Shown here piece by piece: positions 1-64,000 of a stretch of DNA of 64,000 nucleotides. The position numbers and the translations under genes were made by a program. How positions within the stretch are numbered: the stretch's first letter is position 1; each line of letters opens with the position of its first letter. The notes below the pieces were generated by a model. The model was not told the DNA's origin. It did not search any database and worked only from the letters and a program-made list of their open reading frames with translations. The stretch comes from Candidatus Peregrinibacteria bacterium (lineage in GTDB: Bacteria > Patescibacteriota > Gracilibacteria > UBA1369 > 2-02-FULL-48-14), in the NCBI GenBank assembly GCA_018658105.1, contig JABHVW010000015.1, positions 1 through 64,000 of the forward strand, given 5' to 3'.

Positions 1-1135
1 AAATATTTAGTAGCACTCCCACGGCCATAAGAGTGGTCACCATCGATGAGCCGCCATAGCTCATGAATGGCAAGGTGATTCCCGTAATTGGGAAAAGTGC
101 CGTGTTCACCATAATGTTAATGAAAGCTTGGGCAGAAATCCAGGTACTAATGCCCGAGGCCAGCAGCATGGCGAATTTATTTGGCGCGTGGTTTGCGATT
201 TGAAAGCCTCGATATGCAATGAGGGCGTAGAGTAAAACGATCAATGCGGTTCTAATAAACCCGAGCTCTTCGGCGGACGCTGCAAAAATAAAATCATCGG
301 CAGCTTGTGGGAGCCAATAAGATTTTTGTACCCCCTGAGTGATACCCTTCCCCCAAATTCCGCCACTACCGATTGCAATATTTGCCTGACGAGTTTGCCA
401 ACAATAATCTTCTAGACACTCTGCATCTGGGCTGAAAAATGCAGTGAAGCGATTGCCGATATAGTCTACATTTGCGACCACAATGAGTGTGAAAATAACT
501 GCGACCAGGCCACCGACTGCGAAGTGCTTCCAACTGGCGCCGGCCAGAAAATAAATAACTGCGGCGATGCTGGCCATTACAAAAGTTGAGCCGAGATCTG
601 GCTGCAACATAACAAGAATTATTATGGGGCTTGTGATCATAATAAATTTTAGGAAACCTTCTTTCCAATCTTGAAGTTTGGCGAAGGTGACTTTTTCTGA
701 AAAGAAGAAGCTCAAATAAACGATCAGGCCGAACTTGGCGATTTCGGATGGCTGCAAAGAATTTATAAATGGAATACCTGGAAGGTTGATCCAGGAGCTG
801 GCAAAAGTGTTGTTATCGTTACCTCCTACAAGCACAAAAACCAAGAGGACTGCGCCGATAAGATAAACTAGTGGTGAAAGTTTTTTCCAGAATTTGTAGT
901 TTATTTTCCAAGTAAACCACATTGCAAAAAGACCGATAAGCACACGAAGGATATGATTTTTCAGAATCAAATAGCAATCAACGGCGTCGAAAGAACAATC
1001 TGGATAGGCCAATGCTGGCGCAGAAATTCTAATAGATTTTGGCACGCCAATACTCGTAATCATAACAACTCCTATCGCAATAATTGCAAGAACTGCTAGC
1101 AACAAAATCACATCATATTTTTTTCGTTTTGCCAT
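1..1135 (-). CDS. ftsW: FtsW-type SEDS peptidoglycan polymerase (partial)
   Basis: Not in the ORF track because the window edge removes its C-terminus; I translated it from the ATG at 1135 on the minus strand (MAKRKKYDVI...), about 378 codons. SEDS proteins polymerise glycan strands from lipid II in the membrane; FtsW acts at the division septum with a class B PBP. Visible family signatures are QPDLGSTFV, a DDFIF...AEELGF segment carrying the conserved Asp, and GITLPFMSYGGSS near the cut end, which resembles FtsW more than RodA. Several hydrophobic helices are present. A Cys-containing loop (PDCSFDAVDCYL) after the first helix and CLEDYCW further on are unusual and could form a disulphide (inference). 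No Shine-Dalgarno is seen; GTCCACAA directly precedes the ATG. It is the last gene of a minus-strand run and lies 61 bp downstream of the gene at 1197-3593. FtsW over RodA: moderately sure. Confidence 0.88.
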   Translation of the reverse strand, partial: MAKRKKYDVILLLAVLAIIAIGVVMITSIGVPKSIRISAPALAYPDCSFDAVDCYLILKNHILRVLIGLFAMWFTWKINYKFWKKLSPLVYLIGAVLLVFVLVGGNDNNTFASSWINLPGIPFINSLQPSEIAKFGLIVYLSFFFSEKVTFAKLQDWKEGFLKFIMITSPIIILVMLQPDLGSTFVMASIAAVIYFLAGASWKHFAVGGLVAVIFTLIVVANVDYIGNRFTAFFSPDAECLEDYCWQTRQANIAIGSGGIWGKGITQGVQKSYWLPQAADDFIFAASAEELGFIRTALIVLLYALIAYRGFQIANHAPNKFAMLLASGISTWISAQAFINIMVNTALFPITGITLPFMSYGGSSMVTTLMAVGVLLNI

Positions 1136-1196
1136 TTGTGGACGCGCTAAAAAGTGCGACCATTCTACCTGAAAGCGTCACTGCTGAAAAGAGAGC

Positions 1197-3593
1197 CTAG
1201 GCGGCTTTTTTCTGCTCTTCTGCTTGAGGTACTGGTGCCGGTGCTGCGGCAGGTGGTGCTGTTGAACCTTTTTCAAGACCCAATAACCATCCTGTACCTT
1301 TTGCAAGTGGCCCGGCAAGCCAAGGTGCAATTGCATGCTTTTCATCAATATCGAAGAAATCAATAATTGACTCAATCAGTTCTGTCATTTCACCCTGCCC
1401 AAAATGTTTAGTTGCTTTTGAGGCAGCTCTTCCTAAACGAAGTGCATCTGAACTTGTGGCTTTCTTTGCCTTTTTCATAACTCTGCCTGGCATGGATTTT
1501 ATATTTGCAAGTGCTCCACCACCTGATTTTTCATTGTTGAAAAGTATACTTGTTACTCCACGATTTATATTTGGCTCCCACCAGTTATTATATGTTCTAC
1601 TGGCCGCCCCCCTTAGACCTGTGACTTTTGATTTTTCTACATGTAAACCATTTGCTTTACGATTTAGAGTTGCGTCGTAAGTTGTCATTAGTGCGGCCGG
1701 AACAGATGTTGCAGCCATTGAAGATACGATGAGCCCGGCTCTTGCGAGTGATTTCAAGGGATTCAGAAGTGCTCTTCCTGTACCTTTTATGAAACCTGCC
1801 CCTTTAACTGGTTTGTTTTTTGATATCCTAGTTGATGCCCAATTTTTGCTGCTGTCCATCCATCTTGGGAAACGATTGAGATTTGGCTTCCAAGAAACTG
1901 GATAACCAGCTGCACTTGAAACACCTCTTATAAGGCCAGAAGCTAAAGCTGGAACTGCAGCTGCGGTTCCACCGAGGGTTCCAAGCGTGAATCGGCTAAG
2001 ATTTCGTGGTGCATTTTGAATTCTTCTTAGGAGTCCTCTGGAAGCACTTTCTTCATCTTTGGCACGTTTTTGTGGTGCATTCACCCAACTATTAGACCAA
2101 TTAACACTCGATTTCATGGAATTGCTGATACTAGCCAATGCTTGTCTTGGCATATCAACTGCAGACTTAAGAGCCCAATCAGCCATGCCAGGAATAGACC
2201 CGATTGCTGAAGTCGTACCTCTAACTAATCTACTACCGACAGTCCATGGTATTGCGACTGCGGCTGTTGTAGCAGCTGCTAAAGTTCCGACTGCGGCGAC
2301 TTTGGTTGTTCTAGGAAATGCTGCTGCTGCTGCTGCTGCTGGAATCCCTAATAATGGTCCACCGACTAAAAATCCTAATCCGCCAATTATTGTTGTTCGT
2401 GGCACTGCTTTCACAGTAGCGACCGATACGTCTTTGACCTTTGTTAATCCATATAAGCCAAGGTTTTTGGCCTTACCTAATACACCCAAACCTGCGCCTG
2501 CTGCTTTACCGGCAACATATTTGCCTGATCCGTCAGGAAGGAAAGGGTATGCCGCTGCGGCCAAACCAACAGGAATTGCAGCAACTGGTGCAATCATTAC
2601 ACCTGCAATTGCTGCAGCGATTGCAACTCTTGGAGTACCTTTTAGCATGTCTATGCCTTTGTGTTTGAAATAACCTGGCCAACGTTTTTCTTCATGAGCA
2701 CGTATTTTTGCTTCATCTGCTTCACTCTTGATTTCTAATTCTATCGCTGGGTTACTTGCACGCCTCTTTGCATCAAGTGCTCGAGTTGCCGCTCGTCTTT
2801 GACGAAAGCTCATCTTTTCCCAATTTTTATCAGCTTGATATTCGAAACTACCTTGAACTTCTTTTACTGACTGATAATATTCTTGTTTCTTTTGAGATAC
2901 CCATGCCTCTTCTGCCTTTCTACGTTTTTTTGGAGATTTAATATGATCAAAATTTGGGAGTTGTATATGGCTATTCGGCATAGCTACTTCTGGCCTTTCT
3001 CCCGCCATAGAACGCTTAGCGAATCCAGTCATTGTTTGACCTTTTGTGAATGCGGGATATGCAGCGATACCTGCACCAACTGCAGCTCCGCCAAGCGGCC
3101 CTAATGCTAAAGTTCCTGCAGCTAATCCAGCTGCAGCTCCCCATCCAAGACGTGTTGCAACAGTTCCTTTACTTGGCATTTTATCTTTAAGTCTTCCCCA
3201 AAAGTTTTTTCTTGGAGCTGCTGCGGGAGGTGGTGGTGTTGGCCTCCGTTTATATGCAGTTGGAGTTGGAGCCACCTTCTTCTTCTTCTTCTTCTTCTTC
3301 TTTTTCTTGACTGGTTCTGGGCTTGGGCTTGGTTCTGGGCTTGGTTCTGGGCTTGGTTCTGGTTTAACCGCCTCTTCAACTAAATCCTTTACTAAACCTG
3401 ATAACACCTCTACTCCTGATGGTTCTGCAGGTGTTGTTGCTTCAACACCTTTAGCTACCTCATCTCTAGTATCTGAAATCTCGTCTTTCTTTTTTTCAGA
3501 CCCGGGGTCTTTACCAGTATTTTTTTCTACTGGTGCTGGAAGCTCAGGTGCATCTAATGGGTCTATTGGTTTGTCATTTGATGGGTCGGGCAT
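1197..3593 (-). CDS. Large Lys/Pro-rich, Ala/Gly-rich hydrophobic protein, function unknown
   Basis: 798 residues and no family I recognise. The N-terminal ~110 residues are acidic and disordered, with an (SPEP)n repeat followed by eleven consecutive lysines and a Pro-rich stretch. The rest alternates basic helical segments with at least five Ala/Gly-rich hydrophobic stretches (for example VATRLGWGAAAGLAAGTLAL, VAIAAAIAGVMIAPVAAIP, TIIGGLGFLVGGPLLGIPA), many preceded by a similar PR/TR-x-A/T motif, so it looks like divergent copies of one hydrophobic hairpin module of roughly 60-90 residues. No signal peptide precedes the disordered tail, so the tail is probably cytoplasmic. The start is well supported: an extended -10 (TGGTATAAT) lies 21 nt upstream. 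The high-scoring plus-strand ORFs here (for example 2059-2673, 3046-3651) are shadows of this biased sequence. A membrane-shaping or DNA/RNA-tethering role is only a guess. Confidence 0.75.
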   Translation of the reverse strand: MPDPSNDKPIDPLDAPELPAPVEKNTGKDPGSEKKKDEISDTRDEVAKGVEATTPAEPSGVEVLSGLVKDLVEEAVKPEPSPEPSPEPSPSPEPVKKKKKKKKKKKVAPTPTAYKRRPTPPPPAAAPRKNFWGRLKDKMPSKGTVATRLGWGAAAGLAAGTLALGPLGGAAVGAGIAAYPAFTKGQTMTGFAKRSMAGERPEVAMPNSHIQLPNFDHIKSPKKRRKAEEAWVSQKKQEYYQSVKEVQGSFEYQADKNWEKMSFRQRRAATRALDAKRRASNPAIELEIKSEADEAKIRAHEEKRWPGYFKHKGIDMLKGTPRVAIAAAIAGVMIAPVAAIPVGLAAAAYPFLPDGSGKYVAGKAAGAGLGVLGKAKNLGLYGLTKVKDVSVATVKAVPRTTIIGGLGFLVGGPLLGIPAAAAAAAFPRTTKVAAVGTLAAATTAAVAIPWTVGSRLVRGTTSAIGSIPGMADWALKSAVDMPRQALASISNSMKSSVNWSNSWVNAPQKRAKDEESASRGLLRRIQNAPRNLSRFTLGTLGGTAAAVPALASGLIRGVSSAAGYPVSWKPNLNRFPRWMDSSKNWASTRISKNKPVKGAGFIKGTGRALLNPLKSLARAGLIVSSMAATSVPAALMTTYDATLNRKANGLHVEKSKVTGLRGAASRTYNNWWEPNINRGVTSILFNNEKSGGGALANIKSMPGRVMKKAKKATSSDALRLGRAASKATKHFGQGEMTELIESIIDFFDIDEKHAIAPWLAGPLAKGTGWLLGLEKGSTAPPAAAPAPVPQAEEQKKAA
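3276..3361 (-). repeat. Low-complexity tract: poly-Lys (AAG)n and SPEP repeat
   Basis: Within the 798-residue gene, a (CTT)n run on the plus strand encodes eleven lysines, and the adjoining tract built from TCTGGGCTTGG units encodes repeated Ser-Pro-Glu-Pro. Both are simple-sequence DNA that could vary in length between strains by slippage; an 11-codon AAG run is also a known kind of ribosome-stalling or frameshift hazard. Confidence 0.8.
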
Positions 3594-3614
3594 CTATAAT
3601 TTTTTAATCTTTAA

Positions 3615-3643
3615 ATTATACCATTTTAACCTGAAATTAGCAA
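3615..3643 (-). promoter_or_regulatory. Promoter of the 798-residue protein gene
   Basis: On the minus strand, -35 TTGCTA (3638-3643), a 17-bp spacer and -10 TATAAT (3615-3620) preceded by TGG, giving an extended -10. The predicted start of transcription leaves only about 15 nt before the ATG at 3593 and there is no GGAGG-like sequence in it. Confidence 0.6.
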
Positions 3644-3688
3644 GGGCCTGAGCTTGTTGAAATGGCTGGGCTGGGTTAATTTTTAAGT

Positions 3689-4156
3689 ATGATTAGATCA
3701 TTTAAAAAACTCGACAAACTTTGGCTCCTTTTTGCGCCGTTTTTTGCAGTTTTAGTGGGCGCTGATCAGTTAACTAAGCTATGGGCGAAAAATAATTTAA
3801 GCTTGAGCAACCCCGATGTGGGCTTTTCGCTCTCTTATAATGATGGGATTATTTTTGGTATAGACTTGCCACTTTGGTCAATTTTTGTGCTAAGTTTTGG
3901 TATTTTGGGCTTTGGTGCTTATTTGGTCATTGAAAATAAGCTTTGGCGAGATACTTGGCATATGACTGGCCTTGCACTGATTAGTGCTGGTGCAATTGGG
4001 AATCTGATTGATCGAGCGATTTATGGCCACGTAATCGACTTCATTAAAATCTATTGGTGGCCAACTTTTAACCTGGCAGACGCCTTTATTGTGAGTGGTG
4101 TTGTCTTGTTTTTGTGGATAGTGCTGGTTCGAGAAGAAACTATTAGTGAGATTTAG
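3689..4156 (+). CDS. lspA: Lipoprotein signal peptidase (signal peptidase II)
   Basis: 155 residues, the normal LspA length. LspA is an aspartyl protease of the inner membrane that cleaves prolipoproteins before the lipid-modified Cys. The sequence shows four hydrophobic segments and the family blocks: VGADQLTK (Asp26), [17 protein letters not shown] (Asp108) and FNLADAF (Asp131); the last two carry the catalytic aspartates. Substrates are present nearby: lipobox proteins occur at 13105-13662 and 45544-46071. It is divergent from the 798-residue gene. Its stop overlaps the stop region of the convergent aroE-like gene by 4 bp. A weak TAATTT hexamer ends 6 nt before the ATG. Confidence 0.95.
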
Positions 4157-4962
4157 CTCTTAATTTCTTTTGCTTCGTGGCAAAGCTTCTCCATTAGTTC
4201 AATTGGGGCTTCTTGACCTGTTATTTGCATGAACATTGGTACAATTTGCTTGAGAAACCAAACCTCGCCTGAAAGTATGTGTGCAACGTTCATAGCTTTT
4301 GCCTCCTCTAGGAAAAGGCTGGTTTTGCCATATACCGCGTCCATGGCGAGCTCTACATCTTTCCACAACTGGAAGGGCACTAATGTGGACTGACTGTCGT
4401 TGCTGCTGATTGAGGTAGCATTAATAATAACATTTGGATTACCGCCCCAGGTTCGCATATCTTCAACCCATTCTATGCCGATTTCTTCTGCAAATGCCTT
4501 TGCTCGCTCGGGAGTTCTGTTCCAGATGCTAACTTTTGCACCTGCACTTTGGCATGCATAAGCTGCAGAACGGGCTGCCCCACCTGCGCCAATTACATGC
4601 ACCTGCTTACCTTTGAGGTCTTCAATAAATGATTCAATCGCACCGAGTGCGCCGTACCAATCGAAATTGTATGCCTTTACCTTATCGCCGTTGTTAATTA
4701 AGAGGTTTGTGGAGTTGATCACCTTAACTCTTTCATTAATTTCGTCGGCTGCGTTAACAGAAGGAGTTTTATAAGGAGCGGTTGGCATAATGCCGGCTAG
4801 CTCCCCAGATTTCAGCTTTTGCATTGCCTCCTCGAACTGCTCTTTATTTAAATCTTTAGTTTCAAAATGAGCGTCTATGCCTAGCTCTTTAAATGCACCG
4901 TTCATAACGGGCATTGCTAAACAAAACTTAAGTGGATGACCTATTATCCAATAATTTTTCAT
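4153..4962 (-). CDS. aroE: Shikimate dehydrogenase-like NAD(P)-dependent oxidoreductase
   Basis: 269 residues, typical AroE length. AroE reduces 3-dehydroshikimate to shikimate with NADPH. Visible: the N-terminal substrate domain starting with IIGHPL, then a Rossmann domain with [14 protein letters not shown] (~124-137), an NRTPERA motif typical of NADP binding, IINATS and [14 protein letters not shown]. The catalytic pair is retained as Lys65 (APYKT) and Asp101 (NFDWYG). The substrate pocket is odd, however: the SxS of the usual HSLSP loop reads FCLAMP, the NVTxPxK block reads IMPTAPYK, and the late GxxMLxxQ helix reads SGEVWFLKQ. It may therefore act on a related substrate. Its ATG overlaps the SPFH gene stop (TAATG), so the two are translationally coupled. 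Family sure; substrate not. Confidence 0.8.
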
Positions 4963-5714
4963 TATTTTTTAGGAATTATTCCCTCAAAGCCTCTAAGTAC
5001 TTCTACAGGTAGCATCCAAACAGTAGTGTTTGATTGATCTGAAGATAGATCGTTTACTGATTGCAAAGTTCTAAGATGCAGTGCACCTGGAGCAGTACCT
5101 AATATTTGCGCTGCTTTTGCCATGTTTGTAGCCGATTCAACTTCACCTTCAGCTTTGATTATTACCGCTCTACGTTCACGCTCTGCTTCTGCTTCTTTAG
5201 CAATCGTACGCTTCATGTTCTCCGGAATAATAATGTCCTTCAGCTCAACATTTACGATCTCAATACCCCAATCATCTGTCATTTTATCTACAACAATACG
5301 AATACCTTCTGAAATTTCGTCTCTGTCTGAAAGCAATTTATCTAGAACAACCTCACCCACTGCGTTACGCATTGTAGTTTGAGCAAGCTGTGAAGTTGCG
5401 TAGTAGAAGTTTTCAACGTGAATAATGGCTTTATTTGGATCTTTTACTCGGAAGTAAAGAACCGCATTTACGCCTACAGGAATATTATCTTTTGTAAGTG
5501 ATTCTTGATTTGGCACATCAACTGTACGCACACGAAGATCTACCTTAACCATTGATTGCAAAACTGGGATGACAATACGCCAACCTGGATTTAGAATTTT
5601 TGTATATTTACCAAGTGTAAAAAGTACACCTCTTTGATATTCATTGATCTGACGAATGCTCACCAAAAGAACGACTCCAATGAGGATTAGAATAGAGAAG
5701 ATCGGTAATTCCAT
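4962..5714 (-). CDS. SPFH/Band 7 (stomatin, slipin-type) membrane protein
   Basis: 250 residues. An N-terminal hydrophobic anchor (~5-20, FSILILIGVVLLVSIRQINE) is followed by an SPFH domain (~22-180) with the stomatin signature blocks QRGVLFTLGKYTKILNPGW, VDLRVRTVDVP and VNAVLYFRVKDP, and then a charged helical stretch (AKEAEAERERRAVIIKAEGE) typical of stomatin oligomerisation. Bacterial slipins form membrane microdomain scaffolds, often with an NfeD protease partner; none is adjacent. It is the middle gene of a three-gene run (amidohydrolase, SPFH, AroE-like), 21 bp after the first and overlapping the third by one base. Confidence 0.9.
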   Translation of the reverse strand: MELPIFSILILIGVVLLVSIRQINEYQRGVLFTLGKYTKILNPGWRIVIPVLQSMVKVDLRVRTVDVPNQESLTKDNIPVGVNAVLYFRVKDPNKAIIHVENFYYATSQLAQTTMRNAVGEVVLDKLLSDRDEISEGIRIVVDKMTDDWGIEIVNVELKDIIIPENMKRTIAKEAEAERERRAVIIKAEGEVESATNMAKAAQILGTAPGALHLRTLQSVNDLSSDQSNTTVWMLPVEVLRGFEGIIPKK

Positions 5715-5735
5715 AGGATTTAAGTTAGTATGCGC

Positions 5736-6695
5736 TTACTTTAGCAAGTCCTCGGCATTCTGCCAAAAGACTTTTCGTTTGACTGAGTAAGGCAGACCAA
5801 GCCCTCTATATAGAGTTTGCTCATCAATTGCTGATGGGAACAGGTTAGCTTCAGTTAGCATTGCAATGTAGTCAGAATATAGTGAAACAAGAAATTTTAC
5901 ATTCTTACCTTCATAACTAGTTACGATATTGTCTGTTCCAAAAATTGCGCGGTCTTGATGCTTAATAAAGAAATCGTGGAATGACTCATGGTTTGCAGTA
6001 ATTGTTAGTAGGCCTTCTTCAACAAAACTTTTGTGCCCCCAACTCGTATCGAAATACAAATTGTCATGAGCAGTTAAAAGAGCGTCTAATCTATCTAGAT
6101 CTTTAGATGAAGAACAGTAGTGAGAACAGATCACATCTAGATCTGGATGATTCTCTAGTACGCGCTCAAGTTCATCTTGGTATAGTGAAGTGTTTACAGG
6201 CATCATTAATGGAACCTCTGCATCTTCAAGAAGTGTATAGAATTTGTATAAACTAGGGTCGTCTAAAGGAATTTCATAAGAGTAAGAATATCCTCCATAA
6301 AATTTAACACCTACAGCGCCGTTTTCATCACAGTCCGCCCAAACCTCTTCTCGCCTTGGGTCAGATGGGTCGATTGCACAAAAGAAATCGAATTCAGCTG
6401 GGAAAGTTTCTGTAGTTTGGAAAAGGTATTCATGATTTTCTCCTACGTCTCCAATATCAATCGCTTTATCTGGGTTGTATCTTAAAAAATCTGATGGAAT
6501 ACCATGCAGAATTGTCTTTGTAATACCAAGCTCTTCCATAGTGGTTTGAAGCTTAGCTACATCTGTTAATTGCTCGATTGATTCGTGAGCATTAACAAGC
6601 TGCTTTAGCTCGGGTGAGCCAGTTAACATCACTTGCAAAAGCAATATTGATGGTAAGAAAAGCATTATCGTGAGAAAGAAACTTAATCTGTTCAT
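5736..6695 (-). CDS. Membrane-anchored amidohydrolase-2 family protein
   Basis: I choose the ATG at 6695 (MNRLSFFLTIMLFLP...), giving 319 residues; the track's longer start (6731) would run into the divergent promoter region and places 12 extra polar residues before an obvious signal anchor (~2-22). The rest matches the Amidohydro_2 TIM-barrel pattern: NAHESIEQL at the position of the usual metal-binding DxHxH, GVKFYGGYSYSYEIPLDDP, VICSHYCSSS and a terminal RAIFGTDNIV carrying the conserved Asp. The first metal motif is reduced (one His), so hydrolase activity is uncertain. The anchor suggests it works outside the membrane. It leads the operon with the SPFH and AroE-like genes. CGCCACAAATT precedes the start; no Shine-Dalgarno. 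Confidence 0.75.
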   Translation of the reverse strand: MNRLSFFLTIMLFLPSILLLQVMLTGSPELKQLVNAHESIEQLTDVAKLQTTMEELGITKTILHGIPSDFLRYNPDKAIDIGDVGENHEYLFQTTETFPAEFDFFCAIDPSDPRREEVWADCDENGAVGVKFYGGYSYSYEIPLDDPSLYKFYTLLEDAEVPLMMPVNTSLYQDELERVLENHPDLDVICSHYCSSSKDLDRLDALLTAHDNLYFDTSWGHKSFVEEGLLTITANHESFHDFFIKHQDRAIFGTDNIVTSYEGKNVKFLVSLYSDYIAMLTEANLFPSAIDEQTLYRGLGLPYSVKRKVFWQNAEDLLK

Positions 6696-6734
6696 AATTT
6701 GTGGCGTAAATTTACTCGGAGAGTATGACATACT

Positions 6735-6763
6735 TTGCAGTCACCGACAAAACCATTTATAAT
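6735..6763 (+). promoter_or_regulatory. Leaderless-type promoter of the DUF1385 gene
   Basis: -35-like TTGCAG (6735-6740), a 17-bp spacer and a consensus -10 TATAAT (6758-6763). Exactly six bases (CCCGCC) separate the -10 from the ATG at 6770, so transcription would begin at or next to the A of the start codon. Confidence 0.65.
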
Positions 6764-6769
6764 CCCGCC

Positions 6770-7696
6770 ATGAAAATAGACTTTGCAGTTGGAGGACAGG
6801 CCGTTATAGAAGGCGTGATGATGCGTTCGCCGCATTTCTACACTGTTGCTGTGAGAGATGAAGAAGGGGAAATCAAAATGAAGCAAGAGAAATTTACGAG
6901 CCTAACTGAACGTTTTCGTATATTGAAACTTCCGCTCCTTAGAGGGATAGTTCATTTAGTGGAGTCTATGAGCATTGGCTTTAAGTCGCTGAACTACTCG
7001 AATGATGTGTTTTTAGGGGAAGATGAAAAAGAAGAGGTTAAGCATGGCATGGCGAAGACCTTTTTGTTTGCTGCGTTTTCGGCTTTATATTTAATTGGCA
7101 CTTTGGCTTTCACACTTTTCTTGTTGAAAGTACTGCCCCTTTGGATTGCTGAAAAGGCTGCTGAGTTCCTCCCTATAGTTGAGGAGAATTATATTCTTTT
7201 TAACCTGATTGATGGGGCTTCTAAAATTGTAATTTTTCTCTCCTATATAATATTGATTTCACTCCTTAAAGATATCCGACGGGTTTTTCAATATCATGGC
7301 GCTGAACATAAATCGATCTGGGCTTATGAAAAAGGTTTAGAGCTGAATGTTGAGAATGCACGCAAGCAAACTCGCTTTCATCCGAGATGTGGCACTAGTT
7401 TTATTTTTATTGTGATCTTAATGAGTATTGTGATTTATACGGTGTTCCCACCCGCTGACACTTTCTTGCTTAAGCTTGGGCAACGTTTGGCAGTTATTCC
7501 ATTAATTGCTGGGATTAGTTATGAGGCTTTGAAGTTTAGTGCGAAGCATCAGCAGAACATTTTGGTTCGAGCTTTTAGTGCTCCTGGCCTAATGATTCAG
7601 GGCCTAACAACACGTGAACCAGATGACAAGCAACTTGAAATCGCCTTGCATTCACTGAAGGAGTCCCTCAAAGTGGAGAAAGACTTAGTCTTATAA
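6770..7696 (+). CDS. DUF1385 (YqhQ-like) predicted metal-dependent membrane protein
   Basis: 308 residues from the ATG at 6770 (MKIDFAVGGQAVIEGVMMRSP); the 15 extra residues in the track start upstream of the promoter -10 and are not part of the family. DUF1385 proteins are membrane proteins of unknown reaction found in many Gram-positive and CPR genomes. Seen here: the N-terminal GGQAVIEGVMMRSP block, hydrophobic segments at ~93-120, ~145-165 and ~205-225, the histidine-rich FQYHGAEHKSIWAYE motif and FHPRCGTSF, the two blocks thought to bind metal. The glycosyltransferase-deacetylase gene starts 3 bp after its stop, so they probably share an mRNA. Confidence 0.85.
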   Translation: MKIDFAVGGQAVIEGVMMRSPHFYTVAVRDEEGEIKMKQEKFTSLTERFRILKLPLLRGIVHLVESMSIGFKSLNYSNDVFLGEDEKEEVKHGMAKTFLFAAFSALYLIGTLAFTLFLLKVLPLWIAEKAAEFLPIVEENYILFNLIDGASKIVIFLSYIILISLLKDIRRVFQYHGAEHKSIWAYEKGLELNVENARKQTRFHPRCGTSFIFIVILMSIVIYTVFPPADTFLLKLGQRLAVIPLIAGISYEALKFSAKHQQNILVRAFSAPGLMIQGLTTREPDDKQLEIALHSLKESLKVEKDLVL

Positions 7697-7699
7697 AAA

Positions 7700-9613
7700 A
7701 TGGAAGTTCGAAAGATCAAAAAGCAAAAGAGACGTGTGGCACTTTTATTACATAGGTGGTACCCGGCTTATGGTGGTGAGCAAGTTTATGTTGAGAACTT
7801 GGCGCGTGGACTTGTGGATGCTGGTTATGAGGTAGATATTTTGACGAATGATTCAGATGGCCGCTTGAGCAAAGAGGAAAAGTCGTTTGAGAAAATTCCT
7901 GAGATTAGGGTTAAGCGTTTTCGTGGGCCTTATGTGCTTTCGGCTTTTTTTGAACTCTTGAAATGTAGACGAAAATATTTTGCATCACATGCACACAGTG
8001 TCCGCGCTGCGTTTGCTATGAAAAGTGCGTCTTGGCTGACGCGTGTTCCTACCGTTTTAACGGTTCACTCTAACCATATATTTGCTGAGAAGTGGACACT
8101 TAAAAAAGTGCTGCATCGAGTTATGACTTTAGAAACAAAGTACGGCCAAGAAATCAGTATTTCTGAGCAATTTTTGAAAGGGAAAAATGTGAATGACCCA
8201 GTACTTGTGATTCCGCCTGGGATTGATGTGGAGCCTTATGATGCCGTGGATGGCGGACGCGAGGCTGAGGCATTTTCTGTGCTTTTTGTTGGAGATTTGC
8301 GCTATGACAAGGGGATTGATTTACTTTTGAAGGCTGCCGCTAAACTGGTAGAATCGAGTGATTTTATTCAGAAGCAAAAGGATTTTGTTTTACATATTGT
8401 TGGTGAAGGTTCTGAAGAAAAATCTTTGAAGAAATTGGCTGAAAAACTCGACCTTAGCAAGTATGTAAAATTTCATGGACGCTTGCTTGATGAAGCTTTG
8501 ATAAGACAATATAAATCTGCTGATTTGTTTGTTATGCCTTCGCGTGCAGATAGTTTGGCTTTAACTTTGCTTGAAGCTTGCGCGGCTAGTTTGCCGATTT
8601 TGGCGACTGATGTTGGGGACCATCGTAAGATCGTTCTAGACAATACGAATGGACACACTGTCCACCCTGGCGATGTTGACGAGCTGAGCTATTATTTGGA
8701 GCTTTTTGCTTTGAATCCACACCTCGAACAGATGGGGGAAGCGAGTTATTCGCTTGTGTCTCAAGAATATGATTGGGCACAATGTCTAGAAAAAAACCTT
8801 CGGGTTTATGAAAGTTTTGCGAGTGCTGTGGCGCCTGGTGAGTATTTTATGCCATGGGAATTGCCACGGTTATTTAGTGGACGCAGGAAGTTTAAATCTG
8901 AATATAAGGGCAGAAAGCCGCTGAAGTTTTGCTTCACTCTTGATGTTGAGAATTCGCATGACCCAGAATTGTTGCCAGACTTTCTAGAACGCTTTTCTGA
9001 CTTTAGTAGCACTCAAGAAATGCCGAGCAGCATCTTTGCTGAAACTGAGCTTTTAGATGGCCTGAGAGACGAGTTCTTGGGCCTTAGCTCTGGTGGCCAC
9101 GAACTTGCATTGCGAAGCTCTGAGACGTCTTGGAATGCCACTCCGGAAAGAAAGAAAGTGCTACGAGACTTGAAAGAATATTCCAATGCAGGTGGTTGGG
9201 AAAATTTGAAAATGTTTAGGCCTCCATTTGCAGCTAGTGAAGAAGATCTAGAAATTATTCATGATGCTGGCTTTGAATATTTACCTATTAGCGAAGACCC
9301 AATGCCACACCTAAAATGGAAATTTATCTTCCCTGTTGGAGAGGCAATAGAGATGAATCTAGCCAACGTTTTGAAGATGGATGATGAGGAATTGCTGAAC
9401 TCGATTAATAGGCTTCGCGCCTACCAAAGTGAGCATGGCGTTGATCCCTTTTTGATTTTTAAGGCGAATAGCAATGACTTTATTTCTACTCCTGGAATTG
9501 GACATTCGAGTGGAGAGAATTTTTCTATACTCTCACAGAAACTAGCTTTCTTACGTGAGCATATGGATATTGAATTTCATACACTCAGTAAATTTTGCAA
9601 GACATTAAGCTGA
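7700..9613 (+). CDS. GT4 glycosyltransferase fused to a NodB/polysaccharide-deacetylase-like domain
   Basis: 637 residues in two domains. Residues ~10-385 are a GT-B fold family 4 glycosyltransferase: the N-terminal LHRWYPAYGGEQVYVENLARGL loop, an IPPGID segment, a VGDLRYDKGIDLLLKA acceptor-to-donor domain switch, and ADSLALTLLEACAASLPILATDVG, where the usual first Glu of the EX7E motif is Asp. Residues ~410-637 resemble the NodB deacetylase barrel: FTLDVEN (TFDDG-like), GHELALRS (usual second His replaced by Arg) and FRPPF (the RxPY/F motif). With one metal His lost, this domain may bind rather than hydrolyse sugar. It sits three bases after the DUF1385 stop, and a strong terminator follows. 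A role in surface glycan synthesis is inferred. Confidence 0.8.
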   Translation: MEVRKIKKQKRRVALLLHRWYPAYGGEQVYVENLARGLVDAGYEVDILTNDSDGRLSKEEKSFEKIPEIRVKRFRGPYVLSAFFELLKCRRKYFASHAHSVRAAFAMKSASWLTRVPTVLTVHSNHIFAEKWTLKKVLHRVMTLETKYGQEISISEQFLKGKNVNDPVLVIPPGIDVEPYDAVDGGREAEAFSVLFVGDLRYDKGIDLLLKAAAKLVESSDFIQKQKDFVLHIVGEGSEEKSLKKLAEKLDLSKYVKFHGRLLDEALIRQYKSADLFVMPSRADSLALTLLEACAASLPILATDVGDHRKIVLDNTNGHTVHPGDVDELSYYLELFALNPHLEQMGEASYSLVSQEYDWAQCLEKNLRVYESFASAVAPGEYFMPWELPRLFSGRRKFKSEYKGRKPLKFCFTLDVENSHDPELLPDFLERFSDFSSTQEMPSSIFAETELLDGLRDEFLGLSSGGHELALRSSETSWNATPERKKVLRDLKEYSNAGGWENLKMFRPPFAASEEDLEIIHDAGFEYLPISEDPMPHLKWKFIFPVGEAIEMNLANVLKMDDEELLNSINRLRAYQSEHGVDPFLIFKANSNDFISTPGIGHSSGENFSILSQKLAFLREHMDIEFHTLSKFCKTLS

Positions 9614-9625
9614 AATTTTTAGACT

Positions 9626-9658
9626 AAAAAAACCCCGGCCGAAAGGCCGGGGGTTTTT
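9626..9658. terminator. Bidirectional rho-independent terminator
   Basis: An 8-bp GC stem CCCCGGCC / GGCCGGGG around a GAAA loop, preceded by seven A and followed by five T. It lies between the stop of the plus-strand glycosyltransferase and the stop of the minus-strand SLH gene and can serve both. Confidence 0.92.
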
Positions 9659-9665
9659 GCTTGTC

Positions 9666-11600
9666 TTATAAGCTGTCTTCAAACATTCTGTGTAGAATAG
9701 TTGTCGCTTCAGCTCTTGTTATTGCTCCTGCTGCGTTGAAACACATTCCGTCTTCACAGCTGCTTCCGCCTACAAACTCCATGTCTGTTGCTCGGCTAAC
9801 TGTGTCTGCGTACCACGCTTCAAGATCTAGGTCTTGGTATGCGTCTGTATCTTCAACATCGCCTTCGAAGTCTCCGTTTAAGTGTTCGTAGACATTCATT
9901 GCCATTGTCAGGAATTCTGCACGATTCATGTATTCACCTCCTTCGTAAGTACCGTCTGGGTTACCATTTAGTAAACCTTCGTCGTAGAGGTAAGTTACGT
10001 CACCTGCGTACCAATCGCTTGGCTCCATGTCTGTGAATGCTGAAACTTCAGTTTTTGTAGATTCAACTCCAAGGACTCTGAATGAAAGGGTAGCTCCTTC
10101 AGCACGATTTAGCATGCCATCTGGATTAAATGTACCGTCTGGATTCCCTTCAATTACACCAGCTTCAACCATGAATTCGATTGCATTTTCTGCCCAGTGA
10201 CCTTCAACATCTTCAAGCTCTACTTCCATTTCTTCCTCCTCTTCTTCATCTGCTGGCTCTTCTTCGTCGTCTGCTGGTTCTTCATCACCTTCTTCGCCCT
10301 CCTCTTCGTCTGTAGGTTCTGCCTCAACAGGTACAGAATATGTGATTAATGTTTCAGCACTCAGGTCACCGTAATTGCTTCCTGATTTAGCCTTTATTGC
10401 ATAGCTAATAACATCTCCATCTACAACGTCGGTATCTGTAAATGTACCATCACTTGAAGTAACGGTAGCAATTGGAGTGCCGTCTAAATTATCTCGATTG
10501 TAAGCTCTTAGAATTTCTATTTGATCAGTATCGTCAGTTGGAACAGTCCATGTAAGTTTCACACCTTCTGCAGTATTTTCTGCAGCAATTGACGAAGGTG
10601 TTGTTACACTTAGACTATTCGTAGTGCCACCAATAAATGCACTAGCACTTACAGCAGCATCAGTTTCTATATCATCTCCTGCAGCGATTTCAGTAAGAAT
10701 TGTATATGTTCCACCTACACCAACAGCTATTGGATTTAAAATTCCAGAGATTGTCAAAGACAGGTTATCAGCAGAGGTAATTGATCCGTTTGTTTGAGTG
10801 AAAGTTACTACTTGTCCAGACACACCTGCAGTCCAAGTACCGTCAAGTCCACCCAAATTTGTTGCAATTAAAGTGTCTGCACCACTTACATCGTATCCAC
10901 TTGGATAAGTAACTACAATTTTCCCAAGATTTGGAATGTCTGCAGTAGACGTAAATGAAATAGTGGAAGTAGTTGTAGCTCCGTAAATGCCAATTACTGG
11001 ATTATCTGAAGCAACACCAGTAGAAGTTAGATCACCAACAGCTACAGCTAAATTAATTGTATCTGAAGATACAACTGGCGTACCTACTGTTGTTACACTG
11101 TTATCAACTTGTACTAGATCATTTGCACCAGGTGCAGAAGCTACATATGTGGTTTTAATTTGCATACCAGCTATTGTAACAGTTTCACTTGCTCCACATG
11201 TTCCAACTCCACCGGCACCAGTAACGGTTACATTTGCTGTAAAACCGTCTGTATACGTTAGTGTGCTAGATGATGTGTGACCACAAGTACCCGCAACTGT
11301 GAGGTCAGTATTAGCTATTGTTTGATCGAACTCAACATTTGGATAGTTGGTACTATCTATAGTGACAATGAAAATTTCAGTTGCATCTACATCTGAAAAA
11401 TCATCACCACCTGCGTCAGTCAAAGTGATTGTAGGCAAAGAAACTGCTGCAGCACCAGCATCTGGTAGTGAACCTGGGTTACCACCTGCTACGGCATAGT
11501 CATTGCCTGCAAAGGCGACACTTATACTTAAGGTGAATAATGATAAGAATACTAAGGAATTGAACGCAATCCTAAATTGCATTTGAAACTTTTGTAACAT
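9666..11600 (-). CDS. SLH-domain surface protein with Fn3-like domain
   Basis: 644 residues. A signal peptide (~8-31, ending SVAFA-GN) is followed by Thr/Ala/Val-rich beta domains (~32-340), an Fn3-like domain (~345-425, VKLTWTVPTDDTDQIEILRAY), a Glu/Asp-rich linker and three C-terminal SLH repeats (DVEGHWAENAIEFMVEAGVIEG..., DMEPSDWYAGDVTYLYDEGLLNG, LDLEAWYADTVSRATDMEFVGG). SLH repeats attach proteins non-covalently to cell-wall polymers. The last ~80 residues are nearly identical to those of the next gene upstream, including two cysteines (SSCEDGMCF). Its ATG follows TATAAC-TCCACACGCC, with no Shine-Dalgarno. It may be a minor S-layer or adhesion component. Confidence 0.88.
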   Translation of the reverse strand: MLQKFQMQFRIAFNSLVFLSLFTLSISVAFAGNDYAVAGGNPGSLPDAGAAAVSLPTITLTDAGGDDFSDVDATEIFIVTIDSTNYPNVEFDQTIANTDLTVAGTCGHTSSSTLTYTDGFTANVTVTGAGGVGTCGASETVTIAGMQIKTTYVASAPGANDLVQVDNSVTTVGTPVVSSDTINLAVAVGDLTSTGVASDNPVIGIYGATTTSTISFTSTADIPNLGKIVVTYPSGYDVSGADTLIATNLGGLDGTWTAGVSGQVVTFTQTNGSITSADNLSLTISGILNPIAVGVGGTYTILTEIAAGDDIETDAAVSASAFIGGTTNSLSVTTPSSIAAENTAEGVKLTWTVPTDDTDQIEILRAYNRDNLDGTPIATVTSSDGTFTDTDVVDGDVISYAIKAKSGSNYGDLSAETLITYSVPVEAEPTDEEEGEEGDEEPADDEEEPADEEEEEEMEVELEDVEGHWAENAIEFMVEAGVIEGNPDGTFNPDGMLNRAEGATLSFRVLGVESTKTEVSAFTDMEPSDWYAGDVTYLYDEGLLNGNPDGTYEGGEYMNRAEFLTMAMNVYEHLNGDFEGDVEDTDAYQDLDLEAWYADTVSRATDMEFVGGSSCEDGMCFNAAGAITRAEATTILHRMFEDSL

Positions 11601-11654
11601 GGCGTGTGGAGTTATAATTAATATCTTGGGTAGAATACCTTTTTGATATGATAA

Positions 11655-13104
<1,450 letters not shown>

Positions 13105-13133
<29 letters not shown>

Positions 13134-13662
13134 GGATATCTTGTGAAAGTTCAGATATAAGTAAAGCATAATTTGGGTTTGGCTGTCCATCTTCCAAAGA
13201 AGTTGCTACCAAGAATTCTGATACTGCTGAGGCAGCATTATTTGGTTCGTCAGCTTTCAATAAGATTCTAACAACATCTTTCAATGCCTCTATATTTGTT
13301 GTATTTCTTTCAAAATTCATTTTTGCATATATTGCTGCCTCCTCATACTCCTTTGCTTTTTCGTAAGTGTTTGCAAGGTTATTCATTGTTCTACTACTTA
13401 ATGGCGCGATTTCTAATGCCTTTAGATAGTATTCAGCTGCATTTTTGAGCTGCCCTAGCTGACCATATCTGTAGCCAACTTCAAATGTTGCATCAAAGTT
13501 GTCTGGATTTTCTTTTAATATTTCTAGATTTTCATCGATTACCTCTCTTTGAATATCTAAGAATTCTTCAGGTAGGTGATCAACTGGGAATTGCCAGTTT
13601 GAGCCTGTACAAGCTGTAAGCAATATACCTAGAGTCATTACTGTGATTATTAGCTTTTTCAT
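13105..13662 (-). CDS. TPR-containing lipoprotein
   Basis: 185 residues. A lipoprotein signal peptide MKKLIITVMTLGILLTAC has a clear lipobox (LTAC) with the acylated Cys at residue 18. Residues ~45-150 hold tetratricopeptide-like helices (ENPDNFDATFEVGYRYGQLGQLKNAAEYYLKALEIAP is the best repeat, followed by MNNLANTYEKAKEYEEAAIYAKMNFERN). TPR lipoproteins act as scaffolds on the outer face of the membrane. It is first in a short run with the SLH gene that overlaps its 3' end, so it may assist that protein's export or assembly (inference). Confidence 0.8.
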
Positions 13663-13708
13663 ATTTTAAATTTATTTAAGTGCAGCTAATGTAGCGTATT
13701 TTTTTATA

Positions 13709-13742
13709 AAAAAAAACCCCCTGCCCGAAGGCAGGGGGTTTT
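13709..13742 (-). terminator. Rho-independent terminator of the large S-layer gene
   Basis: A 9-bp stem CCCCCTGCC / GGCAGGGGG with loop CGAA. Read on the minus strand it is followed by a long T run (eight or more), just after the stop of the 1560-residue SLH gene; it also separates that gene from the TPR-SLH unit. Confidence 0.93.
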
Positions 13743-13783
13743 GAAGCAAAGTCTAAGTATTTAGACTAACTAAGATACTAAGA

Positions 13784-16700
13784 CTAGTAAATTAGAGTAC
13801 CTCCGCTCAACTTAGTATCCTCTTGGAATCCAAGCCATTGAACGTTTGCGTTGGTATCGTACCACCAGATATCTCCAGCAGTAACTGAACCAGCACTTGA
13901 TGAACCGTAGTCAATAGAAACTGTAACATTGTCATCTGCAGAAGTGTCCTCATCGAGGATTGTTGAAGAATTCAAGTTAACAGTAAATGTCTTTGACTCA
14001 CCATTTCCGATCTCAATTTCTGAGTCCGTACCACTAACTGGGTAGAAGTGGATAATACCTGTAGATGTGTCAGTCACAGCAGCAGTATTAGCACCTGGAG
14101 TGAAGTAACCAGTAGCAACTGTTGCACCACCTTCTTTAAGGTAAGCAACTGTTGGTACTTCGTCTTCATGATCACTATCTCCATCAGTACTAGCATCTAG
14201 ATCAGCATCAGATTCGAAGTCGATTCCGATACGGTTATTGTAAAGCATAACACGATCTATAAATACGTCATCACCGGCAGCGTCAGGACCTGCGTCATCT
14301 GCACCAGCAAATTGGATATTGAAGAATTCATCAGTAGTCGTACAATCTGATGGCATTGCTATATCGTATGCAAAGTGCCAATTACTTTCAAGTAAAGCAT
14401 CTGTAGCGTGAACTAGATTAGTAGTAGCCAGAGCCTGTACGTGCTCTACAGCACCAGTGTTATCTGTGTTACAACCAATTTCAATTTCACTTGCAAGAAG
14501 AGATACAGTGTCTGGAGCTGCGCTATCTTCAAATCTTAGCCAGAATGAAGCGTAAGCGTAGTCTTCAAGTAGAGGTGCTGAGTAAGCAACAAAGTCATCT
14601 GCTGCTGCCAAAGCTGTAACCTCACAACCTGATCCATCTACTTGCTCTCCTGCTGCAGTTACAGTAGCACTTGTTAGAGTTAGAGTAGAGTTACCTGCTA
14701 GACATGTAGTAAGTTCTTTAGCTACACGGAACTTAACTGATTCTTCTTCGTCTGCTTCGACATCAAATTTGAAGATATCGTCAGAAGATGAAACTGTTTG
14801 AGCTCCACTTGGTGAACCTGCGTTCACAGAGATTGTAGGCTTAGATTCGTAAATTACATGTTGGTTTGAACCAGTAAGTGAGTGCATACCTGGGATTGCG
14901 TAAAGCACTTCATCTAGAGCTTCGTAAGTACCTCCTAGTGAGTTGTTGATCAATATTGCAGTTACAGTGTCTTCGGTTGAACCGTCGACCCATGCAGTTA
15001 CAACGTAGATATCATCAGTAGATGAATCACAAGAAGTATCTCCACCAGCACCAGTCATACATAGGAAAGCGCCTACTGGAAGGTCAGCTTGATCCGCAGT
15101 ATTATTATCGATCGTAAAGCTTGAAGATGCACCCAAAGTGGCTGTACCTACAAGATCAGTTGCATCGTTAGTGTATGTAACTGTATTTACGAAGTCTGCG
15201 TCATCTAGATCAGTAAGAACTAGAAGTTCGTCAGACCACTCACCATCTGCATCAGAGTCGTCCATTTTTTCTGCTTCATAAGCAGTTTGACTACCTTGAG
15301 CGATAGCTCTAAAGTTGTTCATTGCAAGATTAAGATCTACGAATGTACCTGCATCAGCTCCTAGAGGAACTGTTTGAGTATCAGCGTACACTGTGATTGT
15401 AGTGTCGTCATCTTTAGGAACAAAGATAGAAAGTGATTCGAATGTAGCGTTACTCTTACCACTTAGTACACTAGATGCTAATTGAGTAGCACCATCTTCG
15501 TCAGTGTATTCGATGTAAACAGCAGTTGTGTTGTCATCGTATCCACCAGGAACAAGAGTTGTGTCATGAGTGTCATTACTATCGTAACGATTAAGTAGAG
15601 CAAGTTTTTCGATAATGAAATCCTCGTCAGTTGCATCGAAATCAAATTTAGAGATTTCAACCATTTCTGTACCTGCTACGATGATGTTCTCATCAGTAGA
15701 ATCAGGAACACTAGCAGTAAGAGTACCACCATTGCTAATTGTAATTAGAACAGTTGGAGCTGTTGCACTTACATTAAGAGCAGAAGAGATACCTAGAACA
15801 GATGCTGCAGCGAGAGTGTTACCTTCTTCGTCTGTAGCAGAAACGTCAGTTGCAGCGTTAATACCGAATGCAATAGAGTCATTGTTTGAACCTGTGTAAC
15901 CATTTGTTGATACATTACCAACTACACAAAGTGTTTCAGTAACACCTGCTTCGTAAGTTTTGTTGATATCTGTAAATGCTACAGTACCAGCATCAGCAAG
16001 TCCTTTAGAACCTACTAATTCAGCACCTTCACTGTCTTCAAGCCATACTGCGCCTACAACAACATTAGCGTTGTAAGTAGCATCAGAGCCATCAATAGCG
16101 AATGATCCATCGTCACCATCTTCAGAGTATGAAGTAGTTAGAGTTAGATCATCAAGTTCAATATCTGAAGCAGTTCCAGCTTTAACACTGAAACATGCAA
16201 ATCTTTGATTGTCAGTACCCTTAACAACTGTATCGCTGTTAACTACAACTGGACCTCCGAAAGTAAGACTTGGAGATTTAACAGTCATTTGGTTAGCAGA
16301 AAGGTCAGTAGCAGGAACTAGAACACTTGAGTTAGTAAGTGCCTTGTTGTTACCGTCACGTAGTGTTGGGTAAGTACTTCCAATTTCTAGGTTTGCGTCT
16401 AGAGTCATATCGTCTAGATCTGCATCGTTCTTAGGGTCAACACTTAGTGCAAGACTAAGTTCTTCACCGTCAGTAAGAGAGAATTCGTCAGTAAATCTGT
16501 AGTAAGCAAGATCATCATCTGTATCGCCTCCATCACCATCTGTAGTAGTCATTTCAGTAATTGCAGTTGTACCGATAGTAGTAGCACCACCACCAGTAGT
16601 AACGAATGCGTCAACGTCAACTGGTCCCATTAGAGTTTCCCCTAGTGAACCGTCTTCGTTAACAACAGAGATCTTAACGTCAGTGAAGTTTGCACTGTCA

Positions 16701-18466
16701 CTGTCTGAGTCGTTCAATAGACCTTCATCAGTGTCTGAAGACTCTGATGCAAGTAATGAAACAACCAAGTCTTTGAATGTTACCTCTGCAACAGAAACAA
16801 CATCGAAGAGCATAAGCACTTCGTCGTCACCGTTTACAGCGATATCACCAGCAACTGGAGCGTTAGACGTCATAGTAATGTCTCCACCTTCTAGAGTGCT
16901 GAATGAACAGTCTCCTGAAGATGTAGTACAGCTATCACCATCGTAACCAGTACGAGTTACAGACATACCAAAATTGTATTTGTCACCACGAACCCTAAGG
17001 TCAGTAGATTCATCTAGGTAAATTTTAACTGTATCGTCTGTTCGTCCTGGGTTGTAGTCAGCTTTAACCTCGAAAGATCTAGTGCTTCCTTTCTCAATAG
17101 TGTAATCGTCTTCAAGTACGAAACGAACTACGTCGTTTCCGTCAACATTGTCAACGCTAGCAAGCATAGTGTCATCGCCGGCAACATATAGTTCCCAACC
17201 TTCAACGTCGTCTGTAGCTACACTACCAGTAAGGTATAGACCTACTTCTTCAACGATACCAGCTTCACCACTTGTTGTAAGTTTGAACTTAGCAACAACA
17301 GAACCGTCTTCTCCAATTTTTGGATTAGTGATTGTTCCGTTTTTAGCGATTGTAACTGTACCTGCTGAAGTAGTTGAAAGGTCAAATTTCTCACCTTGAA
17401 GTGGGAAGTCTGCATCAACATCAGCTGCAGTAGTAGTAACTGAGTCCATACTTTCGATTTCGATTCCGATTTCTCCAGTAGAAGCAACAGTACCTACATC
17501 CATACGAGCTGTAAGAGTTCGAGTTTCATCGTCGATCTCCCAGTCAAGGCTGCTGAATGTTACTGAGTTAGTAGTTGTGTTTATTGATTTACCATTAGTT
17601 AGACGCTCAGCGCCTTCGTAAAGGTAAATTTGGTGGTCAGTAGGAAGACTTGCTACACCAAATTGGCTTAGCGTAAGTGCATTCACTTCAACCTCATCGT
17701 CAGCAGTAAAGTCCCATGAAGCAAGTTCAACAGAAGTTGCACCTGCAGGAAGAGTTTCCCCTTCTGGAGTGTCTTTACTAACTTCGATTTCTAGATCACC
17801 ATCTAGATCAACTGTTCTTTCTTGAGGGTCTTGACCTCTAACTACCATAGCAGAAGCTTCAGCGCGAGTTGCGTTGTCAGCAGGTGCGTAAGTAGATGAG
17901 CTCTTACCGTTAACAACAGACCAGTGGTAGGCAGTACCTACGTATCCGTCGAACCAGTCAGAAGAGAACACGTCATTGAATTGGTCGCTACCAAGCTCAG
18001 TGCTTGTTAGTCCAGCCGCTTCAACAACCATTTTAGCGAATTCAGCACGATTTACATTGTCAGCAGGACGTATAGTTCCTGTTGAGTCACCGTCTGCATC
18101 AGTGTCTCCGGACATAATTCCGAAGTGAACAGCAGTGTACATGTAATCAACGTACCAAGCGTCGTCTGCAATGTCGGTCATAGAACCGTCATTGTATTCA
18201 GAGAGAACAGCGTCTTCACCTAGGTAGGCAAGAACAACCATTTTAGCGACTTCAGCACGAATTACTGATTCGTCTGGGCGAAAATCTTCTGTTGTATCAA
18301 CAACACCTTGATCCATAAGATCAGTAATGTCGTCTTCAGCCCAATGACCATCATAGTCACCAGCCAAAGCTACTCCAGCAAAACTTACGAAAGTCGTAAG
18401 TAGAGCTAGGATAGTGAATCCAGCAATAGATTTTTTAGCCCTTCGTAATACGAAAGAGATATCCAT
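13784..18466 (-). CDS. Probable main S-layer protein (N-terminal SLH, 1560 aa)
   Basis: 1560 residues. The signal peptide (~14-36, FTILALLTTFVSFAGVALA-GD) is followed by three N-terminal SLH repeats: GDYDGHWAEDDITDLMDQGVVD, DDAWYVDYMYTAVHFGIMSG and DWFDGYVGTAYHWSVVNGKS, each ending in a ...RAEvakMVV helix. The remaining ~1300 residues are Thr/Ser/Asp/Val-rich beta domains with few lysines and only scattered cysteines, the composition of an exported lattice protein. Domain order is opposite to the other SLH proteins here, which carry SLH at the C-terminus. It is monocistronic, with a strong terminator and a long T-rich, Shine-Dalgarno-free upstream region. Size, composition and isolation make it the best S-layer subunit candidate; abundance cannot be judged from sequence. 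Confidence 0.87.
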   Translation of the reverse strand: MDISFVLRRAKKSIAGFTILALLTTFVSFAGVALAGDYDGHWAEDDITDLMDQGVVDTTEDFRPDESVIRAEVAKMVVLAYLGEDAVLSEYNDGSMTDIADDAWYVDYMYTAVHFGIMSGDTDADGDSTGTIRPADNVNRAEFAKMVVEAAGLTSTELGSDQFNDVFSSDWFDGYVGTAYHWSVVNGKSSSTYAPADNATRAEASAMVVRGQDPQERTVDLDGDLEIEVSKDTPEGETLPAGATSVELASWDFTADDEVEVNALTLSQFGVASLPTDHQIYLYEGAERLTNGKSINTTTNSVTFSSLDWEIDDETRTLTARMDVGTVASTGEIGIEIESMDSVTTTAADVDADFPLQGEKFDLSTTSAGTVTIAKNGTITNPKIGEDGSVVAKFKLTTSGEAGIVEEVGLYLTGSVATDDVEGWELYVAGDDTMLASVDNVDGNDVVRFVLEDDYTIEKGSTRSFEVKADYNPGRTDDTVKIYLDESTDLRVRGDKYNFGMSVTRTGYDGDSCTTSSGDCSFSTLEGGDITMTSNAPVAGDIAVNGDDEVLMLFDVVSVAEVTFKDLVVSLLASESSDTDEGLLNDSDSDSANFTDVKISVVNEDGSLGETLMGPVDVDAFVTTGGGATTIGTTAITEMTTTDGDGGDTDDDLAYYRFTDEFSLTDGEELSLALSVDPKNDADLDDMTLDANLEIGSTYPTLRDGNNKALTNSSVLVPATDLSANQMTVKSPSLTFGGPVVVNSDTVVKGTDNQRFACFSVKAGTASDIELDDLTLTTSYSEDGDDGSFAIDGSDATYNANVVVGAVWLEDSEGAELVGSKGLADAGTVAFTDINKTYEAGVTETLCVVGNVSTNGYTGSNNDSIAFGINAATDVSATDEEGNTLAAASVLGISSALNVSATAPTVLITISNGGTLTASVPDSTDENIIVAGTEMVEISKFDFDATDEDFIIEKLALLNRYDSNDTHDTTLVPGGYDDNTTAVYIEYTDEDGATQLASSVLSGKSNATFESLSIFVPKDDDTTITVYADTQTVPLGADAGTFVDLNLAMNNFRAIAQGSQTAYEAEKMDDSDADGEWSDELLVLTDLDDADFVNTVTYTNDATDLVGTATLGASSSFTIDNNTADQADLPVGAFLCMTGAGGDTSCDSSTDDIYVVTAWVDGSTEDTVTAILINNSLGGTYEALDEVLYAIPGMHSLTGSNQHVIYESKPTISVNAGSPSGAQTVSSSDDIFKFDVEADEEESVKFRVAKELTTCLAGNSTLTLTSATVTAAGEQVDGSGCEVTALAAADDFVAYSAPLLEDYAYASFWLRFEDSAAPDTVSLLASEIEIGCNTDNTGAVEHVQALATTNLVHATDALLESNWHFAYDIAMPSDCTTTDEFFNIQFAGADDAGPDAAGDDVFIDRVMLYNNRIGIDFESDADLDASTDGDSDHEDEVPTVAYLKEGGATVATGYFTPGANTAAVTDTSTGIIHFYPVSGTDSEIEIGNGESKTFTVNLNSSTILDEDTSADDNVTVSIDYGSSSAGSVTAGDIWWYDTNANVQWLGFQEDTKLSGGTLIY

Positions 18467-18799
18467 AGTATAAATAATTTAAGGATAATAAAAATTTTAG
18501 AATAAGCAAAAAAAAGAATTTAGAATAAGCTATTTGCCGCTTCGACCTAACCAGAGCAGCAAATTCATAAGTTAATAAGATTTTGTTTTTATCGTATTTA
18601 CATTTTCCGTGTTTTCAAGGAGCGAAAGGTATAAAGTTCGTGAGTTCTTCAGTTGTGCCCGGAATCGCGTGCTGTCTATTCTAACGATTAGAGGTAGACA
18701 GTTGTTTCATTTCTATGTTGACAAGACAGTGTAGACATTGTTGTCTTCTATGTCTTGTCAGGCTTGGCCTACCTTCAGTAAGGCTATGCCAGGTAATAT
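18467..18799. other. Gene-free region upstream of the S-layer gene
   Basis: About 330 bp with no credible ORF. It holds a repeated GCTTATTCTAAA element next to the S-layer start, three-fold GTAGACA-like motifs (18694-18700, 18731-18737 and, beyond the tRNA, inverted at 18919-18925) and the inverted repeat described separately. It probably contains the S-layer promoter and leader. Confidence 0.5.
18719..18760. repeat. Inverted repeat TGACAAGACA / TGTCTTGTCA
   Basis: Perfect 10-bp arms (18719-18728 and 18751-18760) separated by 22 bp that contain further GACA/GTCT half motifs. It lies between tRNA-Glu and the S-layer gene start; it could be an operator for the S-layer promoter or end of the tRNA transcript. 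Confidence 0.6.
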
Positions 18800-18874
18800 T
18801 GGTGATCCCGAGGGGAATCGAACCCCTGTTGCCGGAATGAGAATCCGAAGTCCTAACCACTAGACGACGGGACC
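18800..18874 (-). tRNA. tRNA-Glu (anticodon CTC)
   Basis: Cloverleaf read on the minus strand: acceptor GGTCCCG / CGGGATC (one G-U), D arm GTCTAGTGGTTAGGAC, anticodon loop TTCTCAT giving CTC, T arm AGGGG-TTCGATT-CCCCT, discriminator A and an encoded CCA. The D arm is the hallmark sequence of bacterial tRNA-Glu. It decodes GAG. Confidence 0.95.
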
Positions 18875-18900
18875 ATGCATCACATATAAAATGAAACTTC

Positions 18901-19307
18901 GACTAGTTTATTTAAGGTTGTCTACTCTTGCAAGATTTAATGCATTAAAGATTTGTGAGCTTGACAATCAGACGGCGACTATACACTTTGATCCGACTAG
19001 TCAACAAGCTGTTTTTCTGTATAGGCGATCTGGTGTTGTGCCCTTTGTGCCGCCGCATCTTGATGATTGACAGCATTTCGTAATGACATTTGAGTCGGTA
19101 TTATACAAGTTTCTTTGGTACGTCAATATACCTTGAATAGGCGTTTGACTAGTCAAAAAAGTAGACATTTAACAGGTTTGGAAGTATACGAGACGACATA
19201 ACCGCCTATACACGCAAAGGTGCTGTTTTGTTGATTAATCAACACATGGAGTTTTGACTAGTCGGATGCTGTTTTAGGGCTTATAGCCACCTCTTTTTGC
19301 CTATACA
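18901..19307. repeat. Repeat cluster I: TTGACTAGTCAA and CGCCTATACA motifs
   Basis: Two short motif families alternate in the gene-free stretch before dnaJ. Palindromic B motif (TTGACTAGTCAA or close): 18901 (half), 18993-19004, 19145-19156, 19231-19242 (TTGATTAATCAA), 19254-19265. A motif (CGCCTATACA/CGACTATACA): 18976-18985, 19018-19027 (inverted), 19203-19212, 19298-19307. A degenerate AATAGGCG adjoins the 19145 site. The same motifs recur at 20597-20606 and in the cluster around the HTH gene at 21667. They look like protein-binding sites; see findings. Confidence 0.8.
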
Positions 19308-19360
19308 ATTCTGATAGCACAATAGGCTTGCCAAATAGGGAAAACCTTTTACTTTAACAC

Positions 19361-19388
19361 TTGCCTTATTCTGACTTTGCTTTAAAGT
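19361..19388 (+). promoter_or_regulatory. dnaJ promoter (leaderless type)
   Basis: -35 TTGCCT (19361-19366), a 16-bp spacer and -10 TAAAGT (19383-19388); six bases then separate it from the ATG at 19395. No CIRCE (TTAGCACTC-N9-GAGTGCTAA) heat-shock operator is visible; instead repeat cluster I ends 54 bp upstream of the -35. Confidence 0.55.
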
Positions 19389-19394
19389 GTCGGT

Positions 19395-20510
19395 ATGTCT
19401 GACTTTTACTCTAAACTTGGTGTTAGCAAAGATGCTGACGATAAAGAAATTAAGCGTGCTTACAGAAAAAAAGCGCAAGAACTTCACCCTGATAAAAACC
19501 CTGGTGATGCTGCTGCAGAAAAGAAATTTAAAGATGTACAAGAGGCATATGAGGTTCTTTCTGATAATCAGAAGCGCTCTCAATATGATCAGTTTGGATC
19601 TGTAGGTGGTGGCTTCCCTGGTGGGGGTCATGGCGCAGGGCCTGGCTTTGATCAATTTGGTGGTTTTGCAGATATATTCGAGAGTTTCTTTGGTGGAGGT
19701 GGTGGAGGCGGTTTTGGAGGTCAAAATGCTAGAAAAAAGTCTGGACCTCAACGTGGATCAGATATAGAAACCCAAATCGAGATACCATTTGAAGAGGCAA
19801 TTTTTGGAACAACGAGACATTTAGAGCTGACTAAACCTGAAACTTGTGGGCATTGTACTGGTTCAGGTGCTGAGCCGGGTAGTAAAATTGTGAGCTGTGA
19901 TCAATGTGGTGGACAGGGGCAGGTTCGTAGCTCTAGACAAACTATTTTGGGTGCAATTAGTAGTGTGCACACGTGTCCAAAGTGTCAAGGTCGTGGTGAG
20001 TCTCCAGATCAAATTTGCACAAAATGTAGTGGACAGGGCCGAATGAGTGCGAAACAAGAAGTGAGTGTGAAAATACCAAAAGGTATTGAAGATGGGACTA
20101 CAATTCGCTTGAAAGAGAAGGGTTCTGCAGGTTTGAGAGGTGGGCCGCACGGTGATTTGTTTTTACATGTGATTGTAAGCCCACATCCGAGATTTTCGCG
20201 AAGCGGTAAAACTATCTATTCAACTGAAGAAATTAAGCTCTTACACGCAGTTTTGGGCGGTACGGTGAAGGTTGAGACGGTTCATGGCAAGGTTGACCTT
20301 AAAATCCCTTCTGGTACGCAGAGTGGGACGGTATTTACGGTTAGGGGCAAAGGTGCACCTACTATCAGATCGGAGAAGCTTGGAGACCATGAAGTTACTG
20401 TTAATATTGCTATACCTAAGAAATTGAATAAAAAAGAGAAAGAATTGTATGCACAATTGGCTAAAGAAAGCGGTATTGAGGTGGAAGAAGGTGGATTTTC
20501 AATCTTTTAG
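19395..20510 (+). CDS. dnaJ: Chaperone DnaJ (Hsp40, type I)
   Basis: 371 residues with complete type I architecture: J domain ~1-68 with the HPDKN motif that stimulates DnaK ATPase, a Gly/Phe-rich linker ~72-115, a zinc region ~140-210 with four CxxCxGxG repeats (CGHCTGSG, CDQCGGQG, CPKCQGRG, CTKCSGQG) and two C-terminal substrate-binding beta domains. DnaJ delivers unfolded proteins to DnaK. Neither dnaK nor grpE is adjacent, so it is transcribed alone from its own promoter between two tRNA genes. All functional residues appear intact. Confidence 0.97.
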   Translation: MSDFYSKLGVSKDADDKEIKRAYRKKAQELHPDKNPGDAAAEKKFKDVQEAYEVLSDNQKRSQYDQFGSVGGGFPGGGHGAGPGFDQFGGFADIFESFFGGGGGGGFGGQNARKKSGPQRGSDIETQIEIPFEEAIFGTTRHLELTKPETCGHCTGSGAEPGSKIVSCDQCGGQGQVRSSRQTILGAISSVHTCPKCQGRGESPDQICTKCSGQGRMSAKQEVSVKIPKGIEDGTTIRLKEKGSAGLRGGPHGDLFLHVIVSPHPRFSRSGKTIYSTEEIKLLHAVLGGTVKVETVHGKVDLKIPSGTQSGTVFTVRGKGAPTIRSEKLGDHEVTVNIAIPKKLNKKEKELYAQLAKESGIEVEEGGFSIF

Positions 20511-20686
20511 CACAAGTTTTGCACAAAGATAAGCAAAGCGTTTTGTCGGCTTAGACATGGGCTTTTTGACTAAATTACAGGTTAAAATGCTATATTTGAC
20601 TATACAAAAAGTGCAATTAAGTTTTGCACATCTTATGTGTAAAACTATTTGAAAAAATCCGATCGTAGAAGATCGTCGTTTTCAAG
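20511..20686. other. Intergenic stretch after dnaJ: repeats and A-motif copy
   Basis: Contains a direct repeat AAGTTTTGCACA (20514-20525 and 20619-20630), a small inverted repeat GTGCAA/TTGCAC (20611-20629), a lone A motif TGACTATACA at 20597-20606, and the tRNA-Lys terminator. No ORF is supported. Confidence 0.5.
20652..20675 (-). terminator. Probable terminator of tRNA-Lys
   Basis: On the minus strand a short stem CGATC / GATCG with a 6-nt loop is followed within three bases by TTTTTT, about 12 bp beyond the tRNA CCA end. The stem is weak, so confidence is moderate. Confidence 0.5.
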
Positions 20687-20762
20687 TGGTGGGTCAGCTG
20701 GGACTTGAACCCAGGACCAGCGGCTTAAAAGGCCGTTGCTCTACCAACTGAGCTACTGACCC
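20687..20762 (-). tRNA. tRNA-Lys (anticodon TTT)
   Basis: Minus-strand cloverleaf: acceptor GGGTCAG / CTGACCC, D arm GCTCAGTTGGTAGAGC, anticodon loop CTTTTAA giving TTT, T arm with GGTTCAAGTCC, discriminator A and an encoded CCA. The first anticodon-stem pair is an A-C mismatch. It decodes AAA/AAG, the latter used eleven times in a row by the 798-residue gene. Confidence 0.95.
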
Positions 20763-20770
20763 ACGGCGGT

Positions 20771-20799
20771 ATTTTAGGGATGAATTCTCGTATATGCAA
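20771..20799 (-). promoter_or_regulatory. tRNA-Lys promoter
   Basis: On the minus strand -35 TTGCAT (20794-20799), a 17-bp spacer and -10 TAAAAT (20771-20776), starting transcription close to the mature 5' end at 20762. Confidence 0.7.
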
Positions 20800-20800
20800 G

Positions 20801-21349
20801 TTAATCTGTGCGCGCTTCGAAAAAACTTACTATAACTAGTGCAATTGCAGGTACAGCGACCCAAACATTGTAGTTATCGATCATGACCTGAACTAGCTCT
20901 GATTCTGCGTAAAGATTGGTTTTTAGGGCTGAATTTAGCGCGCCTGACACAAAAGAATCGCCTGTTAGATAAACAAGTAAAGTACTTACCATTAGGCCGG
21001 AGTTCAAAAAGCCGAATGTGAGGGTAGAAATTACCCTTGAGACCATGGATTTTTCTGGGACCATATCTACTCTGAAACCACCTTTGATTACGAGGAGCAG
21101 GATTGTGAGCACGAAAACTGCTATTTTAATTAGAATTAGCGCTTGTACACCTGATTCACCTTGTAGTGATGGAGCTGCGGGGAGTAAATATTGGTCAAAA
21201 AGATTACCAAGACCATCTGCAGTGAGGATTGCCATGTATGTGACAATCAGCACCTTTATGCTGGAATTTCTGCCAATAATCATGCTGTAAGTCATCACAA
21301 GTGAGAAGAACACGATAATGAAGAGGTCCCAAGATAGGTGTAGATTCAT
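20801..21349 (-). CDS. Small polytopic membrane protein, function unknown
   Basis: 182 residues with about five hydrophobic segments: ~8-24 (FIIVFFSLVMTYSMIIG), ~32-50, ~70-90 (LILIKIAVFVLTILLLVIKGG), ~105-128 and ~160-177. A conserved-looking GRNSSIKVLIVTYMAI segment after the first helix vaguely recalls CvpA topology, but I cannot assign the family. Its start ATG at 21349 follows TTTAAT-TCCACACC. The stop abuts the tRNA-Lys promoter. It is read divergently from the HTH gene, and repeat cluster II lies in the shared upstream region, so it may be regulated by, or work with, that gene. Confidence 0.75.
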   Translation of the reverse strand: MNLHLSWDLFIIVFFSLVMTYSMIIGRNSSIKVLIVTYMAILTADGLGNLFDQYLLPAAPSLQGESGVQALILIKIAVFVLTILLLVIKGGFRVDMVPEKSMVSRVISTLTFGFLNSGLMVSTLLVYLTGDSFVSGALNSALKTNLYAESELVQVMIDNYNVWVAVPAIALVIVSFFEARTD

Positions 21350-21474
21350 GGTGTGGAATTAAAATCTTGCTAAATGCTATCAAAATTGTTGGAATAAAAC
21401 AAAGCGGAAGGTAGATTTTGTGGGTTTTGCCCCTAATAAGGGTAATTTCTGTCAAATATGATTTTTGGAGTTTT

Positions 21475-21623
21475 TGTATAGGCGATTAACAGGTTATGGA
21501 TAGGCGTGTTGACTAGTCAACATTGCTTTTGACTAGTCGGATGACTAACTGACCATTATGTTGTAACTTTTGACTAGTCAAAGTGCTTTTTTCCTTTACA
21601 ATAAGCTGAAATTCGACTATACA
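21475..21623. repeat. Repeat cluster II (intergenic part): A and B motifs upstream of the HTH gene
   Basis: In the 317-bp spacer between the membrane protein and the HTH gene: A motifs at 21475-21484 (inverted TGTATAGGCG), 21497-21506 (inverted, one mismatch) and 21614-21623 (CGACTATACA); B motifs at 21509-21520 (inside a 14-bp perfect palindrome GTTGACTAGTCAAC), 21529-21540 (TTGACTAGTCGG) and 21570-21581 (perfect). No ORF is supported in the spacer. Confidence 0.82.
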
Positions 21624-21666
21624 CTTGTGATAAGGCGGTGTTTTATGCTCTAATCATATTTCTGCC

Positions 21667-22155
21667 ATGAGAGAGGACTTTCTTACATTGGGTGAAGCAG
21701 CAAATATTCTTGGAAAATCTCCTCAAACTTTGAGAAGGATGATTAAACGAGGTGATTTAGTAGCGAAACGTATGAAAACTCCACAAGGTTTTCAATATAT
21801 GATTGATAAATCTACTTTTGATTTTGGTGAAAAATTGGAGGAAAAACCGCCTATACAGGTGTTGTCTGAGTCGCCTATACAAAATGAGGCTACGTTTGAC
21901 AAGGCTGCGGATAATAGCGTGTTGACTAATCAAACTGAAATTCCGACTAGTCAAAGTGCTGATGAGCCTATTGTGGAAGCGGAAATTGGGGGTCTTGACA
22001 GAATATCGGAGTTTTTCGACTCAGAATTGGCAAAACGGCATAAAGAAAAAATGGCTTTGATAAGAATAATGGAAATGCTTCAGGCCGAGTTAGAGGCTGA
22101 ACGGAGGAAGCCACGATCATTATTTTCATATTTGATCGATTGGTTGCTTAAGTAA
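21667..22155 (+). CDS. MerR-like/HTH_17 DNA-binding protein with coiled-coil tail; proposed ligand of the repeat clusters
   Basis: 162 residues. Residues ~4-55 are a winged helix-turn-helix of the MerR/excisionase (HTH_17) kind: FLTLGEAANILGKSPQTLRRMIKRGDLVAKRM. Residues ~58-115 are a Pro/Gln/Glu-rich linker. Residues ~115-150 form a charged helix (AKRHKEKMALIRIMEMLQAELEAERRKP) likely to dimerise, and the last residues SLFSYLIDWLLK form an aromatic amphipathic helix that could touch the membrane. HTH, coil and membrane-seeking tail resemble the layout of RacA-type chromosome anchors, but homology is not shown. Codons of the linker contain two A motifs and two B motifs identical to those upstream. 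The repeats flank and enter the gene, so autoregulation or multi-site DNA binding is likely (inference). Confidence 0.8.
   Translation: MREDFLTLGEAANILGKSPQTLRRMIKRGDLVAKRMKTPQGFQYMIDKSTFDFGEKLEEKPPIQVLSESPIQNEATFDKAADNSVLTNQTEIPTSQSADEPIVEAEIGGLDRISEFFDSELAKRHKEKMALIRIMEMLQAELEAERRKPRSLFSYLIDWLLK
21848..21954. repeat. Repeat cluster II (coding part): A and B motifs inside the HTH gene linker
   Basis: A motifs CGCCTATACA at 21848-21857 and 21872-21881; B motifs TTGACTAATCAA at 21922-21933 and CCGACTAGTCAA at 21943-21954. They encode parts of the linker (PPIQ, SPIQ, LTNQ, PTSQS), so the linker appears shaped by the DNA motif and not by protein function. Confidence 0.8.
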
Positions 22156-22219
22156 CAAATGCTACTTGCGGGTGAATTGCATAAGGAATACACTTTTTTT
22201 ACTTATAAATTTTTAGCCT

Positions 22220-23461
22220 ATGTCACTCTTTGATAACACCTTGGCCCAGATGAGAAGGGCTGCAAAATTGATGGATTTGAATGTAGAAATTGAAATGATA
22301 CTGCAAAATCCGGAGAGACTTATTGAGGTGAGTGTACCTGTGAGGATGGATAATGGGTGTTTGAGAGTTTTTAGGGGATTCAGGGTCCAGCACAACAGTG
22401 CGAGGGGGCCGTATAAAGGTGGAATTCGATTTCATCCTGATGTTGATTTGGAGGAAATTAAGGCGCTTTCAGCCTGGATGACCATGAAATGTGCGGTTGT
22501 GAATCTGCCTCTTGGAGGTGCAAAGGGTGGAGTTATTGTGGATCCGAAAGAATTATCGATTGAAGAGCTTGAGAGATTGACCCGTAGGTATGCAGTAGCG
22601 CTGGCCCCGTTTATTGGGCCGAAACTTGATATTCCTGCACCGGATGTTTATACGAATGCTCAGATTATGGCATGGATAACAGATGAATATTCGAAAATTA
22701 AGGGCAAAAATGTATTTGGGGTTGTTACTGGTAAATCTCTGGCTTTGGGCGGTTCTGAGGGAAGAATTGATGCAACGAGCCAAGGTGGCGTGTATGTGCT
22801 TTGTAAATATTTGGAGGATTTGAATGAGGATATTAAGGGTCAAACTGTGGTGATTCAGGGATTTGGGAATGCTGGATCGCATTTTGCTAAATTTATGCAT
22901 GGTCTTGGTTTTAAGGTTATTGCTGTGTCTGACTCGAAGGGTGCTCTTTATTGTGAGGAGGGCTTGCTGCCTGAAAAAGCCTTGAGTTGTAAGGTGGAGA
23001 GTGGCTTGGTTGGCGAATGTGAGCTGGCTGGGCAGAGCTGTAAAATGATTAGCAATGAGGAACTTTTGGAGCTGGAATGTGATATTTTGGTGCTTTCTGC
23101 GCTTGAAAACCAGGTAACGAAGGAGAATGCTGCGAATGTTAAGGCAAAATTGATTTTGGAGCTTGCAAATGGACCTGTTAGCCCTGAAGCGGATGTGATT
23201 TTGGCTGAGAAGGGTATAAAAGTGATTCCGGATATTTTGGCCAATGCGGGTGGAGTTACAGTGAGTTATTTTGAGTTGGTTCAAAATGAGGCGAATTATT
23301 ATTGGGACAGTGATGAGGTTCAAGAAAAGCTGAAAAAAACTATGACAGAGGCTTGGACTGAAGTTTTTGAGAATTCAAAAAAATATAATGCGACCTATCG
23401 CGAGGCTGCTTTCATTACTGCTATGAAACGACTTGAGGAAGCTATCAAGCTAAGAAGTTAA
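22220..23461 (+). CDS. gdhA: Glutamate dehydrogenase (Glu/Leu/Phe/Val dehydrogenase family)
   Basis: 413 residues, the length of hexameric bacterial/archaeal GDH. It interconverts glutamate and 2-oxoglutarate plus ammonia. Residues ~1-180 form the substrate domain with GPYKGGIRFHP and the catalytic Lys in PLGGAKGGV; residues ~185-360 are the Rossmann domain with VVIQGFGNAGSHFAKF and an acidic Asp in AVSDSKGA, which favours NAD(H) over NADP(H). The C-terminal ANAGGVTVSYFELVQN block is typical. A TATAAA hexamer lies 10 nt before the ATG. PpdK follows 45 bp downstream with its own promoter-like sequence. Together they link amino-acid carbon to pyruvate and PEP metabolism. Confidence 0.95.
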   Translation: MSLFDNTLAQMRRAAKLMDLNVEIEMILQNPERLIEVSVPVRMDNGCLRVFRGFRVQHNSARGPYKGGIRFHPDVDLEEIKALSAWMTMKCAVVNLPLGGAKGGVIVDPKELSIEELERLTRRYAVALAPFIGPKLDIPAPDVYTNAQIMAWITDEYSKIKGKNVFGVVTGKSLALGGSEGRIDATSQGGVYVLCKYLEDLNEDIKGQTVVIQGFGNAGSHFAKFMHGLGFKVIAVSDSKGALYCEEGLLPEKALSCKVESGLVGECELAGQSCKMISNEELLELECDILVLSALENQVTKENAANVKAKLILELANGPVSPEADVILAEKGIKVIPDILANAGGVTVSYFELVQNEANYYWDSDEVQEKLKKTMTEAWTEVFENSKKYNATYREAAFITAMKRLEEAIKLRS

Positions 23462-23469
23462 AAATGGTC

Positions 23470-23497
23470 TTGCACTAGACGAATTCTTTTATATACA
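23470..23497 (+). promoter_or_regulatory. ppdK promoter candidate
   Basis: -35 TTGCAC (23470-23475), a 16-bp spacer and -10 TATACA (23492-23497), 9 bp before the ATG at 23507. It begins 8 bp after the gdhA stop and predicts a leader of at most a few nucleotides. Confidence 0.45.
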
Positions 23498-23506
23498 GTG
23501 TCCGCA

Positions 23507-26107
23507 ATGAAGCATATTTATTCATTCGCAGAGGGCGACAAGAGCATGAAAGATTTGCTCGGTGGCAAAGGTGCCAATCTGTCTGAAATGACGAGTTTGG
23601 GACTACCTGTGCCTTTTGGCTTTACGATTACGACTGAAACTTGTAACTATTATTTGGAGCACAGCGAGTATCCGAGTGGTTACTTTGATGAGTTTGATGC
23701 ACATTTGGACGAACTTGAGCACAAAATGAAGAAGAATTTTGGAGATAGTAGGAATCCGCTTTTGGTTTCTGTGAGAAGTGGAGCGAGAGTTTCTATGCCT
23801 GGAATGATGGATACGGTTTTAAATTTGGGTTTGAATGATGACACTGTGCAGGGTTTGATCGAAAAAACTGGGAATCCGCGTTTTTCATATGATGCTTATA
23901 GGCGTTTTGTGACTATGTTTGGAAATGTGGTTTTGGATGTGGGGCATGAGCGTTTTGAACACGCACTTGAGGCTGCAAAGACGAAAAAGGGAATTGAAGA
24001 TGATACTGATATGGAGGCTGAGGATTGGAAAAATCTGGTTTTGGTCTTTAAACAAATTATTCAGGAGGAAACTGGAAAGGATTTTCCGGAAGATCCTCGT
24101 GAGCAATTGAGGCTGGCTGTAGAGGCTGTGTTTAAATCTTGGAATAATAAGAGGGCGATTGCATATAGAAATATGAATAATATGCCTCACAACATGGGTA
24201 CTGCGGTGAATGTGCAGGCGATGGTGTTTGGGAATATGGGTGGAAATAGTGGGACTGGTGTGGCTTTCACAAGAAATCCATCTACTGGTGAGCGGGCGTT
24301 TTATGGAGAATTTTTGTGTAATGCACAGGGTGAAGATGTGGTGGCGGGGATTCGTACGCCGCAGGAGATTTCTGAGCTAAGAAATGTTATGCCTGCGATT
24401 TATGATCAATTGTATGAAATTCAGGCGCGACTTGAGAAGCATTACAGAGATATGCAGGATATTGAGTTTACGATTGAGAAAGGTAAGCTTTATTTTTTGC
24501 AGACTCGAACTGGGAAAAGGACGGCGAAGTCTGCGATTAAGATTGCTGTGGAGATGGTGAATGAGGGAATGATTAGTAAAAATGAAGCTTTGATGAGGAT
24601 AGATCCGAATAAGTTAAATATTTTGCTGCATCCGTCTATTGATCCGGGTGCTAAAAAGGATTGTTTGGCGAAGGGTTTGCCTGCCTCGCCTGGTGCAGCG
24701 GCTGGTAAGATTGTGTTTACGGCTGATGAGGCTTGCCACATGATTGAAGAGGGTGAAAAAGTTTTGCTCGTGCGGAAGGAAACGAGCCCTGAAGATATTC
24801 ATGGAATGAATGTTGCAGAAGGGATTTTGACTGCGACTGGAGGTATGACTAGTCATGCGGCGGTTGTGGCTCGTGGAATGGGGAAACCTTGTATTGCAGG
24901 TTGTAAAGCTTTGATAATTGATGAAGAGGCGAAGACTTTGAAGATTGGAGATCGGACTTTTGGAGATGGTGACTTGCTGACTTTGGATGGTTCGACTGGT
25001 GAGATTTTTGCTGGTGAAATGCCGACTGTTGAACCTGAGCTTTTCCCTGAATTCGATACGATAATGAGTTGGGCTGATGAAGTTAGACGTTTACAGATTA
25101 GAACGAATGCAGATACTCCGCATGATGCTGAGGTTGCGAGGCGATTTGGTGCCGAAGGAATTGGGCTTTGTAGAACTGAGCATATGTTTTTTGAGGAAGA
25201 TAGGATTTTGAATGTTCGTAAGATGATTTTGGCTAGAAATGCTGATCAACGGGCTGAGGCTCTTGAGAAATTAAGGCCTATGCAGGTTGAAGATTTTAAA
25301 GGGATTTTCAAGGTAATGGATAATTTGCCGGTGACTGTGAGGCTTTTGGACCCACCTTTACATGAATTCTTACCTGATACTGATGAGAAAATGGCGCCTG
25401 TGGCTGCTGAGCTTGGCGTAGATGTTGCTGAGCTGAAAGAGGCGGTGCATGCGCTGCACGAGTTTAATCCTATGCTTGGTCATAGAGGTTGTCGTTTGGG
25501 AATTACGCATCCGGAAATTTATGAAATGCAGGTTAGAGCGATTTTTGAAGCGGCGATGGCTATGAAAAATGAGGTGAAAGTTAAGGTGGAAATTGAGGTG
25601 CCGCTGACTGGGCATGTAAATGAATTGAAGAGAGTTCGTGCGATGATTGATCAAGTTGCTGCTGAAACTGGCGCGATGAAAGATGGATCTAGCGGATTTG
25701 AGTGGAAGGTTGGAACGATGATTGAGCTGCCGCGTGCATGTGTGACTGCTGATGAAATTGCAAAACATGCTGACTTTTTCTCTTTTGGAACTAATGATTT
25801 AACTCAGATGACATTTGGATTTAGTCGAGATGATGCAGGTTCATTCTTGCCTTACTACACTGAAAATGAAATTTTGGCTGATAATCCAACGGAGACGATC
25901 GATCAAGAGGGTGTTGGGCAGTTGATGCGAATGGCGGTGAAACTCGGTCGTAGCACGAAGCCAGGGCTAGAAGTTGGGATATGTGGTGAGCATGGTGGTG
26001 AGCCTAGAAGTGTGATGTTTTGCCACGACATAGAATTAGACTACGTAAGTTGTAGTCCTTATAGGGTTCCGGTAGCGAGATTAGCGGCGGCGCAGGCGGC
26101 GCTTTAG
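23507..26107 (+). CDS. ppdK: Pyruvate, phosphate dikinase
   Basis: 866 residues from the ATG at 23507 (MKHIYSFAEGDKSMKDLLGGKGANLSEM); the track's three-residue extension overlaps the -10. PPDK converts pyruvate, ATP and phosphate to PEP, AMP and PPi, reversibly; in fermenters it often makes ATP from PPi. Domains: N-terminal ATP-grasp ~1-340 with SVRSGARVSMPGMMDTVLN, the phosphohistidine domain ~400-500 with GGMTSHAAVVARGMGKPC (catalytic His), and the C-terminal PEP/pyruvate TIM barrel ~520-866 with AEGIGLCRTEHMFF and FSFGTNDLTQMTFGFSRDDAG and GICGEHGGEP. Family length is ~870-890. No PPDK regulatory protein gene is adjacent. Confidence 0.97.
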   Translation: MKHIYSFAEGDKSMKDLLGGKGANLSEMTSLGLPVPFGFTITTETCNYYLEHSEYPSGYFDEFDAHLDELEHKMKKNFGDSRNPLLVSVRSGARVSMPGMMDTVLNLGLNDDTVQGLIEKTGNPRFSYDAYRRFVTMFGNVVLDVGHERFEHALEAAKTKKGIEDDTDMEAEDWKNLVLVFKQIIQEETGKDFPEDPREQLRLAVEAVFKSWNNKRAIAYRNMNNMPHNMGTAVNVQAMVFGNMGGNSGTGVAFTRNPSTGERAFYGEFLCNAQGEDVVAGIRTPQEISELRNVMPAIYDQLYEIQARLEKHYRDMQDIEFTIEKGKLYFLQTRTGKRTAKSAIKIAVEMVNEGMISKNEALMRIDPNKLNILLHPSIDPGAKKDCLAKGLPASPGAAAGKIVFTADEACHMIEEGEKVLLVRKETSPEDIHGMNVAEGILTATGGMTSHAAVVARGMGKPCIAGCKALIIDEEAKTLKIGDRTFGDGDLLTLDGSTGEIFAGEMPTVEPELFPEFDTIMSWADEVRRLQIRTNADTPHDAEVARRFGAEGIGLCRTEHMFFEEDRILNVRKMILARNADQRAEALEKLRPMQVEDFKGIFKVMDNLPVTVRLLDPPLHEFLPDTDEKMAPVAAELGVDVAELKEAVHALHEFNPMLGHRGCRLGITHPEIYEMQVRAIFEAAMAMKNEVKVKVEIEVPLTGHVNELKRVRAMIDQVAAETGAMKDGSSGFEWKVGTMIELPRACVTADEIAKHADFFSFGTNDLTQMTFGFSRDDAGSFLPYYTENEILADNPTETIDQEGVGQLMRMAVKLGRSTKPGLEVGICGEHGGEPRSVMFCHDIELDYVSCSPYRVPVARLAAAQAAL

Positions 26108-26143
26108 TGAGATTGGGCACGTGCCCAATTATAAGCTGAAAAA

Positions 26144-27055
26144 TTAGCTCTTTTTACCCCAGTTTAGTTTGCTGCGGAGGAGGCGGTAGTAGCTGGCTCC
26201 TGGTGCTTTTCTTATGAAGCGGAGTTTGCGGGAGGAGCGGCGGACTTTGATTGTGTCGCCGTAGTGGACGGGAATTACGATTTGGCCGTCGATTGTGAGC
26301 CCAATGTGGTTATCTTTGAAGCGGCGTTCTGTACGGATTGTTATGCTTAATTGGCGGTTGCTTGGTACTACGATTGGGCGCACTGTGAGCTCTGAGGGGC
26401 AGATTGGAGTGAAAATGAATGCGTCGATTTTTGGGTGGATGATTGGGCCGCCGGCTGAAAGTGAGTGGCCGGTTGAACCTGTTGGGGTTGCGATTATGAG
26501 GCCGTCACCTTTGAAGCGGATCATTTTGCGTTGGTCGATTTCTGCGTGAAGTGAGATTAGGCGAGCGAAGTTACCCTGGTTGATAACCATGTCGTTTAGT
26601 GCGAGGTGCGTTTCGAGTTTTAAATTTTTGCGATAAAGAGTTGTTCTGATGAGGAGGCGTTCGTCGACTGTGTATTTGCCTGCGAAAAATTCATCGAGTT
26701 GAGTGAATACTGCATCGGATTTTTTTGTTTCTGTTAAAAAGCCGAGATTACCGAGATTAACAGGGTAAATATAGAGGTTTTTACGTTTTGGCAGGTCGCG
26801 GACGATTTTTAAAATTGTTCCGTCGCCTCCGAGACTAATTACAATATCTGCTTTTTTTAGGATTTTCTTTTGAGTTTCGACATTTTTCTCGCCGTAAACG
26901 CAACTTAGGTGCTCGTCCCAGAGTATATTGCACTTATTTTTCTCTAGATATTTTTTTAGTTTTCTCAAAAAAGTAGCGTGTTCTTGCATGCGAGTTCGAC
27001 CAATCAAGCCGATTGTCTGGAATTTTTCTGATTTTTTTGCTTTTATAGGGGCCAT
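26144..27055 (-). CDS. nadK: NAD kinase
   Basis: 303 residues. NadK phosphorylates NAD to NADP. The signatures are present: VISLGGDGTILK (GGDGT, ~75-79), NLGNLGFLTE, NDMVINQG (the NE/D motif) and FKGDGLIIATPTGSTGHSLSAGGPIIHP. The first ~25 residues are basic. Its ATG directly abuts the ATG of the divergent glycosyltransferase (CATATG), so both genes must start transcription within the other's coding region or be leaderless; a TACATT hexamer ends exactly six bases before this ATG. Converges with ppdK. Confidence 0.95.
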   Translation of the reverse strand: MAPIKAKKSEKFQTIGLIGRTRMQEHATFLRKLKKYLEKNKCNILWDEHLSCVYGEKNVETQKKILKKADIVISLGGDGTILKIVRDLPKRKNLYIYPVNLGNLGFLTETKKSDAVFTQLDEFFAGKYTVDERLLIRTTLYRKNLKLETHLALNDMVINQGNFARLISLHAEIDQRKMIRFKGDGLIIATPTGSTGHSLSAGGPIIHPKIDAFIFTPICPSELTVRPIVVPSNRQLSITIRTERRFKDNHIGLTIDGQIVIPVHYGDTIKVRRSSRKLRFIRKAPGASYYRLLRSKLNWGKKS

Positions 27056-27066
27056 ATGAAAAATGT
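27044..27066. promoter_or_regulatory. Back-to-back leaderless promoters at CATATG
   Basis: TATAGG (27044-27049, plus strand) precedes the glycosyltransferase ATG (27056) by six bases, and TACATT on the minus strand (27062-27067) precedes the nadK ATG (27055) by six bases. There is no untranslated base between the two start codons. The -35 elements are weak on both sides. Confidence 0.45.
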
Positions 27067-28159
27067 AGCGAAAGCTCGGCTTCTTGTCACTCGATTTCCT
27101 TATAAATCTAGATTTGGGGGTGAGGAATTACACACAATTACCCTGATGAACGAATTTGATAAAAAGGGTTGCGAGGCTTTTTTTATGGGTTCATGTCCGA
27201 TTTTGCTGAAAGAATTTAGGAATGCTGGCTTTTCTGCGAGAAGGGCTTGGCTAGCAAAACCGCCAGTAACGAAAGTGTGGCTTTTACTTTTTACATTGAT
27301 GAGTCCGATTTTGTTTTTTTTGGCGGGCTGGTATTTATGGCGGGCGCGTATGAAATGGAAAGTGAATGTTTTATATAGCTTGTCTTTTGGGGAGAAACTT
27401 TTAATGACTCCGTGGGCGCGACTTTTTGGAATGAAAATTCTGTGGCTCGAACATGCGAGGATTGGAAATTGGTTTTATAAAAATCCGTGGCGAAGAATTT
27501 ATTCGATGTGGTCGAGGTGGGCGAAAGTTGTTGTAACTTCGAATGCAATGGTGAAATATTTGGAGCCTTATGTGCGAAATGTGACTGCGATTTCTTGCCC
27601 GGTAATTGTCGACAGAGTGTCGAGTTTGCCCGCGAATTTAGACAAGAAAGATGACAAGTTTTTGATAGGAACTGTGGCCCGATTGACAGTGGACAAAGGG
27701 GTAGACAAGATAGTCAGACTTGTCCACTCCAAACCTGATACGAGGCTTGTCATTGTTGGTGAGGGTCCACTTTTAGGTGACATAAAAAAGTTGGCCGATG
27801 AAGACCGTGTAACAATAATTCCGAGTCTGCCGAGGGAACAATTAATGGCACTTTATAAATCGCTGGATTTGTTTATTTTGGGGTCGATGGAAATGGATCC
27901 ATTTGGAATGGTGGCGGCCGAGGCGATGTATTTTGGGGCGCCGGTTTTGATGACAAATGTATGTGGAATTTCGGAGGATTTAGAAAACGGCCGAGAAGCA
28001 ATTATTGTTGATAAAAAATATTCTTCGATGGATAAGGCACTAAAAAAATTGATGCGCCACGATGAAACGCGCGGTGAGATTGCAGCGCGTGGGCAGGCCT
28101 TTGTTAAAAAGCAATATAGGCTTAGTGAAGCAATTGCTAAGTTTGAGGCTTTAATTTAA
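27056..28159 (+). CDS. GT4 family glycosyltransferase
   Basis: 367 residues. The GT-B fold is recognised by the N-terminal LLVTRFPYKSRFGGEELHTI loop, GTVARLTVDKGVDKIVRL, IVGEGPLLGDIKKLA and the donor-site segment LGSMEMDPFGMVAAEAMYFGAPVLMTNVCG. Residues ~78-100 are strongly hydrophobic (LLLFTLMSPILFFLAGWYLW), suggesting membrane association. It probably transfers a nucleotide-sugar to a lipid-linked or surface glycan. Its last codons overlap the stop of the convergent secreted-protein gene by 4 bp. The sugar specificity cannot be told. Confidence 0.88.
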   Translation: MKNVAKARLLVTRFPYKSRFGGEELHTITLMNEFDKKGCEAFFMGSCPILLKEFRNAGFSARRAWLAKPPVTKVWLLLFTLMSPILFFLAGWYLWRARMKWKVNVLYSLSFGEKLLMTPWARLFGMKILWLEHARIGNWFYKNPWRRIYSMWSRWAKVVVTSNAMVKYLEPYVRNVTAISCPVIVDRVSSLPANLDKKDDKFLIGTVARLTVDKGVDKIVRLVHSKPDTRLVIVGEGPLLGDIKKLADEDRVTIIPSLPREQLMALYKSLDLFILGSMEMDPFGMVAAEAMYFGAPVLMTNVCGISEDLENGREAIIVDKKYSSMDKALKKLMRHDETRGEIAARGQAFVKKQYRLSEAIAKFEALI

Positions 28160-29541
28160 AGGCCTTCTGGAAGATGCTTTTCAAGAAGTTCTGCTGCGAA
28201 TTCGCTTCCTGTTTGTCTAGCGATTGCTGATAAAAGACTTGTAACTCCAGCTTTAGCCCCCCTTGCATCATGTACTACGGGGTATATTTGTTCGATAATT
28301 GCAGAATCGTCTTCGTGTGCTTCGTGTGCGTCATCAGCTGAGCTTGCGCTTCCTTGGTAGCCTGCGTTTTTAGCATGTGCTAAAGCAATTTCTGCTGCTT
28401 TTTTTGCACTCTTTAGAATGTCTTTAATATTTAATTTTGTAAGTGCAGCTTTTAACCTTGCAGTATATTCATCTGCATTTGCAGATTCACCTGGAGTATT
28501 TAGTTTGTGAATTGCAGTTCGCATATCTGAGAAATGCGTGTTGGTTGGTGCTGGTGCAGTGCTTGGGTATGAGCCATCGTTTGCATAAACTAATGCCGTC
28601 ACTAATTGAACTTGCGCATATGCAAGCCAAGCTGCTGCGCTGTCATTGTTACCGGCTCCATTGAAGGCATTTTTTGCTTCAGCAAGTGATGCTTGTTGTG
28701 GCGCCGTAAGTGTTGCACCTTCTAATAGAGTGATTGCTGCAAATGCCTCGTTATATAAGGCTACAACTTCATTATAATTTTCTTCGTGATCTTCAATTAA
28801 CTTAGCAACTTCCCTATCTTGTCTTGAATCGTATGCTTCGATTCTTTCTCCATTGAAGCCGGTAACTTTGTGGTCAGTATCTTGAGCTGTTACGTGAGCT
28901 ATGAAAGCAGGGTCGCAAGGCATTTCGTCTTCGATTGAGCGGAAAGCATCCATAAGTAAAGATACTTCTGAGTCAGAGCGCATTTTAGGTTTCTTTTCAA
29001 TAACATCTGTAGTCGTAAGTCTTGGTACTGATGCAGCAAAAGCAAGTAATTCATTATATTCCTCTAGGATCTCTTGAATTTCTTCTAAATCTTCCTTTTC
29101 TGGGCTTTTTAGGACTTTACTATCGAAAGTTTTTAGCCTGGCATCTAAATCTTTTAGTCTTTTTGTAATCTCTTTTTGCGCTGGAATCATTCCATATTTC
29201 AGAGTAACTGCACTCCATCCTTTTTCTTCGTATCTATTTAGATTCATTGCATCGGATAAGCGCCCTGATAGAGTTGCTGCGTGCTCTGCTACTTCTGCGA
29301 TACTAAGATTGTCCTTAGGATTGTCTGGCTTTTCTTTACAGTAATAACGTGCTTCTTCTTCAGAGGGTGCGCTGCTGACAGTCAATGGACCAACAGCATC
29401 ATTTGCAGGTTTGAAAGTTTCTTGCATCCAGTTTCTCAAAGGAGTTGCTGCTTCAGCAATGCTTGGCGCTGCAAGTGTAAGCGCTAAAAGCGTGTTTCGC
29501 GCCGCTCTGGCTAGGCGTGGGAATGGTGTTCTTTCTGACAT
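28156..29541 (-). CDS. Secreted helical protein, function unknown
   Basis: 461 residues. A signal peptide (~10-32, ARNTLLALTLAAPSIAEA-AT) is followed by an Ala/Glu/Leu-rich, mostly helical protein with coiled-coil-like stretches (~105-175, ITKRLKDLDARLKTFDSKV...EEIQEILEEYNELLAFA; ~225-300; ~345-410). There are two cysteines after the signal peptide (YYCKEK, MPCDP) that could pair. No known domain was recognised. It is alone on the minus strand, convergent with a glycosyltransferase and followed upstream by another glycosyltransferase gene of the same orientation (29598-30623), 56 bp apart. Confidence 0.75.
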   Translation of the reverse strand: MSERTPFPRLARAARNTLLALTLAAPSIAEAATPLRNWMQETFKPANDAVGPLTVSSAPSEEEARYYCKEKPDNPKDNLSIAEVAEHAATLSGRLSDAMNLNRYEEKGWSAVTLKYGMIPAQKEITKRLKDLDARLKTFDSKVLKSPEKEDLEEIQEILEEYNELLAFAASVPRLTTTDVIEKKPKMRSDSEVSLLMDAFRSIEDEMPCDPAFIAHVTAQDTDHKVTGFNGERIEAYDSRQDREVAKLIEDHEENYNEVVALYNEAFAAITLLEGATLTAPQQASLAEAKNAFNGAGNNDSAAAWLAYAQVQLVTALVYANDGSYPSTAPAPTNTHFSDMRTAIHKLNTPGESANADEYTARLKAALTKLNIKDILKSAKKAAEIALAHAKNAGYQGSASSADDAHEAHEDDSAIIEQIYPVVHDARGAKAGVTSLLSAIARQTGSEFAAELLEKHLPEGL

Positions 29542-29597
29542 AAAAATGCAGCTATTTTTAAATTAAGAGCATTTTATATCACGTAAATGGCTGACTG

Positions 29598-30623
29598 TCA
29601 AGGCTTCAGGAGTTTGGCCGCTGACTCTTCCCATGAGAATTTTTGCGCTTGTTTTAGACCTTTTTCACGGTATTTTTCGGGAGATTTGAGGGTATTTTTG
29701 ATTGCTGCTACGAGTTCGCTGGTTGAGGTGGGATCGATTTTTATTGCAGCGTCACCTACTACCTCTGGAAGTGAGCTTGTCTTACTTGTGATTACTGGGC
29801 AGCCGCAGGCCATTGCTTCGAGGGGCGGAATGCCGAATCCTTCGTAAAGTGAGGGGAAAAGGAGAATTTGAGCTCGAGAATAGATTTCTGGGAGTAATTT
29901 GTGGCCGATGTAGCCTAATTTAAGGATGTTGCCATCTGCTTCGATTTTGCCGCGTTTGCCACCAACGATTACTAAGTTCAGGTCTGGATCATCGATTTTT
30001 TTGAAAGCCTCGATTATTCTTTTGAAGTTTTTGCGTGGAAGTGGTGTGCTAAGAGCGAGTAAATATTTATCTGGGAGGCTAATAGTTTTGTCTTTAGTTG
30101 GTTTGAATTCTGAAGTTACGGCTGGGTAAAGAGTGATTATTTTTTTATTTGCCGCTTCTGGTTTTATCTTTATTAGGTCTTTTTTTGTATTGTTTGAGAC
30201 GGTAATTAGAATGTTGCTGTTTTTTATTGCTCGGCCAAGAGTGAGTCGCTCAACCAATGTTGGGAAAAATGGGTGGTTTTTGGGGTGCAGAAATACGATA
30301 AGGTCGTGTACTACTGTTGCGATTTTCTGCCCTTTTGGTGCTATTGCAGGAAGAATATAGCTTGTTGGTGCTATAAAAAGGTCTAGTGGGTTTTTTTCGA
30401 GATGTCGTTTGAGATTTAAATGCCAAAAAATGCTGCGGCCAGGAATTTCAACTTGAAGTTCGGCTGGAAAGAGGCTGGTTATTTTCTTTGTATAAAGGAC
30501 GAATTTTGTATCTTTATCTGCAATTTTGATCAATGCACGGGTGAGTTCTTCAGTGTAACGACTTTTGCCCGCTCCTGAGCTATGCACCTCTCTGATATCT
30601 ACGCCAATGCTTTTTATTGCCAT
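29598..30623 (-). CDS. GT4 family glycosyltransferase (mannosyltransferase-like)
   Basis: 341 residues. N-terminus [22 protein letters not shown] is the GT4 pattern of the WbdB/mannosyltransferase-like subgroup (D-R...G-G-x-YT). Further blocks: [91 protein letters not shown], containing the EX7E motif (E...E) intact. It is a soluble GT-B enzyme acting on a surface polysaccharide or glycolipid. The three glycosyltransferases in this window are not adjacent to a polymerase or flippase gene. Confidence 0.9.
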
Positions 30624-30667
30624 GATGTATTTGCTTTGTTAAATTGTTCGTACATTTCTCCCCTATT

Positions 30668-31459
30668 ATGGCCGTAACAAAACGACTTAAACAAGGCTTT
30701 CTCAGATTGACCTTGGCGAAGAAGGCAATTCTTATCAGTAGTGGCGTGCTAATGCTTAGCCCACTTTTACCTTGGTGGGATAATAGTAATAGCTTTGGTG
30801 TGGGTGAAGTTTACCTTGGAATTCAGGGGCCGCTGTTTTTAGTTGGCGCACTTATAATGACTTTTGGAGCGATTTCTTTCTTTAATCTTTTCTTGCCACT
30901 TTTGGGTAAGAACTTTTTTAAACTGAGAAGAAAAAGTGGAATCACTGCGATGATGCTTGGTTTGCAAGCTTCATTTTTACTTGCGATTGGAAACTCTGTG
31001 TTTTTTCACCCGAGTTTTGGAACCAATATAAGTAATAAATCTACACGGTTTGGAATGCTTATGACTTTTGGGGCGCTTGCTGTGATGTTGATTGCAGGTT
31101 ATGTGACTTACAGACGCGAGTTGAAAATGGAAGATGAAACAGAAGATATTGAGGATATTATGACTAATGCTGAGCCTGTTCTGGTTAATCCTGAGCCGAC
31201 TTTTACACCTGCTGCGCGGCCGATTTCTAGGCCAACACCTGTAGATGTAAGTGAGGCAGTTCCACCGTCTATCCCGGCGAGAGCGAATTCTCCATATTCA
31301 AGACCGGCTGGTGCTTATGGTGGGGATCCGTTACAGTTGGATGCCAAAACCAGATATAAAATGATGAAATCTAGAGAGAGACAATCTAAAAATGCTGAAG
31401 GGAATCTGTGGGGTGGCGGTGCGATTGACGACAATATGAAAATTAGAACTGATCTATGA
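30668..31459 (+). CDS. Membrane protein with proline-rich cytoplasmic tail
   Basis: 263 residues from the ATG at 30668 (MAVTKRLKQGF); the TTG start in the track is less likely. Four hydrophobic helices lie at ~22-40 (AILISSGVLMLSPLLPW), ~55-80, ~92-112 and ~128-150, followed by a ~115-residue polar tail rich in Pro/Arg (TPAARPISRPTPVDVSEAVPPSIPARAN). No family recognised. Its stop overlaps the start of the zinc-ribbon gene (ATGA), which in turn overlaps purM, so the three form one operon. Confidence 0.75.
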   Translation: MAVTKRLKQGFLRLTLAKKAILISSGVLMLSPLLPWWDNSNSFGVGEVYLGIQGPLFLVGALIMTFGAISFFNLFLPLLGKNFFKLRRKSGITAMMLGLQASFLLAIGNSVFFHPSFGTNISNKSTRFGMLMTFGALAVMLIAGYVTYRRELKMEDETEDIEDIMTNAEPVLVNPEPTFTPAARPISRPTPVDVSEAVPPSIPARANSPYSRPAGAYGGDPLQLDAKTRYKMMKSRERQSKNAEGNLWGGGAIDDNMKIRTDL

Positions 31460-31671
31460 GTGAAAATATAATGTTGTTTTACTGTAAGACCTGTCAAAGG
31501 GCGAGCAAGGATGCCAAAAAGCATCCTAAAAAATACGAATATAAATGCCCGCACTGCAAAGGTGATCGGGTTGTTTTTGGTACAGAAAAGGCGATTTGTG
31601 ATTTTTTCAGAATTAAAGAAACAATGCTTGCAAGAATGCTGAGTGACGCTCCTAACCCAGAAAAGAAATGA
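31456..31671 (+). CDS. Small zinc-ribbon protein
   Basis: 71 residues. Two CxxC knuckles (CKTC at ~10-13 and CPHC at ~31-34) with a basic segment between them make a zinc ribbon, followed by a helix (KAICDFFRIKETMLARMLSDA). It may bind nucleic acid or a protein partner. ATGA overlaps at both ends tie it to the membrane-protein gene and purM, which supports it being real. Confidence 0.75.
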   Translation: MSENIMLFYCKTCQRASKDAKKHPKKYEYKCPHCKGDRVVFGTEKAICDFFRIKETMLARMLSDAPNPEKK

Positions 31672-32672
31672 CAACTTACGAAGATTCTGGCGTAAATGTG
31701 GAGAAAGGGGATGCATGTTCTCGATTGGCTTATGAAGCTGCGAAGGCAACTTTTGCAGGTCGTGAAGGCATGATTGGGGCTCCTGCTATTTTAGAAGGTG
31801 GCTTTAGTGGCGCGATTGATATGGGAGATTTTTTTCTAGTGCAAAATGACGATGGGGTCGGAAGCAAAATGATGGTGGCCGAAGCGCTTGGTATTTTTGA
31901 TACTGTTGGGCGAGATTTGGTGGCGATGGTTGCGGATGATGCTATTTGCGTTGGGGCGGAGGTAATTTCTTTGACCAATACTGTGGACATTGAATCTGTT
32001 GATGAAGCTGTTATTGGGCCGATGATGGAGGGCTTGCGGGAAGCGTGTTTGGAGCAAAAAATTGTGGTTCCTGGTGGAGAGATTGCTGAACTTGGTGGCC
32101 AGGTGAATGGGGTGATTTGGAATGCTACGGCAGTTGGAATTGTTGAGAAAGACAAATTTATTGATGGCTCAAAGATTGCCGCAGGTGATGTGATTTTAGG
32201 ATTGCGTTCTGCTGGTTTTCGCTCAAATGGATTTAGTTTGATTCGGAAAATTTTGACTGACAAATTTGGTGAAGATTGGGCATCTGCTGAGTTTGCCGAT
32301 GGGCAGACTTGGGGTGAAGTGGTGCTTGAGCCGAGCTTGATTTATCATCGAGGGCTTTTGAATTTACTTGGAGCTTATGGTGAGGCGAGGCCTGTTGATG
32401 TGCATGGTTTGGTGCATGTGACTGGGGGTGGATTAGATGCGAACTTTGCTCGTGTGCTGCCGGAAGGCTTGCGCGCCGAGTGGGGGGATTTGTGGGCGCC
32501 GCATGAGGCGATGGTGAAGTTGATGGAGATTGGCTCTGTGCCTGATGACGAGGCGCGCAAGACTTGGAATATGGGGACTGGAATGATTGTGGTTGTGGCA
32601 GAATCTGATGTTGATGCTGCGATTGCTGCGTTGGATGGCTTTGAAGTTAAGGCTGTTGGTAAGGTGGCGTAA
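31668..32672 (+). CDS. purM: Phosphoribosylformylglycinamidine cyclo-ligase (AIR synthetase)
   Basis: 334 residues; PurM makes 5-aminoimidazole ribonucleotide from FGAM and ATP, step five of purine synthesis. The family pattern is present: TYEDSGVNVEKGDA near the N-terminus, NDDGVGSKMMVAEALG (DGVGTK motif), MVADDAICVGAEVISLTNTVDIE, GGEIAELGG, LRSAGFRSNGFSLIRK and HVTGGGLDANFARVLPEG. Length fits. It starts inside the zinc-ribbon stop (ATGA). The other pathway genes seen here, purL and purQ/S, are 6 kb away on the minus strand. Confidence 0.92.
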   Translation: MTTYEDSGVNVEKGDACSRLAYEAAKATFAGREGMIGAPAILEGGFSGAIDMGDFFLVQNDDGVGSKMMVAEALGIFDTVGRDLVAMVADDAICVGAEVISLTNTVDIESVDEAVIGPMMEGLREACLEQKIVVPGGEIAELGGQVNGVIWNATAVGIVEKDKFIDGSKIAAGDVILGLRSAGFRSNGFSLIRKILTDKFGEDWASAEFADGQTWGEVVLEPSLIYHRGLLNLLGAYGEARPVDVHGLVHVTGGGLDANFARVLPEGLRAEWGDLWAPHEAMVKLMEIGSVPDDEARKTWNMGTGMIVVVAESDVDAAIAALDGFEVKAVGKVA

Positions 32673-32734
32673 TGGCGTAATGGTTTCAGCTTTTTTTCAG
32701 GTATTTTTCAGATTTCTTTGTTTAGTGTGGAAGC

Positions 32735-33601
32735 ATGAAAGTTTCCGCCCTGCCAATTTCTGACCCTAGGTATCCTGCATTGCTGCGCGAAATTTATGAT
32801 CCGCCGGCGCAATTGTTTTACGTGGGGAATTTAGATGTACTTGAAAGGCAATGCATTGCGATTGTTGGTACGAGGCGGTGCAGCTCATATGGTGAGTCGA
32901 AGGCTTATTCTTTTGCGAAAGATTTGAGCCGGCATGGGGTTTGTGTTGTGAGCGGTCTTGCTTATGGCATTGATGCGGCTGCGCACAAAGGTGCGCTTGA
33001 GGGCAGTGGCTCGACTATTGCAGTTTTGGCGCAGGGTTTGCCCGAAATAATGCCAAGACGGAATGTTTGGTTGGCGAAGAAAATTGTTGAAAAAGGAGGT
33101 TTGCTTTTGTGTGAGAAAGAGGCCGGAAGTGAAACTTTTAAGTCGAGTTATTTAGAAAGGAATAGGCTGATATCTGGGCTGTGTAAAGGCACCTTATTGA
33201 TTGAAGCTCCGTGGCGAAGTGGAGCATTAAATACTGCTAAACATGCCCTTAATCAAAATAGGGAAGTAATGGCGATTCCTGGTCGCATTGGTGATGAAAT
33301 GAGTTCGGGTACCAATAAGTTGTTGCAAGGCGGCGCTCGCTTGATAATGGGGTCTGACGAGCTGATTGAAGCGCTTGGCCTAAGGTATGAAAGCCTGGCA
33401 ATTGAAGGTTTGACTGGCCTGCAGTTGGAGCTGGTGAATTTGCTTAAGAAAAATGCGCTGACTGGCTCTGAACTTGGTGAGCTTTTTGCTGGAGATTTAA
33501 AAAATTTATATTCTGCTCTAGGTGCACTTGAGCTGAATGGAATTGTGAAATTAACAAATGAAATGCGCTATGCAGTTTGCTCTGGCGGCAGAGGCGGCTG
33601 A
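32735..33601 (+). CDS. dprA: DNA processing protein DprA (Smf)
   Basis: 288 residues. DprA binds incoming single-stranded DNA and loads RecA during transformation. The Rossmann-like core is clear: IAIVGTRRCSSYGESKAY, VVSGLAYGIDAAAHKGAL, FKSSYLERNRLISGLCKGTLLIEA, SGALNTAKHALNQNREVMAIPG and SGTNKLLQGGARLI. A C-terminal winged-helix (~225-280) follows. The N-terminal SAM-like domain is reduced. The 3' end overlaps the convergent pilB gene by 34 bp. With the type IV pilus ATPase, recA and recX close by, natural transformation is plausible. Confidence 0.95.
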   Translation: MKVSALPISDPRYPALLREIYDPPAQLFYVGNLDVLERQCIAIVGTRRCSSYGESKAYSFAKDLSRHGVCVVSGLAYGIDAAAHKGALEGSGSTIAVLAQGLPEIMPRRNVWLAKKIVEKGGLLLCEKEAGSETFKSSYLERNRLISGLCKGTLLIEAPWRSGALNTAKHALNQNREVMAIPGRIGDEMSSGTNKLLQGGARLIMGSDELIEALGLRYESLAIEGLTGLQLELVNLLKKNALTGSELGELFAGDLKNLYSALGALELNGIVKLTNEMRYAVCSGGRGG

Positions 33602-35367
33602 GTTGCTTGTGGTGCCTGAGTCGCTTGTGGCGCTTCTGTATCATTCTCGATTCTTTCTTTAGTGCTGTGAACTGAGATGTCTGTGACACGTTCAATTTCG
33701 CTTAGACTTGTGAAACCGCGAAGTACTTTTGATATTCCGTCTTCACCCATTGTGAACATACCTTGCTTACGGATAATTTCGAAAAGTTCGCTAGTAGATG
33801 CTCCGGCTAGGATTTTCTCTTTTAGCTCGTCTGTGTTTTCGAATATTTCGGCAACTGCAAGCTGGCCAAGGTAACCTGTTTGGCTACACTTTTCACAGCC
33901 GGCTCCCTTTGGAAGAGTTGGAGGCAATGTCATGTTAACGCTTGGGTCAATTTGACTCATGCCCTTCAAAGCTTCGTTAATTGTTTGCCTTTCTGCATCG
34001 CTTAATGGATGTTGTTCTGCACAGTATGGACAGATTTTACGAACCAAACGCTGCGCCAGGACCATGCTTAAAGAAGGTGCAATCATGAATGGTTTAAGGC
34101 CAATATTTTGGAGTCGAGGCACTGTTTCTATTGCACTATTTGTGTGCAAAGTACTTAGCAAAATGTGACCGGTTAGTGCGGCTTGTGCAGCAGTTTCGGC
34201 CGTGTCATTGTCACGTATTTCACCAATCATAACTATGTCTGGATCTTGCCTTAAAATTGCACGTAGACCTGTGCTGAATGTGTAATCACGCTTTTGGTTT
34301 ATTTGACTCTGAGTAATACCTTTCAAATGATATTCGATTGGATCTTCGAGAGTTATGATTTTGTTTTCGGGCTGATTGAACTGATTCAAAAGGGCATATA
34401 GCGTTGTTGTTTTACCTGAGCCAGTTGGGCCGGTAACAAGTACCATTCCATTTGGCAAAGTAAGCGCCTTTTGTAGTAGTGCTAGGTTGCGACCTTCGTA
34501 ACCGAGGTCTTCAAAACTAAGTGATTTCTTTTTTGAGTCGAGAAGCCTACATACAAAACTTTCTGAATATTCAGTTGGGATTGAAGAGACACGAACGTCA
34601 ATTTTTCGTTCGTTTACATTGAAGAAAAATCTTCCGTCTTGTGGAATATTATCCACATTCAATTTCATTCCTGCTTTGTATTTCAGCTGATTGCTGATGT
34701 AGTTGTATGTTCCGCGATCAATTTGCAAAACTTCTTGGAGTACGCCATCGATTCTGAAACGAACCACAACCGTGCCGTCTTCTGGCTGGAAATGGATGTC
34801 TGATGCGCCGGTTTTTAGCGCACCTACGTTAATAAAATTCAGTGCTTCCTCAGCAGTAACTGATTGAATTTTCGTTTTAAGAGAACTTAAGTTTTCAATT
34901 TCTTGCTGATATGACTCGATTTTTTCTTCGTCAATTATATTCTCCGTTTTGATCTCATGTACTTTTGAAAGATCTCCATATGCCTGCAGTGCAGCCTTAA
35001 GACCTGTCTCTGATGCGAGGTTTACATTGATTGCAAAACCTTCATCTTTTAGTTTGCGAATAATTGCCTGAGTGCCAGGGCTTGTTGGATGCACAATTGC
35101 GATACGGATTTTTTTACCCACTTTGAAAAATGGGATTACCATAGACTGATTTGCATCTTGGCCTGAAACAAGCTTTAGATGATCTGGATTTATATGGACA
35201 CTTGCGATGTCTATATAATTCATACCCATTTTTTGGGCACGACCAGCTGCTTCTCGTTCCTCAAAATCACGGTTAATCGAAGTCACCGGATTTGCACCCA
35301 CAGCTTTGTCAGCTGTTACACGTGCATCGGTTTGAACTTGTGTAGTTGCGTAATTCTGGTCTGCCAT
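33568..35367 (-). CDS. pilB: Type IV pilus assembly / type II secretion ATPase (PilB/GspE)
   Basis: 599 residues. N-terminal T2SSE_N-like domain ~50-160, then the ATPase: Walker A GPTGSGKTTTLYAL, an Asp box IITLEDPIEYH, Walker B-region DPDIVMIGEIRDNDTAETAAQAALTGH and the His box LLSTLHTN. A tetracysteine zinc site (CPYC ... CEKC) lies in the C-terminal part, as in PilB/GspE. PilB powers pilus extension at the inner membrane. The tail is a Gln/Pro/Ala-rich run (APQATQAPQATQ) coded in the overlap with dprA. TATAAT lies 15 nt before the ATG. Partner genes (pilC, pilT) are not in the window. Confidence 0.93.
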   Translation of the reverse strand: MADQNYATTQVQTDARVTADKAVGANPVTSINRDFEEREAAGRAQKMGMNYIDIASVHINPDHLKLVSGQDANQSMVIPFFKVGKKIRIAIVHPTSPGTQAIIRKLKDEGFAINVNLASETGLKAALQAYGDLSKVHEIKTENIIDEEKIESYQQEIENLSSLKTKIQSVTAEEALNFINVGALKTGASDIHFQPEDGTVVVRFRIDGVLQEVLQIDRGTYNYISNQLKYKAGMKLNVDNIPQDGRFFFNVNERKIDVRVSSIPTEYSESFVCRLLDSKKKSLSFEDLGYEGRNLALLQKALTLPNGMVLVTGPTGSGKTTTLYALLNQFNQPENKIITLEDPIEYHLKGITQSQINQKRDYTFSTGLRAILRQDPDIVMIGEIRDNDTAETAAQAALTGHILLSTLHTNSAIETVPRLQNIGLKPFMIAPSLSMVLAQRLVRKICPYCAEQHPLSDAERQTINEALKGMSQIDPSVNMTLPPTLPKGAGCEKCSQTGYLGQLAVAEIFENTDELKEKILAGASTSELFEIIRKQGMFTMGEDGISKVLRGFTSLSEIERVTDISVHSTKERIENDTEAPQATQAPQATQPPLPPEQTA

Positions 35368-35436
35368 CGCGGATTAGCTATAATTATATCTAACAATTAT
35401 AGCAGATCTTACCTGTTTTGACCAGTGTTTAGAGGC

Positions 35437-36720
35437 TTATTTTGCTCCTTTCACAGCTTCAACGATTTGTTCTGCTTCTTCTTCTGTAACTCCATCAACT
35501 TGAGTAAAGTCTTTAGCACTTAGACCCTTAAGCTGTGCAACCTGTTCAAGGCTTACTGCAGCCAATTTCTCTTTAATCTCGTCTGATAGGTCAAGCTCTG
35601 TAATCATCATTACTACTTCTGGCTCAGCTGGCTTAGCTGCTGCACTAGATGATGACTTACCACCAGAACCTTCTGAAGATTTACCTGCTGGTGCTGGTGA
35701 CATATCTGGATCTGCATCAAGGATGTCAATTTCCCAACCTGTTAAGTTTGAAGCCAAACGTACATTTTGACCATTTTTACCAATCGCTAGAGCTCTTTGA
35801 TCTTGAGCAACATAGACTTTTGCGAGTTTTTTATCTTCTTCTACCTCTACTTTTGCAATTTTTGCTGGTTTGAGCGCCTCTTGGATGAATTTAGCAGCAT
35901 TTTCATCCCAAGGAATTACATCAATTCTTTCACCTGAAAGTTCTTGAGTTATAGTTTGAACACGGCTACCTCCTTGACCTACACAAGCCCCAATTGGATC
36001 TACTTGCTCATCATTTGAATGAACAGCAACTTTACAACGAACACCAGGTTCGCGGGCAATACCCTTGATCTCAACTGTTCCAGCTTTGATTTCTGGAATT
36101 TCTAACTCCATAAGCTTTGCAACAAGCTTAGGATGAGTTCTTGAAATTAGAAGCTGTGGCCCCTTGTTGGTTTTAATTACTTTATCTAGATATAATTTGA
36201 TTCTTTGCCCACCATAGTATTGCTCAGTAGGAATTTGCTCACGAGCTGGCAGCAATGCTGTGATTCCGCCAAGTTCAACATAGACATGATTGTTGTCTAC
36301 ACGGTGGATTAGAGCATTGATTAATTCGTTTTGACGTTCTTTGAAAGTTTCGAACATGAAATCACGTTCTGCCTCTTGAATTCTTTGGATAATCACTTGT
36401 TTTGCTGCTTGTGCAGCGATTCTTCCGTAACTAATTGGAGTTACATCTATGCGAACTTCTTCTTCAACTTTGATATCTTTGTTTATCTTTTTTGCAGCAG
36501 AAAGAGAAATTTCATATTCTTCATTTTCAACTTCATCTACTACTTCTTTAACAATAAAAACAGACACATTTTCTGTTTTTGCATCAATGTCTACATCAAT
36601 AACTTGGTCTTTTGTACCGTAGTCTTTTCTGTAAGCTGTTCGAATTGCAGCTTCTACTATCTCAAGAATAGTTTCTTCAGGCAGGCTTTTTTCGCTACAT
36701 AGTTGTCGGATTGCCGACAT
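35437..36720 (-). CDS. nusA: Transcription termination/antitermination factor NusA
   Basis: 427 residues from MSAIRQLCSEKSLPEETI; the track's start five codons earlier (MHHQF, 36735) is equally possible. NusA binds RNA polymerase and nascent RNA to modulate pausing and termination. Domains: N-terminal RNAP-binding ~1-120, S1 ~128-195 (NALIHRVDNNHVYVELGGITALLP), KH1 ~225-275 with VDPIGACVGQGGSRVQTI, KH2 ~290-345 with AIGKNGQNVRLAS, then a Ser/Gly linker and a C-terminal helix-hairpin-helix (LEQVAQLKGLSAKDF). It is not next to rimP or infB as in many bacteria. Upstream lie a 14-bp palindrome and a 50-bp inverted repeat. Confidence 0.95.
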   Translation of the reverse strand: MSAIRQLCSEKSLPEETILEIVEAAIRTAYRKDYGTKDQVIDVDIDAKTENVSVFIVKEVVDEVENEEYEISLSAAKKINKDIKVEEEVRIDVTPISYGRIAAQAAKQVIIQRIQEAERDFMFETFKERQNELINALIHRVDNNHVYVELGGITALLPAREQIPTEQYYGGQRIKLYLDKVIKTNKGPQLLISRTHPKLVAKLMELEIPEIKAGTVEIKGIAREPGVRCKVAVHSNDEQVDPIGACVGQGGSRVQTITQELSGERIDVIPWDENAAKFIQEALKPAKIAKVEVEEDKKLAKVYVAQDQRALAIGKNGQNVRLASNLTGWEIDILDADPDMSPAPAGKSSEGSGGKSSSSAAAKPAEPEVVMMITELDLSDEIKEKLAAVSLEQVAQLKGLSAKDFTQVDGVTEEEAEQIVEAVKGAK

Positions 36721-36763
36721 AAATTGATGATGCATTTTGATTTGTTGTTATGGGAAGATCAGC

Positions 36764-36832
36764 AGGGTAATTACCCTACGATCAATTTATTACGATTATG
36801 TGCCTGGATTTTAGCGTAATCGTAATAAATTG
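36764..36832. repeat. Two palindromes upstream of nusA
   Basis: A perfect 14-bp palindrome AGGGTAATTACCCT (36764-36777) and a perfect inverted repeat with 16-bp arms CAATTTATTACGATTA / TAATCGTAATAAATTG (36783-36798, 36817-36832) around an 18-bp loop. They occupy nearly the whole recX-nusA spacer. Neither is followed by a T run, so a standard terminator is unlikely; an operator or RNA hairpin in the nusA leader is possible. Confidence 0.7.
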
Positions 36833-36847
36833 GCAAGTGATGAGAGA

Positions 36848-37306
36848 TTATATATCTTCATTTAATGAAAAGACTATCGATGGAGAGAAGCCGCGTGATG
36901 CCAAAAATCGAGTGCGTTTTTGATAAAGCTTTTTTGGAGACATAGGCTTTTGAACTCGATTGAACTTTTCAAGAGCTTTAAGTGCGACTTCTTTTTCGTT
37001 GATGTTAAGCGAATCCCAGACTGAGTTTGTGACTTTTGTTGGAATTCCTTTTCTATATAATCTTTGTGCAATTTTGCGTGGCCCTTGAGGGTTCAAATTG
37101 ATTGAGTTTTCTATAGTACGACGAATATAATCTTCGTCATTTAACAGGTTTAATTCGCCAAGCCGATTAATAATTTTGTCTTCATTTTCCTTATTGTGCT
37201 CTTTGCGCTTTTTAAGTTTTTCACGCAGCTCGTGGACGCTATGCGAGCGACGTGAAATTGCTCGTATAGCGTAGTCCATAAGCTTTTGATAATCTTGCCC
37301 CTCCAT
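36848..37306 (-). CDS. recX: Regulatory protein RecX
   Basis: 152 residues of the RecX family of three-helix repeats; RecX caps and disassembles RecA filaments. Recognisable blocks are YAIRAISRRSHSVHELREKLKKR and DEDYIRRTIENSINLNPQGPRKIAQRLYRKGI. Its start overlaps the recA stop (TAATG), the usual recA-recX coupling. Confidence 0.88.
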   Translation of the reverse strand: MEGQDYQKLMDYAIRAISRRSHSVHELREKLKKRKEHNKENEDKIINRLGELNLLNDEDYIRRTIENSINLNPQGPRKIAQRLYRKGIPTKVTNSVWDSLNINEKEVALKALEKFNRVQKPMSPKKLYQKRTRFLASRGFSPSIVFSLNEDI

Positions 37307-38346
37307 TATGTTGCAAGTTTATCGCGTACTAGTTTTTCTAGTTCATTAGTAATTTTTTTGTTTTCTCTTAAGAAAGCTTTACTCTTTTCGCGACCTTGGC
37401 CAAGTTTGTTTTCACCGTAGCTGTAGAAAGCTCCTGCTTTGCGTACAAACTCATACTTGGTAGCGAGATCGAGAATGTCCCCTTCTTTTGAAATACCTTG
37501 ATTGTAAAGAATGTCGAATTCAGCCGTTTTGAAAGGTGGTGCAATTTTATTTTTTACAACTTTCACACGAGTTCTGTTCCCAACTAATTCTTTTTCACCA
37601 GATTCATCTGTACCTTCTAATTTACCAATTCGTCGAATTTCCATACGAACTGAAGAATAGAATTTGAGAGCTTGCCCACCTGTAGTAGTTTCTGGATTAC
37701 CGAACATCACACCAATCTTCATTCTAATTTGATTTAAGAAGATGATAGTACAGTTTGACTTACTCACCGCTCCAGTTAACTTACGAAGCGCCTGACTCAT
37801 TAAACGAGCATGCAGACCCATTTGGGCATCACCCATGTCGCCTTCAATTTCTGCTCGTGGCGTAAGTGCAGCAACTGAATCTATAACGATGATGTCTACT
37901 GCATTTGAACGCACTAAAGTTTCTGTAATTTCTAAAGCTTGCTCACCATTATCTGGTTGAGACAGGAGAAGTTTATCGGTATCTACTCCGATCTTTTCTG
38001 CATAGGATGGATCGAGCGCATGCTCTGCATCAATGAAAGCTGCCGTGCCACCTAGCTTTTGAATTTCTGCAATAATGTGCAGAGTTAGTGTTGTTTTCCC
38101 AGAACTTTCTGGACCGTAAATTTCAACTACGCGGCCTTTAGGTATACCGCCACCGAGTGCTAGGTCGAGAGAGATTGAACCACTTGGAGTAGTTTCGATA
38201 TCCATATGTTTGGACTCCCCCAGCTTCATAATTGAACCTGTCCCATAATTTTTTTCAATTTGAGACATTGCAAGTTCGAGGGCTTTTAATTTGCCTTCTT
38301 TTTGAGTGTTGTTTGAAGCTTCTTCGCTTCCTTTTTTCTTTGCCAT
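37306..38346 (-). CDS. recA: Recombinase RecA
   Basis: 346 residues from [11 protein letters not shown] (ATG at 38346); the track's 25-residue extension spans the promoter. RecA forms filaments on single-stranded DNA for strand exchange and induces LexA cleavage. The core is fully conserved: [14 protein letters not shown] (Walker A), [50 protein letters not shown] (Walker B), [36 protein letters not shown] and a C-terminal acidic-poor tail. It is cotranscribed with recX. The promoter carries a perfect 18-bp palindrome. Confidence 0.98.
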
Positions 38347-38380
38347 AATTTGTGGAGTTAAGTAATAGGCGTTTGATAGG

Positions 38381-38409
38381 ATGTTAGGTGAGTGCGCACT
38401 CACCGTCAA
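38381..38409 (-). promoter_or_regulatory. recA promoter with 18-bp palindromic operator
   Basis: Minus strand: -35 TTGACG (38404-38409), 17-bp spacer, -10 TAACAT (38381-38386). The palindrome GGTGAGTGCGCACTCACC (38387-38404) fills the spacer exactly and its last base belongs to the -35. This is where a LexA-type repressor would bind, but the sequence matches neither the CTGT-N8-ACAG nor the GAAC-N4-GTTC box. Confidence 0.7.
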
Positions 38410-38480
38410 GTATTTTTGCAAAAAACGTGCTTTACATATAAAGGTTTTTTACGTGAAAGTCCTGAATTAAAGCTGAAACG

Positions 38481-39734
38481 TTACATGTTTTGCAAAGTTT
38501 GCGCGTGGAAGTTTGCGAAAATATTGCTGGTGACCAGAGTGGTGTAATCAAAATTTGCTTCGTTGCTTTTTACTGCCCAAACGATACCGTGTTTGATTGC
38601 TGTGACTTTTTCTGAGCCAATATGATGGTGAATTTTTTGTGTTTTTGCTTCGCCGTGGCTATCTTCAATATCGCGCACGAGGAAGATTTGTATGCCCTCG
38701 GGATGATCAAAAGTTTCATCGTCTTTAACTGCAAGTACATTTTCTTTGTTGGTGTTGAGCAATTCGCCGGAGGCAATTAGCTCTTCTGCGAGTTTGTCTT
38801 GGTTGATTCCTGGAGCATGCTGTATTTCGTAATGAACCCATTTTGCGACTTCGAGATTGTGGCCTTTTAAGTTGAGTGCGTTTTGCACAGTTTGCGCTTC
38901 GTTGTCTGTAATAATTAGCTGGATGTATAGTTCAATCGTGTTCGCTTGATGAGTGTATTGGGTCGTTTTCGGGCGATTTTCTGTGAATTCGAGCGGCTCT
39001 GTTGTGCCAGTGAGCGCTTCCCCCTCCATATACTTTCGCATTGAAGTGAAGATTTTTGGCATAGGCGCACTTGGCGCGCGTTCAGGATGAGGCATAATCG
39101 CCATAACATTTCCTTGAGGGTTGCAGATTGCGGCTGCGTCGTCGATGGCACCGTTTGGATTGATCGGATCGTAGCGGAAAACTATCTGATTATTTTCTTG
39201 AAGTTTTTCAAGGAGGCCGGGTGTGATTGTTGTGAAGCGGCCTTCCCCATGAGCAGCAGGTGCCCAAGTTTCTTCGTTCAAATCGTAGTCAATTGTGAAT
39301 GCTGTGCGACCTTTTGGGGCTGCACTTTTCATGGTCACGTTTTCGTTGTAGAAACCTGTTCCGATTAGTTTGCCATCTTGCATTCGGCGGTTGTGTGCGA
39401 GGGACATGAGCAGTTCGTGGTTCGCTCCGCCTGGCACGAGACCTGTTTCAATTAGATTTTGAGCTCCGTTACAAATGCCAAGAACTGGTTTGCCTTTTGC
39501 TGCTTGAACTTTAATTTCGTCCATAACTGGATCGAGCGAGGCGATTAGGCCTGCGCGTACGCGATCTTCGTAGGCGAATCCACCTGCAATTACGAAGCCG
39601 TCGAAGTCGTCGAGTTTTTTTGGATCGTCATTCCAGCGGAAAAATTCGCCGTGCATTCCTGCATCTTTTAGCGCACGAACTGTTTCGTACTCTGAGTTTA
39701 CACCTGGGAATTGTATTACTGCGACTTTTTTCAT
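38481..39734 (-). CDS. purQ: FGAM synthetase glutaminase subunit PurQ fused to a PurS-like C-terminal region
   Basis: 417 residues, against ~225-260 for PurQ alone. Residues ~1-245 are the class I glutaminase: VAVIQFPGVNSE, GGFAYEDRVRAG, the nucleophile Cys in GICNGAQ and MPHPER supplying the His-Glu. Residues ~260-345 resemble PurS (TIELYIQLIITDNEAQTVQNALNLKGH...ELLNTNKEN), and ~350-417 is a second small domain (KVTAIKHGIVWAVKS). PurQ, PurS and PurL together form FGAM synthetase, step four of purine synthesis; PurS bridges PurQ and PurL. The gene starts one base after the purL stop. The PurS assignment is by pattern only. Confidence 0.88.
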   Translation of the reverse strand: MKKVAVIQFPGVNSEYETVRALKDAGMHGEFFRWNDDPKKLDDFDGFVIAGGFAYEDRVRAGLIASLDPVMDEIKVQAAKGKPVLGICNGAQNLIETGLVPGGANHELLMSLAHNRRMQDGKLIGTGFYNENVTMKSAAPKGRTAFTIDYDLNEETWAPAAHGEGRFTTITPGLLEKLQENNQIVFRYDPINPNGAIDDAAAICNPQGNVMAIMPHPERAPSAPMPKIFTSMRKYMEGEALTGTTEPLEFTENRPKTTQYTHQANTIELYIQLIITDNEAQTVQNALNLKGHNLEVAKWVHYEIQHAPGINQDKLAEELIASGELLNTNKENVLAVKDDETFDHPEGIQIFLVRDIEDSHGEAKTQKIHHHIGSEKVTAIKHGIVWAVKSNEANFDYTTLVTSNIFANFHAQTLQNM

Positions 39735-39735
39735 T

Positions 39736-42075
39736 TTATGTATTTAAGGTTTTGCGGAGGCCATTTAGCCAAGTATCTATAATTGTTTCGGATGGGATTT
39801 CGAGGACATTTTTGACTGTGAATTTTTGCTCTTCAGTTACTTGGCCAAGTAGGAATGGCTTGATGCCTCTTTGTTCGCATATGTTTTCGAATGCCTTCTG
39901 TTTTTCTACTTCAACTACGAAACCGCCGGTTTCGCTGAATAGGATTTTGTCTGTGCGGAGTTCGCCTGAAATTTCTACTGAGATTCCGAATTGACCTTTG
40001 CCGCGCCCGCCGACGAGCATTTCTGCAAGGCAGACTGCGAGGCCGCCATCGGATATGTCGTGGGCTGCGAGGACTAGGCCGCGATCTATTGTTTCGGTTA
40101 AAACTTGTAGCTCTTTGCGAACTTCTGCGAAATCTGGTTTAGGAATGTTTGCGCCTAGCTCGCCAAGGGCGCGGTAAAATGCGCTAGCCCCACACTCATC
40201 TTTGCGCTCACCTATGAGGTATAAGTAATTTCCTGGTTTTTTGAGAGACATGTCTACTGCCTTGTCTACATTGTCGATACGTCCGAGCATTCCGATAACA
40301 GGCGATGGCGCTACGCTGCCATTTTTTGACTCATTATAGAGCGAAACATTTCCTGAAGAAATTGCGAGAGGCCCATCGAAAGACAAGTGACCTACTCCTT
40401 CGAGTGCTTCTTTTATTCCGCGGATTCCTTCAACTAGTTCCCACATTTGTTCTGGTTTTTCTGGATTTCCATAGTTCAGACAATCTGTTGCGGCCCATGG
40501 GGTTGCGCCGATTGCTGCTACGTTTCGCATACTTTCGACTACTGAATTGACTGCACACCAATATGGTGAGATTAAACCATGCCTTGGATTTGCATCTACA
40601 GATAGTGCTGCGCCGATTTTGTGGAGTTCTGGTGCGTCTTCGCGGTGACGGAAAGGTACGATTAATCCTGCGTCTGCCATACCTGGCTCGAAGACAGTTT
40701 GACCTTGAACCACTTTGTCGTAGCCTTCAAAAATTGGAAGGCGAGAAGCAATATTATCGCTAGCAAGAATTTTTAGGAAAATATCTTCGAGAGCCTCCCC
40801 TGTTGGTTCTTCGAATTCTGGCTCTGTAAATGTTCTTTTTGGATCTGCGAATGGCCTGTCTGCAAGTACACCTTCGGTAATGTCTGAAGCTTTTGCGTCC
40901 ATAAGAATTTCATCTTCATATTTCACTAAGTAATTTCCTTTTGTGACCTTGCCGATTAGGCTTGCGCGTGCGCCGGTTGATACTTTTGGGAGATCCCATT
41001 CTTCATTGTAATGCTTTAGGATTTGATCTGTCAGTTTGGGGTCACACATCCAGCAGAGGCGTTCTTGAGTTTCGGCACATGCAATAACAGATGGATGTAG
41101 CCCATCAATTGAGGTGTGGATTTTCTTCAGATCGATTTCGGCACCGAGGCCGGCTGGCTCAACTTGCTCAACAGTTGCACAAATGTTTCCACCCGCGCCC
41201 ATATCTTTAAAGCTGACTTTATCTAGATCGCCTTGATCTCTTAACTTGTGAATTAGTTGAATTGTTGATTCTGCGAGGTGGCGCTCAAGAAATGGATTTG
41301 GCTCTTGAACTGCACCTTTATTTGCCTCCTTATCTGCTTCGTCTAGCTCGAGTGATGCAAATGCAGCACCGCCCATTCCAGAATTATCGGTTGGCTTTCC
41401 GACTACAATTATGTCGAAACCTTCAGCATTTTTTGGCACGAAGGAATGGATGATTTCGTCTTCACGCAGCGCTCCGAGAGCCACAACGTTGACTAGACAG
41501 TTGTCATTAAAACTTTCGTCAAAATATATGTCGCCGGCGATGTTCGGCACCCCCAGTGGATTACCGTAACCTGCAATTCCTGCAGTAACATCTGAGGCAA
41601 TTAGCTTTGTGAGAGTTCGATCACTTTGGCCGAAACGAAGAGGATCGGCAGATGCGATAGGCTTTCCGCCCATAACAATTACGTCTCGAACAATTCCACC
41701 TACACCTGTTGCTGCGCCTTCATAGGGTACAACTTGAGATGGATGGTTGTGGGACTCGTGAGCCATAATTATTCCATATTTGCGACCTTCATTATCTGTT
41801 CCGAATTCTACGATTCCTGCATCTTCGCCTACTCCGAGCATAATATTTGGTGCGTCGGTTGGAAGCGTTTTTAGATGGCTGCGAGTTGATTTGTATGAAC
41901 AGTGCTCGCTCGCTTGAATACCCCAAACAATTGCTTCGGTTAGGGTTGGCGCGCGACCAAGAAGCTCTTCGACTTGGCGAGCCTCACTGATTGTTAGACT
42001 AATTTTGTTATCTTTAAGAGCGCGCGCAGCCTCCTCATCGGTCATTTGGGAGAAAGCGAAATTTTTGCTGCTCAT
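39736..42075 (-). CDS. purL: FGAM synthetase subunit PurL
   Basis: 779 residues, the size of the small-type PurL that needs PurQ and PurS. Recognisable are the N-terminal linker WGIQASEHCSYKSTRSHLK, the ATP-binding HESHNHPSQVVPYEGAATGVGGIVRDVI, PLRFG, SFKDMGAGGNICATVEQ, and the second half ending in VLAAHDISDGGLAVCLAEM and ILFSETGGFVVEV. It converts FGAR to FGAM using ammonia from PurQ. It leads the purL-purQ/S operon; upstream lies the long inverted repeat at 42111-42213. Confidence 0.96.
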   Translation of the reverse strand: MSSKNFAFSQMTDEEAARALKDNKISLTISEARQVEELLGRAPTLTEAIVWGIQASEHCSYKSTRSHLKTLPTDAPNIMLGVGEDAGIVEFGTDNEGRKYGIIMAHESHNHPSQVVPYEGAATGVGGIVRDVIVMGGKPIASADPLRFGQSDRTLTKLIASDVTAGIAGYGNPLGVPNIAGDIYFDESFNDNCLVNVVALGALREDEIIHSFVPKNAEGFDIIVVGKPTDNSGMGGAAFASLELDEADKEANKGAVQEPNPFLERHLAESTIQLIHKLRDQGDLDKVSFKDMGAGGNICATVEQVEPAGLGAEIDLKKIHTSIDGLHPSVIACAETQERLCWMCDPKLTDQILKHYNEEWDLPKVSTGARASLIGKVTKGNYLVKYEDEILMDAKASDITEGVLADRPFADPKRTFTEPEFEEPTGEALEDIFLKILASDNIASRLPIFEGYDKVVQGQTVFEPGMADAGLIVPFRHREDAPELHKIGAALSVDANPRHGLISPYWCAVNSVVESMRNVAAIGATPWAATDCLNYGNPEKPEQMWELVEGIRGIKEALEGVGHLSFDGPLAISSGNVSLYNESKNGSVAPSPVIGMLGRIDNVDKAVDMSLKKPGNYLYLIGERKDECGASAFYRALGELGANIPKPDFAEVRKELQVLTETIDRGLVLAAHDISDGGLAVCLAEMLVGGRGKGQFGISVEISGELRTDKILFSETGGFVVEVEKQKAFENICEQRGIKPFLLGQVTEEQKFTVKNVLEIPSETIIDTWLNGLRKTLNT

Positions 42076-42110
42076 AGATATTTTGTTTACACCCTTAATT
42101 TAGCGGCTTT

Positions 42111-42213
42111 CTGTCATATGTAAATGTAATTTTACTATTTTGCTTAGCGCTCCGGGCCGCTTGGCCGAGTCTTGCTTTCGCAAAATAGTAAAAATTGCAA
42201 ACATTTATGACAG
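42111..42213. repeat. 103-bp imperfect inverted repeat with GC-rich head
   Basis: Outer arms begin CTGTCATA and end TTTTACTATTTTGC on both sides (right arm read inverted), differing by a few bases and one extra T; the centre holds GCGCTCCGGGCCGCTTGGCCGAG, itself with a GGCC-GCTT-GGCC hairpin. It fills the ftsE-purL spacer. Confidence 0.75.
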
Positions 42214-42242
42214 TTGAAGCACTATAATAATGTAAAAACAAT

Positions 42243-42902
42243 CTATGCTGACACAGTGCGTATTTTACCTTCCTCTACATATAAAACTTTTCCGTTTACT
42301 TGGCGGAGTAGATTTCCGTTGTGAGTTGCGAATATAACTGTGACTCCTTCGATGTTGAGTTTTTGGAAAAGATCTACGATTCCTGCGGCTGTTTTAGGGT
42401 CGAGGTTACCTGTTGGTTCGTCGGCGATTAAGAGGCGAGGTTCGTGAATAAGTGCGCGAGCGATTGCGACGCGTTGTTTTTCTCCACCTGAAAGCATGTG
42501 TGGGAAATGATGTCTTGCAGCAGCAAGGCCCACCTTTTCGAGTACTTCGTCAACACGTTTTTTAATTTGATCTTCACTGTAACCACAAGCTTCCATTGCA
42601 AATGCTACATTTTCGTAAGCTGTTTTTTTAGGTAATAATTTGTAATCTTGAAAGACAATTCCAAGCCTGCGGCGATATTCTTGCAGTGCTTTTTGGTTGA
42701 ATTTTGTAAGGTCATATCTGTCTACAATGATGTTTCCGTGGGTGAGAGAAACCGCTCCAATAAGCGACAAAACTAGCGTAGTCTTGCCAGAGCCAGAAGG
42801 ACCCATAAGCCATACCCAATCTCCCCCTTGAATCTGAAGATTTACATTATCGAGGACCAATCTTTCACCGTATTGTTTTGTGGCGTTTTTAAATTCGATC
42901 AT
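42243..42902 (-). CDS. ftsE: FtsE-like ABC transporter ATPase
   Basis: 219 residues. Walker A GPSGSGKTTLV, Q-loop in RLGIVFQDYKLLPKKTAYENVAFAM, signature LSGGEKQRVAIARAL, Walker B LLIADEPTGNLD and H-loop FATHN. The RRRLGIVFQDYKLLP and NLDPKT stretches are characteristic of FtsE. FtsE with FtsX regulates peptidoglycan hydrolases at division. The ftsX gene normally follows, but here the next gene on the strand is purL, so FtsX must be elsewhere or the partner differs. Its ATG is 20 bp from the ATG of the divergent SLH gene. Confidence 0.88.
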   Translation of the reverse strand: MIEFKNATKQYGERLVLDNVNLQIQGGDWVWLMGPSGSGKTTLVLSLIGAVSLTHGNIIVDRYDLTKFNQKALQEYRRRLGIVFQDYKLLPKKTAYENVAFAMEACGYSEDQIKKRVDEVLEKVGLAAARHHFPHMLSGGEKQRVAIARALIHEPRLLIADEPTGNLDPKTAAGIVDLFQKLNIEGVTVIFATHNGNLLRQVNGKVLYVEEGKIRTVSA

Positions 42903-42908
42903 GAACGT

Positions 42909-42916
42909 AGTATAAT
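42909..42916. promoter_or_regulatory. Overlapping divergent -10 boxes for ftsE and the SLH gene
   Basis: The eight bases AGTATAAT give TATAAT on the plus strand (42911-42916) and TATACT on the minus strand (42909-42914). Each is exactly six bases from its own ATG (42923 and 42902), so both mRNAs would be leaderless and the two polymerases would compete for one site. Confidence 0.65.
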
Positions 42917-42922
42917 GCGGAC

Positions 42923-44590
42923 ATGAGAATTTCGAAACTTATCTTTGCAGCTTTTCTTGCCACACTTGCACCTGTGAGTGTTTTTGCGGCTACAGGAGTT
43001 ACATCGAGTGAGCTGCAGAGTTCTTCTGCAATTATTTTGCCATCTGCTGAGAGCTTAGATTTGCTGGATGGATATAGTGAATTTCAGCTTCAGGAATCCA
43101 CAAATATTAGTGGTGGTTTGCAGGCAATTTATGAGGCGCGCTTGAATGAAGATCCGTGGCTGAGTGAGGAATTGCCGAGAATTCAGATTTTGCTTTTTTC
43201 TTATTCCACAGAAAAAGCTGCTGACTCGGCCTTTGGCAGCATTACGGATGAAGATGTGACTATTCTTTCGAGTGATGACAGGAATGTATTTTTTGAGAGT
43301 AAAGAAGATGAAAATGTAGATGCTTTTAATACGATTGATGCTGATTATTTGTCTTTTCATCATGTGCGTGTGAGTGGAAATTTGATAATGCAGGCCAGTT
43401 TGTATCATGAAGATGGGGAATATGATGGGAGGAATGTGAAGACATATTATGAAGCGACCTCTAACTCTTCGAAAATTGAGGGGATACTTGAAGATGCTTT
43501 AGACAATTTATCTTTGAGTTTGGGGCTTTTGTTTCCGCCGACGAATACGGATTTTTCTGCGAGAAGTGAGAAGAGCTCTTTGAACATGAGTGAGCTATAT
43601 GAAATTCCTGAAAATGGGACTATAGATCTTTCATTGTACGTGGGTAATTTGGAGGGTGCGGTTGGGACGATTTTTGATTCTGCGGGGATCTCAAGTGCGG
43701 CTGAGGGTGATATTTACATGCATCTGAATGCTGATGGCCGTTTGTTTGCTGGGATTTACGCACCTGAGTTTGATGCGGACTGCCCTTCGCAATCTGGCTG
43801 GTTTAGGATTGAAACGAGTAAATATGTTTATTCTTATGAGTGGAATGATATTAGCCTGCACTATGGGGTTGGTGGATTTTCGATAGATTTGAATGGGGAG
43901 AATGTTGCCACTTGCAGTGTGAGTCAGCCCTTTTCGACCAAGAGTTTGTATTTTGGGGATTTCCCTGGTGACTCGATTGAAGAAAGTATGATTGGCTATA
44001 TGAATGATTTTGCGACCTCATATAGTCTGACTGATGGTGGGGATCTTTGGGATGAGATTTTGAGTGAGCAGTTGTTTTTTGATCTGCCGAATAGTGATGT
44101 AGATTTGCCGATTTTTCAGTTCTTAAAAGAGGAAGGGATATTTTTGGGGAGTGATGGTTATTTGAATCCTGATGTTTATTTGAATCGTGCAGAGATGACA
44201 AAGGTGCTTTTGAAGACCTTTAACTATGCTAGTCCTGAAGGTGTGGCTGTGGAATTTTGGGATGTTGCAGAGGGTGCGTGGTATGAAAAATATTTGGCGA
44301 AGGCGCTAGAAATTGAAATGATTGAGGGCCATGAAGATGGAAGTTTTCAGCCAACTGCGGTGATAAATCATGCGGAGTTTTACACGATGTTGCACAGAAT
44401 TGACGGCCTAATAAAAGAGAGTAAAACTGAAGAATATTTAGATGTGTCGGATGAAGATTGGTTTATGGCAGCGGCGGCATATGCTTTTTACAATGACTTG
44501 GTTTCGGGTTCATATTTTCGGCCTGCTAAGTTGATGACGCGGCGAGATGCGGCTCATGCACTTTATAAATTATTAACATCTGACTTTTAA
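42923..44590 (+). CDS. Secreted SLH-domain protein with LamG/concanavalin-like domain
   Basis: 555 residues. Signal peptide ~1-22 (LIFAAFLATLAPVSVFA-AT), an N-terminal domain of unknown type (~25-195), a lectin-like beta-sandwich (~220-370) with GNLEGAVGTIFDSAGISS and NDISLHYGVGGFSIDLNG that resembles LamG/concanavalin folds, then three C-terminal SLH-like repeats (LKEEGIFLGSDGYLNPDVYLNRAEMTKVLL and DVAEGAWYEKYLAKALEIEMIEGHEDG). It is probably wall-attached and glycan-binding (inference). It overlaps xer by the TAATG arrangement and thus shares its transcript, an unexpected pairing. Confidence 0.83.
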   Translation: MRISKLIFAAFLATLAPVSVFAATGVTSSELQSSSAIILPSAESLDLLDGYSEFQLQESTNISGGLQAIYEARLNEDPWLSEELPRIQILLFSYSTEKAADSAFGSITDEDVTILSSDDRNVFFESKEDENVDAFNTIDADYLSFHHVRVSGNLIMQASLYHEDGEYDGRNVKTYYEATSNSSKIEGILEDALDNLSLSLGLLFPPTNTDFSARSEKSSLNMSELYEIPENGTIDLSLYVGNLEGAVGTIFDSAGISSAAEGDIYMHLNADGRLFAGIYAPEFDADCPSQSGWFRIETSKYVYSYEWNDISLHYGVGGFSIDLNGENVATCSVSQPFSTKSLYFGDFPGDSIEESMIGYMNDFATSYSLTDGGDLWDEILSEQLFFDLPNSDVDLPIFQFLKEEGIFLGSDGYLNPDVYLNRAEMTKVLLKTFNYASPEGVAVEFWDVAEGAWYEKYLAKALEIEMIEGHEDGSFQPTAVINHAEFYTMLHRIDGLIKESKTEEYLDVSDEDWFMAAAAYAFYNDLVSGSYFRPAKLMTRRDAAHALYKLLTSDF

Positions 44591-45531
44591 TGACTGAAGT
44601 AACTGACTTACAAAAATTGATTACGCGCTTCTTGGAGAATTTAGAAGTGGGCCGTGGGAAATCGAGACGAACTGTGGAGAATTATCATCATTATTTGCAG
44701 CGCTTTAATGACTTTATTGAGGGGAAGTCGCCGAGCAAATTGACCTTGGATGATGTGCATAAATATCAGATGCATTTGAATAGATTTGGGGAGAGTGAGG
44801 CTGCGCGTGAGCAGGGTGAGAAGAAGCTTTCTGCGAAGACACAAAATTATCATTTGATTGCGTTGCGGGCTTTTTTGAAATATTTGGTGAAGCAAGATGT
44901 GGAGTGTTTGGCGCCGGAGAAAATTGATCTGAAAAAAGTGGAGGATAGAATTATTGATTTTATTAGTCGTGAAGAAATGGAGAGACTTTTTGAAGCGGTG
45001 GACTTGGGAAAGAAGACAGGTATGAGGGATAGGGCAATGATGGAAACCTTGTATTCAACTGGCTTACGTGTGAGTGAGTTGGTTAGCTTGGATAGGTCTC
45101 AGGTGGATTTGGAGAGGCGAGAATTTTCGATTCGAGGAAAGGGTGGCAAGGCGCGAATTGTGTTTTTGTCTGAGCGTTGTGTGAAGTGGATTCGTTTGTA
45201 TTTGACGGAGAGGCAGGATAATTGGGAACCACTTTTTATAAGTTATGGCCGCGTGCGTGACAATGATGAACTTGGGCTCGGTGAAAAACGACGCATTACG
45301 GCGTATACGGTGCAAGCAATGGTGAGGCAGGCGGCTCGGATGGCCGGCCTTGGTAAGAAGGTGACACCACACGTTATTCGGCATTCTTTCGCTACTGAGC
45401 TTTTGCATAATGGGGCGGACATCCGAGCCGTTCAGGATATGCTGGGCCATTCATCTATTACGACTACACAAATCTATACACATTCAACTAACCCACGGCT
45501 GAGAGACGTGCATAGGGAGTTCCATAAGTAG
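44590..45531 (+). CDS. xerC: Tyrosine recombinase XerC/XerD
   Basis: 313 residues. N-terminal SAM-like core-binding domain ~8-105, catalytic domain ~120-310 with all active residues in view: Arg in STGLRVSELVSL, Lys in IRGKGGKARIVFLS, HVIRHSFATELL (His, Arg), LGHSSITTTQIYTH (His, Tyr nucleophile). Length fits a chromosome-dimer-resolving Xer enzyme and not a phage integrase. XerC versus XerD cannot be separated from one sequence; many CPR bacteria have a single XerH-like enzyme. Confidence 0.93.
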   Translation: MTEVTDLQKLITRFLENLEVGRGKSRRTVENYHHYLQRFNDFIEGKSPSKLTLDDVHKYQMHLNRFGESEAAREQGEKKLSAKTQNYHLIALRAFLKYLVKQDVECLAPEKIDLKKVEDRIIDFISREEMERLFEAVDLGKKTGMRDRAMMETLYSTGLRVSELVSLDRSQVDLERREFSIRGKGGKARIVFLSERCVKWIRLYLTERQDNWEPLFISYGRVRDNDELGLGEKRRITAYTVQAMVRQAARMAGLGKKVTPHVIRHSFATELLHNGADIRAVQDMLGHSSITTTQIYTHSTNPRLRDVHREFHK

Positions 45532-45543
45532 AGCTTTGTCTTC

Positions 45544-46071
45544 TTACTCAACAATTCTTACGACGTTTGCTTGATTTGCTACTCCGGCGCCAACCATGTA
45601 GTCGGTGTATGAATCGATTACGATTGTAACTGACTCTCGATTTTCAGTGCCGAGGGGATTTTCTGTTCCAAGGCAAAAGAATGCTGTACGTCTGTCTGTA
45701 TTAATACGAGGTAAATTCTCTAGAGTCTCATCGTCTACATAAAAGCATCCGCCTGGAATCATACTTTGAAGTTCATATGTGTATTTGCCGCTAACTGTGG
45801 CTTCACCTTCGAAAGTTCCAATAAAATTGTCTACCAAGAAGTCAAATTCTTCGTTGAATTTTTCTTTCTTTACTAGAGTCATTTGACCGTATTGGTCTCC
45901 GACTTCTGCTGTTGCTGGGTCGTATAGATTGTTTAGTACAACTGGCTCTTCAATTTCTTGAACTTCTGGCTCAGCTTTTGGCTCAGCAGTATCACCTGTG
46001 TTTACGTTCACAGTACATGCGCTTAAAGCGATCATTAGAGTAAGAATTGCGAATATTTTTAGAGATTTCAT
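45544..46071 (-). CDS. Lipoprotein, function unknown
   Basis: 175 residues with a lipoprotein signal peptide and lipobox (MIALSAC, Cys19), an acidic Pro/Glu linker and a small beta-rich domain containing two cysteine pairs' worth of positions (GGCFYVDD, AFFCLG). No family recognised. Follows the giant surface protein gene by 12 bp on the same strand, so it is likely cotranscribed and may accompany that protein. Confidence 0.78.
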   Translation of the reverse strand: MKSLKIFAILTLMIALSACTVNVNTGDTAEPKAEPEVQEIEEPVVLNNLYDPATAEVGDQYGQMTLVKKEKFNEEFDFLVDNFIGTFEGEATVSGKYTYELQSMIPGGCFYVDDETLENLPRINTDRRTAFFCLGTENPLGTENRESVTIVIDSYTDYMVGAGVANQANVVRIVE

Positions 46072-46083
46072 ATTATTGAAGGA

Positions 46084-49000
46084 TTAGTTTTTCTGAATTG
46101 GTATTGTTGGCTTACCTGCCTTGCCCAAGCTTACAATGAGTAAAAAGCTAAGTAAAGATATTAGCGCAGCAACAGCATAGATGGTTTTGTTTTTGGTGCC
46201 ATCTAGAAGATTGAGTGAACTTGGCACAACTGTAAATGCAATCTGACCAGGTCCACTTCTTAAATTGTTTACCGGATCAACTGCATACCAACTGGCCACG
46301 TGTTTGCCTGAATTAAGTTTATTTTGAGGTGTAATAACTATCGACTGCCCTATATCCATTGTTGAATCTGCGACGATAGTCTGGCTGAATATTGAACTTT
46401 GCCATGTCACAACGAGCATAAGATTTGCCTCTAAAGCTTTTGAAACTGCCGGTATTAGGCCAAGCTGTGGTGAAATAACTCTATCGCCTTCGTCTAGGAC
46501 TTGTGGATCGTGTGCTGGAGTTTGAAGCCCTAAGAACTCTGCAACATTTAATATAATTATTGATGAAATATCTCTGCCGTTTTCATCGACTGCAATAATC
46601 GTATATTCCCCTTCTAAAAGTTCATCTGTCATTACCATGAATAGGCCCTTTTCATCAGTTTTTGTTGTGCCAATTAATACTGGCTCTTCGCCGCTGATGT
46701 CGTAAAATTCTATGACTGTATCCTCTTCGCCATAACCACTTAGCAGTTGTGGGCCCGCAGTAACCTGATCATCAGAATCAATATTTGTTATATACAAACC
46801 ATCTGGCAGAGGTCCGTCTTCGGCAGGATTAGTTCCATAAAGTAACAATTCCTCTCCATCAGAAAGGCCATCCCCATCCGTGTCTTCAGAGAGGTGATCT
46901 ATGCCTAGACTCAACTCCATTTCGTCGGGTATGCCGTCTCCATCTGAATCTTTCCCAGCCTCAAGTAATGCGAGTAAAGCTTCATCATCGTGGAATAATT
47001 CTTCTATTGTATCATCTTCTTCGCCTCCAGCTTGATATGGATCTGAACCTACTAATATCTCTTCGTAATCAGTAAGGCCATCTCCGTCTGCATCAAATGC
47101 TGGACCATTGTCTGCAATTAATTTTCGTAATAATCGTTTTGGATAACCATATTCATTCAGCTCTCCAAATAGTTTTTTCTTTCTGAAAAATTTGAATACC
47201 TTCGCCTTTTTTGGAGTGAAATCGAAAGGTAAGCCTGCGAATACTTCCTCCTCTTCTTCTACTTCATTGCCCTCATCATCTTCGTCGTCTTCTACTACTT
47301 CTTCTTCATCGCCACCGTCACCTTCATCGCCTTCGTCGCCTTCATCGCCACCGTCTCCTTCATCGCCTTCGTCACCTTCATCGCCTTCATCGCCACCGTC
47401 GCCTTCATCGCCTTCGTCACCTTCATCGCCTTCGTCACCTTCATCGCCGTCCTCTTCATCAGGTTCGGGCTCGCCAGCAATAGAAAATTCTTCATCGCTT
47501 ATTTCTTCTAATTCTTCTTCGATTTCCTCAATAATCTCTTCGTCTTCTTCAGATTCTTCCTCGGCTTCCTCTTCAGGTTCTTCCGAAGGTTCAACAACAA
47601 CAACGCTACTTGAAGATGAGGATGAACTAGAAGATGAAGCACCGAATCTTTCAATAGTAGCAACGGAAGCAGAAGATGCATTCCCATAAGCATCAACAAT
47701 AGTAAAGCTGTAGGCAGTTGTAGCACCTAAGGCAGGGCTAACGCTGTGGCTCCACGTGCCATCGCCAGCGACATCTGTGCCGGTGTCTACTCCATCTAAA
47801 TAAACATTTGCACTTGCTTCTGAAGCAGAGCCGCTAACAATAGTTGAATCAGCTCCAATTGGAGTTGAATAAGAAAGGGTAGGGGCTGTTGGCGCAGCAT
47901 TGTCTAAAGTAAAGTCTGAACTCACGGCCGCTGTTCCAGCGCTACTGCCATCGTATGGAGTTATTTGAATCTTCGCATCGCTAATAGATGTAGAAGCCTC
48001 GTCAGTTTTGGATTCCCACACAATAGAAACAGTATTCGCACCTGAAGAACTAGTAATATATGCGGCGCCTGTACCAACTTGGTAAGTAGCTGCATCATTG
48101 TCTATGCCAGGATCACCATAAGTTGCGGTGGTTTCACCATCTGCAGTGCTCAAAGTTGGGTCATGAGCGTATGCATCAGAACCGCCATCATCTGAGTAGG
48201 CGACTTTAGCTTGAAGAGTATCGTTGTCATCTTCGTCATCCATTATAAAAGTAATGGTCACATCACCAGAGCCATCTGTGGCTTGGCTTGCGGTAACGGT
48301 TGTTACACTTGGGGCTTGATTGAGGACTTCAGTAGAAATTGTTCCGTCAGCACCGTCGTCTGCACCCCCTGGCCCTGACCCCCCGGGTGCGTTTGTAGCA
48401 GTTGCGAGAGATGCTAACCAAGTACTACTATTCGTGCTGTATCCAAAATACATTCGTCCACCACCACCTCCTCCTCCATACCAAGACGAGCTTCCTCCAG
48501 CTCCTCCATCTACACTAAATGAAGTACTTGCCCCTGCTAAGGTTCCTGCCACAATAGTAATTGTTCCTCCAGCACCACCTCCACCGATCTCACAACAATT
48601 GGTTGCGACTCCAGTCCCTCCATCTGCTGAAAGTGATCCGCTGTTAGAAAAAGTTCCCGTAATATTTAAGTCGATCACACCACCTCCAATTCCTCCGTTT
48701 GTTCCCTCACTACTCCCCCCTCCAGATCCGAATAAAACGGGTGCGGCTAAGACATCGTTAGTTGGCCCGAATGTTGTTCCGTTTCCTCCAGAACCACCAA
48801 CTCCACCATGACCTCCTCCACCACCAGTAGTTGCGTGATCTGCGTCGGAGTAAGTTTCACAAGCATTTGATGAGGCGTTTGGATCTTTAGACCCGCCACA
48901 ACCTTGTGAGTCAGATACAATGTCTGCTGAGGCACCCACTGTCATATCTCCACCGACAGTGAGTTTTGAAATATAACCAGTTGCTACTTCATGTTCAAAA

Positions 49001-51897
49001 TATAAATCTCCGTCTAAAGTGAAGTCGTTTGTTACAGCGAGTGTTAGGTCATTTGAAGGCCCTCCATTGTGTTCGACGGTTAATTTCGCTCCAGAACTTA
49101 TTTTGAAGTCATCTGTAACGGCGCAGCTGCCTCCTGTACAAAAAGTTGAAGTGAGTGTTTGACTAAGATATGCATCACCCTCAAGAAAGAATACGTCACC
49201 ACTTGTGGTGTCTTTTATGATTGCTGAACCTGCATCTCCGACCGTTCCAATGTCATTACCGCTTCCACCATTAACAGCTACTTTGTCCTCTATATCTGTT
49301 CCACTTGTGTTGGTACTGTACTTAACTGATATTGCTCCTCCGCCACCTCCACCACCATCCCAAGAATGATCTCCTCCATCGCCACCTTTTGCTTCATAGG
49401 TACCAGCGCCAGATAGCTCTCCTGTAATAATAATACTAACGGTTCCTCCGGCTCCCCCTCCACCAACTTCGGTTCCACCTGAGGCTTCCCCAGCACCCCC
49501 ATTGGCAGAAACTACTCCACCATTACTAAAATCTCCGGCGACAGTCATAATTACTACTCCACCGGCTGTCCCTCCGTTTGTTCCATTACTACTTCCTCCC
49601 CCTGAACCAAAGAAAATTGGCGTGAGAATGTCTCCATGATGATCGTCTCCAACACTGGTGGCATGAGATCCTTTACCACCTTCACCTGCATGACCACCAC
49701 CACCACCTGTATTTCCATGATCTGCATCTGAGTAGGATTCACAGGCATTTGTTGCGGCATTTGGGGTCGTAGATGCGCCGCAACCCTCTGCGTCAGAACG
49801 AATGGCTCCTGATGCACCGATAGTGGCGTCGTTTGTTACAGCAAGCGTGTAGTTATATCCATTTGAGACATCGTGCCCGAAAAGAAGTGAGCCATTTGCT
49901 GTTAGGTCGTTTGCTACTGTGATTGAAGTATCATTTGCATAGCCTGCATTGTATTCAAATTTCAAGCTTGCTCCACTGCTAATGCTGAGGTCGTTTGTGA
50001 AGGCGCAAGTTCCAGAACTACAAAGAGAGGGTGAGTATGCATGACTTATGTAAGCATCACCTTCTAAGAAATATACATCACCAGTTGTTGTGTCTTTTAT
50101 GATTGCTGAACCTGCATCTCCGGCTGTTCCAACATCATTACCGCTTCCACCAAGTGCAGCTACCTGACCTTCCACAGCTACTCCGATTGCTGTTATGCCG
50201 TATAGAATTGAAAGTTCCCCTCCACCTCCACCTCCACCATCGTAGGAATTGTCTCCTCCATCCCCCCCGTTGACTTCAAAATCTCCAGAACCAGATAAGG
50301 TACCCGTAATAACGAGCTTAACGCTTCCACCAGATCCACCGCCCCCGACTTCAACACCACTTGTTCCTTCTCCAGCTCCTCCATTTGCCGAAATGGTACC
50401 CTCATTGGCTAGATCACCAGAAACAGTAATATTTACGGCTCCTCCACCAGTCCCTCCATTTGTAGTATTACTACTTCCGCCTCCTGATCCAAGTAGTACT
50501 GGAGTTAGAATATCTCCATGATGTACGCCTCCTGCACTACCAGCTTGAGACCCTGCGCCTCCTTCGCCTCCGTGTCCGCCTCCTCCTCCTGAATTTGCAT
50601 GCTCTACACCAGCAGAACTGTTGTCTTCACATGCATTGGTCGTGCTATTTGGCGCTACATCTGTTCCGCAACCCTCTGCGTCTGAACGAATGGCTCCGGC
50701 TGCTCCAACTGTTACATCGTCTGTAACAGTGATGCTGTATAGATAACCATTTGTAACATCGTGCCCAATATTCAAAGTACCGTTTACCGTTAAGTCGTCT
50801 GCAACGGTGATTGAAGTGTCGTCGGCATAACCAGAATTATATTCAAATTTCATCATTGCTCCACTGTTGATGGTGAAGTCATTAAATGCGCATGTTCCAC
50901 CACTACAAAAACCAGAAGTTCTTGCATGACTTGCATATGAGTTTCCTTCAAGGAAATAGACGTCATTTAGAGTGTTGTCTTTGAGTATAGCTGAACCATC
51001 GTCTCCAGCAGTTCCAATTCCTCCGCCTGTTCCTCCTGAAGGATCTAATTGACTTCCAATAGCTACTCCGATGCTGGTGATATCAAATATTATGTAAATA
51101 ATTCCTCCACTTCCTCCTCCACCATCCCAGGTTGAATCTGCTCCATTTCCACCAGTGGCTTCGAAATTTCCTGACCCAGACAATGTTCCACCAATATCTG
51201 CATAAACACTTCCTCCAGCTCCTCCACCACCGACTTCGGTACCACTTGTAACTGTACCATCCCCTCCATTTGCTGAAATTGTTCCGTTGTTTGCTAAGTT
51301 TCCTGAGGCAGTTATATGAATAACACCTCCACCTGTCCCTCCATTTGACCCTTGACTACTACCGCCACCCGCTCCAAATTCGACAGGGCCAGATATGTTG
51401 CCGTGGTAGACTCCACCATCACTATTTGCCTGGGACCCAGTTCCTCCGTTACCTCCGTGCCCACCACCAGCACCTGTATTACTTGCTTCTTCACCCGCAG
51501 TGGTATTATCTTCGCAAACATTTGTTGAGCTATTTGGACCTTCATCGGTTGTACAACCCTCTGAGTCTGCTTCGATTTTTGAACCTACATCAACAGTTAC
51601 GTTTACAAATTGCATCTCACCGGCCCACCCGTTTGTGGGGTCTTGGTCGATTGCTAAGGTTGTGCTGTTTGTTACGTGAAGACTGAGACTGCTGCAGTCA
51701 AAAGCTGTGCTATCAGCTGGAGTCCATGTCTCTGTCCCTCCACTATCGAGAGTAATTGTGCTGTCTGTTGCACCGTCGTCAGCGTCGGCTGCCGGACAAG
51801 ATTGTGCATGAGCTGATTCAGCCGTGAATAAGCTTAGGCACAGCGCTGCACAGCTTAATAAAGTAAAGGCGTAGAATTTAATTCTGAGTATTTTCAC
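46084..51897 (-). CDS. Giant Gly-rich repeat surface protein with TSP3-like calcium-binding region
   Basis: About 1937 residues from a GTG at 51897 (VKILRIKFYAFTLLSC...); the track's TTG start adds nine residues before the signal peptide (cut near SAHA-QS). Four repeats of ~250 residues (~20-1110) each hold a cysteine pair (SEGC/AEGC...ACE), a GGGGGHGGxGG tract and a beta strand block SGDLANxGTISANGG. Then come a repeat-free beta domain (~1150-1260), an Ig/Big-like domain (~1265-1350, APTAPTLSYSTPIGADSTIVSG), an extremely acidic Asp-Glu-Gly tract, thrombospondin type 3-like calcium repeats (DADGDGLTDYEE, DSDGDGIPDEMEL, DTDGDGLSDGEEL), another Ig-like domain and a C-terminal membrane helix (VAALISLLSFLLIVSLG). 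It looks like a stalk-like adhesin anchored in the membrane. Confidence 0.85.
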   Translation of the reverse strand: MKILRIKFYAFTLLSCAALCLSLFTAESAHAQSCPAADADDGATDSTITLDSGGTETWTPADSTAFDCSSLSLHVTNSTTLAIDQDPTNGWAGEMQFVNVTVDVGSKIEADSEGCTTDEGPNSSTNVCEDNTTAGEEASNTGAGGGHGGNGGTGSQANSDGGVYHGNISGPVEFGAGGGSSQGSNGGTGGGVIHITASGNLANNGTISANGGDGTVTSGTEVGGGGAGGSVYADIGGTLSGSGNFEATGGNGADSTWDGGGGSGGIIYIIFDITSIGVAIGSQLDPSGGTGGGIGTAGDDGSAILKDNTLNDVYFLEGNSYASHARTSGFCSGGTCAFNDFTINSGAMMKFEYNSGYADDTSITVADDLTVNGTLNIGHDVTNGYLYSITVTDDVTVGAAGAIRSDAEGCGTDVAPNSTTNACEDNSSAGVEHANSGGGGGHGGEGGAGSQAGSAGGVHHGDILTPVLLGSGGGSSNTTNGGTGGGAVNITVSGDLANEGTISANGGAGEGTSGVEVGGGGSGGSVKLVITGTLSGSGDFEVNGGDGGDNSYDGGGGGGGELSILYGITAIGVAVEGQVAALGGSGNDVGTAGDAGSAIIKDTTTGDVYFLEGDAYISHAYSPSLCSSGTCAFTNDLSISSGASLKFEYNAGYANDTSITVANDLTANGSLLFGHDVSNGYNYTLAVTNDATIGASGAIRSDAEGCGASTTPNAATNACESYSDADHGNTGGGGGHAGEGGKGSHATSVGDDHHGDILTPIFFGSGGGSSNGTNGGTAGGVVIMTVAGDFSNGGVVSANGGAGEASGGTEVGGGGAGGTVSIIITGELSGAGTYEAKGGDGGDHSWDGGGGGGGAISVKYSTNTSGTDIEDKVAVNGGSGNDIGTVGDAGSAIIKDTTSGDVFFLEGDAYLSQTLTSTFCTGGSCAVTDDFKISSGAKLTVEHNGGPSNDLTLAVTNDFTLDGDLYFEHEVATGYISKLTVGGDMTVGASADIVSDSQGCGGSKDPNASSNACETYSDADHATTGGGGGHGGVGGSGGNGTTFGPTNDVLAAPVLFGSGGGSSEGTNGGIGGGVIDLNITGTFSNSGSLSADGGTGVATNCCEIGGGGAGGTITIVAGTLAGASTSFSVDGGAGGSSSWYGGGGGGGRMYFGYSTNSSTWLASLATATNAPGGSGPGGADDGADGTISTEVLNQAPSVTTVTASQATDGSGDVTITFIMDDEDDNDTLQAKVAYSDDGGSDAYAHDPTLSTADGETTATYGDPGIDNDAATYQVGTGAAYITSSSGANTVSIVWESKTDEASTSISDAKIQITPYDGSSAGTAAVSSDFTLDNAAPTAPTLSYSTPIGADSTIVSGSASEASANVYLDGVDTGTDVAGDGTWSHSVSPALGATTAYSFTIVDAYGNASSASVATIERFGASSSSSSSSSSSVVVVEPSEEPEEEAEEESEEDEEIIEEIEEELEEISDEEFSIAGEPEPDEEDGDEGDEGDEGDEGDEGDGGDEGDEGDEGDEGDGGDEGDEGDEGDGGDEEEVVEDDEDDEGNEVEEEEEVFAGLPFDFTPKKAKVFKFFRKKKLFGELNEYGYPKRLLRKLIADNGPAFDADGDGLTDYEEILVGSDPYQAGGEEDDTIEELFHDDEALLALLEAGKDSDGDGIPDEMELSLGIDHLSEDTDGDGLSDGEELLLYGTNPAEDGPLPDGLYITNIDSDDQVTAGPQLLSGYGEEDTVIEFYDISGEEPVLIGTTKTDEKGLFMVMTDELLEGEYTIIAVDENGRDISSIIILNVAEFLGLQTPAHDPQVLDEGDRVISPQLGLIPAVSKALEANLMLVVTWQSSIFSQTIVADSTMDIGQSIVITPQNKLNSGKHVASWYAVDPVNNLRSGPGQIAFTVVPSSLNLLDGTKNKTIYAVAALISLLSFLLIVSLGKAGKPTIPIQKN
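47308..47455 (-). repeat. 9-bp tandem repeat coding (Asp-Glu-Gly)n
   Basis: Units of the form TCGCCTTCA/TCGCCTTCG on the plus strand, with occasional GCCACCGTC variants, encode about sixteen DEG/DGG triplets in the giant protein. Length change by slippage is likely. Confidence 0.88.
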
Positions 51898-51937
51898 AAA
51901 TTTTGTGTGTGGAATTGATATCAATTTAGCCTTTTTC

Positions 51938-51966
51938 TTGATTTAATGCAAAGTTCTAAGTATTTT
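51938..51966 (+). promoter_or_regulatory. dgt promoter
   Basis: -35 TTGATT (51938-51943), a 17-bp spacer and -10 TATTTT (51961-51966), five bases before the ATG at 51972; a leaderless arrangement. Confidence 0.5.
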
Positions 51967-51971
51967 GAGGT

Positions 51972-53057
51972 ATGAGCTTTTCAAGACAAGAATTGGAGGA
52001 AAATGAGATGAAAGTACTGAGGCCTTATGCAGTATTGAGCTCGATGAGTCGTGGGCGGGAGCATGAGGAAGCTGTGAGTGACGGAAGGCTGTGTTTTCAG
52101 CGAGATAGGGATAGGATAATTCACTGCAGGGCCTTTAGGCGGCTCAAAGCGAAAACTCAGGTTTTTGTGCCAAATTACGGGGATCATTATAGAAATCGGT
52201 TGACGCATTCTTTGGAGGTGGCGCAGGTTTCTTCTGGAATGGCTCGCTCGCTTGGCTTGAATGAGGACTTGGTGGAGGCGATTGCTTTGGCACATGATTT
52301 GGGCCATACGCCTTTTGGGCATGCTGGTGAGGAGGCGCTGAATGAGTGTTTGCACGAGCATGGAATGCATTTTGAACATAATGAACAGAGCAAGCGGATT
52401 GTGACGGAGATTGAGCATGTCTACCCTGGGTTTCGGGGTTTGAATCTGAGCATTGAGGTGCTGGAGGGCATGATGAAACATGAGACTTTTTGGGATAAGC
52501 CGCGTGATGGCGCGAGCGGAGCGAGCGCTGGTGTGCGGCCTTCTTTGGAGGCGCAAATCGTGAATTTTGGAGATGAGATTGCATATCAAAACCATGATGT
52601 GGATGATGGCCTGCGTGCAGGTTTGATTTCAGAGAAAGATTTGGCTGAACTTGGCTTATGGAAGTGGGCGTGCGAGGAAGCGCGCGCGCAATATGGCAGT
52701 ATTGAGGATGAGCATGTTTGGCGCGCGCGCGTGGTAAGCAAAATGATTGGTCTGATGATGAGTGATATTATTTCTGAATCTGTTAAGCGGCTCGAGGGGA
52801 TTGTTTCTTTAAATGATGTCTATGAAAGTGAGAATAAATTAGTGGGCTTTTCTGAGGAGATGTTAGACATGAATAAAAAGCTGAAGGACTTTTTGCTTAC
52901 TAAAATGTATTTGCACCCGACTGTTGTTGAAAATAGCGAAAAAGGACAGGCTAAGATTAGACAATTATTTACACATTATATTAAGTCGATGGAGCCGGCT
53001 GAGGTGCGGGATTATTTGGCTGGGATGACGGATGATTTTGCTCTTGCTGCTCTTTAA
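51972..53057 (+). CDS. dgt: dGTPase-like HD-domain deoxynucleoside triphosphohydrolase
   Basis: 361 residues. The N-terminal RDRDRIIHCRAFRRLKAKTQVF is the classic dGTPase entry, followed by the HD metal site: HSLEVAQV (His), ALAHDLGHTPFGHAGEEALN (His-Asp, plus downstream His). LEAQIVNFGDEIAYQNHDVDDGL supplies the last Asp. Such enzymes cleave dNTPs to nucleoside and triphosphate and help set dNTP pools; nrdR, a dNTP-synthesis repressor, lies 1.2 kb away. A GC-rich run of codons (DGASGASAG) looks like an insertion between two conserved blocks. The 3' end overlaps the convergent prsW gene by 77 bp. Confidence 0.92.
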   Translation: MSFSRQELEENEMKVLRPYAVLSSMSRGREHEEAVSDGRLCFQRDRDRIIHCRAFRRLKAKTQVFVPNYGDHYRNRLTHSLEVAQVSSGMARSLGLNEDLVEAIALAHDLGHTPFGHAGEEALNECLHEHGMHFEHNEQSKRIVTEIEHVYPGFRGLNLSIEVLEGMMKHETFWDKPRDGASGASAGVRPSLEAQIVNFGDEIAYQNHDVDDGLRAGLISEKDLAELGLWKWACEEARAQYGSIEDEHVWRARVVSKMIGLMMSDIISESVKRLEGIVSLNDVYESENKLVGFSEEMLDMNKKLKDFLLTKMYLHPTVVENSEKGQAKIRQLFTHYIKSMEPAEVRDYLAGMTDDFALAAL

Positions 53058-54168
53058 GTAGATCCATAAGGACTTTTTGGCGTACAAGTGTGCGCATAGA
53101 TTTGTCTACTACTTTGTCTTCTCCAGCCTGGAAAAGGGCCATAATGCTGCGTTCGAGCATGGCGAGTTTTTGTTTGTCTACTGCTTGAGCTAGGAAGAGC
53201 TGCACGACTTTGTTATCTGGGTCGCGCATTAGTAGACGCTGGCAAATGTCTATTACATCTTTGTGTTTGCCTTGCTGTGTCCACATTCCAAGAAGTTCGA
53301 GCACTACGTCTTGATCGCCGTTAGACATGCTGGAAGGGCGGCCGATTCCAGCGTAAACAAGCGCACTGGCTTTTTTGGAAAGGAGATAGATTAAGTACCC
53401 GAATCCACCGAGTACAATTATCATTACAGGCAGGAATAATTCGAATTCGAGGAAAAAGTCGAATAAAGCATGAAGGATCATGGCAATGAACATTCCTTTT
53501 AGCAGGAGGTATTGGCCGTAGCCAGCTGGGGAATATTTGCCCATTACTGCTTTCATGAATTTCATTCCTTGCACTGATTCGCCAGATAGTTGTTGTGCTT
53601 CTATGAGTGGTTTCGCGAATTTTGAAATTCCATAGTAATAACCGAAAATTCCGGAGAAAACTATGTGTGCGGTTACCGTGAACATTGATCTGAAAATCAT
53701 TGGGAAAATTAGATCGGCGAGGCCTGAGCCGGTCCATATGATTACGAAATAGAATAAATTTTCTATAAATGAAAAACCAAGGCCGGCGAGAATTGCGTAA
53801 CGGATGGAATCATTGACTGTTTGAATTTTAATTTTTGAAAAATCTATGAAGCGCACAACCATACTTTTTGCCATTTCTTCTGAAATTCCTACAAAAACTA
53901 GCGCCGCGAAAGCTGCGAAATGCACATCTGTTATGTGTAGATCTATGTGCTTGTAAACGTCGAGGACAGGGAAAACAGTCCAAAGATTATCTAGGAGTAA
54001 GATTGGAATTACCGTCATACAGCCTAGGTAAAAAGCCACGATGTGCGGGACTCGTGAAGTCTTTCTTCCTTTAAATAAAAATCCGAACCAAATTACGACC
54101 GGAATAAAGGCCAAAATTACGGATATAATTATCTGAAGTAGATTTTCTGATGTGAAGGCGTCGAACAT
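52981..54168 (-). CDS. prsW: PrsW family intramembrane metalloprotease
   Basis: 395 residues with eight or so hydrophobic helices. PrsW cleaves membrane anti-sigma factors in Bacillus; CPR homologues have unknown substrates. The active-site motifs are present: GISEEMAKSMVVR (EExxK), GLGFSFIENLFYF, HIVFSGIFGYYYGISKF and MILHALFDFFLE. After ~residue 270 there is a soluble C-terminal extension with a TPR-like helical region (GMWTQQGKHKDVIDICQRLLMRDPDNKVVQLFLAQAV) and a disordered Gln/Pro tail, encoded in the overlap with dgt. The extension makes it longer than the minimal family member (~220-290). Confidence 0.9.
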   Translation of the reverse strand: MFDAFTSENLLQIIISVILAFIPVVIWFGFLFKGRKTSRVPHIVAFYLGCMTVIPILLLDNLWTVFPVLDVYKHIDLHITDVHFAAFAALVFVGISEEMAKSMVVRFIDFSKIKIQTVNDSIRYAILAGLGFSFIENLFYFVIIWTGSGLADLIFPMIFRSMFTVTAHIVFSGIFGYYYGISKFAKPLIEAQQLSGESVQGMKFMKAVMGKYSPAGYGQYLLLKGMFIAMILHALFDFFLEFELFLPVMIIVLGGFGYLIYLLSKKASALVYAGIGRPSSMSNGDQDVVLELLGMWTQQGKHKDVIDICQRLLMRDPDNKVVQLFLAQAVDKQKLAMLERSIMALFQAGEDKVVDKSMRTLVRQKVLMDLLKEQQEQNHPSSQPNNPAPQPAPST

Positions 54169-54223
54169 ATCTGAATAATATCAGAAATGGATTTTTTCCT
54201 GAAGTCTCTATATCATGGGGGCG

Positions 54224-54673
54224 ATGATTTGTCCGAAATGTAAACATAAAGGAACGCGCGTTGTAGATTCGCGAGATGCCAGTGAGGGCCGTTGTATTCG
54301 TAGAAGGCGCGAGTGCGAAGATTGCACTTATAGGTTTACTACATTTGAAAAAATGGAGACTGCGAATTTTATTGTGGTTAAAAAAGATGGTGCGAGAGAG
54401 AGCTATGACCGAGATAAGGTTGAGCGTGGGATTTGGCGTGCTTGTGAAAAGAGGCCGGTTACGCAGGATCAGATTAATGACATGCTGGAAAATCTGGAGG
54501 AAGTGTGGAGTTCAAGCGGAAAAGAGGTTCCTGGGGAGAGGATTGGGCGAGACGTGATGCACGCTCTTAAAATGATAGACGAAGTTTCGTATATACGATT
54601 TGCCTCTGTATATAGGCAATTTAAAGATGTGGAGACTTTTGTAGAAGAATTACAGGATTTATTGGCTCGCTAA
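54224..54673 (+). CDS. nrdR: Transcriptional repressor NrdR
   Basis: 149 residues from MICPKCKHKGTRVVDSRDA; the three extra residues of the track are upstream. NrdR senses ATP/dATP and represses ribonucleotide reductase genes by binding NrdR boxes. The N-terminal zinc ribbon (CPKC...C..C, ~3-35, ending RRRRECEDC) and the ATP-cone (~49-139, VVKKDGARESYDRDKVERGIWRACEKRPV) are complete. TATATC lies 9 bases before the ATG. A conserved regulator, usually single copy. Confidence 0.95.
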   Translation: MICPKCKHKGTRVVDSRDASEGRCIRRRRECEDCTYRFTTFEKMETANFIVVKKDGARESYDRDKVERGIWRACEKRPVTQDQINDMLENLEEVWSSSGKEVPGERIGRDVMHALKMIDEVSYIRFASVYRQFKDVETFVEELQDLLAR

Positions 54674-54694
54674 GCTATTGTGGTGCTATTTGCC

Positions 54695-54723
54695 TTTACG
54701 AGAGAGGCTTTTTCTGCTATAAT
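54695..54723 (+). promoter_or_regulatory. L,D-transpeptidase gene promoter
   Basis: -35 TTTACG (54695-54700), a 17-bp spacer and an extended -10 TGCTATAAT (hexamer 54718-54723); transcription would start ~20 nt before the ATG at 54750. Confidence 0.6.
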
Positions 54724-54749
54724 TATTAGATATTCAAAAATAAAAATAA

Positions 54750-55883
54750 ATGTTCAAGCGACCTATCCTCACACTATTCTTTGCCTGGTTTGCGTTCGTA
54801 TCTACGATGCTAGTTGGGATTCTTACAAATGAATCTGTGCAGGTTTCGGTATTCAACAAACAGTTAGAGTGGCTATCTGGAAATATGTATGTGGCTGAGA
54901 TGAGAATTAATCCTGAAGGCTTTGATATGTTGGAGGGTTATGAGTTGTCTGATAATGCTTTTGTTGGGAAATATGGGACATGGAGTTTTTGCCAATATGA
55001 CTTGCCTGAAACTACTGAATATGATGTGGATTTGATTACTGTTGAAGTTGATGAACGGATTGAGAGTGGACAAATATTCATGGTAGACATGTTGTTTGAA
55101 AATACTGGGAATACTCGTTTATTTGCTGGTGACAGCGAGTGTTACGATATGCCAGAATTAAATGTTGGAACTCAAAATGCAACAGACCGAGCAAGTGTGT
55201 TTGGAAGTGAAGAATTTGCAATTTCTGGTTGGGATGGCGCGAATCGTATAAAGATGGTGAATGAATTTGCTGATCCGGGCGAGGAGTTTCATGTAATTTT
55301 TCAAAGTATTGCACCTGAACATGGTGATCATGCTGGAGATATTTATAGAGAATTTTTTCAACCTGTAATTGAAGGTGAAGGTTGGGTAGATGAGATGTTT
55401 GCATATGACATTGAAATCGGCACTCCAAGTCAAGAAATGAAAGATGATATTTTCTTTGTAAGTGACCTTGCAGTTCCTGCTTCATTGCTTTCGGGGAAAG
55501 AGCGGAATTTAGAAATCAACTTGGCTGAACAAAGGTTATATGCACAATTTGGAGATTTAAAAGTGTGGAGCATGGAAACATCTACTGGTGCATATGACAC
55601 GCCAACTCCGCGTGGAAATTATAAAATTTTGAACAAACAGGAGCTAAGAATTGGTGGCGCAGCGCCACATTACAGAATGCCGTTTTGGCAGGGTTGGAGA
55701 ACAGATGGATATGGAATTCATGGTTTGCCATACCTTGGTGCGAACGATGGTGGATGGTTTTGGAAAGAAGCGGAAAACCATATTGGGATACCTGTGAGCC
55801 ATGGATGTATTCGTACTCCTGATAGAGATGCAGAAACGCTGCATGGATTTACAGTGATTGGGACTCCGATGTTTATTTATTAG
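54750..55883 (+). CDS. L,D-transpeptidase (YkuD domain)
   Basis: 377 residues. An N-terminal membrane anchor (~6-24, ILTLFFAWFAFVSTMLVGI) precedes an uncharacterised domain (~30-240) and a YkuD catalytic domain (~250-377) beginning RNLEINLAEQRLYAQFGD, with TPTPRGNYKIL, YGIHGLPYLG and the catalytic SHGCIRTPDRDAETLHG (His-Gly-Cys-Ile-Arg). It would form 3-3 peptidoglycan cross-links or attach proteins to peptide stems at the outer face of the membrane. Confidence 0.93.
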   Translation: MFKRPILTLFFAWFAFVSTMLVGILTNESVQVSVFNKQLEWLSGNMYVAEMRINPEGFDMLEGYELSDNAFVGKYGTWSFCQYDLPETTEYDVDLITVEVDERIESGQIFMVDMLFENTGNTRLFAGDSECYDMPELNVGTQNATDRASVFGSEEFAISGWDGANRIKMVNEFADPGEEFHVIFQSIAPEHGDHAGDIYREFFQPVIEGEGWVDEMFAYDIEIGTPSQEMKDDIFFVSDLAVPASLLSGKERNLEINLAEQRLYAQFGDLKVWSMETSTGAYDTPTPRGNYKILNKQELRIGGAAPHYRMPFWQGWRTDGYGIHGLPYLGANDGGWFWKEAENHIGIPVSHGCIRTPDRDAETLHGFTVIGTPMFIY

Positions 55884-55910
55884 ATGTTAATTTCGTGATA
55901 GTCTGCGTGC

Positions 55911-57626
55911 ATGAAGAATCTTGCACATGAACTGAAGCCATTATTTGTAGAAGCTGTTGCGAAAGCTTTTCCGGAGCTTTCTGAGGCTGAGTTGGTTGAA
56001 ATAATTAGTGTGGAGGAGCCGCGTGAGGCGGGGCATGGTGATTTTGCTTGCCCGGTTGCTTTTCGTTTGGCGAAGATGCTTGGGAAAAATCCGGTAGAGA
56101 TTGGGAATGCGATAGTTGAGAATTTTCCGGAAGATTACAGAATTGGTGATGTTGAATTTTTGCTTCCTGGTTTTGTAAATGTACGGGTGAAAGTTTCTTA
56201 TTTAGAAGAAGTTTTGAAGCAACTTGAGACTGGATTTTCTTATGAAGGTGGGCCAGCGCGAAAGCGGCCTGTGATTGTTGAGTATCCGAGCACGAATGCT
56301 GCGAAACAGATGGGTGTTCATCATATTATTACGACTTTTTTAGGAGATGCTCTGGCGAATCTTTTTGATTTTATGGGCTATGAAGTGATGAGAATTAATC
56401 ATTTGGGGGATTGGGGGACGCATTTTGGAAAACTGATTTATGCGATTGAAACTTGGGGAGATAAAGCTGTGATTCACGCCGACCCGAACATGGAATTCAA
56501 TAAATTGTATGTGAAATTTAATGATGAAGCGGAAAAAAATCCTGAACTTTTGGATGAGGCGCGGGCGATTTTTAAATCTCTTGAAGAAGGTGATGAGCTC
56601 CGTTTGGCGATGTGGAATTGGATAGTGAAAGAGAGCACGGAGGATTTGGAGAAATTGCTGGCGCGGCTTGGTGTGGAGGTTGATATGCACATGGGTGAAA
56701 GTTTTTACCTGAAAATGATGGAGCCGATTGTTGAAGAGGGGATTAAGCGTGGGCTTTTTGTTGAAGGCGAGGGCGGATCTTTGATTTACGATATGGGCGA
56801 GGATCAGACTCCGGCGCTAATTAAGAAAAGTGATGGAACGACTTTGTATTTAACGCGAGATATTGCGACGATAAAATACAGGGTTGAAACTTGGAATCCG
56901 GCTACGATTTTGTATGTTGTGGATCATGCTCAGTCGCTGCATTTTAAACAGAATTTTGAGATTGCTCGTGCGCTTGGCACGGCGGATGACACAGATCTTG
57001 AGCATGTTGCTTTTGGGCGAATGCGTTTTGCTGATGGATCAATGAGTACGCGAAAAGGCACGGACATTAAACTGCCAGTGCTGCTGAATGAAGCCGCGAA
57101 GCGGGCTGCTGCACTTGCGGCCGAACGCGGCACGGAGTTGCCGCGTGAAGAGTTTGCTGCGATGGCTGAATTAATAGGGAAAAGCAGTGTGAAATATGGA
57201 GTTTTGAATCAAGATCGAGTGAAAGATATTATTTTTGAATGGGAAAAAGTTATCACTCTAGAAGGAAACTCTGCTCCTTATCTTTTATATTCATATGCAC
57301 GTGCGCATAATATTGTTGTAAAAGCTGGCGATGTGCCGCTGAGTGGTTTGCCAAAATTGACTGAAGAAGCTGAAATTGAATTAGTAAGGCATATGCTTAA
57401 ATTTCCAAATGCACTTGAGCGAGCTGTTAATGAGCGCAAGCCACATATGGTTTCGTTTTACCTTTATGAGCTTTGCCAAGAGTTCAACCGATTCTATGGG
57501 AAAGTACGCGTGATGGAAGCTGAGGAAGATGCGAAAAGAAGTCGCCTAATGTTGGTACATGCATTTATGCATCAGTTGAAAGCCGGACTGTCTATATTGG
57601 GGATTCCGGTGGTTGAGAGGATGTAA
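55911..57626 (+). CDS. argS: Arginyl-tRNA synthetase
   Basis: 571 residues, normal ArgRS length (550-590). Architecture: Add-1 N-terminal domain ~1-110, catalytic core from EYPSTNAAKQMGVHHIITTFLGDALANL, INHLGDWGTHFGKL, GGSLIYDMGED, the KMSKS-equivalent MSTRKGTDIKL and a C-terminal DALR anticodon domain ~450-571. The HIGH motif is not canonical: where other ArgRS have KPxHVGHLRST, this has KQMGVHHIITT, so the first His is Gly and the Gly is His. The KMSKS lysine of the typical loop is in place as RKG. Terminal codon follows with no terminator before the repeat region. Confidence 0.95.
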   Translation: MKNLAHELKPLFVEAVAKAFPELSEAELVEIISVEEPREAGHGDFACPVAFRLAKMLGKNPVEIGNAIVENFPEDYRIGDVEFLLPGFVNVRVKVSYLEEVLKQLETGFSYEGGPARKRPVIVEYPSTNAAKQMGVHHIITTFLGDALANLFDFMGYEVMRINHLGDWGTHFGKLIYAIETWGDKAVIHADPNMEFNKLYVKFNDEAEKNPELLDEARAIFKSLEEGDELRLAMWNWIVKESTEDLEKLLARLGVEVDMHMGESFYLKMMEPIVEEGIKRGLFVEGEGGSLIYDMGEDQTPALIKKSDGTTLYLTRDIATIKYRVETWNPATILYVVDHAQSLHFKQNFEIARALGTADDTDLEHVAFGRMRFADGSMSTRKGTDIKLPVLLNEAAKRAAALAAERGTELPREEFAAMAELIGKSSVKYGVLNQDRVKDIIFEWEKVITLEGNSAPYLLYSYARAHNIVVKAGDVPLSGLPKLTEEAEIELVRHMLKFPNALERAVNERKPHMVSFYLYELCQEFNRFYGKVRVMEAEEDAKRSRLMLVHAFMHQLKAGLSILGIPVVERM

Positions 57627-57633
57627 GTTAGTC

Positions 57634-57820
57634 ACGAAAGGGCACCGAAGGTTCCCTCTCGTGTGCTCTCCCTCCCAGCTGTTGTTCGTCTAAATGTGTT
57701 CGCTATAGCTCGTCTTTTTTTGACGTCGGGGCCCACAAGACCCACCGAAAAAAGACTACGAACGCTCTCAAATTTCTCCTCACGTTTTTTACGAAAGGGC
57801 ACCGAAGGTTCCCTCTCGTG
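57634..57820. repeat. Identical 30-bp direct repeat (two copies)
   Basis: ACGAAAGGGCACCGAAGGTT-plus-ten-bases occurs identically at 57634-57663 and 57791-57820. Each copy is itself an imperfect hairpin. The copies are 157 bp apart and bracket the GC-headed inverted repeat. Confidence 0.8.
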
Positions 57821-57981
57821 GGCTCCGAAAACGTTTCAGTTTTTATTCAGGACTTTCAAATTTTACTTTGATAAGCTTTTTGGTATCCGGGTTCTGGGGC
57901 TAGCAATTGGCTTGCACGACACCTTAGTCTCTTTTATTTTACTTGTTTTTCGCCTTTTTGGCAATACACATCAACTTCCCC

Positions 57982-58010
57982 TTGCCCTTATTGGCTGCTT
58001 TTCATAGACT
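57982..58010 (+). promoter_or_regulatory. tRNA-Ser(GCT) promoter
   Basis: -35 TTGCCC (57982-57987), a 17-bp spacer and -10 TAGACT (58005-58010), leaving a ~25-nt leader before the mature tRNA at 58042. Confidence 0.55.
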
Positions 58011-58041
58011 GTGGTGGCTTTGCGTTTAGGCGCGGCAATGC

Positions 58042-58133
58042 GGAGAGGTGGCTGAGTGGTCGAAAGCGGCACCCTGCTAAGGTGTTAGTCTGAGCAATCG
58101 GGCTCGAGGGTTCGAATCCCTCCCTCTCCGCCA
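58042..58133 (+). tRNA. tRNA-Ser (anticodon GCT)
   Basis: 92-nt class II tRNA: acceptor GGAGAGG / CCTCTCC, anticodon loop CTGCTAA giving GCT, a long variable arm (TTAGTCTGAGCAATCGGGCTC), T arm GAGGGTTCGAATCCCTC, discriminator G and encoded CCA. Decodes AGC/AGU. Confidence 0.95.
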
Positions 58134-58182
58134 GTTAATCATGAAGGGTAAGCTCGAGTATTTATGATATTTAATGGTGCTA

Positions 58183-58210
58183 TTGACAAAATTAGAAAAG
58201 GTGCTAGACT
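58183..58210 (+). promoter_or_regulatory. Promoter of the 232-residue exported protein
   Basis: Consensus -35 TTGACA (58183-58188), a 16-bp spacer and -10 TAGACT (58205-58210), giving a short leader before the ATG at 58235. Confidence 0.6.
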
Positions 58211-58234
58211 GTGCATATATTAATAAATACCCTC

Positions 58235-58933
58235 ATGCCAAAAGAATCAATAACAGGATCGAATGCACTTGTAAGCCTTACTAATGCTGTACCGAAAAAT
58301 GTGACTCGTTTGGCAGCTGTTGCTGCTACTTTTACCGGTCTACTTGGTGGAGTTGCTTTCGCTGATCCAATTAAGCCAAGTGAAATGAGAAATGCTTGGC
58401 CTAAGCCTGAGGAGGTTCTTTTTTGCGAGAAAGAAGAAAATAAAAAACTCGATAAATGCCGTCCGGTTGGAAGAACCATGCCAACTGAAGCAAATATTAT
58501 ACATCGAGAAGGGGCCGTTGTGGCACCTGCACGAAGAACGCGAACTATAACGTATGGAAATTCGGAGCAATCAACGGCTGAAGCGCCTGAACCAAGCTCA
58601 GAAGCAGCTCCACGACCTGCGGCAGTTGCACCTGTGCGAAGAGTAACAACGCGACCTAAAAGGACTATTAGTGGTCCTGGGTCATCTGTGCAAGCAGTGG
58701 ATGTAAGTGTTAAAACATTTAACCCGAAAAAAGAGTACTCTATGGAATGGTTGGTGCATTTATGCAAAGGTGATGGCTGCAACCTAAATGACGGATTTTC
58801 TGGCTTTGCACAGGGAAAAACTTGGCGTGAGTTTCAGAATTTTCTTACACAGAAAGGATACGGAGATTGTTTCAATGAAGTTTCTGCTGATCGAGTAAAT
58901 GTTGTTGGATGTACTTTAGAATACATGAAATAG
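58235..58933 (+). CDS. Exported or membrane-linked protein, function unknown
   Basis: 232 residues from MPKESITGSNALVS; a GTG 24 bp upstream (58211) is the track's start. One hydrophobic stretch at ~23-47 (RLAAVAATFTGLLGGVAFA-D) ends like a signal peptide. The middle (~90-165) is a disordered Arg/Pro/Ala-rich spacer (APEPSSEAAPRPAAVAPVRRVTTRPKR), and the C-terminal ~60 residues form a compact domain with four cysteines (HLCKGDGCNL, YGDCFNEV, VVGCTLEY) likely paired. No family recognised. Confidence 0.72.
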   Translation: MPKESITGSNALVSLTNAVPKNVTRLAAVAATFTGLLGGVAFADPIKPSEMRNAWPKPEEVLFCEKEENKKLDKCRPVGRTMPTEANIIHREGAVVAPARRTRTITYGNSEQSTAEAPEPSSEAAPRPAAVAPVRRVTTRPKRTISGPGSSVQAVDVSVKTFNPKKEYSMEWLVHLCKGDGCNLNDGFSGFAQGKTWREFQNFLTQKGYGDCFNEVSADRVNVVGCTLEYMK

Positions 58934-59020
58934 AGGTTGGTGAAGGGCAAGTGAAGGCTTTTTGACGTAGTTGATTAATATGCTAAAGTGAGCCTGTAAT
59001 AAGCCCTTAACCAAGCTAAT

Positions 59021-59371
59021 ATGGGAGACCTAGATGGAATTAAAAGAGTAGCTGAGCCAGAATCTGCGACGAATGACAGAGACAGAGGAATTGCTGAAAG
59101 ACTTGGAAGGTTATTGGCTGTAGAAGTCGCAAGTGTTACTGAGGCTATTAATGGAGTACATGGCAATCTTGATAGATTGGCACGCTCCCTTGACGGTGTT
59201 GAAGGCACCATCGCTGACATTACATCTACATCAGAAAGGTCTAGACCTGCCAATCTTCATATTGAAGGTGGGCACTTGGGGAGTGACCGAGAACGATGGC
59301 AATCAAGTGGATGGAGCATGCAAGATGACAGGACTATTAACGCAACGGTCTACGATCCAGATGATTACTAA
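59021..59371 (+). CDS. Small hydrophilic protein, function unknown
   Basis: 116 residues, no hydrophobic segment. The centre (~25-75, LLAVEVASVTEAINGVHGNLDRLARSLDGVEGTIADITS) is a likely helical coiled coil with heptad-like spacing; the C-terminal part is polar. A promoter-like TTGACG (58962-58967), 16-bp spacer and TAAAGT (58984-58989) lie upstream. It could be spurious, but coding bias and promoter favour a real gene. Confidence 0.55.
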   Translation: MGDLDGIKRVAEPESATNDRDRGIAERLGRLLAVEVASVTEAINGVHGNLDRLARSLDGVEGTIADITSTSERSRPANLHIEGGHLGSDRERWQSSGWSMQDDRTINATVYDPDDY

Positions 59372-59462
59372 AACACTTCTAGTTTAAGCCAAATTTCTGT
59401 CAACTTGTAAAGCTTACAGAGGTGACGTAGAATACTGACAACGTCACTAACCCACCCTTTTT

Positions 59463-59876
59463 ATGGAAATTTACGTTAATTATATAGCAGTGATTCTTTC
59501 TGCTGTTGCAGCAATGATCATTGGATCAATTTGGTATTCGCCTTTAGTTTTTGGTAAAGCTTGGATGAAGCTTGCCGGAGTTAAGGAGCCAAAAAAAGAT
59601 GAGGCAAACAAGCAAATGCTGAAGGGCATGGGGCTTGGCCTTGTGACCATGCTAGTTATGGCATATGTACTTGCTCGATTCATGGACATTATGGTCGTGG
59701 TAGATAGCAATGGTGCGCTTGAAATGTCTCTATGGCTTTGGCTTGGATTCATGCTTCCTTTGACTCTTGGGTCTTTTCTGTGGGAAGGAAAAGATGTTAA
59801 ATTGTCATTTTTAAATGCAGCATACTGGCTTGTAACTCTTGAAGTTATGGCTTTGATTCTTGTGAACATGCTTTAG
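59463..59876 (+). CDS. DUF1761 membrane protein
   Basis: 137 residues. DUF1761 proteins are small bacterial membrane proteins of unknown function. Four hydrophobic helices are visible (~6-25, ~55-75, ~88-105, ~118-135), with the family's early IGSIWYSPLVFGKAWMKLAG block after the first. A promoter fits upstream (TTGTAA 59405-59410, 17 bp, TAGAAT 59428-59433). The stop codon is the first base block of the inverted repeat that follows. Confidence 0.85.
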   Translation: MEIYVNYIAVILSAVAAMIIGSIWYSPLVFGKAWMKLAGVKEPKKDEANKQMLKGMGLGLVTMLVMAYVLARFMDIMVVVDSNGALEMSLWLWLGFMLPLTLGSFLWEGKDVKLSFLNAAYWLVTLEVMALILVNML

Positions 59877-59963
59877 ATTTTTACGTGACCTGCCTCATCG
59901 GAGCGGGTGGCCCGGGAACACTTCGTTTCCTGCCCCGGCTTCTTCGGCAGTCACATAAAAATC
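59876..59963. repeat. 88-bp inverted repeat with GC-rich head
   Basis: Outer arms GATTTTTACGTGACCTGCC and (inverted) GATTTTTATGTGACTGCC pair almost fully, with one bulged C; the head contains GAGCGGGTGGCCCGGG and GCCCCGGC. It starts at the DUF1761 stop and lies in the spacer to the convergent TPM gene. T before and A after the stem are opposite to a standard terminator for both strands. Confidence 0.7.
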
Positions 59964-60013
59964 AGTAAAGGCCTCGGAAACACTGCGCTTTCTACTCGAC
60001 CCCCTTGAAAAAC

Positions 60014-60886
60014 CTAGAAGCCGCCGCTTGCGCCACCGCCGCCGAATCCTCCACCACCGAAGCCGCCAAATCCGCCTGAGCTTCCGCCGCCGTAGCGGCC
60101 TCCACCTGTTAAAAAGCCTGAACGATATTTTTTGCCGAGCTTTTTGTAGAAATATTTTGAGAGTATGAAGTCAATGAAAAGGCCGGCAAATGCTCCGATA
60201 GCTGCGCTGAATAAAGTGAAAGAGGCTACTAGCGCGATTGCTAGGCCGAAGAGGCCGCCGAGCCACCAGGCTTTTGTATCTGCGAGCCAGCTAAAGAAAA
60301 GCCAAACAAAGGGCATGAAAATGAAAAATAATGTTGCTAGTAAAGATAATTCATCTGGGTTTGACTGCGCTAATTCTTCAAGGTTAAATTCTTCGCCGCG
60401 AGCCAGAATTTCTAGCTGAGCAATTCCTTCGAGCACCCCAGTGTTGTAGTCATCTTCTGCAAGATGTGGGGCGATTGAGTGGTTTAAAATTAGATTGGAC
60501 TGAAGGTCTGTTATTGCGCCTTCGAGTCCGCGGCCAATTTCTAGCCGAATTAAGCGCTCATTTGGTGCGATTAGGAATACTACTCCATTATCGAACTCCT
60601 CTTGGCCAACGCCCCAAGTACGGCCGATTTCTAGGGCAAATTTTTCTACGGGATAGCCTTGCAAGTCTGGGACTGTTACTACAACAATTTGTGTGCTGGT
60701 ATCTGTCTGAAGAGTGCCAAGTTGAAGCTCCAGCTGTAATTCTGTTTCTACATCAAGGACTTCTGCTTGATCGAGGACGTAGCCGTTTGGTGCGGCTGGA
60801 ACGATCAGTTCAGCAAAAGCAAGCGGGGCGAGCGCGGTTAGCGCGAGCCCCATGAGAATAATTTGAACTAATTTCTTTTTTAACAT
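60014..60886 (-). CDS. TPM-domain protein (YgcG family)
   Basis: 290 residues. Signal peptide ~5-25, TPM domain ~30-150 (YVLDQAEVLDVETELQLELQLGTLQTDTSTQIVVVTVPDLQGYPVEKFALEIGRTWGVG), two membrane helices (~185-230) and a C-terminal Gly/Phe-rich tail (GGFGGGGFGGGGASGGF). TPM-domain proteins with a GGFGGG tail accompany LemA in many bacteria and some bind the membrane repair/PSII-assembly fold; function here unknown. Its start overlaps the lemA stop (TAATG). Confidence 0.88.
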   Translation of the reverse strand: MLKKKLVQIILMGLALTALAPLAFAELIVPAAPNGYVLDQAEVLDVETELQLELQLGTLQTDTSTQIVVVTVPDLQGYPVEKFALEIGRTWGVGQEEFDNGVVFLIAPNERLIRLEIGRGLEGAITDLQSNLILNHSIAPHLAEDDYNTGVLEGIAQLEILARGEEFNLEELAQSNPDELSLLATLFFIFMPFVWLFFSWLADTKAWWLGGLFGLAIALVASFTLFSAAIGAFAGLFIDFILSKYFYKKLGKKYRSGFLTGGGRYGGGSSGGFGGFGGGGFGGGGASGGF

Positions 60887-61482
60887 TAACGACTGAAATC
60901 AAATTCTACTTCTGGTGCAATTTCTGAGCCTTCTTCTGACTCGAATAAAATGTGTTCATTGAAGCTAAACATTGCTGCAACAATATTTGTTGGCACTTGC
61001 CTCACTGATTTGTTGTAATCTGTTACATCTGCATTGTAGTCATCTCTGGAAACAGAAACTCGATTTTCAGTTCCTTCAAGTTGAGCCTGAAGACTTAAAA
61101 AGTTTTCTGAAGATTTAAGGTCTGGATAATTTTCAACAGTCACTAGCAATCTTGAAATTGCTGAATCAAAAGAGGATGATGCCTCCATTTGCTCTGTAAT
61201 TGTTGATGTGTCGTTTTGAGAACCCAACCAATTTGTTCTAGCTTCAGTAACTCCCATAAGCACAGAAGACTCAAAATCTGCAGAGCCTTGAACCGTTGCA
61301 ATAAGCTGCGGGATTAAATCTGAGCGTCTTTGGTATTGAGTTTGAACCTCTGACCAACCAAGCTCTACCTCTGCATCTAGCCTGATCAAACTATTGTATT
61401 GGCCACCTAGCCAACCTGCTAAAGCTATGAGAAGTGCAATAATAATAAACCAAACTGGTACCTTGAGTCGTGATTTTGCCAT
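60886..61482 (-). CDS. lemA: LemA family protein
   Basis: 198 residues. An N-terminal membrane helix (~6-25, VPVWFIIIALLIALAGWLGG) followed by the LemA four-helix domain (~28-185) with YNSLIRLDAEVELGWSEVQTQYQRRSDLIPQLIATVQG, the signature block. LemA is a membrane-associated protein of unknown biochemistry, co-occurring with TPM proteins. Start follows TTTAAC-TTTCCACT. Confidence 0.93.
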   Translation of the reverse strand: MAKSRLKVPVWFIIIALLIALAGWLGGQYNSLIRLDAEVELGWSEVQTQYQRRSDLIPQLIATVQGSADFESSVLMGVTEARTNWLGSQNDTSTITEQMEASSSFDSAISRLLVTVENYPDLKSSENFLSLQAQLEGTENRVSVSRDDYNADVTDYNKSVRQVPTNIVAAMFSFNEHILFESEEGSEIAPEVEFDFSR

Positions 61483-61676
61483 AGTGGAAAGTTAAAGTGT
61501 GCACATGTTAACGCAAGAACTTGAAAAATTCCATTGAAATCCGCGGCGTGTAGCGTTAGGCTGTTCGAGCCCTATTAAAATGGGTATTCACCAATAAAAT
61601 ATGAATCTTTTCCGTTCTCACATCGTTGATGCTCCTCGAAGTAGCAATTTGCTACTCCCTTGTCGCACCGCCTTGT

Positions 61677-61706
61677 TTGAACGAAAAATCTTCTATTTTT
61701 TATAAG
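61677..61706 (+). promoter_or_regulatory. tRNA-Ser(TGA) promoter
   Basis: -35 TTGAAC (61677-61682), 18-bp spacer and -10 TATAAG (61701-61706). The leader contains a hairpin AGCCCT / AGGGCT (61711-61716, 61724-61729) ahead of the tRNA. Confidence 0.6.
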
Positions 61707-61718
61707 GTTCAGCCCTTT

Positions 61719-63425
61719 TCAACAGGGCTCCTTAGCTGCGGAGAGATGGCAGAGTGGTCGAATGCGATAGTCTTGAAAACTATTAGGCTGGCAACGGTCT
61801 CCAGGGTTCGAATCCCTGTCTCTCCGCCATCGAAGACGAATTGAGTCCAAAGCAGCACTTTGCCCGCTTTGGCATGCCCTTTCCGCTGGTTCTAAGCTAA
61901 GGTATTCTTTTTCAAGCTCTTTGTACCCTTCATCAATCGGTATGAGCCACTCATGAGGCTGCATTTTCAGCTTTCTGTCGCGGATGAGGAAGATTGAACC
62001 GAAGCCTTGGAGGATGGTTCTACGCCCTTCAAAGTCTTCCCGTGCGTAGTTTTGTGCTGCATAGGTGATGAAGTCGAAGGTCTTTTCTGTGAGTTCTAGC
62101 CAGTTCTCCGCCCTGTTATGTGTGTCTCCCAGCTCTTCTTTCAGCTTGGTGAGATTTTTCTGCAACTTCTTCTTTTCACGCAAGTATTCTTTGTCGTCTA
62201 CAAGATGGCGGTAGCGCATCTGCGTTAGACTGTCGATTTCTTTCTGGGTAGTAAGTACGGCACGGGATTGCATCTCGTGTATCTTGCTACGTTGCTGGAT
62301 TTCACTATCGTTGGACTTATTTAGCATTTCAATCGCCCACTCTTTGAACTGTGGGAGAATCGTGTAGCTTGCCATTTCAGTTGCCATTGCCTTCTTCAGT
62401 TCACGTTCTTCAATAGACCTCTGCTTGCAGTTCGCATCCTTTTTGTTGTGGGTACAATGATAGAAGGTGTACTCCTTGATTTCGCCCGTGCTCTTGATGG
62501 TTTTCTTTTTATGTTGAGCCGTAACATTCCCTGCGCACTCTCCACAAGTGAGAAGTGGCTTAAAGCAGAAGTCGTACTTCTTGGCTCGTGGATTGCCTTT
62601 TTTGCCAAGCATTCTTTGCACCCTGTCGTATTCCTCAAGTGTGACCATTGGCGTGTGTGTGCCTTTGGTCCATGTGCCGTCTTGTTGCTTAATTAAGCCC
62701 GCATAAAATTCGTTGCTGAACATACGATAGATGCCACTTCGACTAAGAGGTTTGTCACCTGTCTTCAGCGTTTTACGTGTTCGGTAGCCCCATTCGTCAT
62801 TGAGCTTTTTTAGGATTTGTGGCGGTGTGTAGCTGCCTGTGAGCATCAAGTCCCAGCACTTCCGCAGTACAGTAAAGCGCTTCTTGTCTACCTTGATTGT
62901 TTTCATCCCCTTTGGACTGATGTAGTCATTAAGCCAGCCTTGAGCAGTTCGATTAGGACGGATTCCTATTGTGAGTTTGTCGTTTAGCCCGCGCTTCACA
63001 TCCTTGCTTAGCTTGGAAGAAGAGTACTGCGATTGCGAGAGTGCCATCTGGAGCATCATGATTCCCTCGGGAGAATTGTCGAAGTTGTATGAACCAAACT
63101 TCAAGTCCTTTATGACTCCTGTACGAACCAGATAGGTGATTGTGGCTGCATCAATTTCGTTACGAGAAAGTCTGTCTGGATGCCACGCTATAATTCCGTC
63201 TGCTTCACCCGCTCGAATGCGCTCAATCATATCTAGGAAGACGGTTCGCTCGTATGGCTTGAAGGCACTTTTACTTTCTTCCAAAACATCAACAACCTTC
63301 AAGTCTGGGAATAAGCTTGCAGCTCTCTCTTTCTGTGATCCGATAGAAAGGATTTGTCTTGTTTCATCCTCCTCAGACTTTCGAACGTAGAGGAAGTATT
63401 TGTAGTTTGGATTGATTTCTTGCAT
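61719..63425 (-). CDS. Large serine recombinase (integrase of a mobile element)
   Basis: 568 residues from MQEINPNYKYFLYVRKSEEDE; the track's start is 19 residues longer. Resolvase domain ~8-150 with the nucleophile Ser in the SIGSQKERA segment, VDVLEESKSAFKPYERTVFLDMIERI, ADGIIAWHPDRLSRNEIDA; recombinase domain ~165-270 (PPQILKKLNDEWGYRTRK); zinc ribbon ~300-355 (CGECAGN...HCTHNKKDANCKQRSI); a coiled coil ~400-450. It integrates a mobile element by strand exchange at att sites. The last 36 codons are read antisense through the tRNA-Ser(TGA) gene (…DRDSNPGDRC…), so the att junction with the tRNA lies within the ORF. Its distal end may differ in the free element. Confidence 0.85.
   Translation of the reverse strand: MQEINPNYKYFLYVRKSEEDETRQILSIGSQKERAASLFPDLKVVDVLEESKSAFKPYERTVFLDMIERIRAGEADGIIAWHPDRLSRNEIDAATITYLVRTGVIKDLKFGSYNFDNSPEGIMMLQMALSQSQYSSSKLSKDVKRGLNDKLTIGIRPNRTAQGWLNDYISPKGMKTIKVDKKRFTVLRKCWDLMLTGSYTPPQILKKLNDEWGYRTRKTLKTGDKPLSRSGIYRMFSNEFYAGLIKQQDGTWTKGTHTPMVTLEEYDRVQRMLGKKGNPRAKKYDFCFKPLLTCGECAGNVTAQHKKKTIKSTGEIKEYTFYHCTHNKKDANCKQRSIEERELKKAMATEMASYTILPQFKEWAIEMLNKSNDSEIQQRSKIHEMQSRAVLTTQKEIDSLTQMRYRHLVDDKEYLREKKKLQKNLTKLKEELGDTHNRAENWLELTEKTFDFITYAAQNYAREDFEGRRTILQGFGSIFLIRDRKLKMQPHEWLIPIDEGYKELEKEYLSLEPAERACQSGQSAALDSIRLRWRRDRDSNPGDRCQPNSFQDYRIRPLCHLSAAKEPC
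61740..61829 (+). tRNA. tRNA-Ser (anticodon TGA), element insertion site
   Basis: 90-nt class II tRNA: acceptor GGAGAGA / TCTCTCC, anticodon loop CTTGAAA giving TGA, long variable arm, T arm CAGGGTTCGAATCCCTG, discriminator G and encoded CCA. Decodes UCA (and UCG/UCU by wobble). The recombinase ORF begins in the 3' part and continues across it in antisense, marking this as the attachment site; the tRNA is intact, as expected at attL. Confidence 0.93.
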
Positions 63426-63589
63426 GAGTCTTTGATTAGCCACCCAAATAGGACGGTCCTGAATCGTCCAACTCATGCGCAAACATGATTTTGGCAGAAC
63501 CGCCCATGATTGGGCGAAACGCTAAACAAAGTTTGCGACGAATTCGAGCTGGACGATTGCTTGAATTATATAGGATTTTTGATGAAAAG

Positions 63590-64000
63590 CTATAGCGATT
63601 CGCCCTCCTTACTCTCCTTTATGGCTTCTGCAAGGGCTTGCTTCATTTCTTCTTTACTGAAACCATACTTGCCCTCCACCTCCTTCTCTCCAACCTTGAT
63701 GTTTTTCACGATCTCAATTTGTCGTTCTTCCTGAATATGCCCGTATCCGTATGAGCCAAAGGTAGTTCCCGTATTCTCATGCCCGAGATTTTGGCTGATT
63801 GCTTTCTTCTCTTCCTCTGTAAGGCGAGTTTTGGCAAACTCTTTGACTACTAAGTGCCTAAAAGTGTGAGGGTGGTAGTACGGTACTTCGGCATTCAGGA
63901 AATGCTTCTGGAAAATCTTACGGACCGAATTGGAGCTTGCCCAGAAGAGGGGTTCAACTTCACCAGTATTGTAGTAAGAAATGTTCTCCTTACCGTTCTC
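63590..64000 (-). CDS. Tyrosine recombinase/integrase (partial, C-terminal end)
   Basis: Not in the ORF track; I translated the open frame ending at 63590 (TAG), 136 residues visible. It carries HPHTFRHLVVKEF (HxxR), QNLGHENTGTTFGSYGYGH (His, then the Tyr nucleophile in SYGYG) and a charged tail. This is the catalytic C-terminus of a phage-type integrase. The N-terminal part lies beyond the window. It is in the same strand as the serine recombinase, 107 bp upstream of its start as I place it (164 bp from the ATG used). Confidence 0.85.
   Translation of the reverse strand, partial: ENGKENISYYNTGEVEPLFWASSNSVRKIFQKHFLNAEVPYYHPHTFRHLVVKEFAKTRLTEEEKKAISQNLGHENTGTTFGSYGYGHIQEERQIEIVKNIKVGEKEVEGKYGFSKEEMKQALAEAIKESKEGESL

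Follow-up and report, generated by a model that had tools for sequence, protein, structure and literature searches.

A lineage-specific variant of the LexA operator is predicted at the recA promoter of Candidatus Peregrinibacteria

Two LexA operators serve as references for the site described here: the Escherichia coli box, CTGT-N8-ACAG, and the Gram-positive box of Bacillus and Actinobacteria, with its GAAC-N4-GTTC core. Residues E44 and E45 of E. coli LexA have a contact role in the recognition helix, and drift of LexA specificity is a known phenomenon. A study by Sanchez-Osuna, Barbe and Erill from 2017 reportedly addressed the LexA regulons of Patescibacteria, the same question in the same superphylum. 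In PMC7739468, this study and two others are cited for direct-repeat LexA motifs, whereas the operator of the order studied here is an inverted repeat. The motif of the Balneolaeota, TTACACATATTTTWTACATA, is likewise a direct repeat, with a regulon including lexA, recA and polymerases (PMC7739468). It resembles the present case in being lineage-specific, in having been found by the same comparative logic and in its lexA/recA/polymerase regulon, but its sequence is unrelated. Our search of the literature for the box motif found no description beyond the papers that cite the 2017 Patescibacteria study; that study may already describe this box or a related one. The operator of the order differs from those of E. 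coli and Gram-positive bacteria and from the other motifs quoted in PMC8565304 and PMC7739468.

The window analysed here is a stretch of 64,000 nucleotides from a Candidatus Peregrinibacteria bacterium, in which a perfect 18-bp palindrome, GGTGAGTGCGCACTCACC, is embedded in the promoter of recA (Table 1). On the minus strand, the spacer GTGAGTGCGCACTCACC (38403-38387) separates the TTGACG and TAACAT hexamers, and the recA start codon follows 34 nt after the latter. A consensus promoter scan of positions 38250-38520 returned this promoter alone, with a 17-bp spacer and 9/12 matches, in agreement with the hexamers and spacing proposed by the sequence-only reading. The palindrome and its coordinates also stand as proposed, but it does not fill the spacer exactly, as had been claimed, since it overlaps the -35 element by 1 bp and includes the sixth base of that hexamer. 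The recX-like gene behind recA is probably co-transcribed with it and would thus fall under the same operator.

Table 1. Features of the recA promoter region in the window, with positions counted from its first letter
Feature	Position	Strand	Remarks
Putative LexA box GGTGAGTGCGCACTCACC	38387..38404		perfect 18-bp palindrome; at recA in 30/30 relatives
-35 element TTGACG	38404..38409	-	palindrome starts with its last G; promoter scan
-10 element TAACAT	38381..38386	-	17-bp spacer; most often TATACT in relatives
recA, 346 aa, putatively regulated gene	37306..38346	-	TIGR02012 equivalog, 543 bits
recX-like gene	36848..37306	-	start codon overlaps recA stop; all best NCBIfam matches are RecX models (E 1e-22, under the curated thresholds)

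Judged by its symmetry alone, the recA palindrome is only mildly unusual, and the case therefore stands on its recurrence at SOS genes and its conservation across the order. On both grounds, we conclude that it is very probably a LexA operator (SOS box), in a variant common to this whole order of Gracilibacteria (Ca. Peregrinibacteria). A pattern search of the 1.12-Mb genome recovered two exact copies of GTGAGT-N4-ACTCAC, at recA and at a Y-family polymerase gene (Pfam IMS, 1e-37), and two copies with one mismatch, at lexA and upstream of rsmH. When the whole composite promoter pattern, TTGACNGTGAGNNNNNNCTCACNTA, was searched with up to two mismatches, only three sites were found, at recA, lexA and the Y-family polymerase. 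In all three the box is placed between the -35 and -10 elements; the polymerase promoter reads TTGACGGTGAGTGTATACTCACCTATTAT, and that of lexA, TTGACGGTGAGGCTTTACTCACCTATATTGAGTGTACTCTCACC, carries a pair of boxes, 21 bp apart, that stop immediately short of the start codon. The box is thus present at lexA itself, the gene where a LexA site is most expected under autoregulation. The search of further SOS genes suggested by the sequence-only reading was borne out for lexA and the polymerase, but recX has no site of its own and lies directly behind recA.

The same arrangement is conserved across the order; lexA was identified in 85 and recA in 83 of its 89 genomes. With up to two mismatches allowed, the composite site occurs in 87 of the 89 genomes, with 264 matches as compared with 10 for a reversed control pattern; with at most one mismatch, it occurs in 56/60 sampled genomes of the order versus 2/228 from the rest of the class. 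In one of these two outside genomes, the box stands at both lexA and recA, and LexA has the same SDNSVLKHLKAL recognition helix. Detailed reading of individual loci showed the box in each of 30 recA promoters and in each of the 29 lexA promoters whose upstream DNA was readable; in three lexA genes it lies 255-332 bp upstream of the matched start. A second copy is usual at lexA, 21-28 bp downstream of the first. The consensus of the order is TTGAC-GGTGAG-N6-CTCACC-TATANT, the box itself being GGTGAG-N6-CTCACC. In 7/30 relatives, with TTGACA-GGTGAG-N6-CTCACC-TATACT, the 18-bp box does fill the spacer exactly. In a scan of named genomes, at least 114 stretches matched, and among the matches listed nearly all were labelled Candidatus Peregrinibacteria, Peribacteria, Gracilibacteria or Patescibacteria, the few others (Gordonia, Prevotellaceae, Oscillospiraceae, Chloroflexi etc.) being close to the number expected by chance (estimated at about 7). 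None of the viral contigs searched for the box carries it.

The repressor that would recognize this site is encoded in the genome, as the sequence-only reading had anticipated. The protein P0002 is a full LexA in profile searches (TIGR00498, 182 bits; PF01726; PF00717; S24 peptidase, 2e-28), with both the winged-helix and the self-cleaving S24 domain, and can be aligned to solved LexA structures from end to end. Its Ala-Gly cleavage site (IPAGGP), serine (GLSM) and lysine (TVKRY) are placed as in E. coli LexA in the alignment, and its predicted autoproteolysis apparatus is intact. The E. coli recognition helix, SPNAAEEHLKAL, aligns to SDNSILKHLKAL, in which leucine and lysine occupy the positions of E44 and E45. 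In the form SDNS(I/V)LKHLKAL, this helix is nearly invariant across the order and different in sister lineages that use other boxes. The genome also encodes P0003, a second, diverged LexA-like S24 repressor with 31% identity to LexA, located beyond the window (L023:2172-2774; contig 10 of the genome, G000:C10, ~95.2-95.8 kb). Its likely cleavage site has Cys-Gly in place of Ala-Gly, and its gene, which adjoins a phage-type integrase, probably comes from a mobile element.

LexA binding, repression and induction by damage can be inferred from these features. In an undamaged cell, a LexA dimer on the GGTGAG-N6-CTCACC dyad would cover the spacer and part of the -35 element and keep RNA polymerase off the recA promoter. 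Upon damage, RecA filaments formed on single-stranded DNA would stimulate the self-cutting of LexA; the cleaved repressor would leave, and recA-recX, lexA and the Y-family polymerase would be expressed. The lexA gene would repress itself via its two boxes. This kind of predicted switch is already known, a classical LexA operator placed over a promoter, and it is the operator sequence that appears to be lineage-specific.

The box resembles the Gram-positive one in its palindromic dyad, its 12-bp core geometry, its GA...TC positions, its location upstream of lexA and recA and its predicted binder of the LexA family. It differs in that the inner AC...GT bases become GT...AC or are loose, and in the added outer GGT...ACC; the GAAC-N4-GTTC core is absent from the recA box, whose core is GAGT-N4-ACTC (GAG-N6-CTC in the consensus of the order). 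We found no match to CTGT-N8-ACAG in the recA box, while the E. coli system is similar in having an operator over the recA and lexA promoters, two lexA boxes and a LexA that is homologous over its full length. The earlier statement that the palindrome matches neither the E. coli nor the Bacillus box is therefore right for the cores, but the geometry in common with the Gram-positive box means that it is not wholly unrelated. The broader proposal of a lineage-specific SOS box is strongly supported: the box recurs at SOS genes, it is conserved throughout the order, and a LexA is encoded.

Alternatively, the DNA-repair regulon could be governed not by LexA but by some other S24 or winged-helix repressor, such as P0003, with the box as its binding site. 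With two LexA-like proteins in the genome, P0003 could in principle bind the box, but its gene lies beside the integrase and no box was found in its own promoter. Moreover, a second protein of the P0003 type is missing from most of the relatives with the box, which encode the true LexA only, and the presence of the box at lexA is what autoregulation by LexA predicts; we thus regard control by another repressor as very unlikely. It is also conceivable that the palindrome is a structural element of RNA or DNA, such as a leader or attenuator hairpin, with no protein bound to it. Perfect inverted repeats can form hairpins, and the similar palindrome upstream of rsmH lies within a conserved non-coding stretch. 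At recA, however, the position between -35 and -10 places the palindrome outside any transcript from that promoter. In addition, the central six bases of the box vary among relatives and are not symmetric beyond their column composition, a pattern to be expected where a dimer binds around a free spacer, which makes a structural role extremely improbable; it also follows that the perfect centre of GGTGAGTGCGCACTCACC is not a requirement.

Finally, the palindrome could have arisen in the promoter by chance, as the 0.24 perfect 18-bp palindromes expected in the window, against two observed, leave some room for coincidence. This explanation is refuted by the preservation of the site in front of recA and lexA in the different families of the order and by the excess over the control matches, and the probability that we would assign to it is negligible. 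The second perfect palindrome, ATTGGGCACGTGCCCAAT, occupies positions 26112-26129. Repeated TTTGACTAGTCAAA / GTTGACTAGTCAAC palindromes were also noticed between 19144 and 21582 (at 19144, 21508 and 21569), which are possibly operators of another regulator. The sequence GTGAACCTGCGTTCAC at 14812, which resembles a sister-lineage box, lies inside a 1560-aa coding frame and was dismissed as a chance occurrence.

Related boxes exist in the sister lineages of the class. In family f24, GTGAAC-N4-GTTCAC, which contains the Gram-positive core, was present in 9/11 genomes tested versus 0/28 other sister genomes. The loci read have it in front of recA (5), lexA (2), radA (2) and a methyltransferase gene. 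Family f19 has sites resembling GGTG-N-ACG-N2-CGT-N-CACC, read by eye, at lexA (3/3) and several recA genes, family f28 has GGTGA-N8-TCACC, and a further sister-lineage variant is GGTGNACG-N2-CGTNCACC. The outer GTG...CAC is common to the boxes of the order and its sisters, whereas the inner bases differ, and the recognition helices differ along with them (SDNSILKHLKAL, SKNAVAKVVNAL, SKNAAFKLVNKL). As the sister boxes keep the outer bases and vary the inner ones, with the helix varying too, the recA box can be considered a lineage-specific variant of the known LexA box. It is tempting to suggest, if with slightly more doubt than confidence, that the LexA boxes of Gracilibacteria would form a step-by-step evolutionary series matched by changes of the recognition helix, in which the box of the Peregrinibacteria would be one of the derived states. 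Such a series would amount to an unpublished natural experiment in how a repressor can move to a different operator and yet keep its regulon. The graded box variants and helix changes of this class could serve as a testbed for the drift of LexA specificity with a small set of proteins and operators.

With the predicted operator, a DNA-damage regulon can be assigned to an order of bacteria that is uncultured and has reduced genomes, and members of the regulon can be searched for with the pattern TTGAC-GGTGAG-N6-CTCACC-TA. The reading frame behind the box was lexA at 49 loci, recA at 37, radA at 9 and dinD at 5, with rmuC, a PIF1-like helicase and a Y-family polymerase at 2 each; these numbers refer to the loci fetched, some of which share a genome, and should not be read as frequencies. 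The predicted regulon includes, beside recA, the Y-family polymerase in the genome of the window and radA, dinD and rmuC in relatives. BRO-N, RhuM, KilA-N and AntA-like genes, a cytosine methyltransferase and small helix-hairpin-helix proteins were also found behind the box (RhuM, AntA, the methyltransferase and helix-hairpin-helix were named by reading the sequences, the other names coming from profile matches of representatives). The BRO-N, RhuM and KilA-N genes are phage-antirepressor-like and no classical SOS genes, yet dinD is itself of the BRO-N type. In many Peregrinibacteria (L143, L153, L157, L181, L185, L196, L220, L226 and others), the box precedes genes of the BRO-N, RhuM, KilA-N or AntA-like types, which are partly related to E. 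coli dinD.

The fourth palindrome of this kind in the genome (G000:C5:67770), upstream of rsmH, lies outside the promoter layout. Similar palindromes occur in 4/5 family relatives, in an alignment judged by eye only and whose first row is a wrong-strand sequence; their inner bases are loose and they lack the TTGAC-box-TA layout. They belong to about 250 nt of non-coding DNA conserved upstream of rsmH in the family (G000:C5:67595-67790; L287 2520-2712; relatives L288-L291), which begins with a GGTGA-N8-TCACC-like palindrome and contains TTTAGCAAGTA and TTAACAGGTTT. This stretch gave no Rfam match of note and may represent either a regulatory RNA or an additional LexA site. In two other loci (L075, 1501, minus strand; L077, 1501, plus strand), helix-hairpin-helix-like proteins of 58-96 aa are encoded directly behind the box, and this small gene is a possible unnamed SOS gene.
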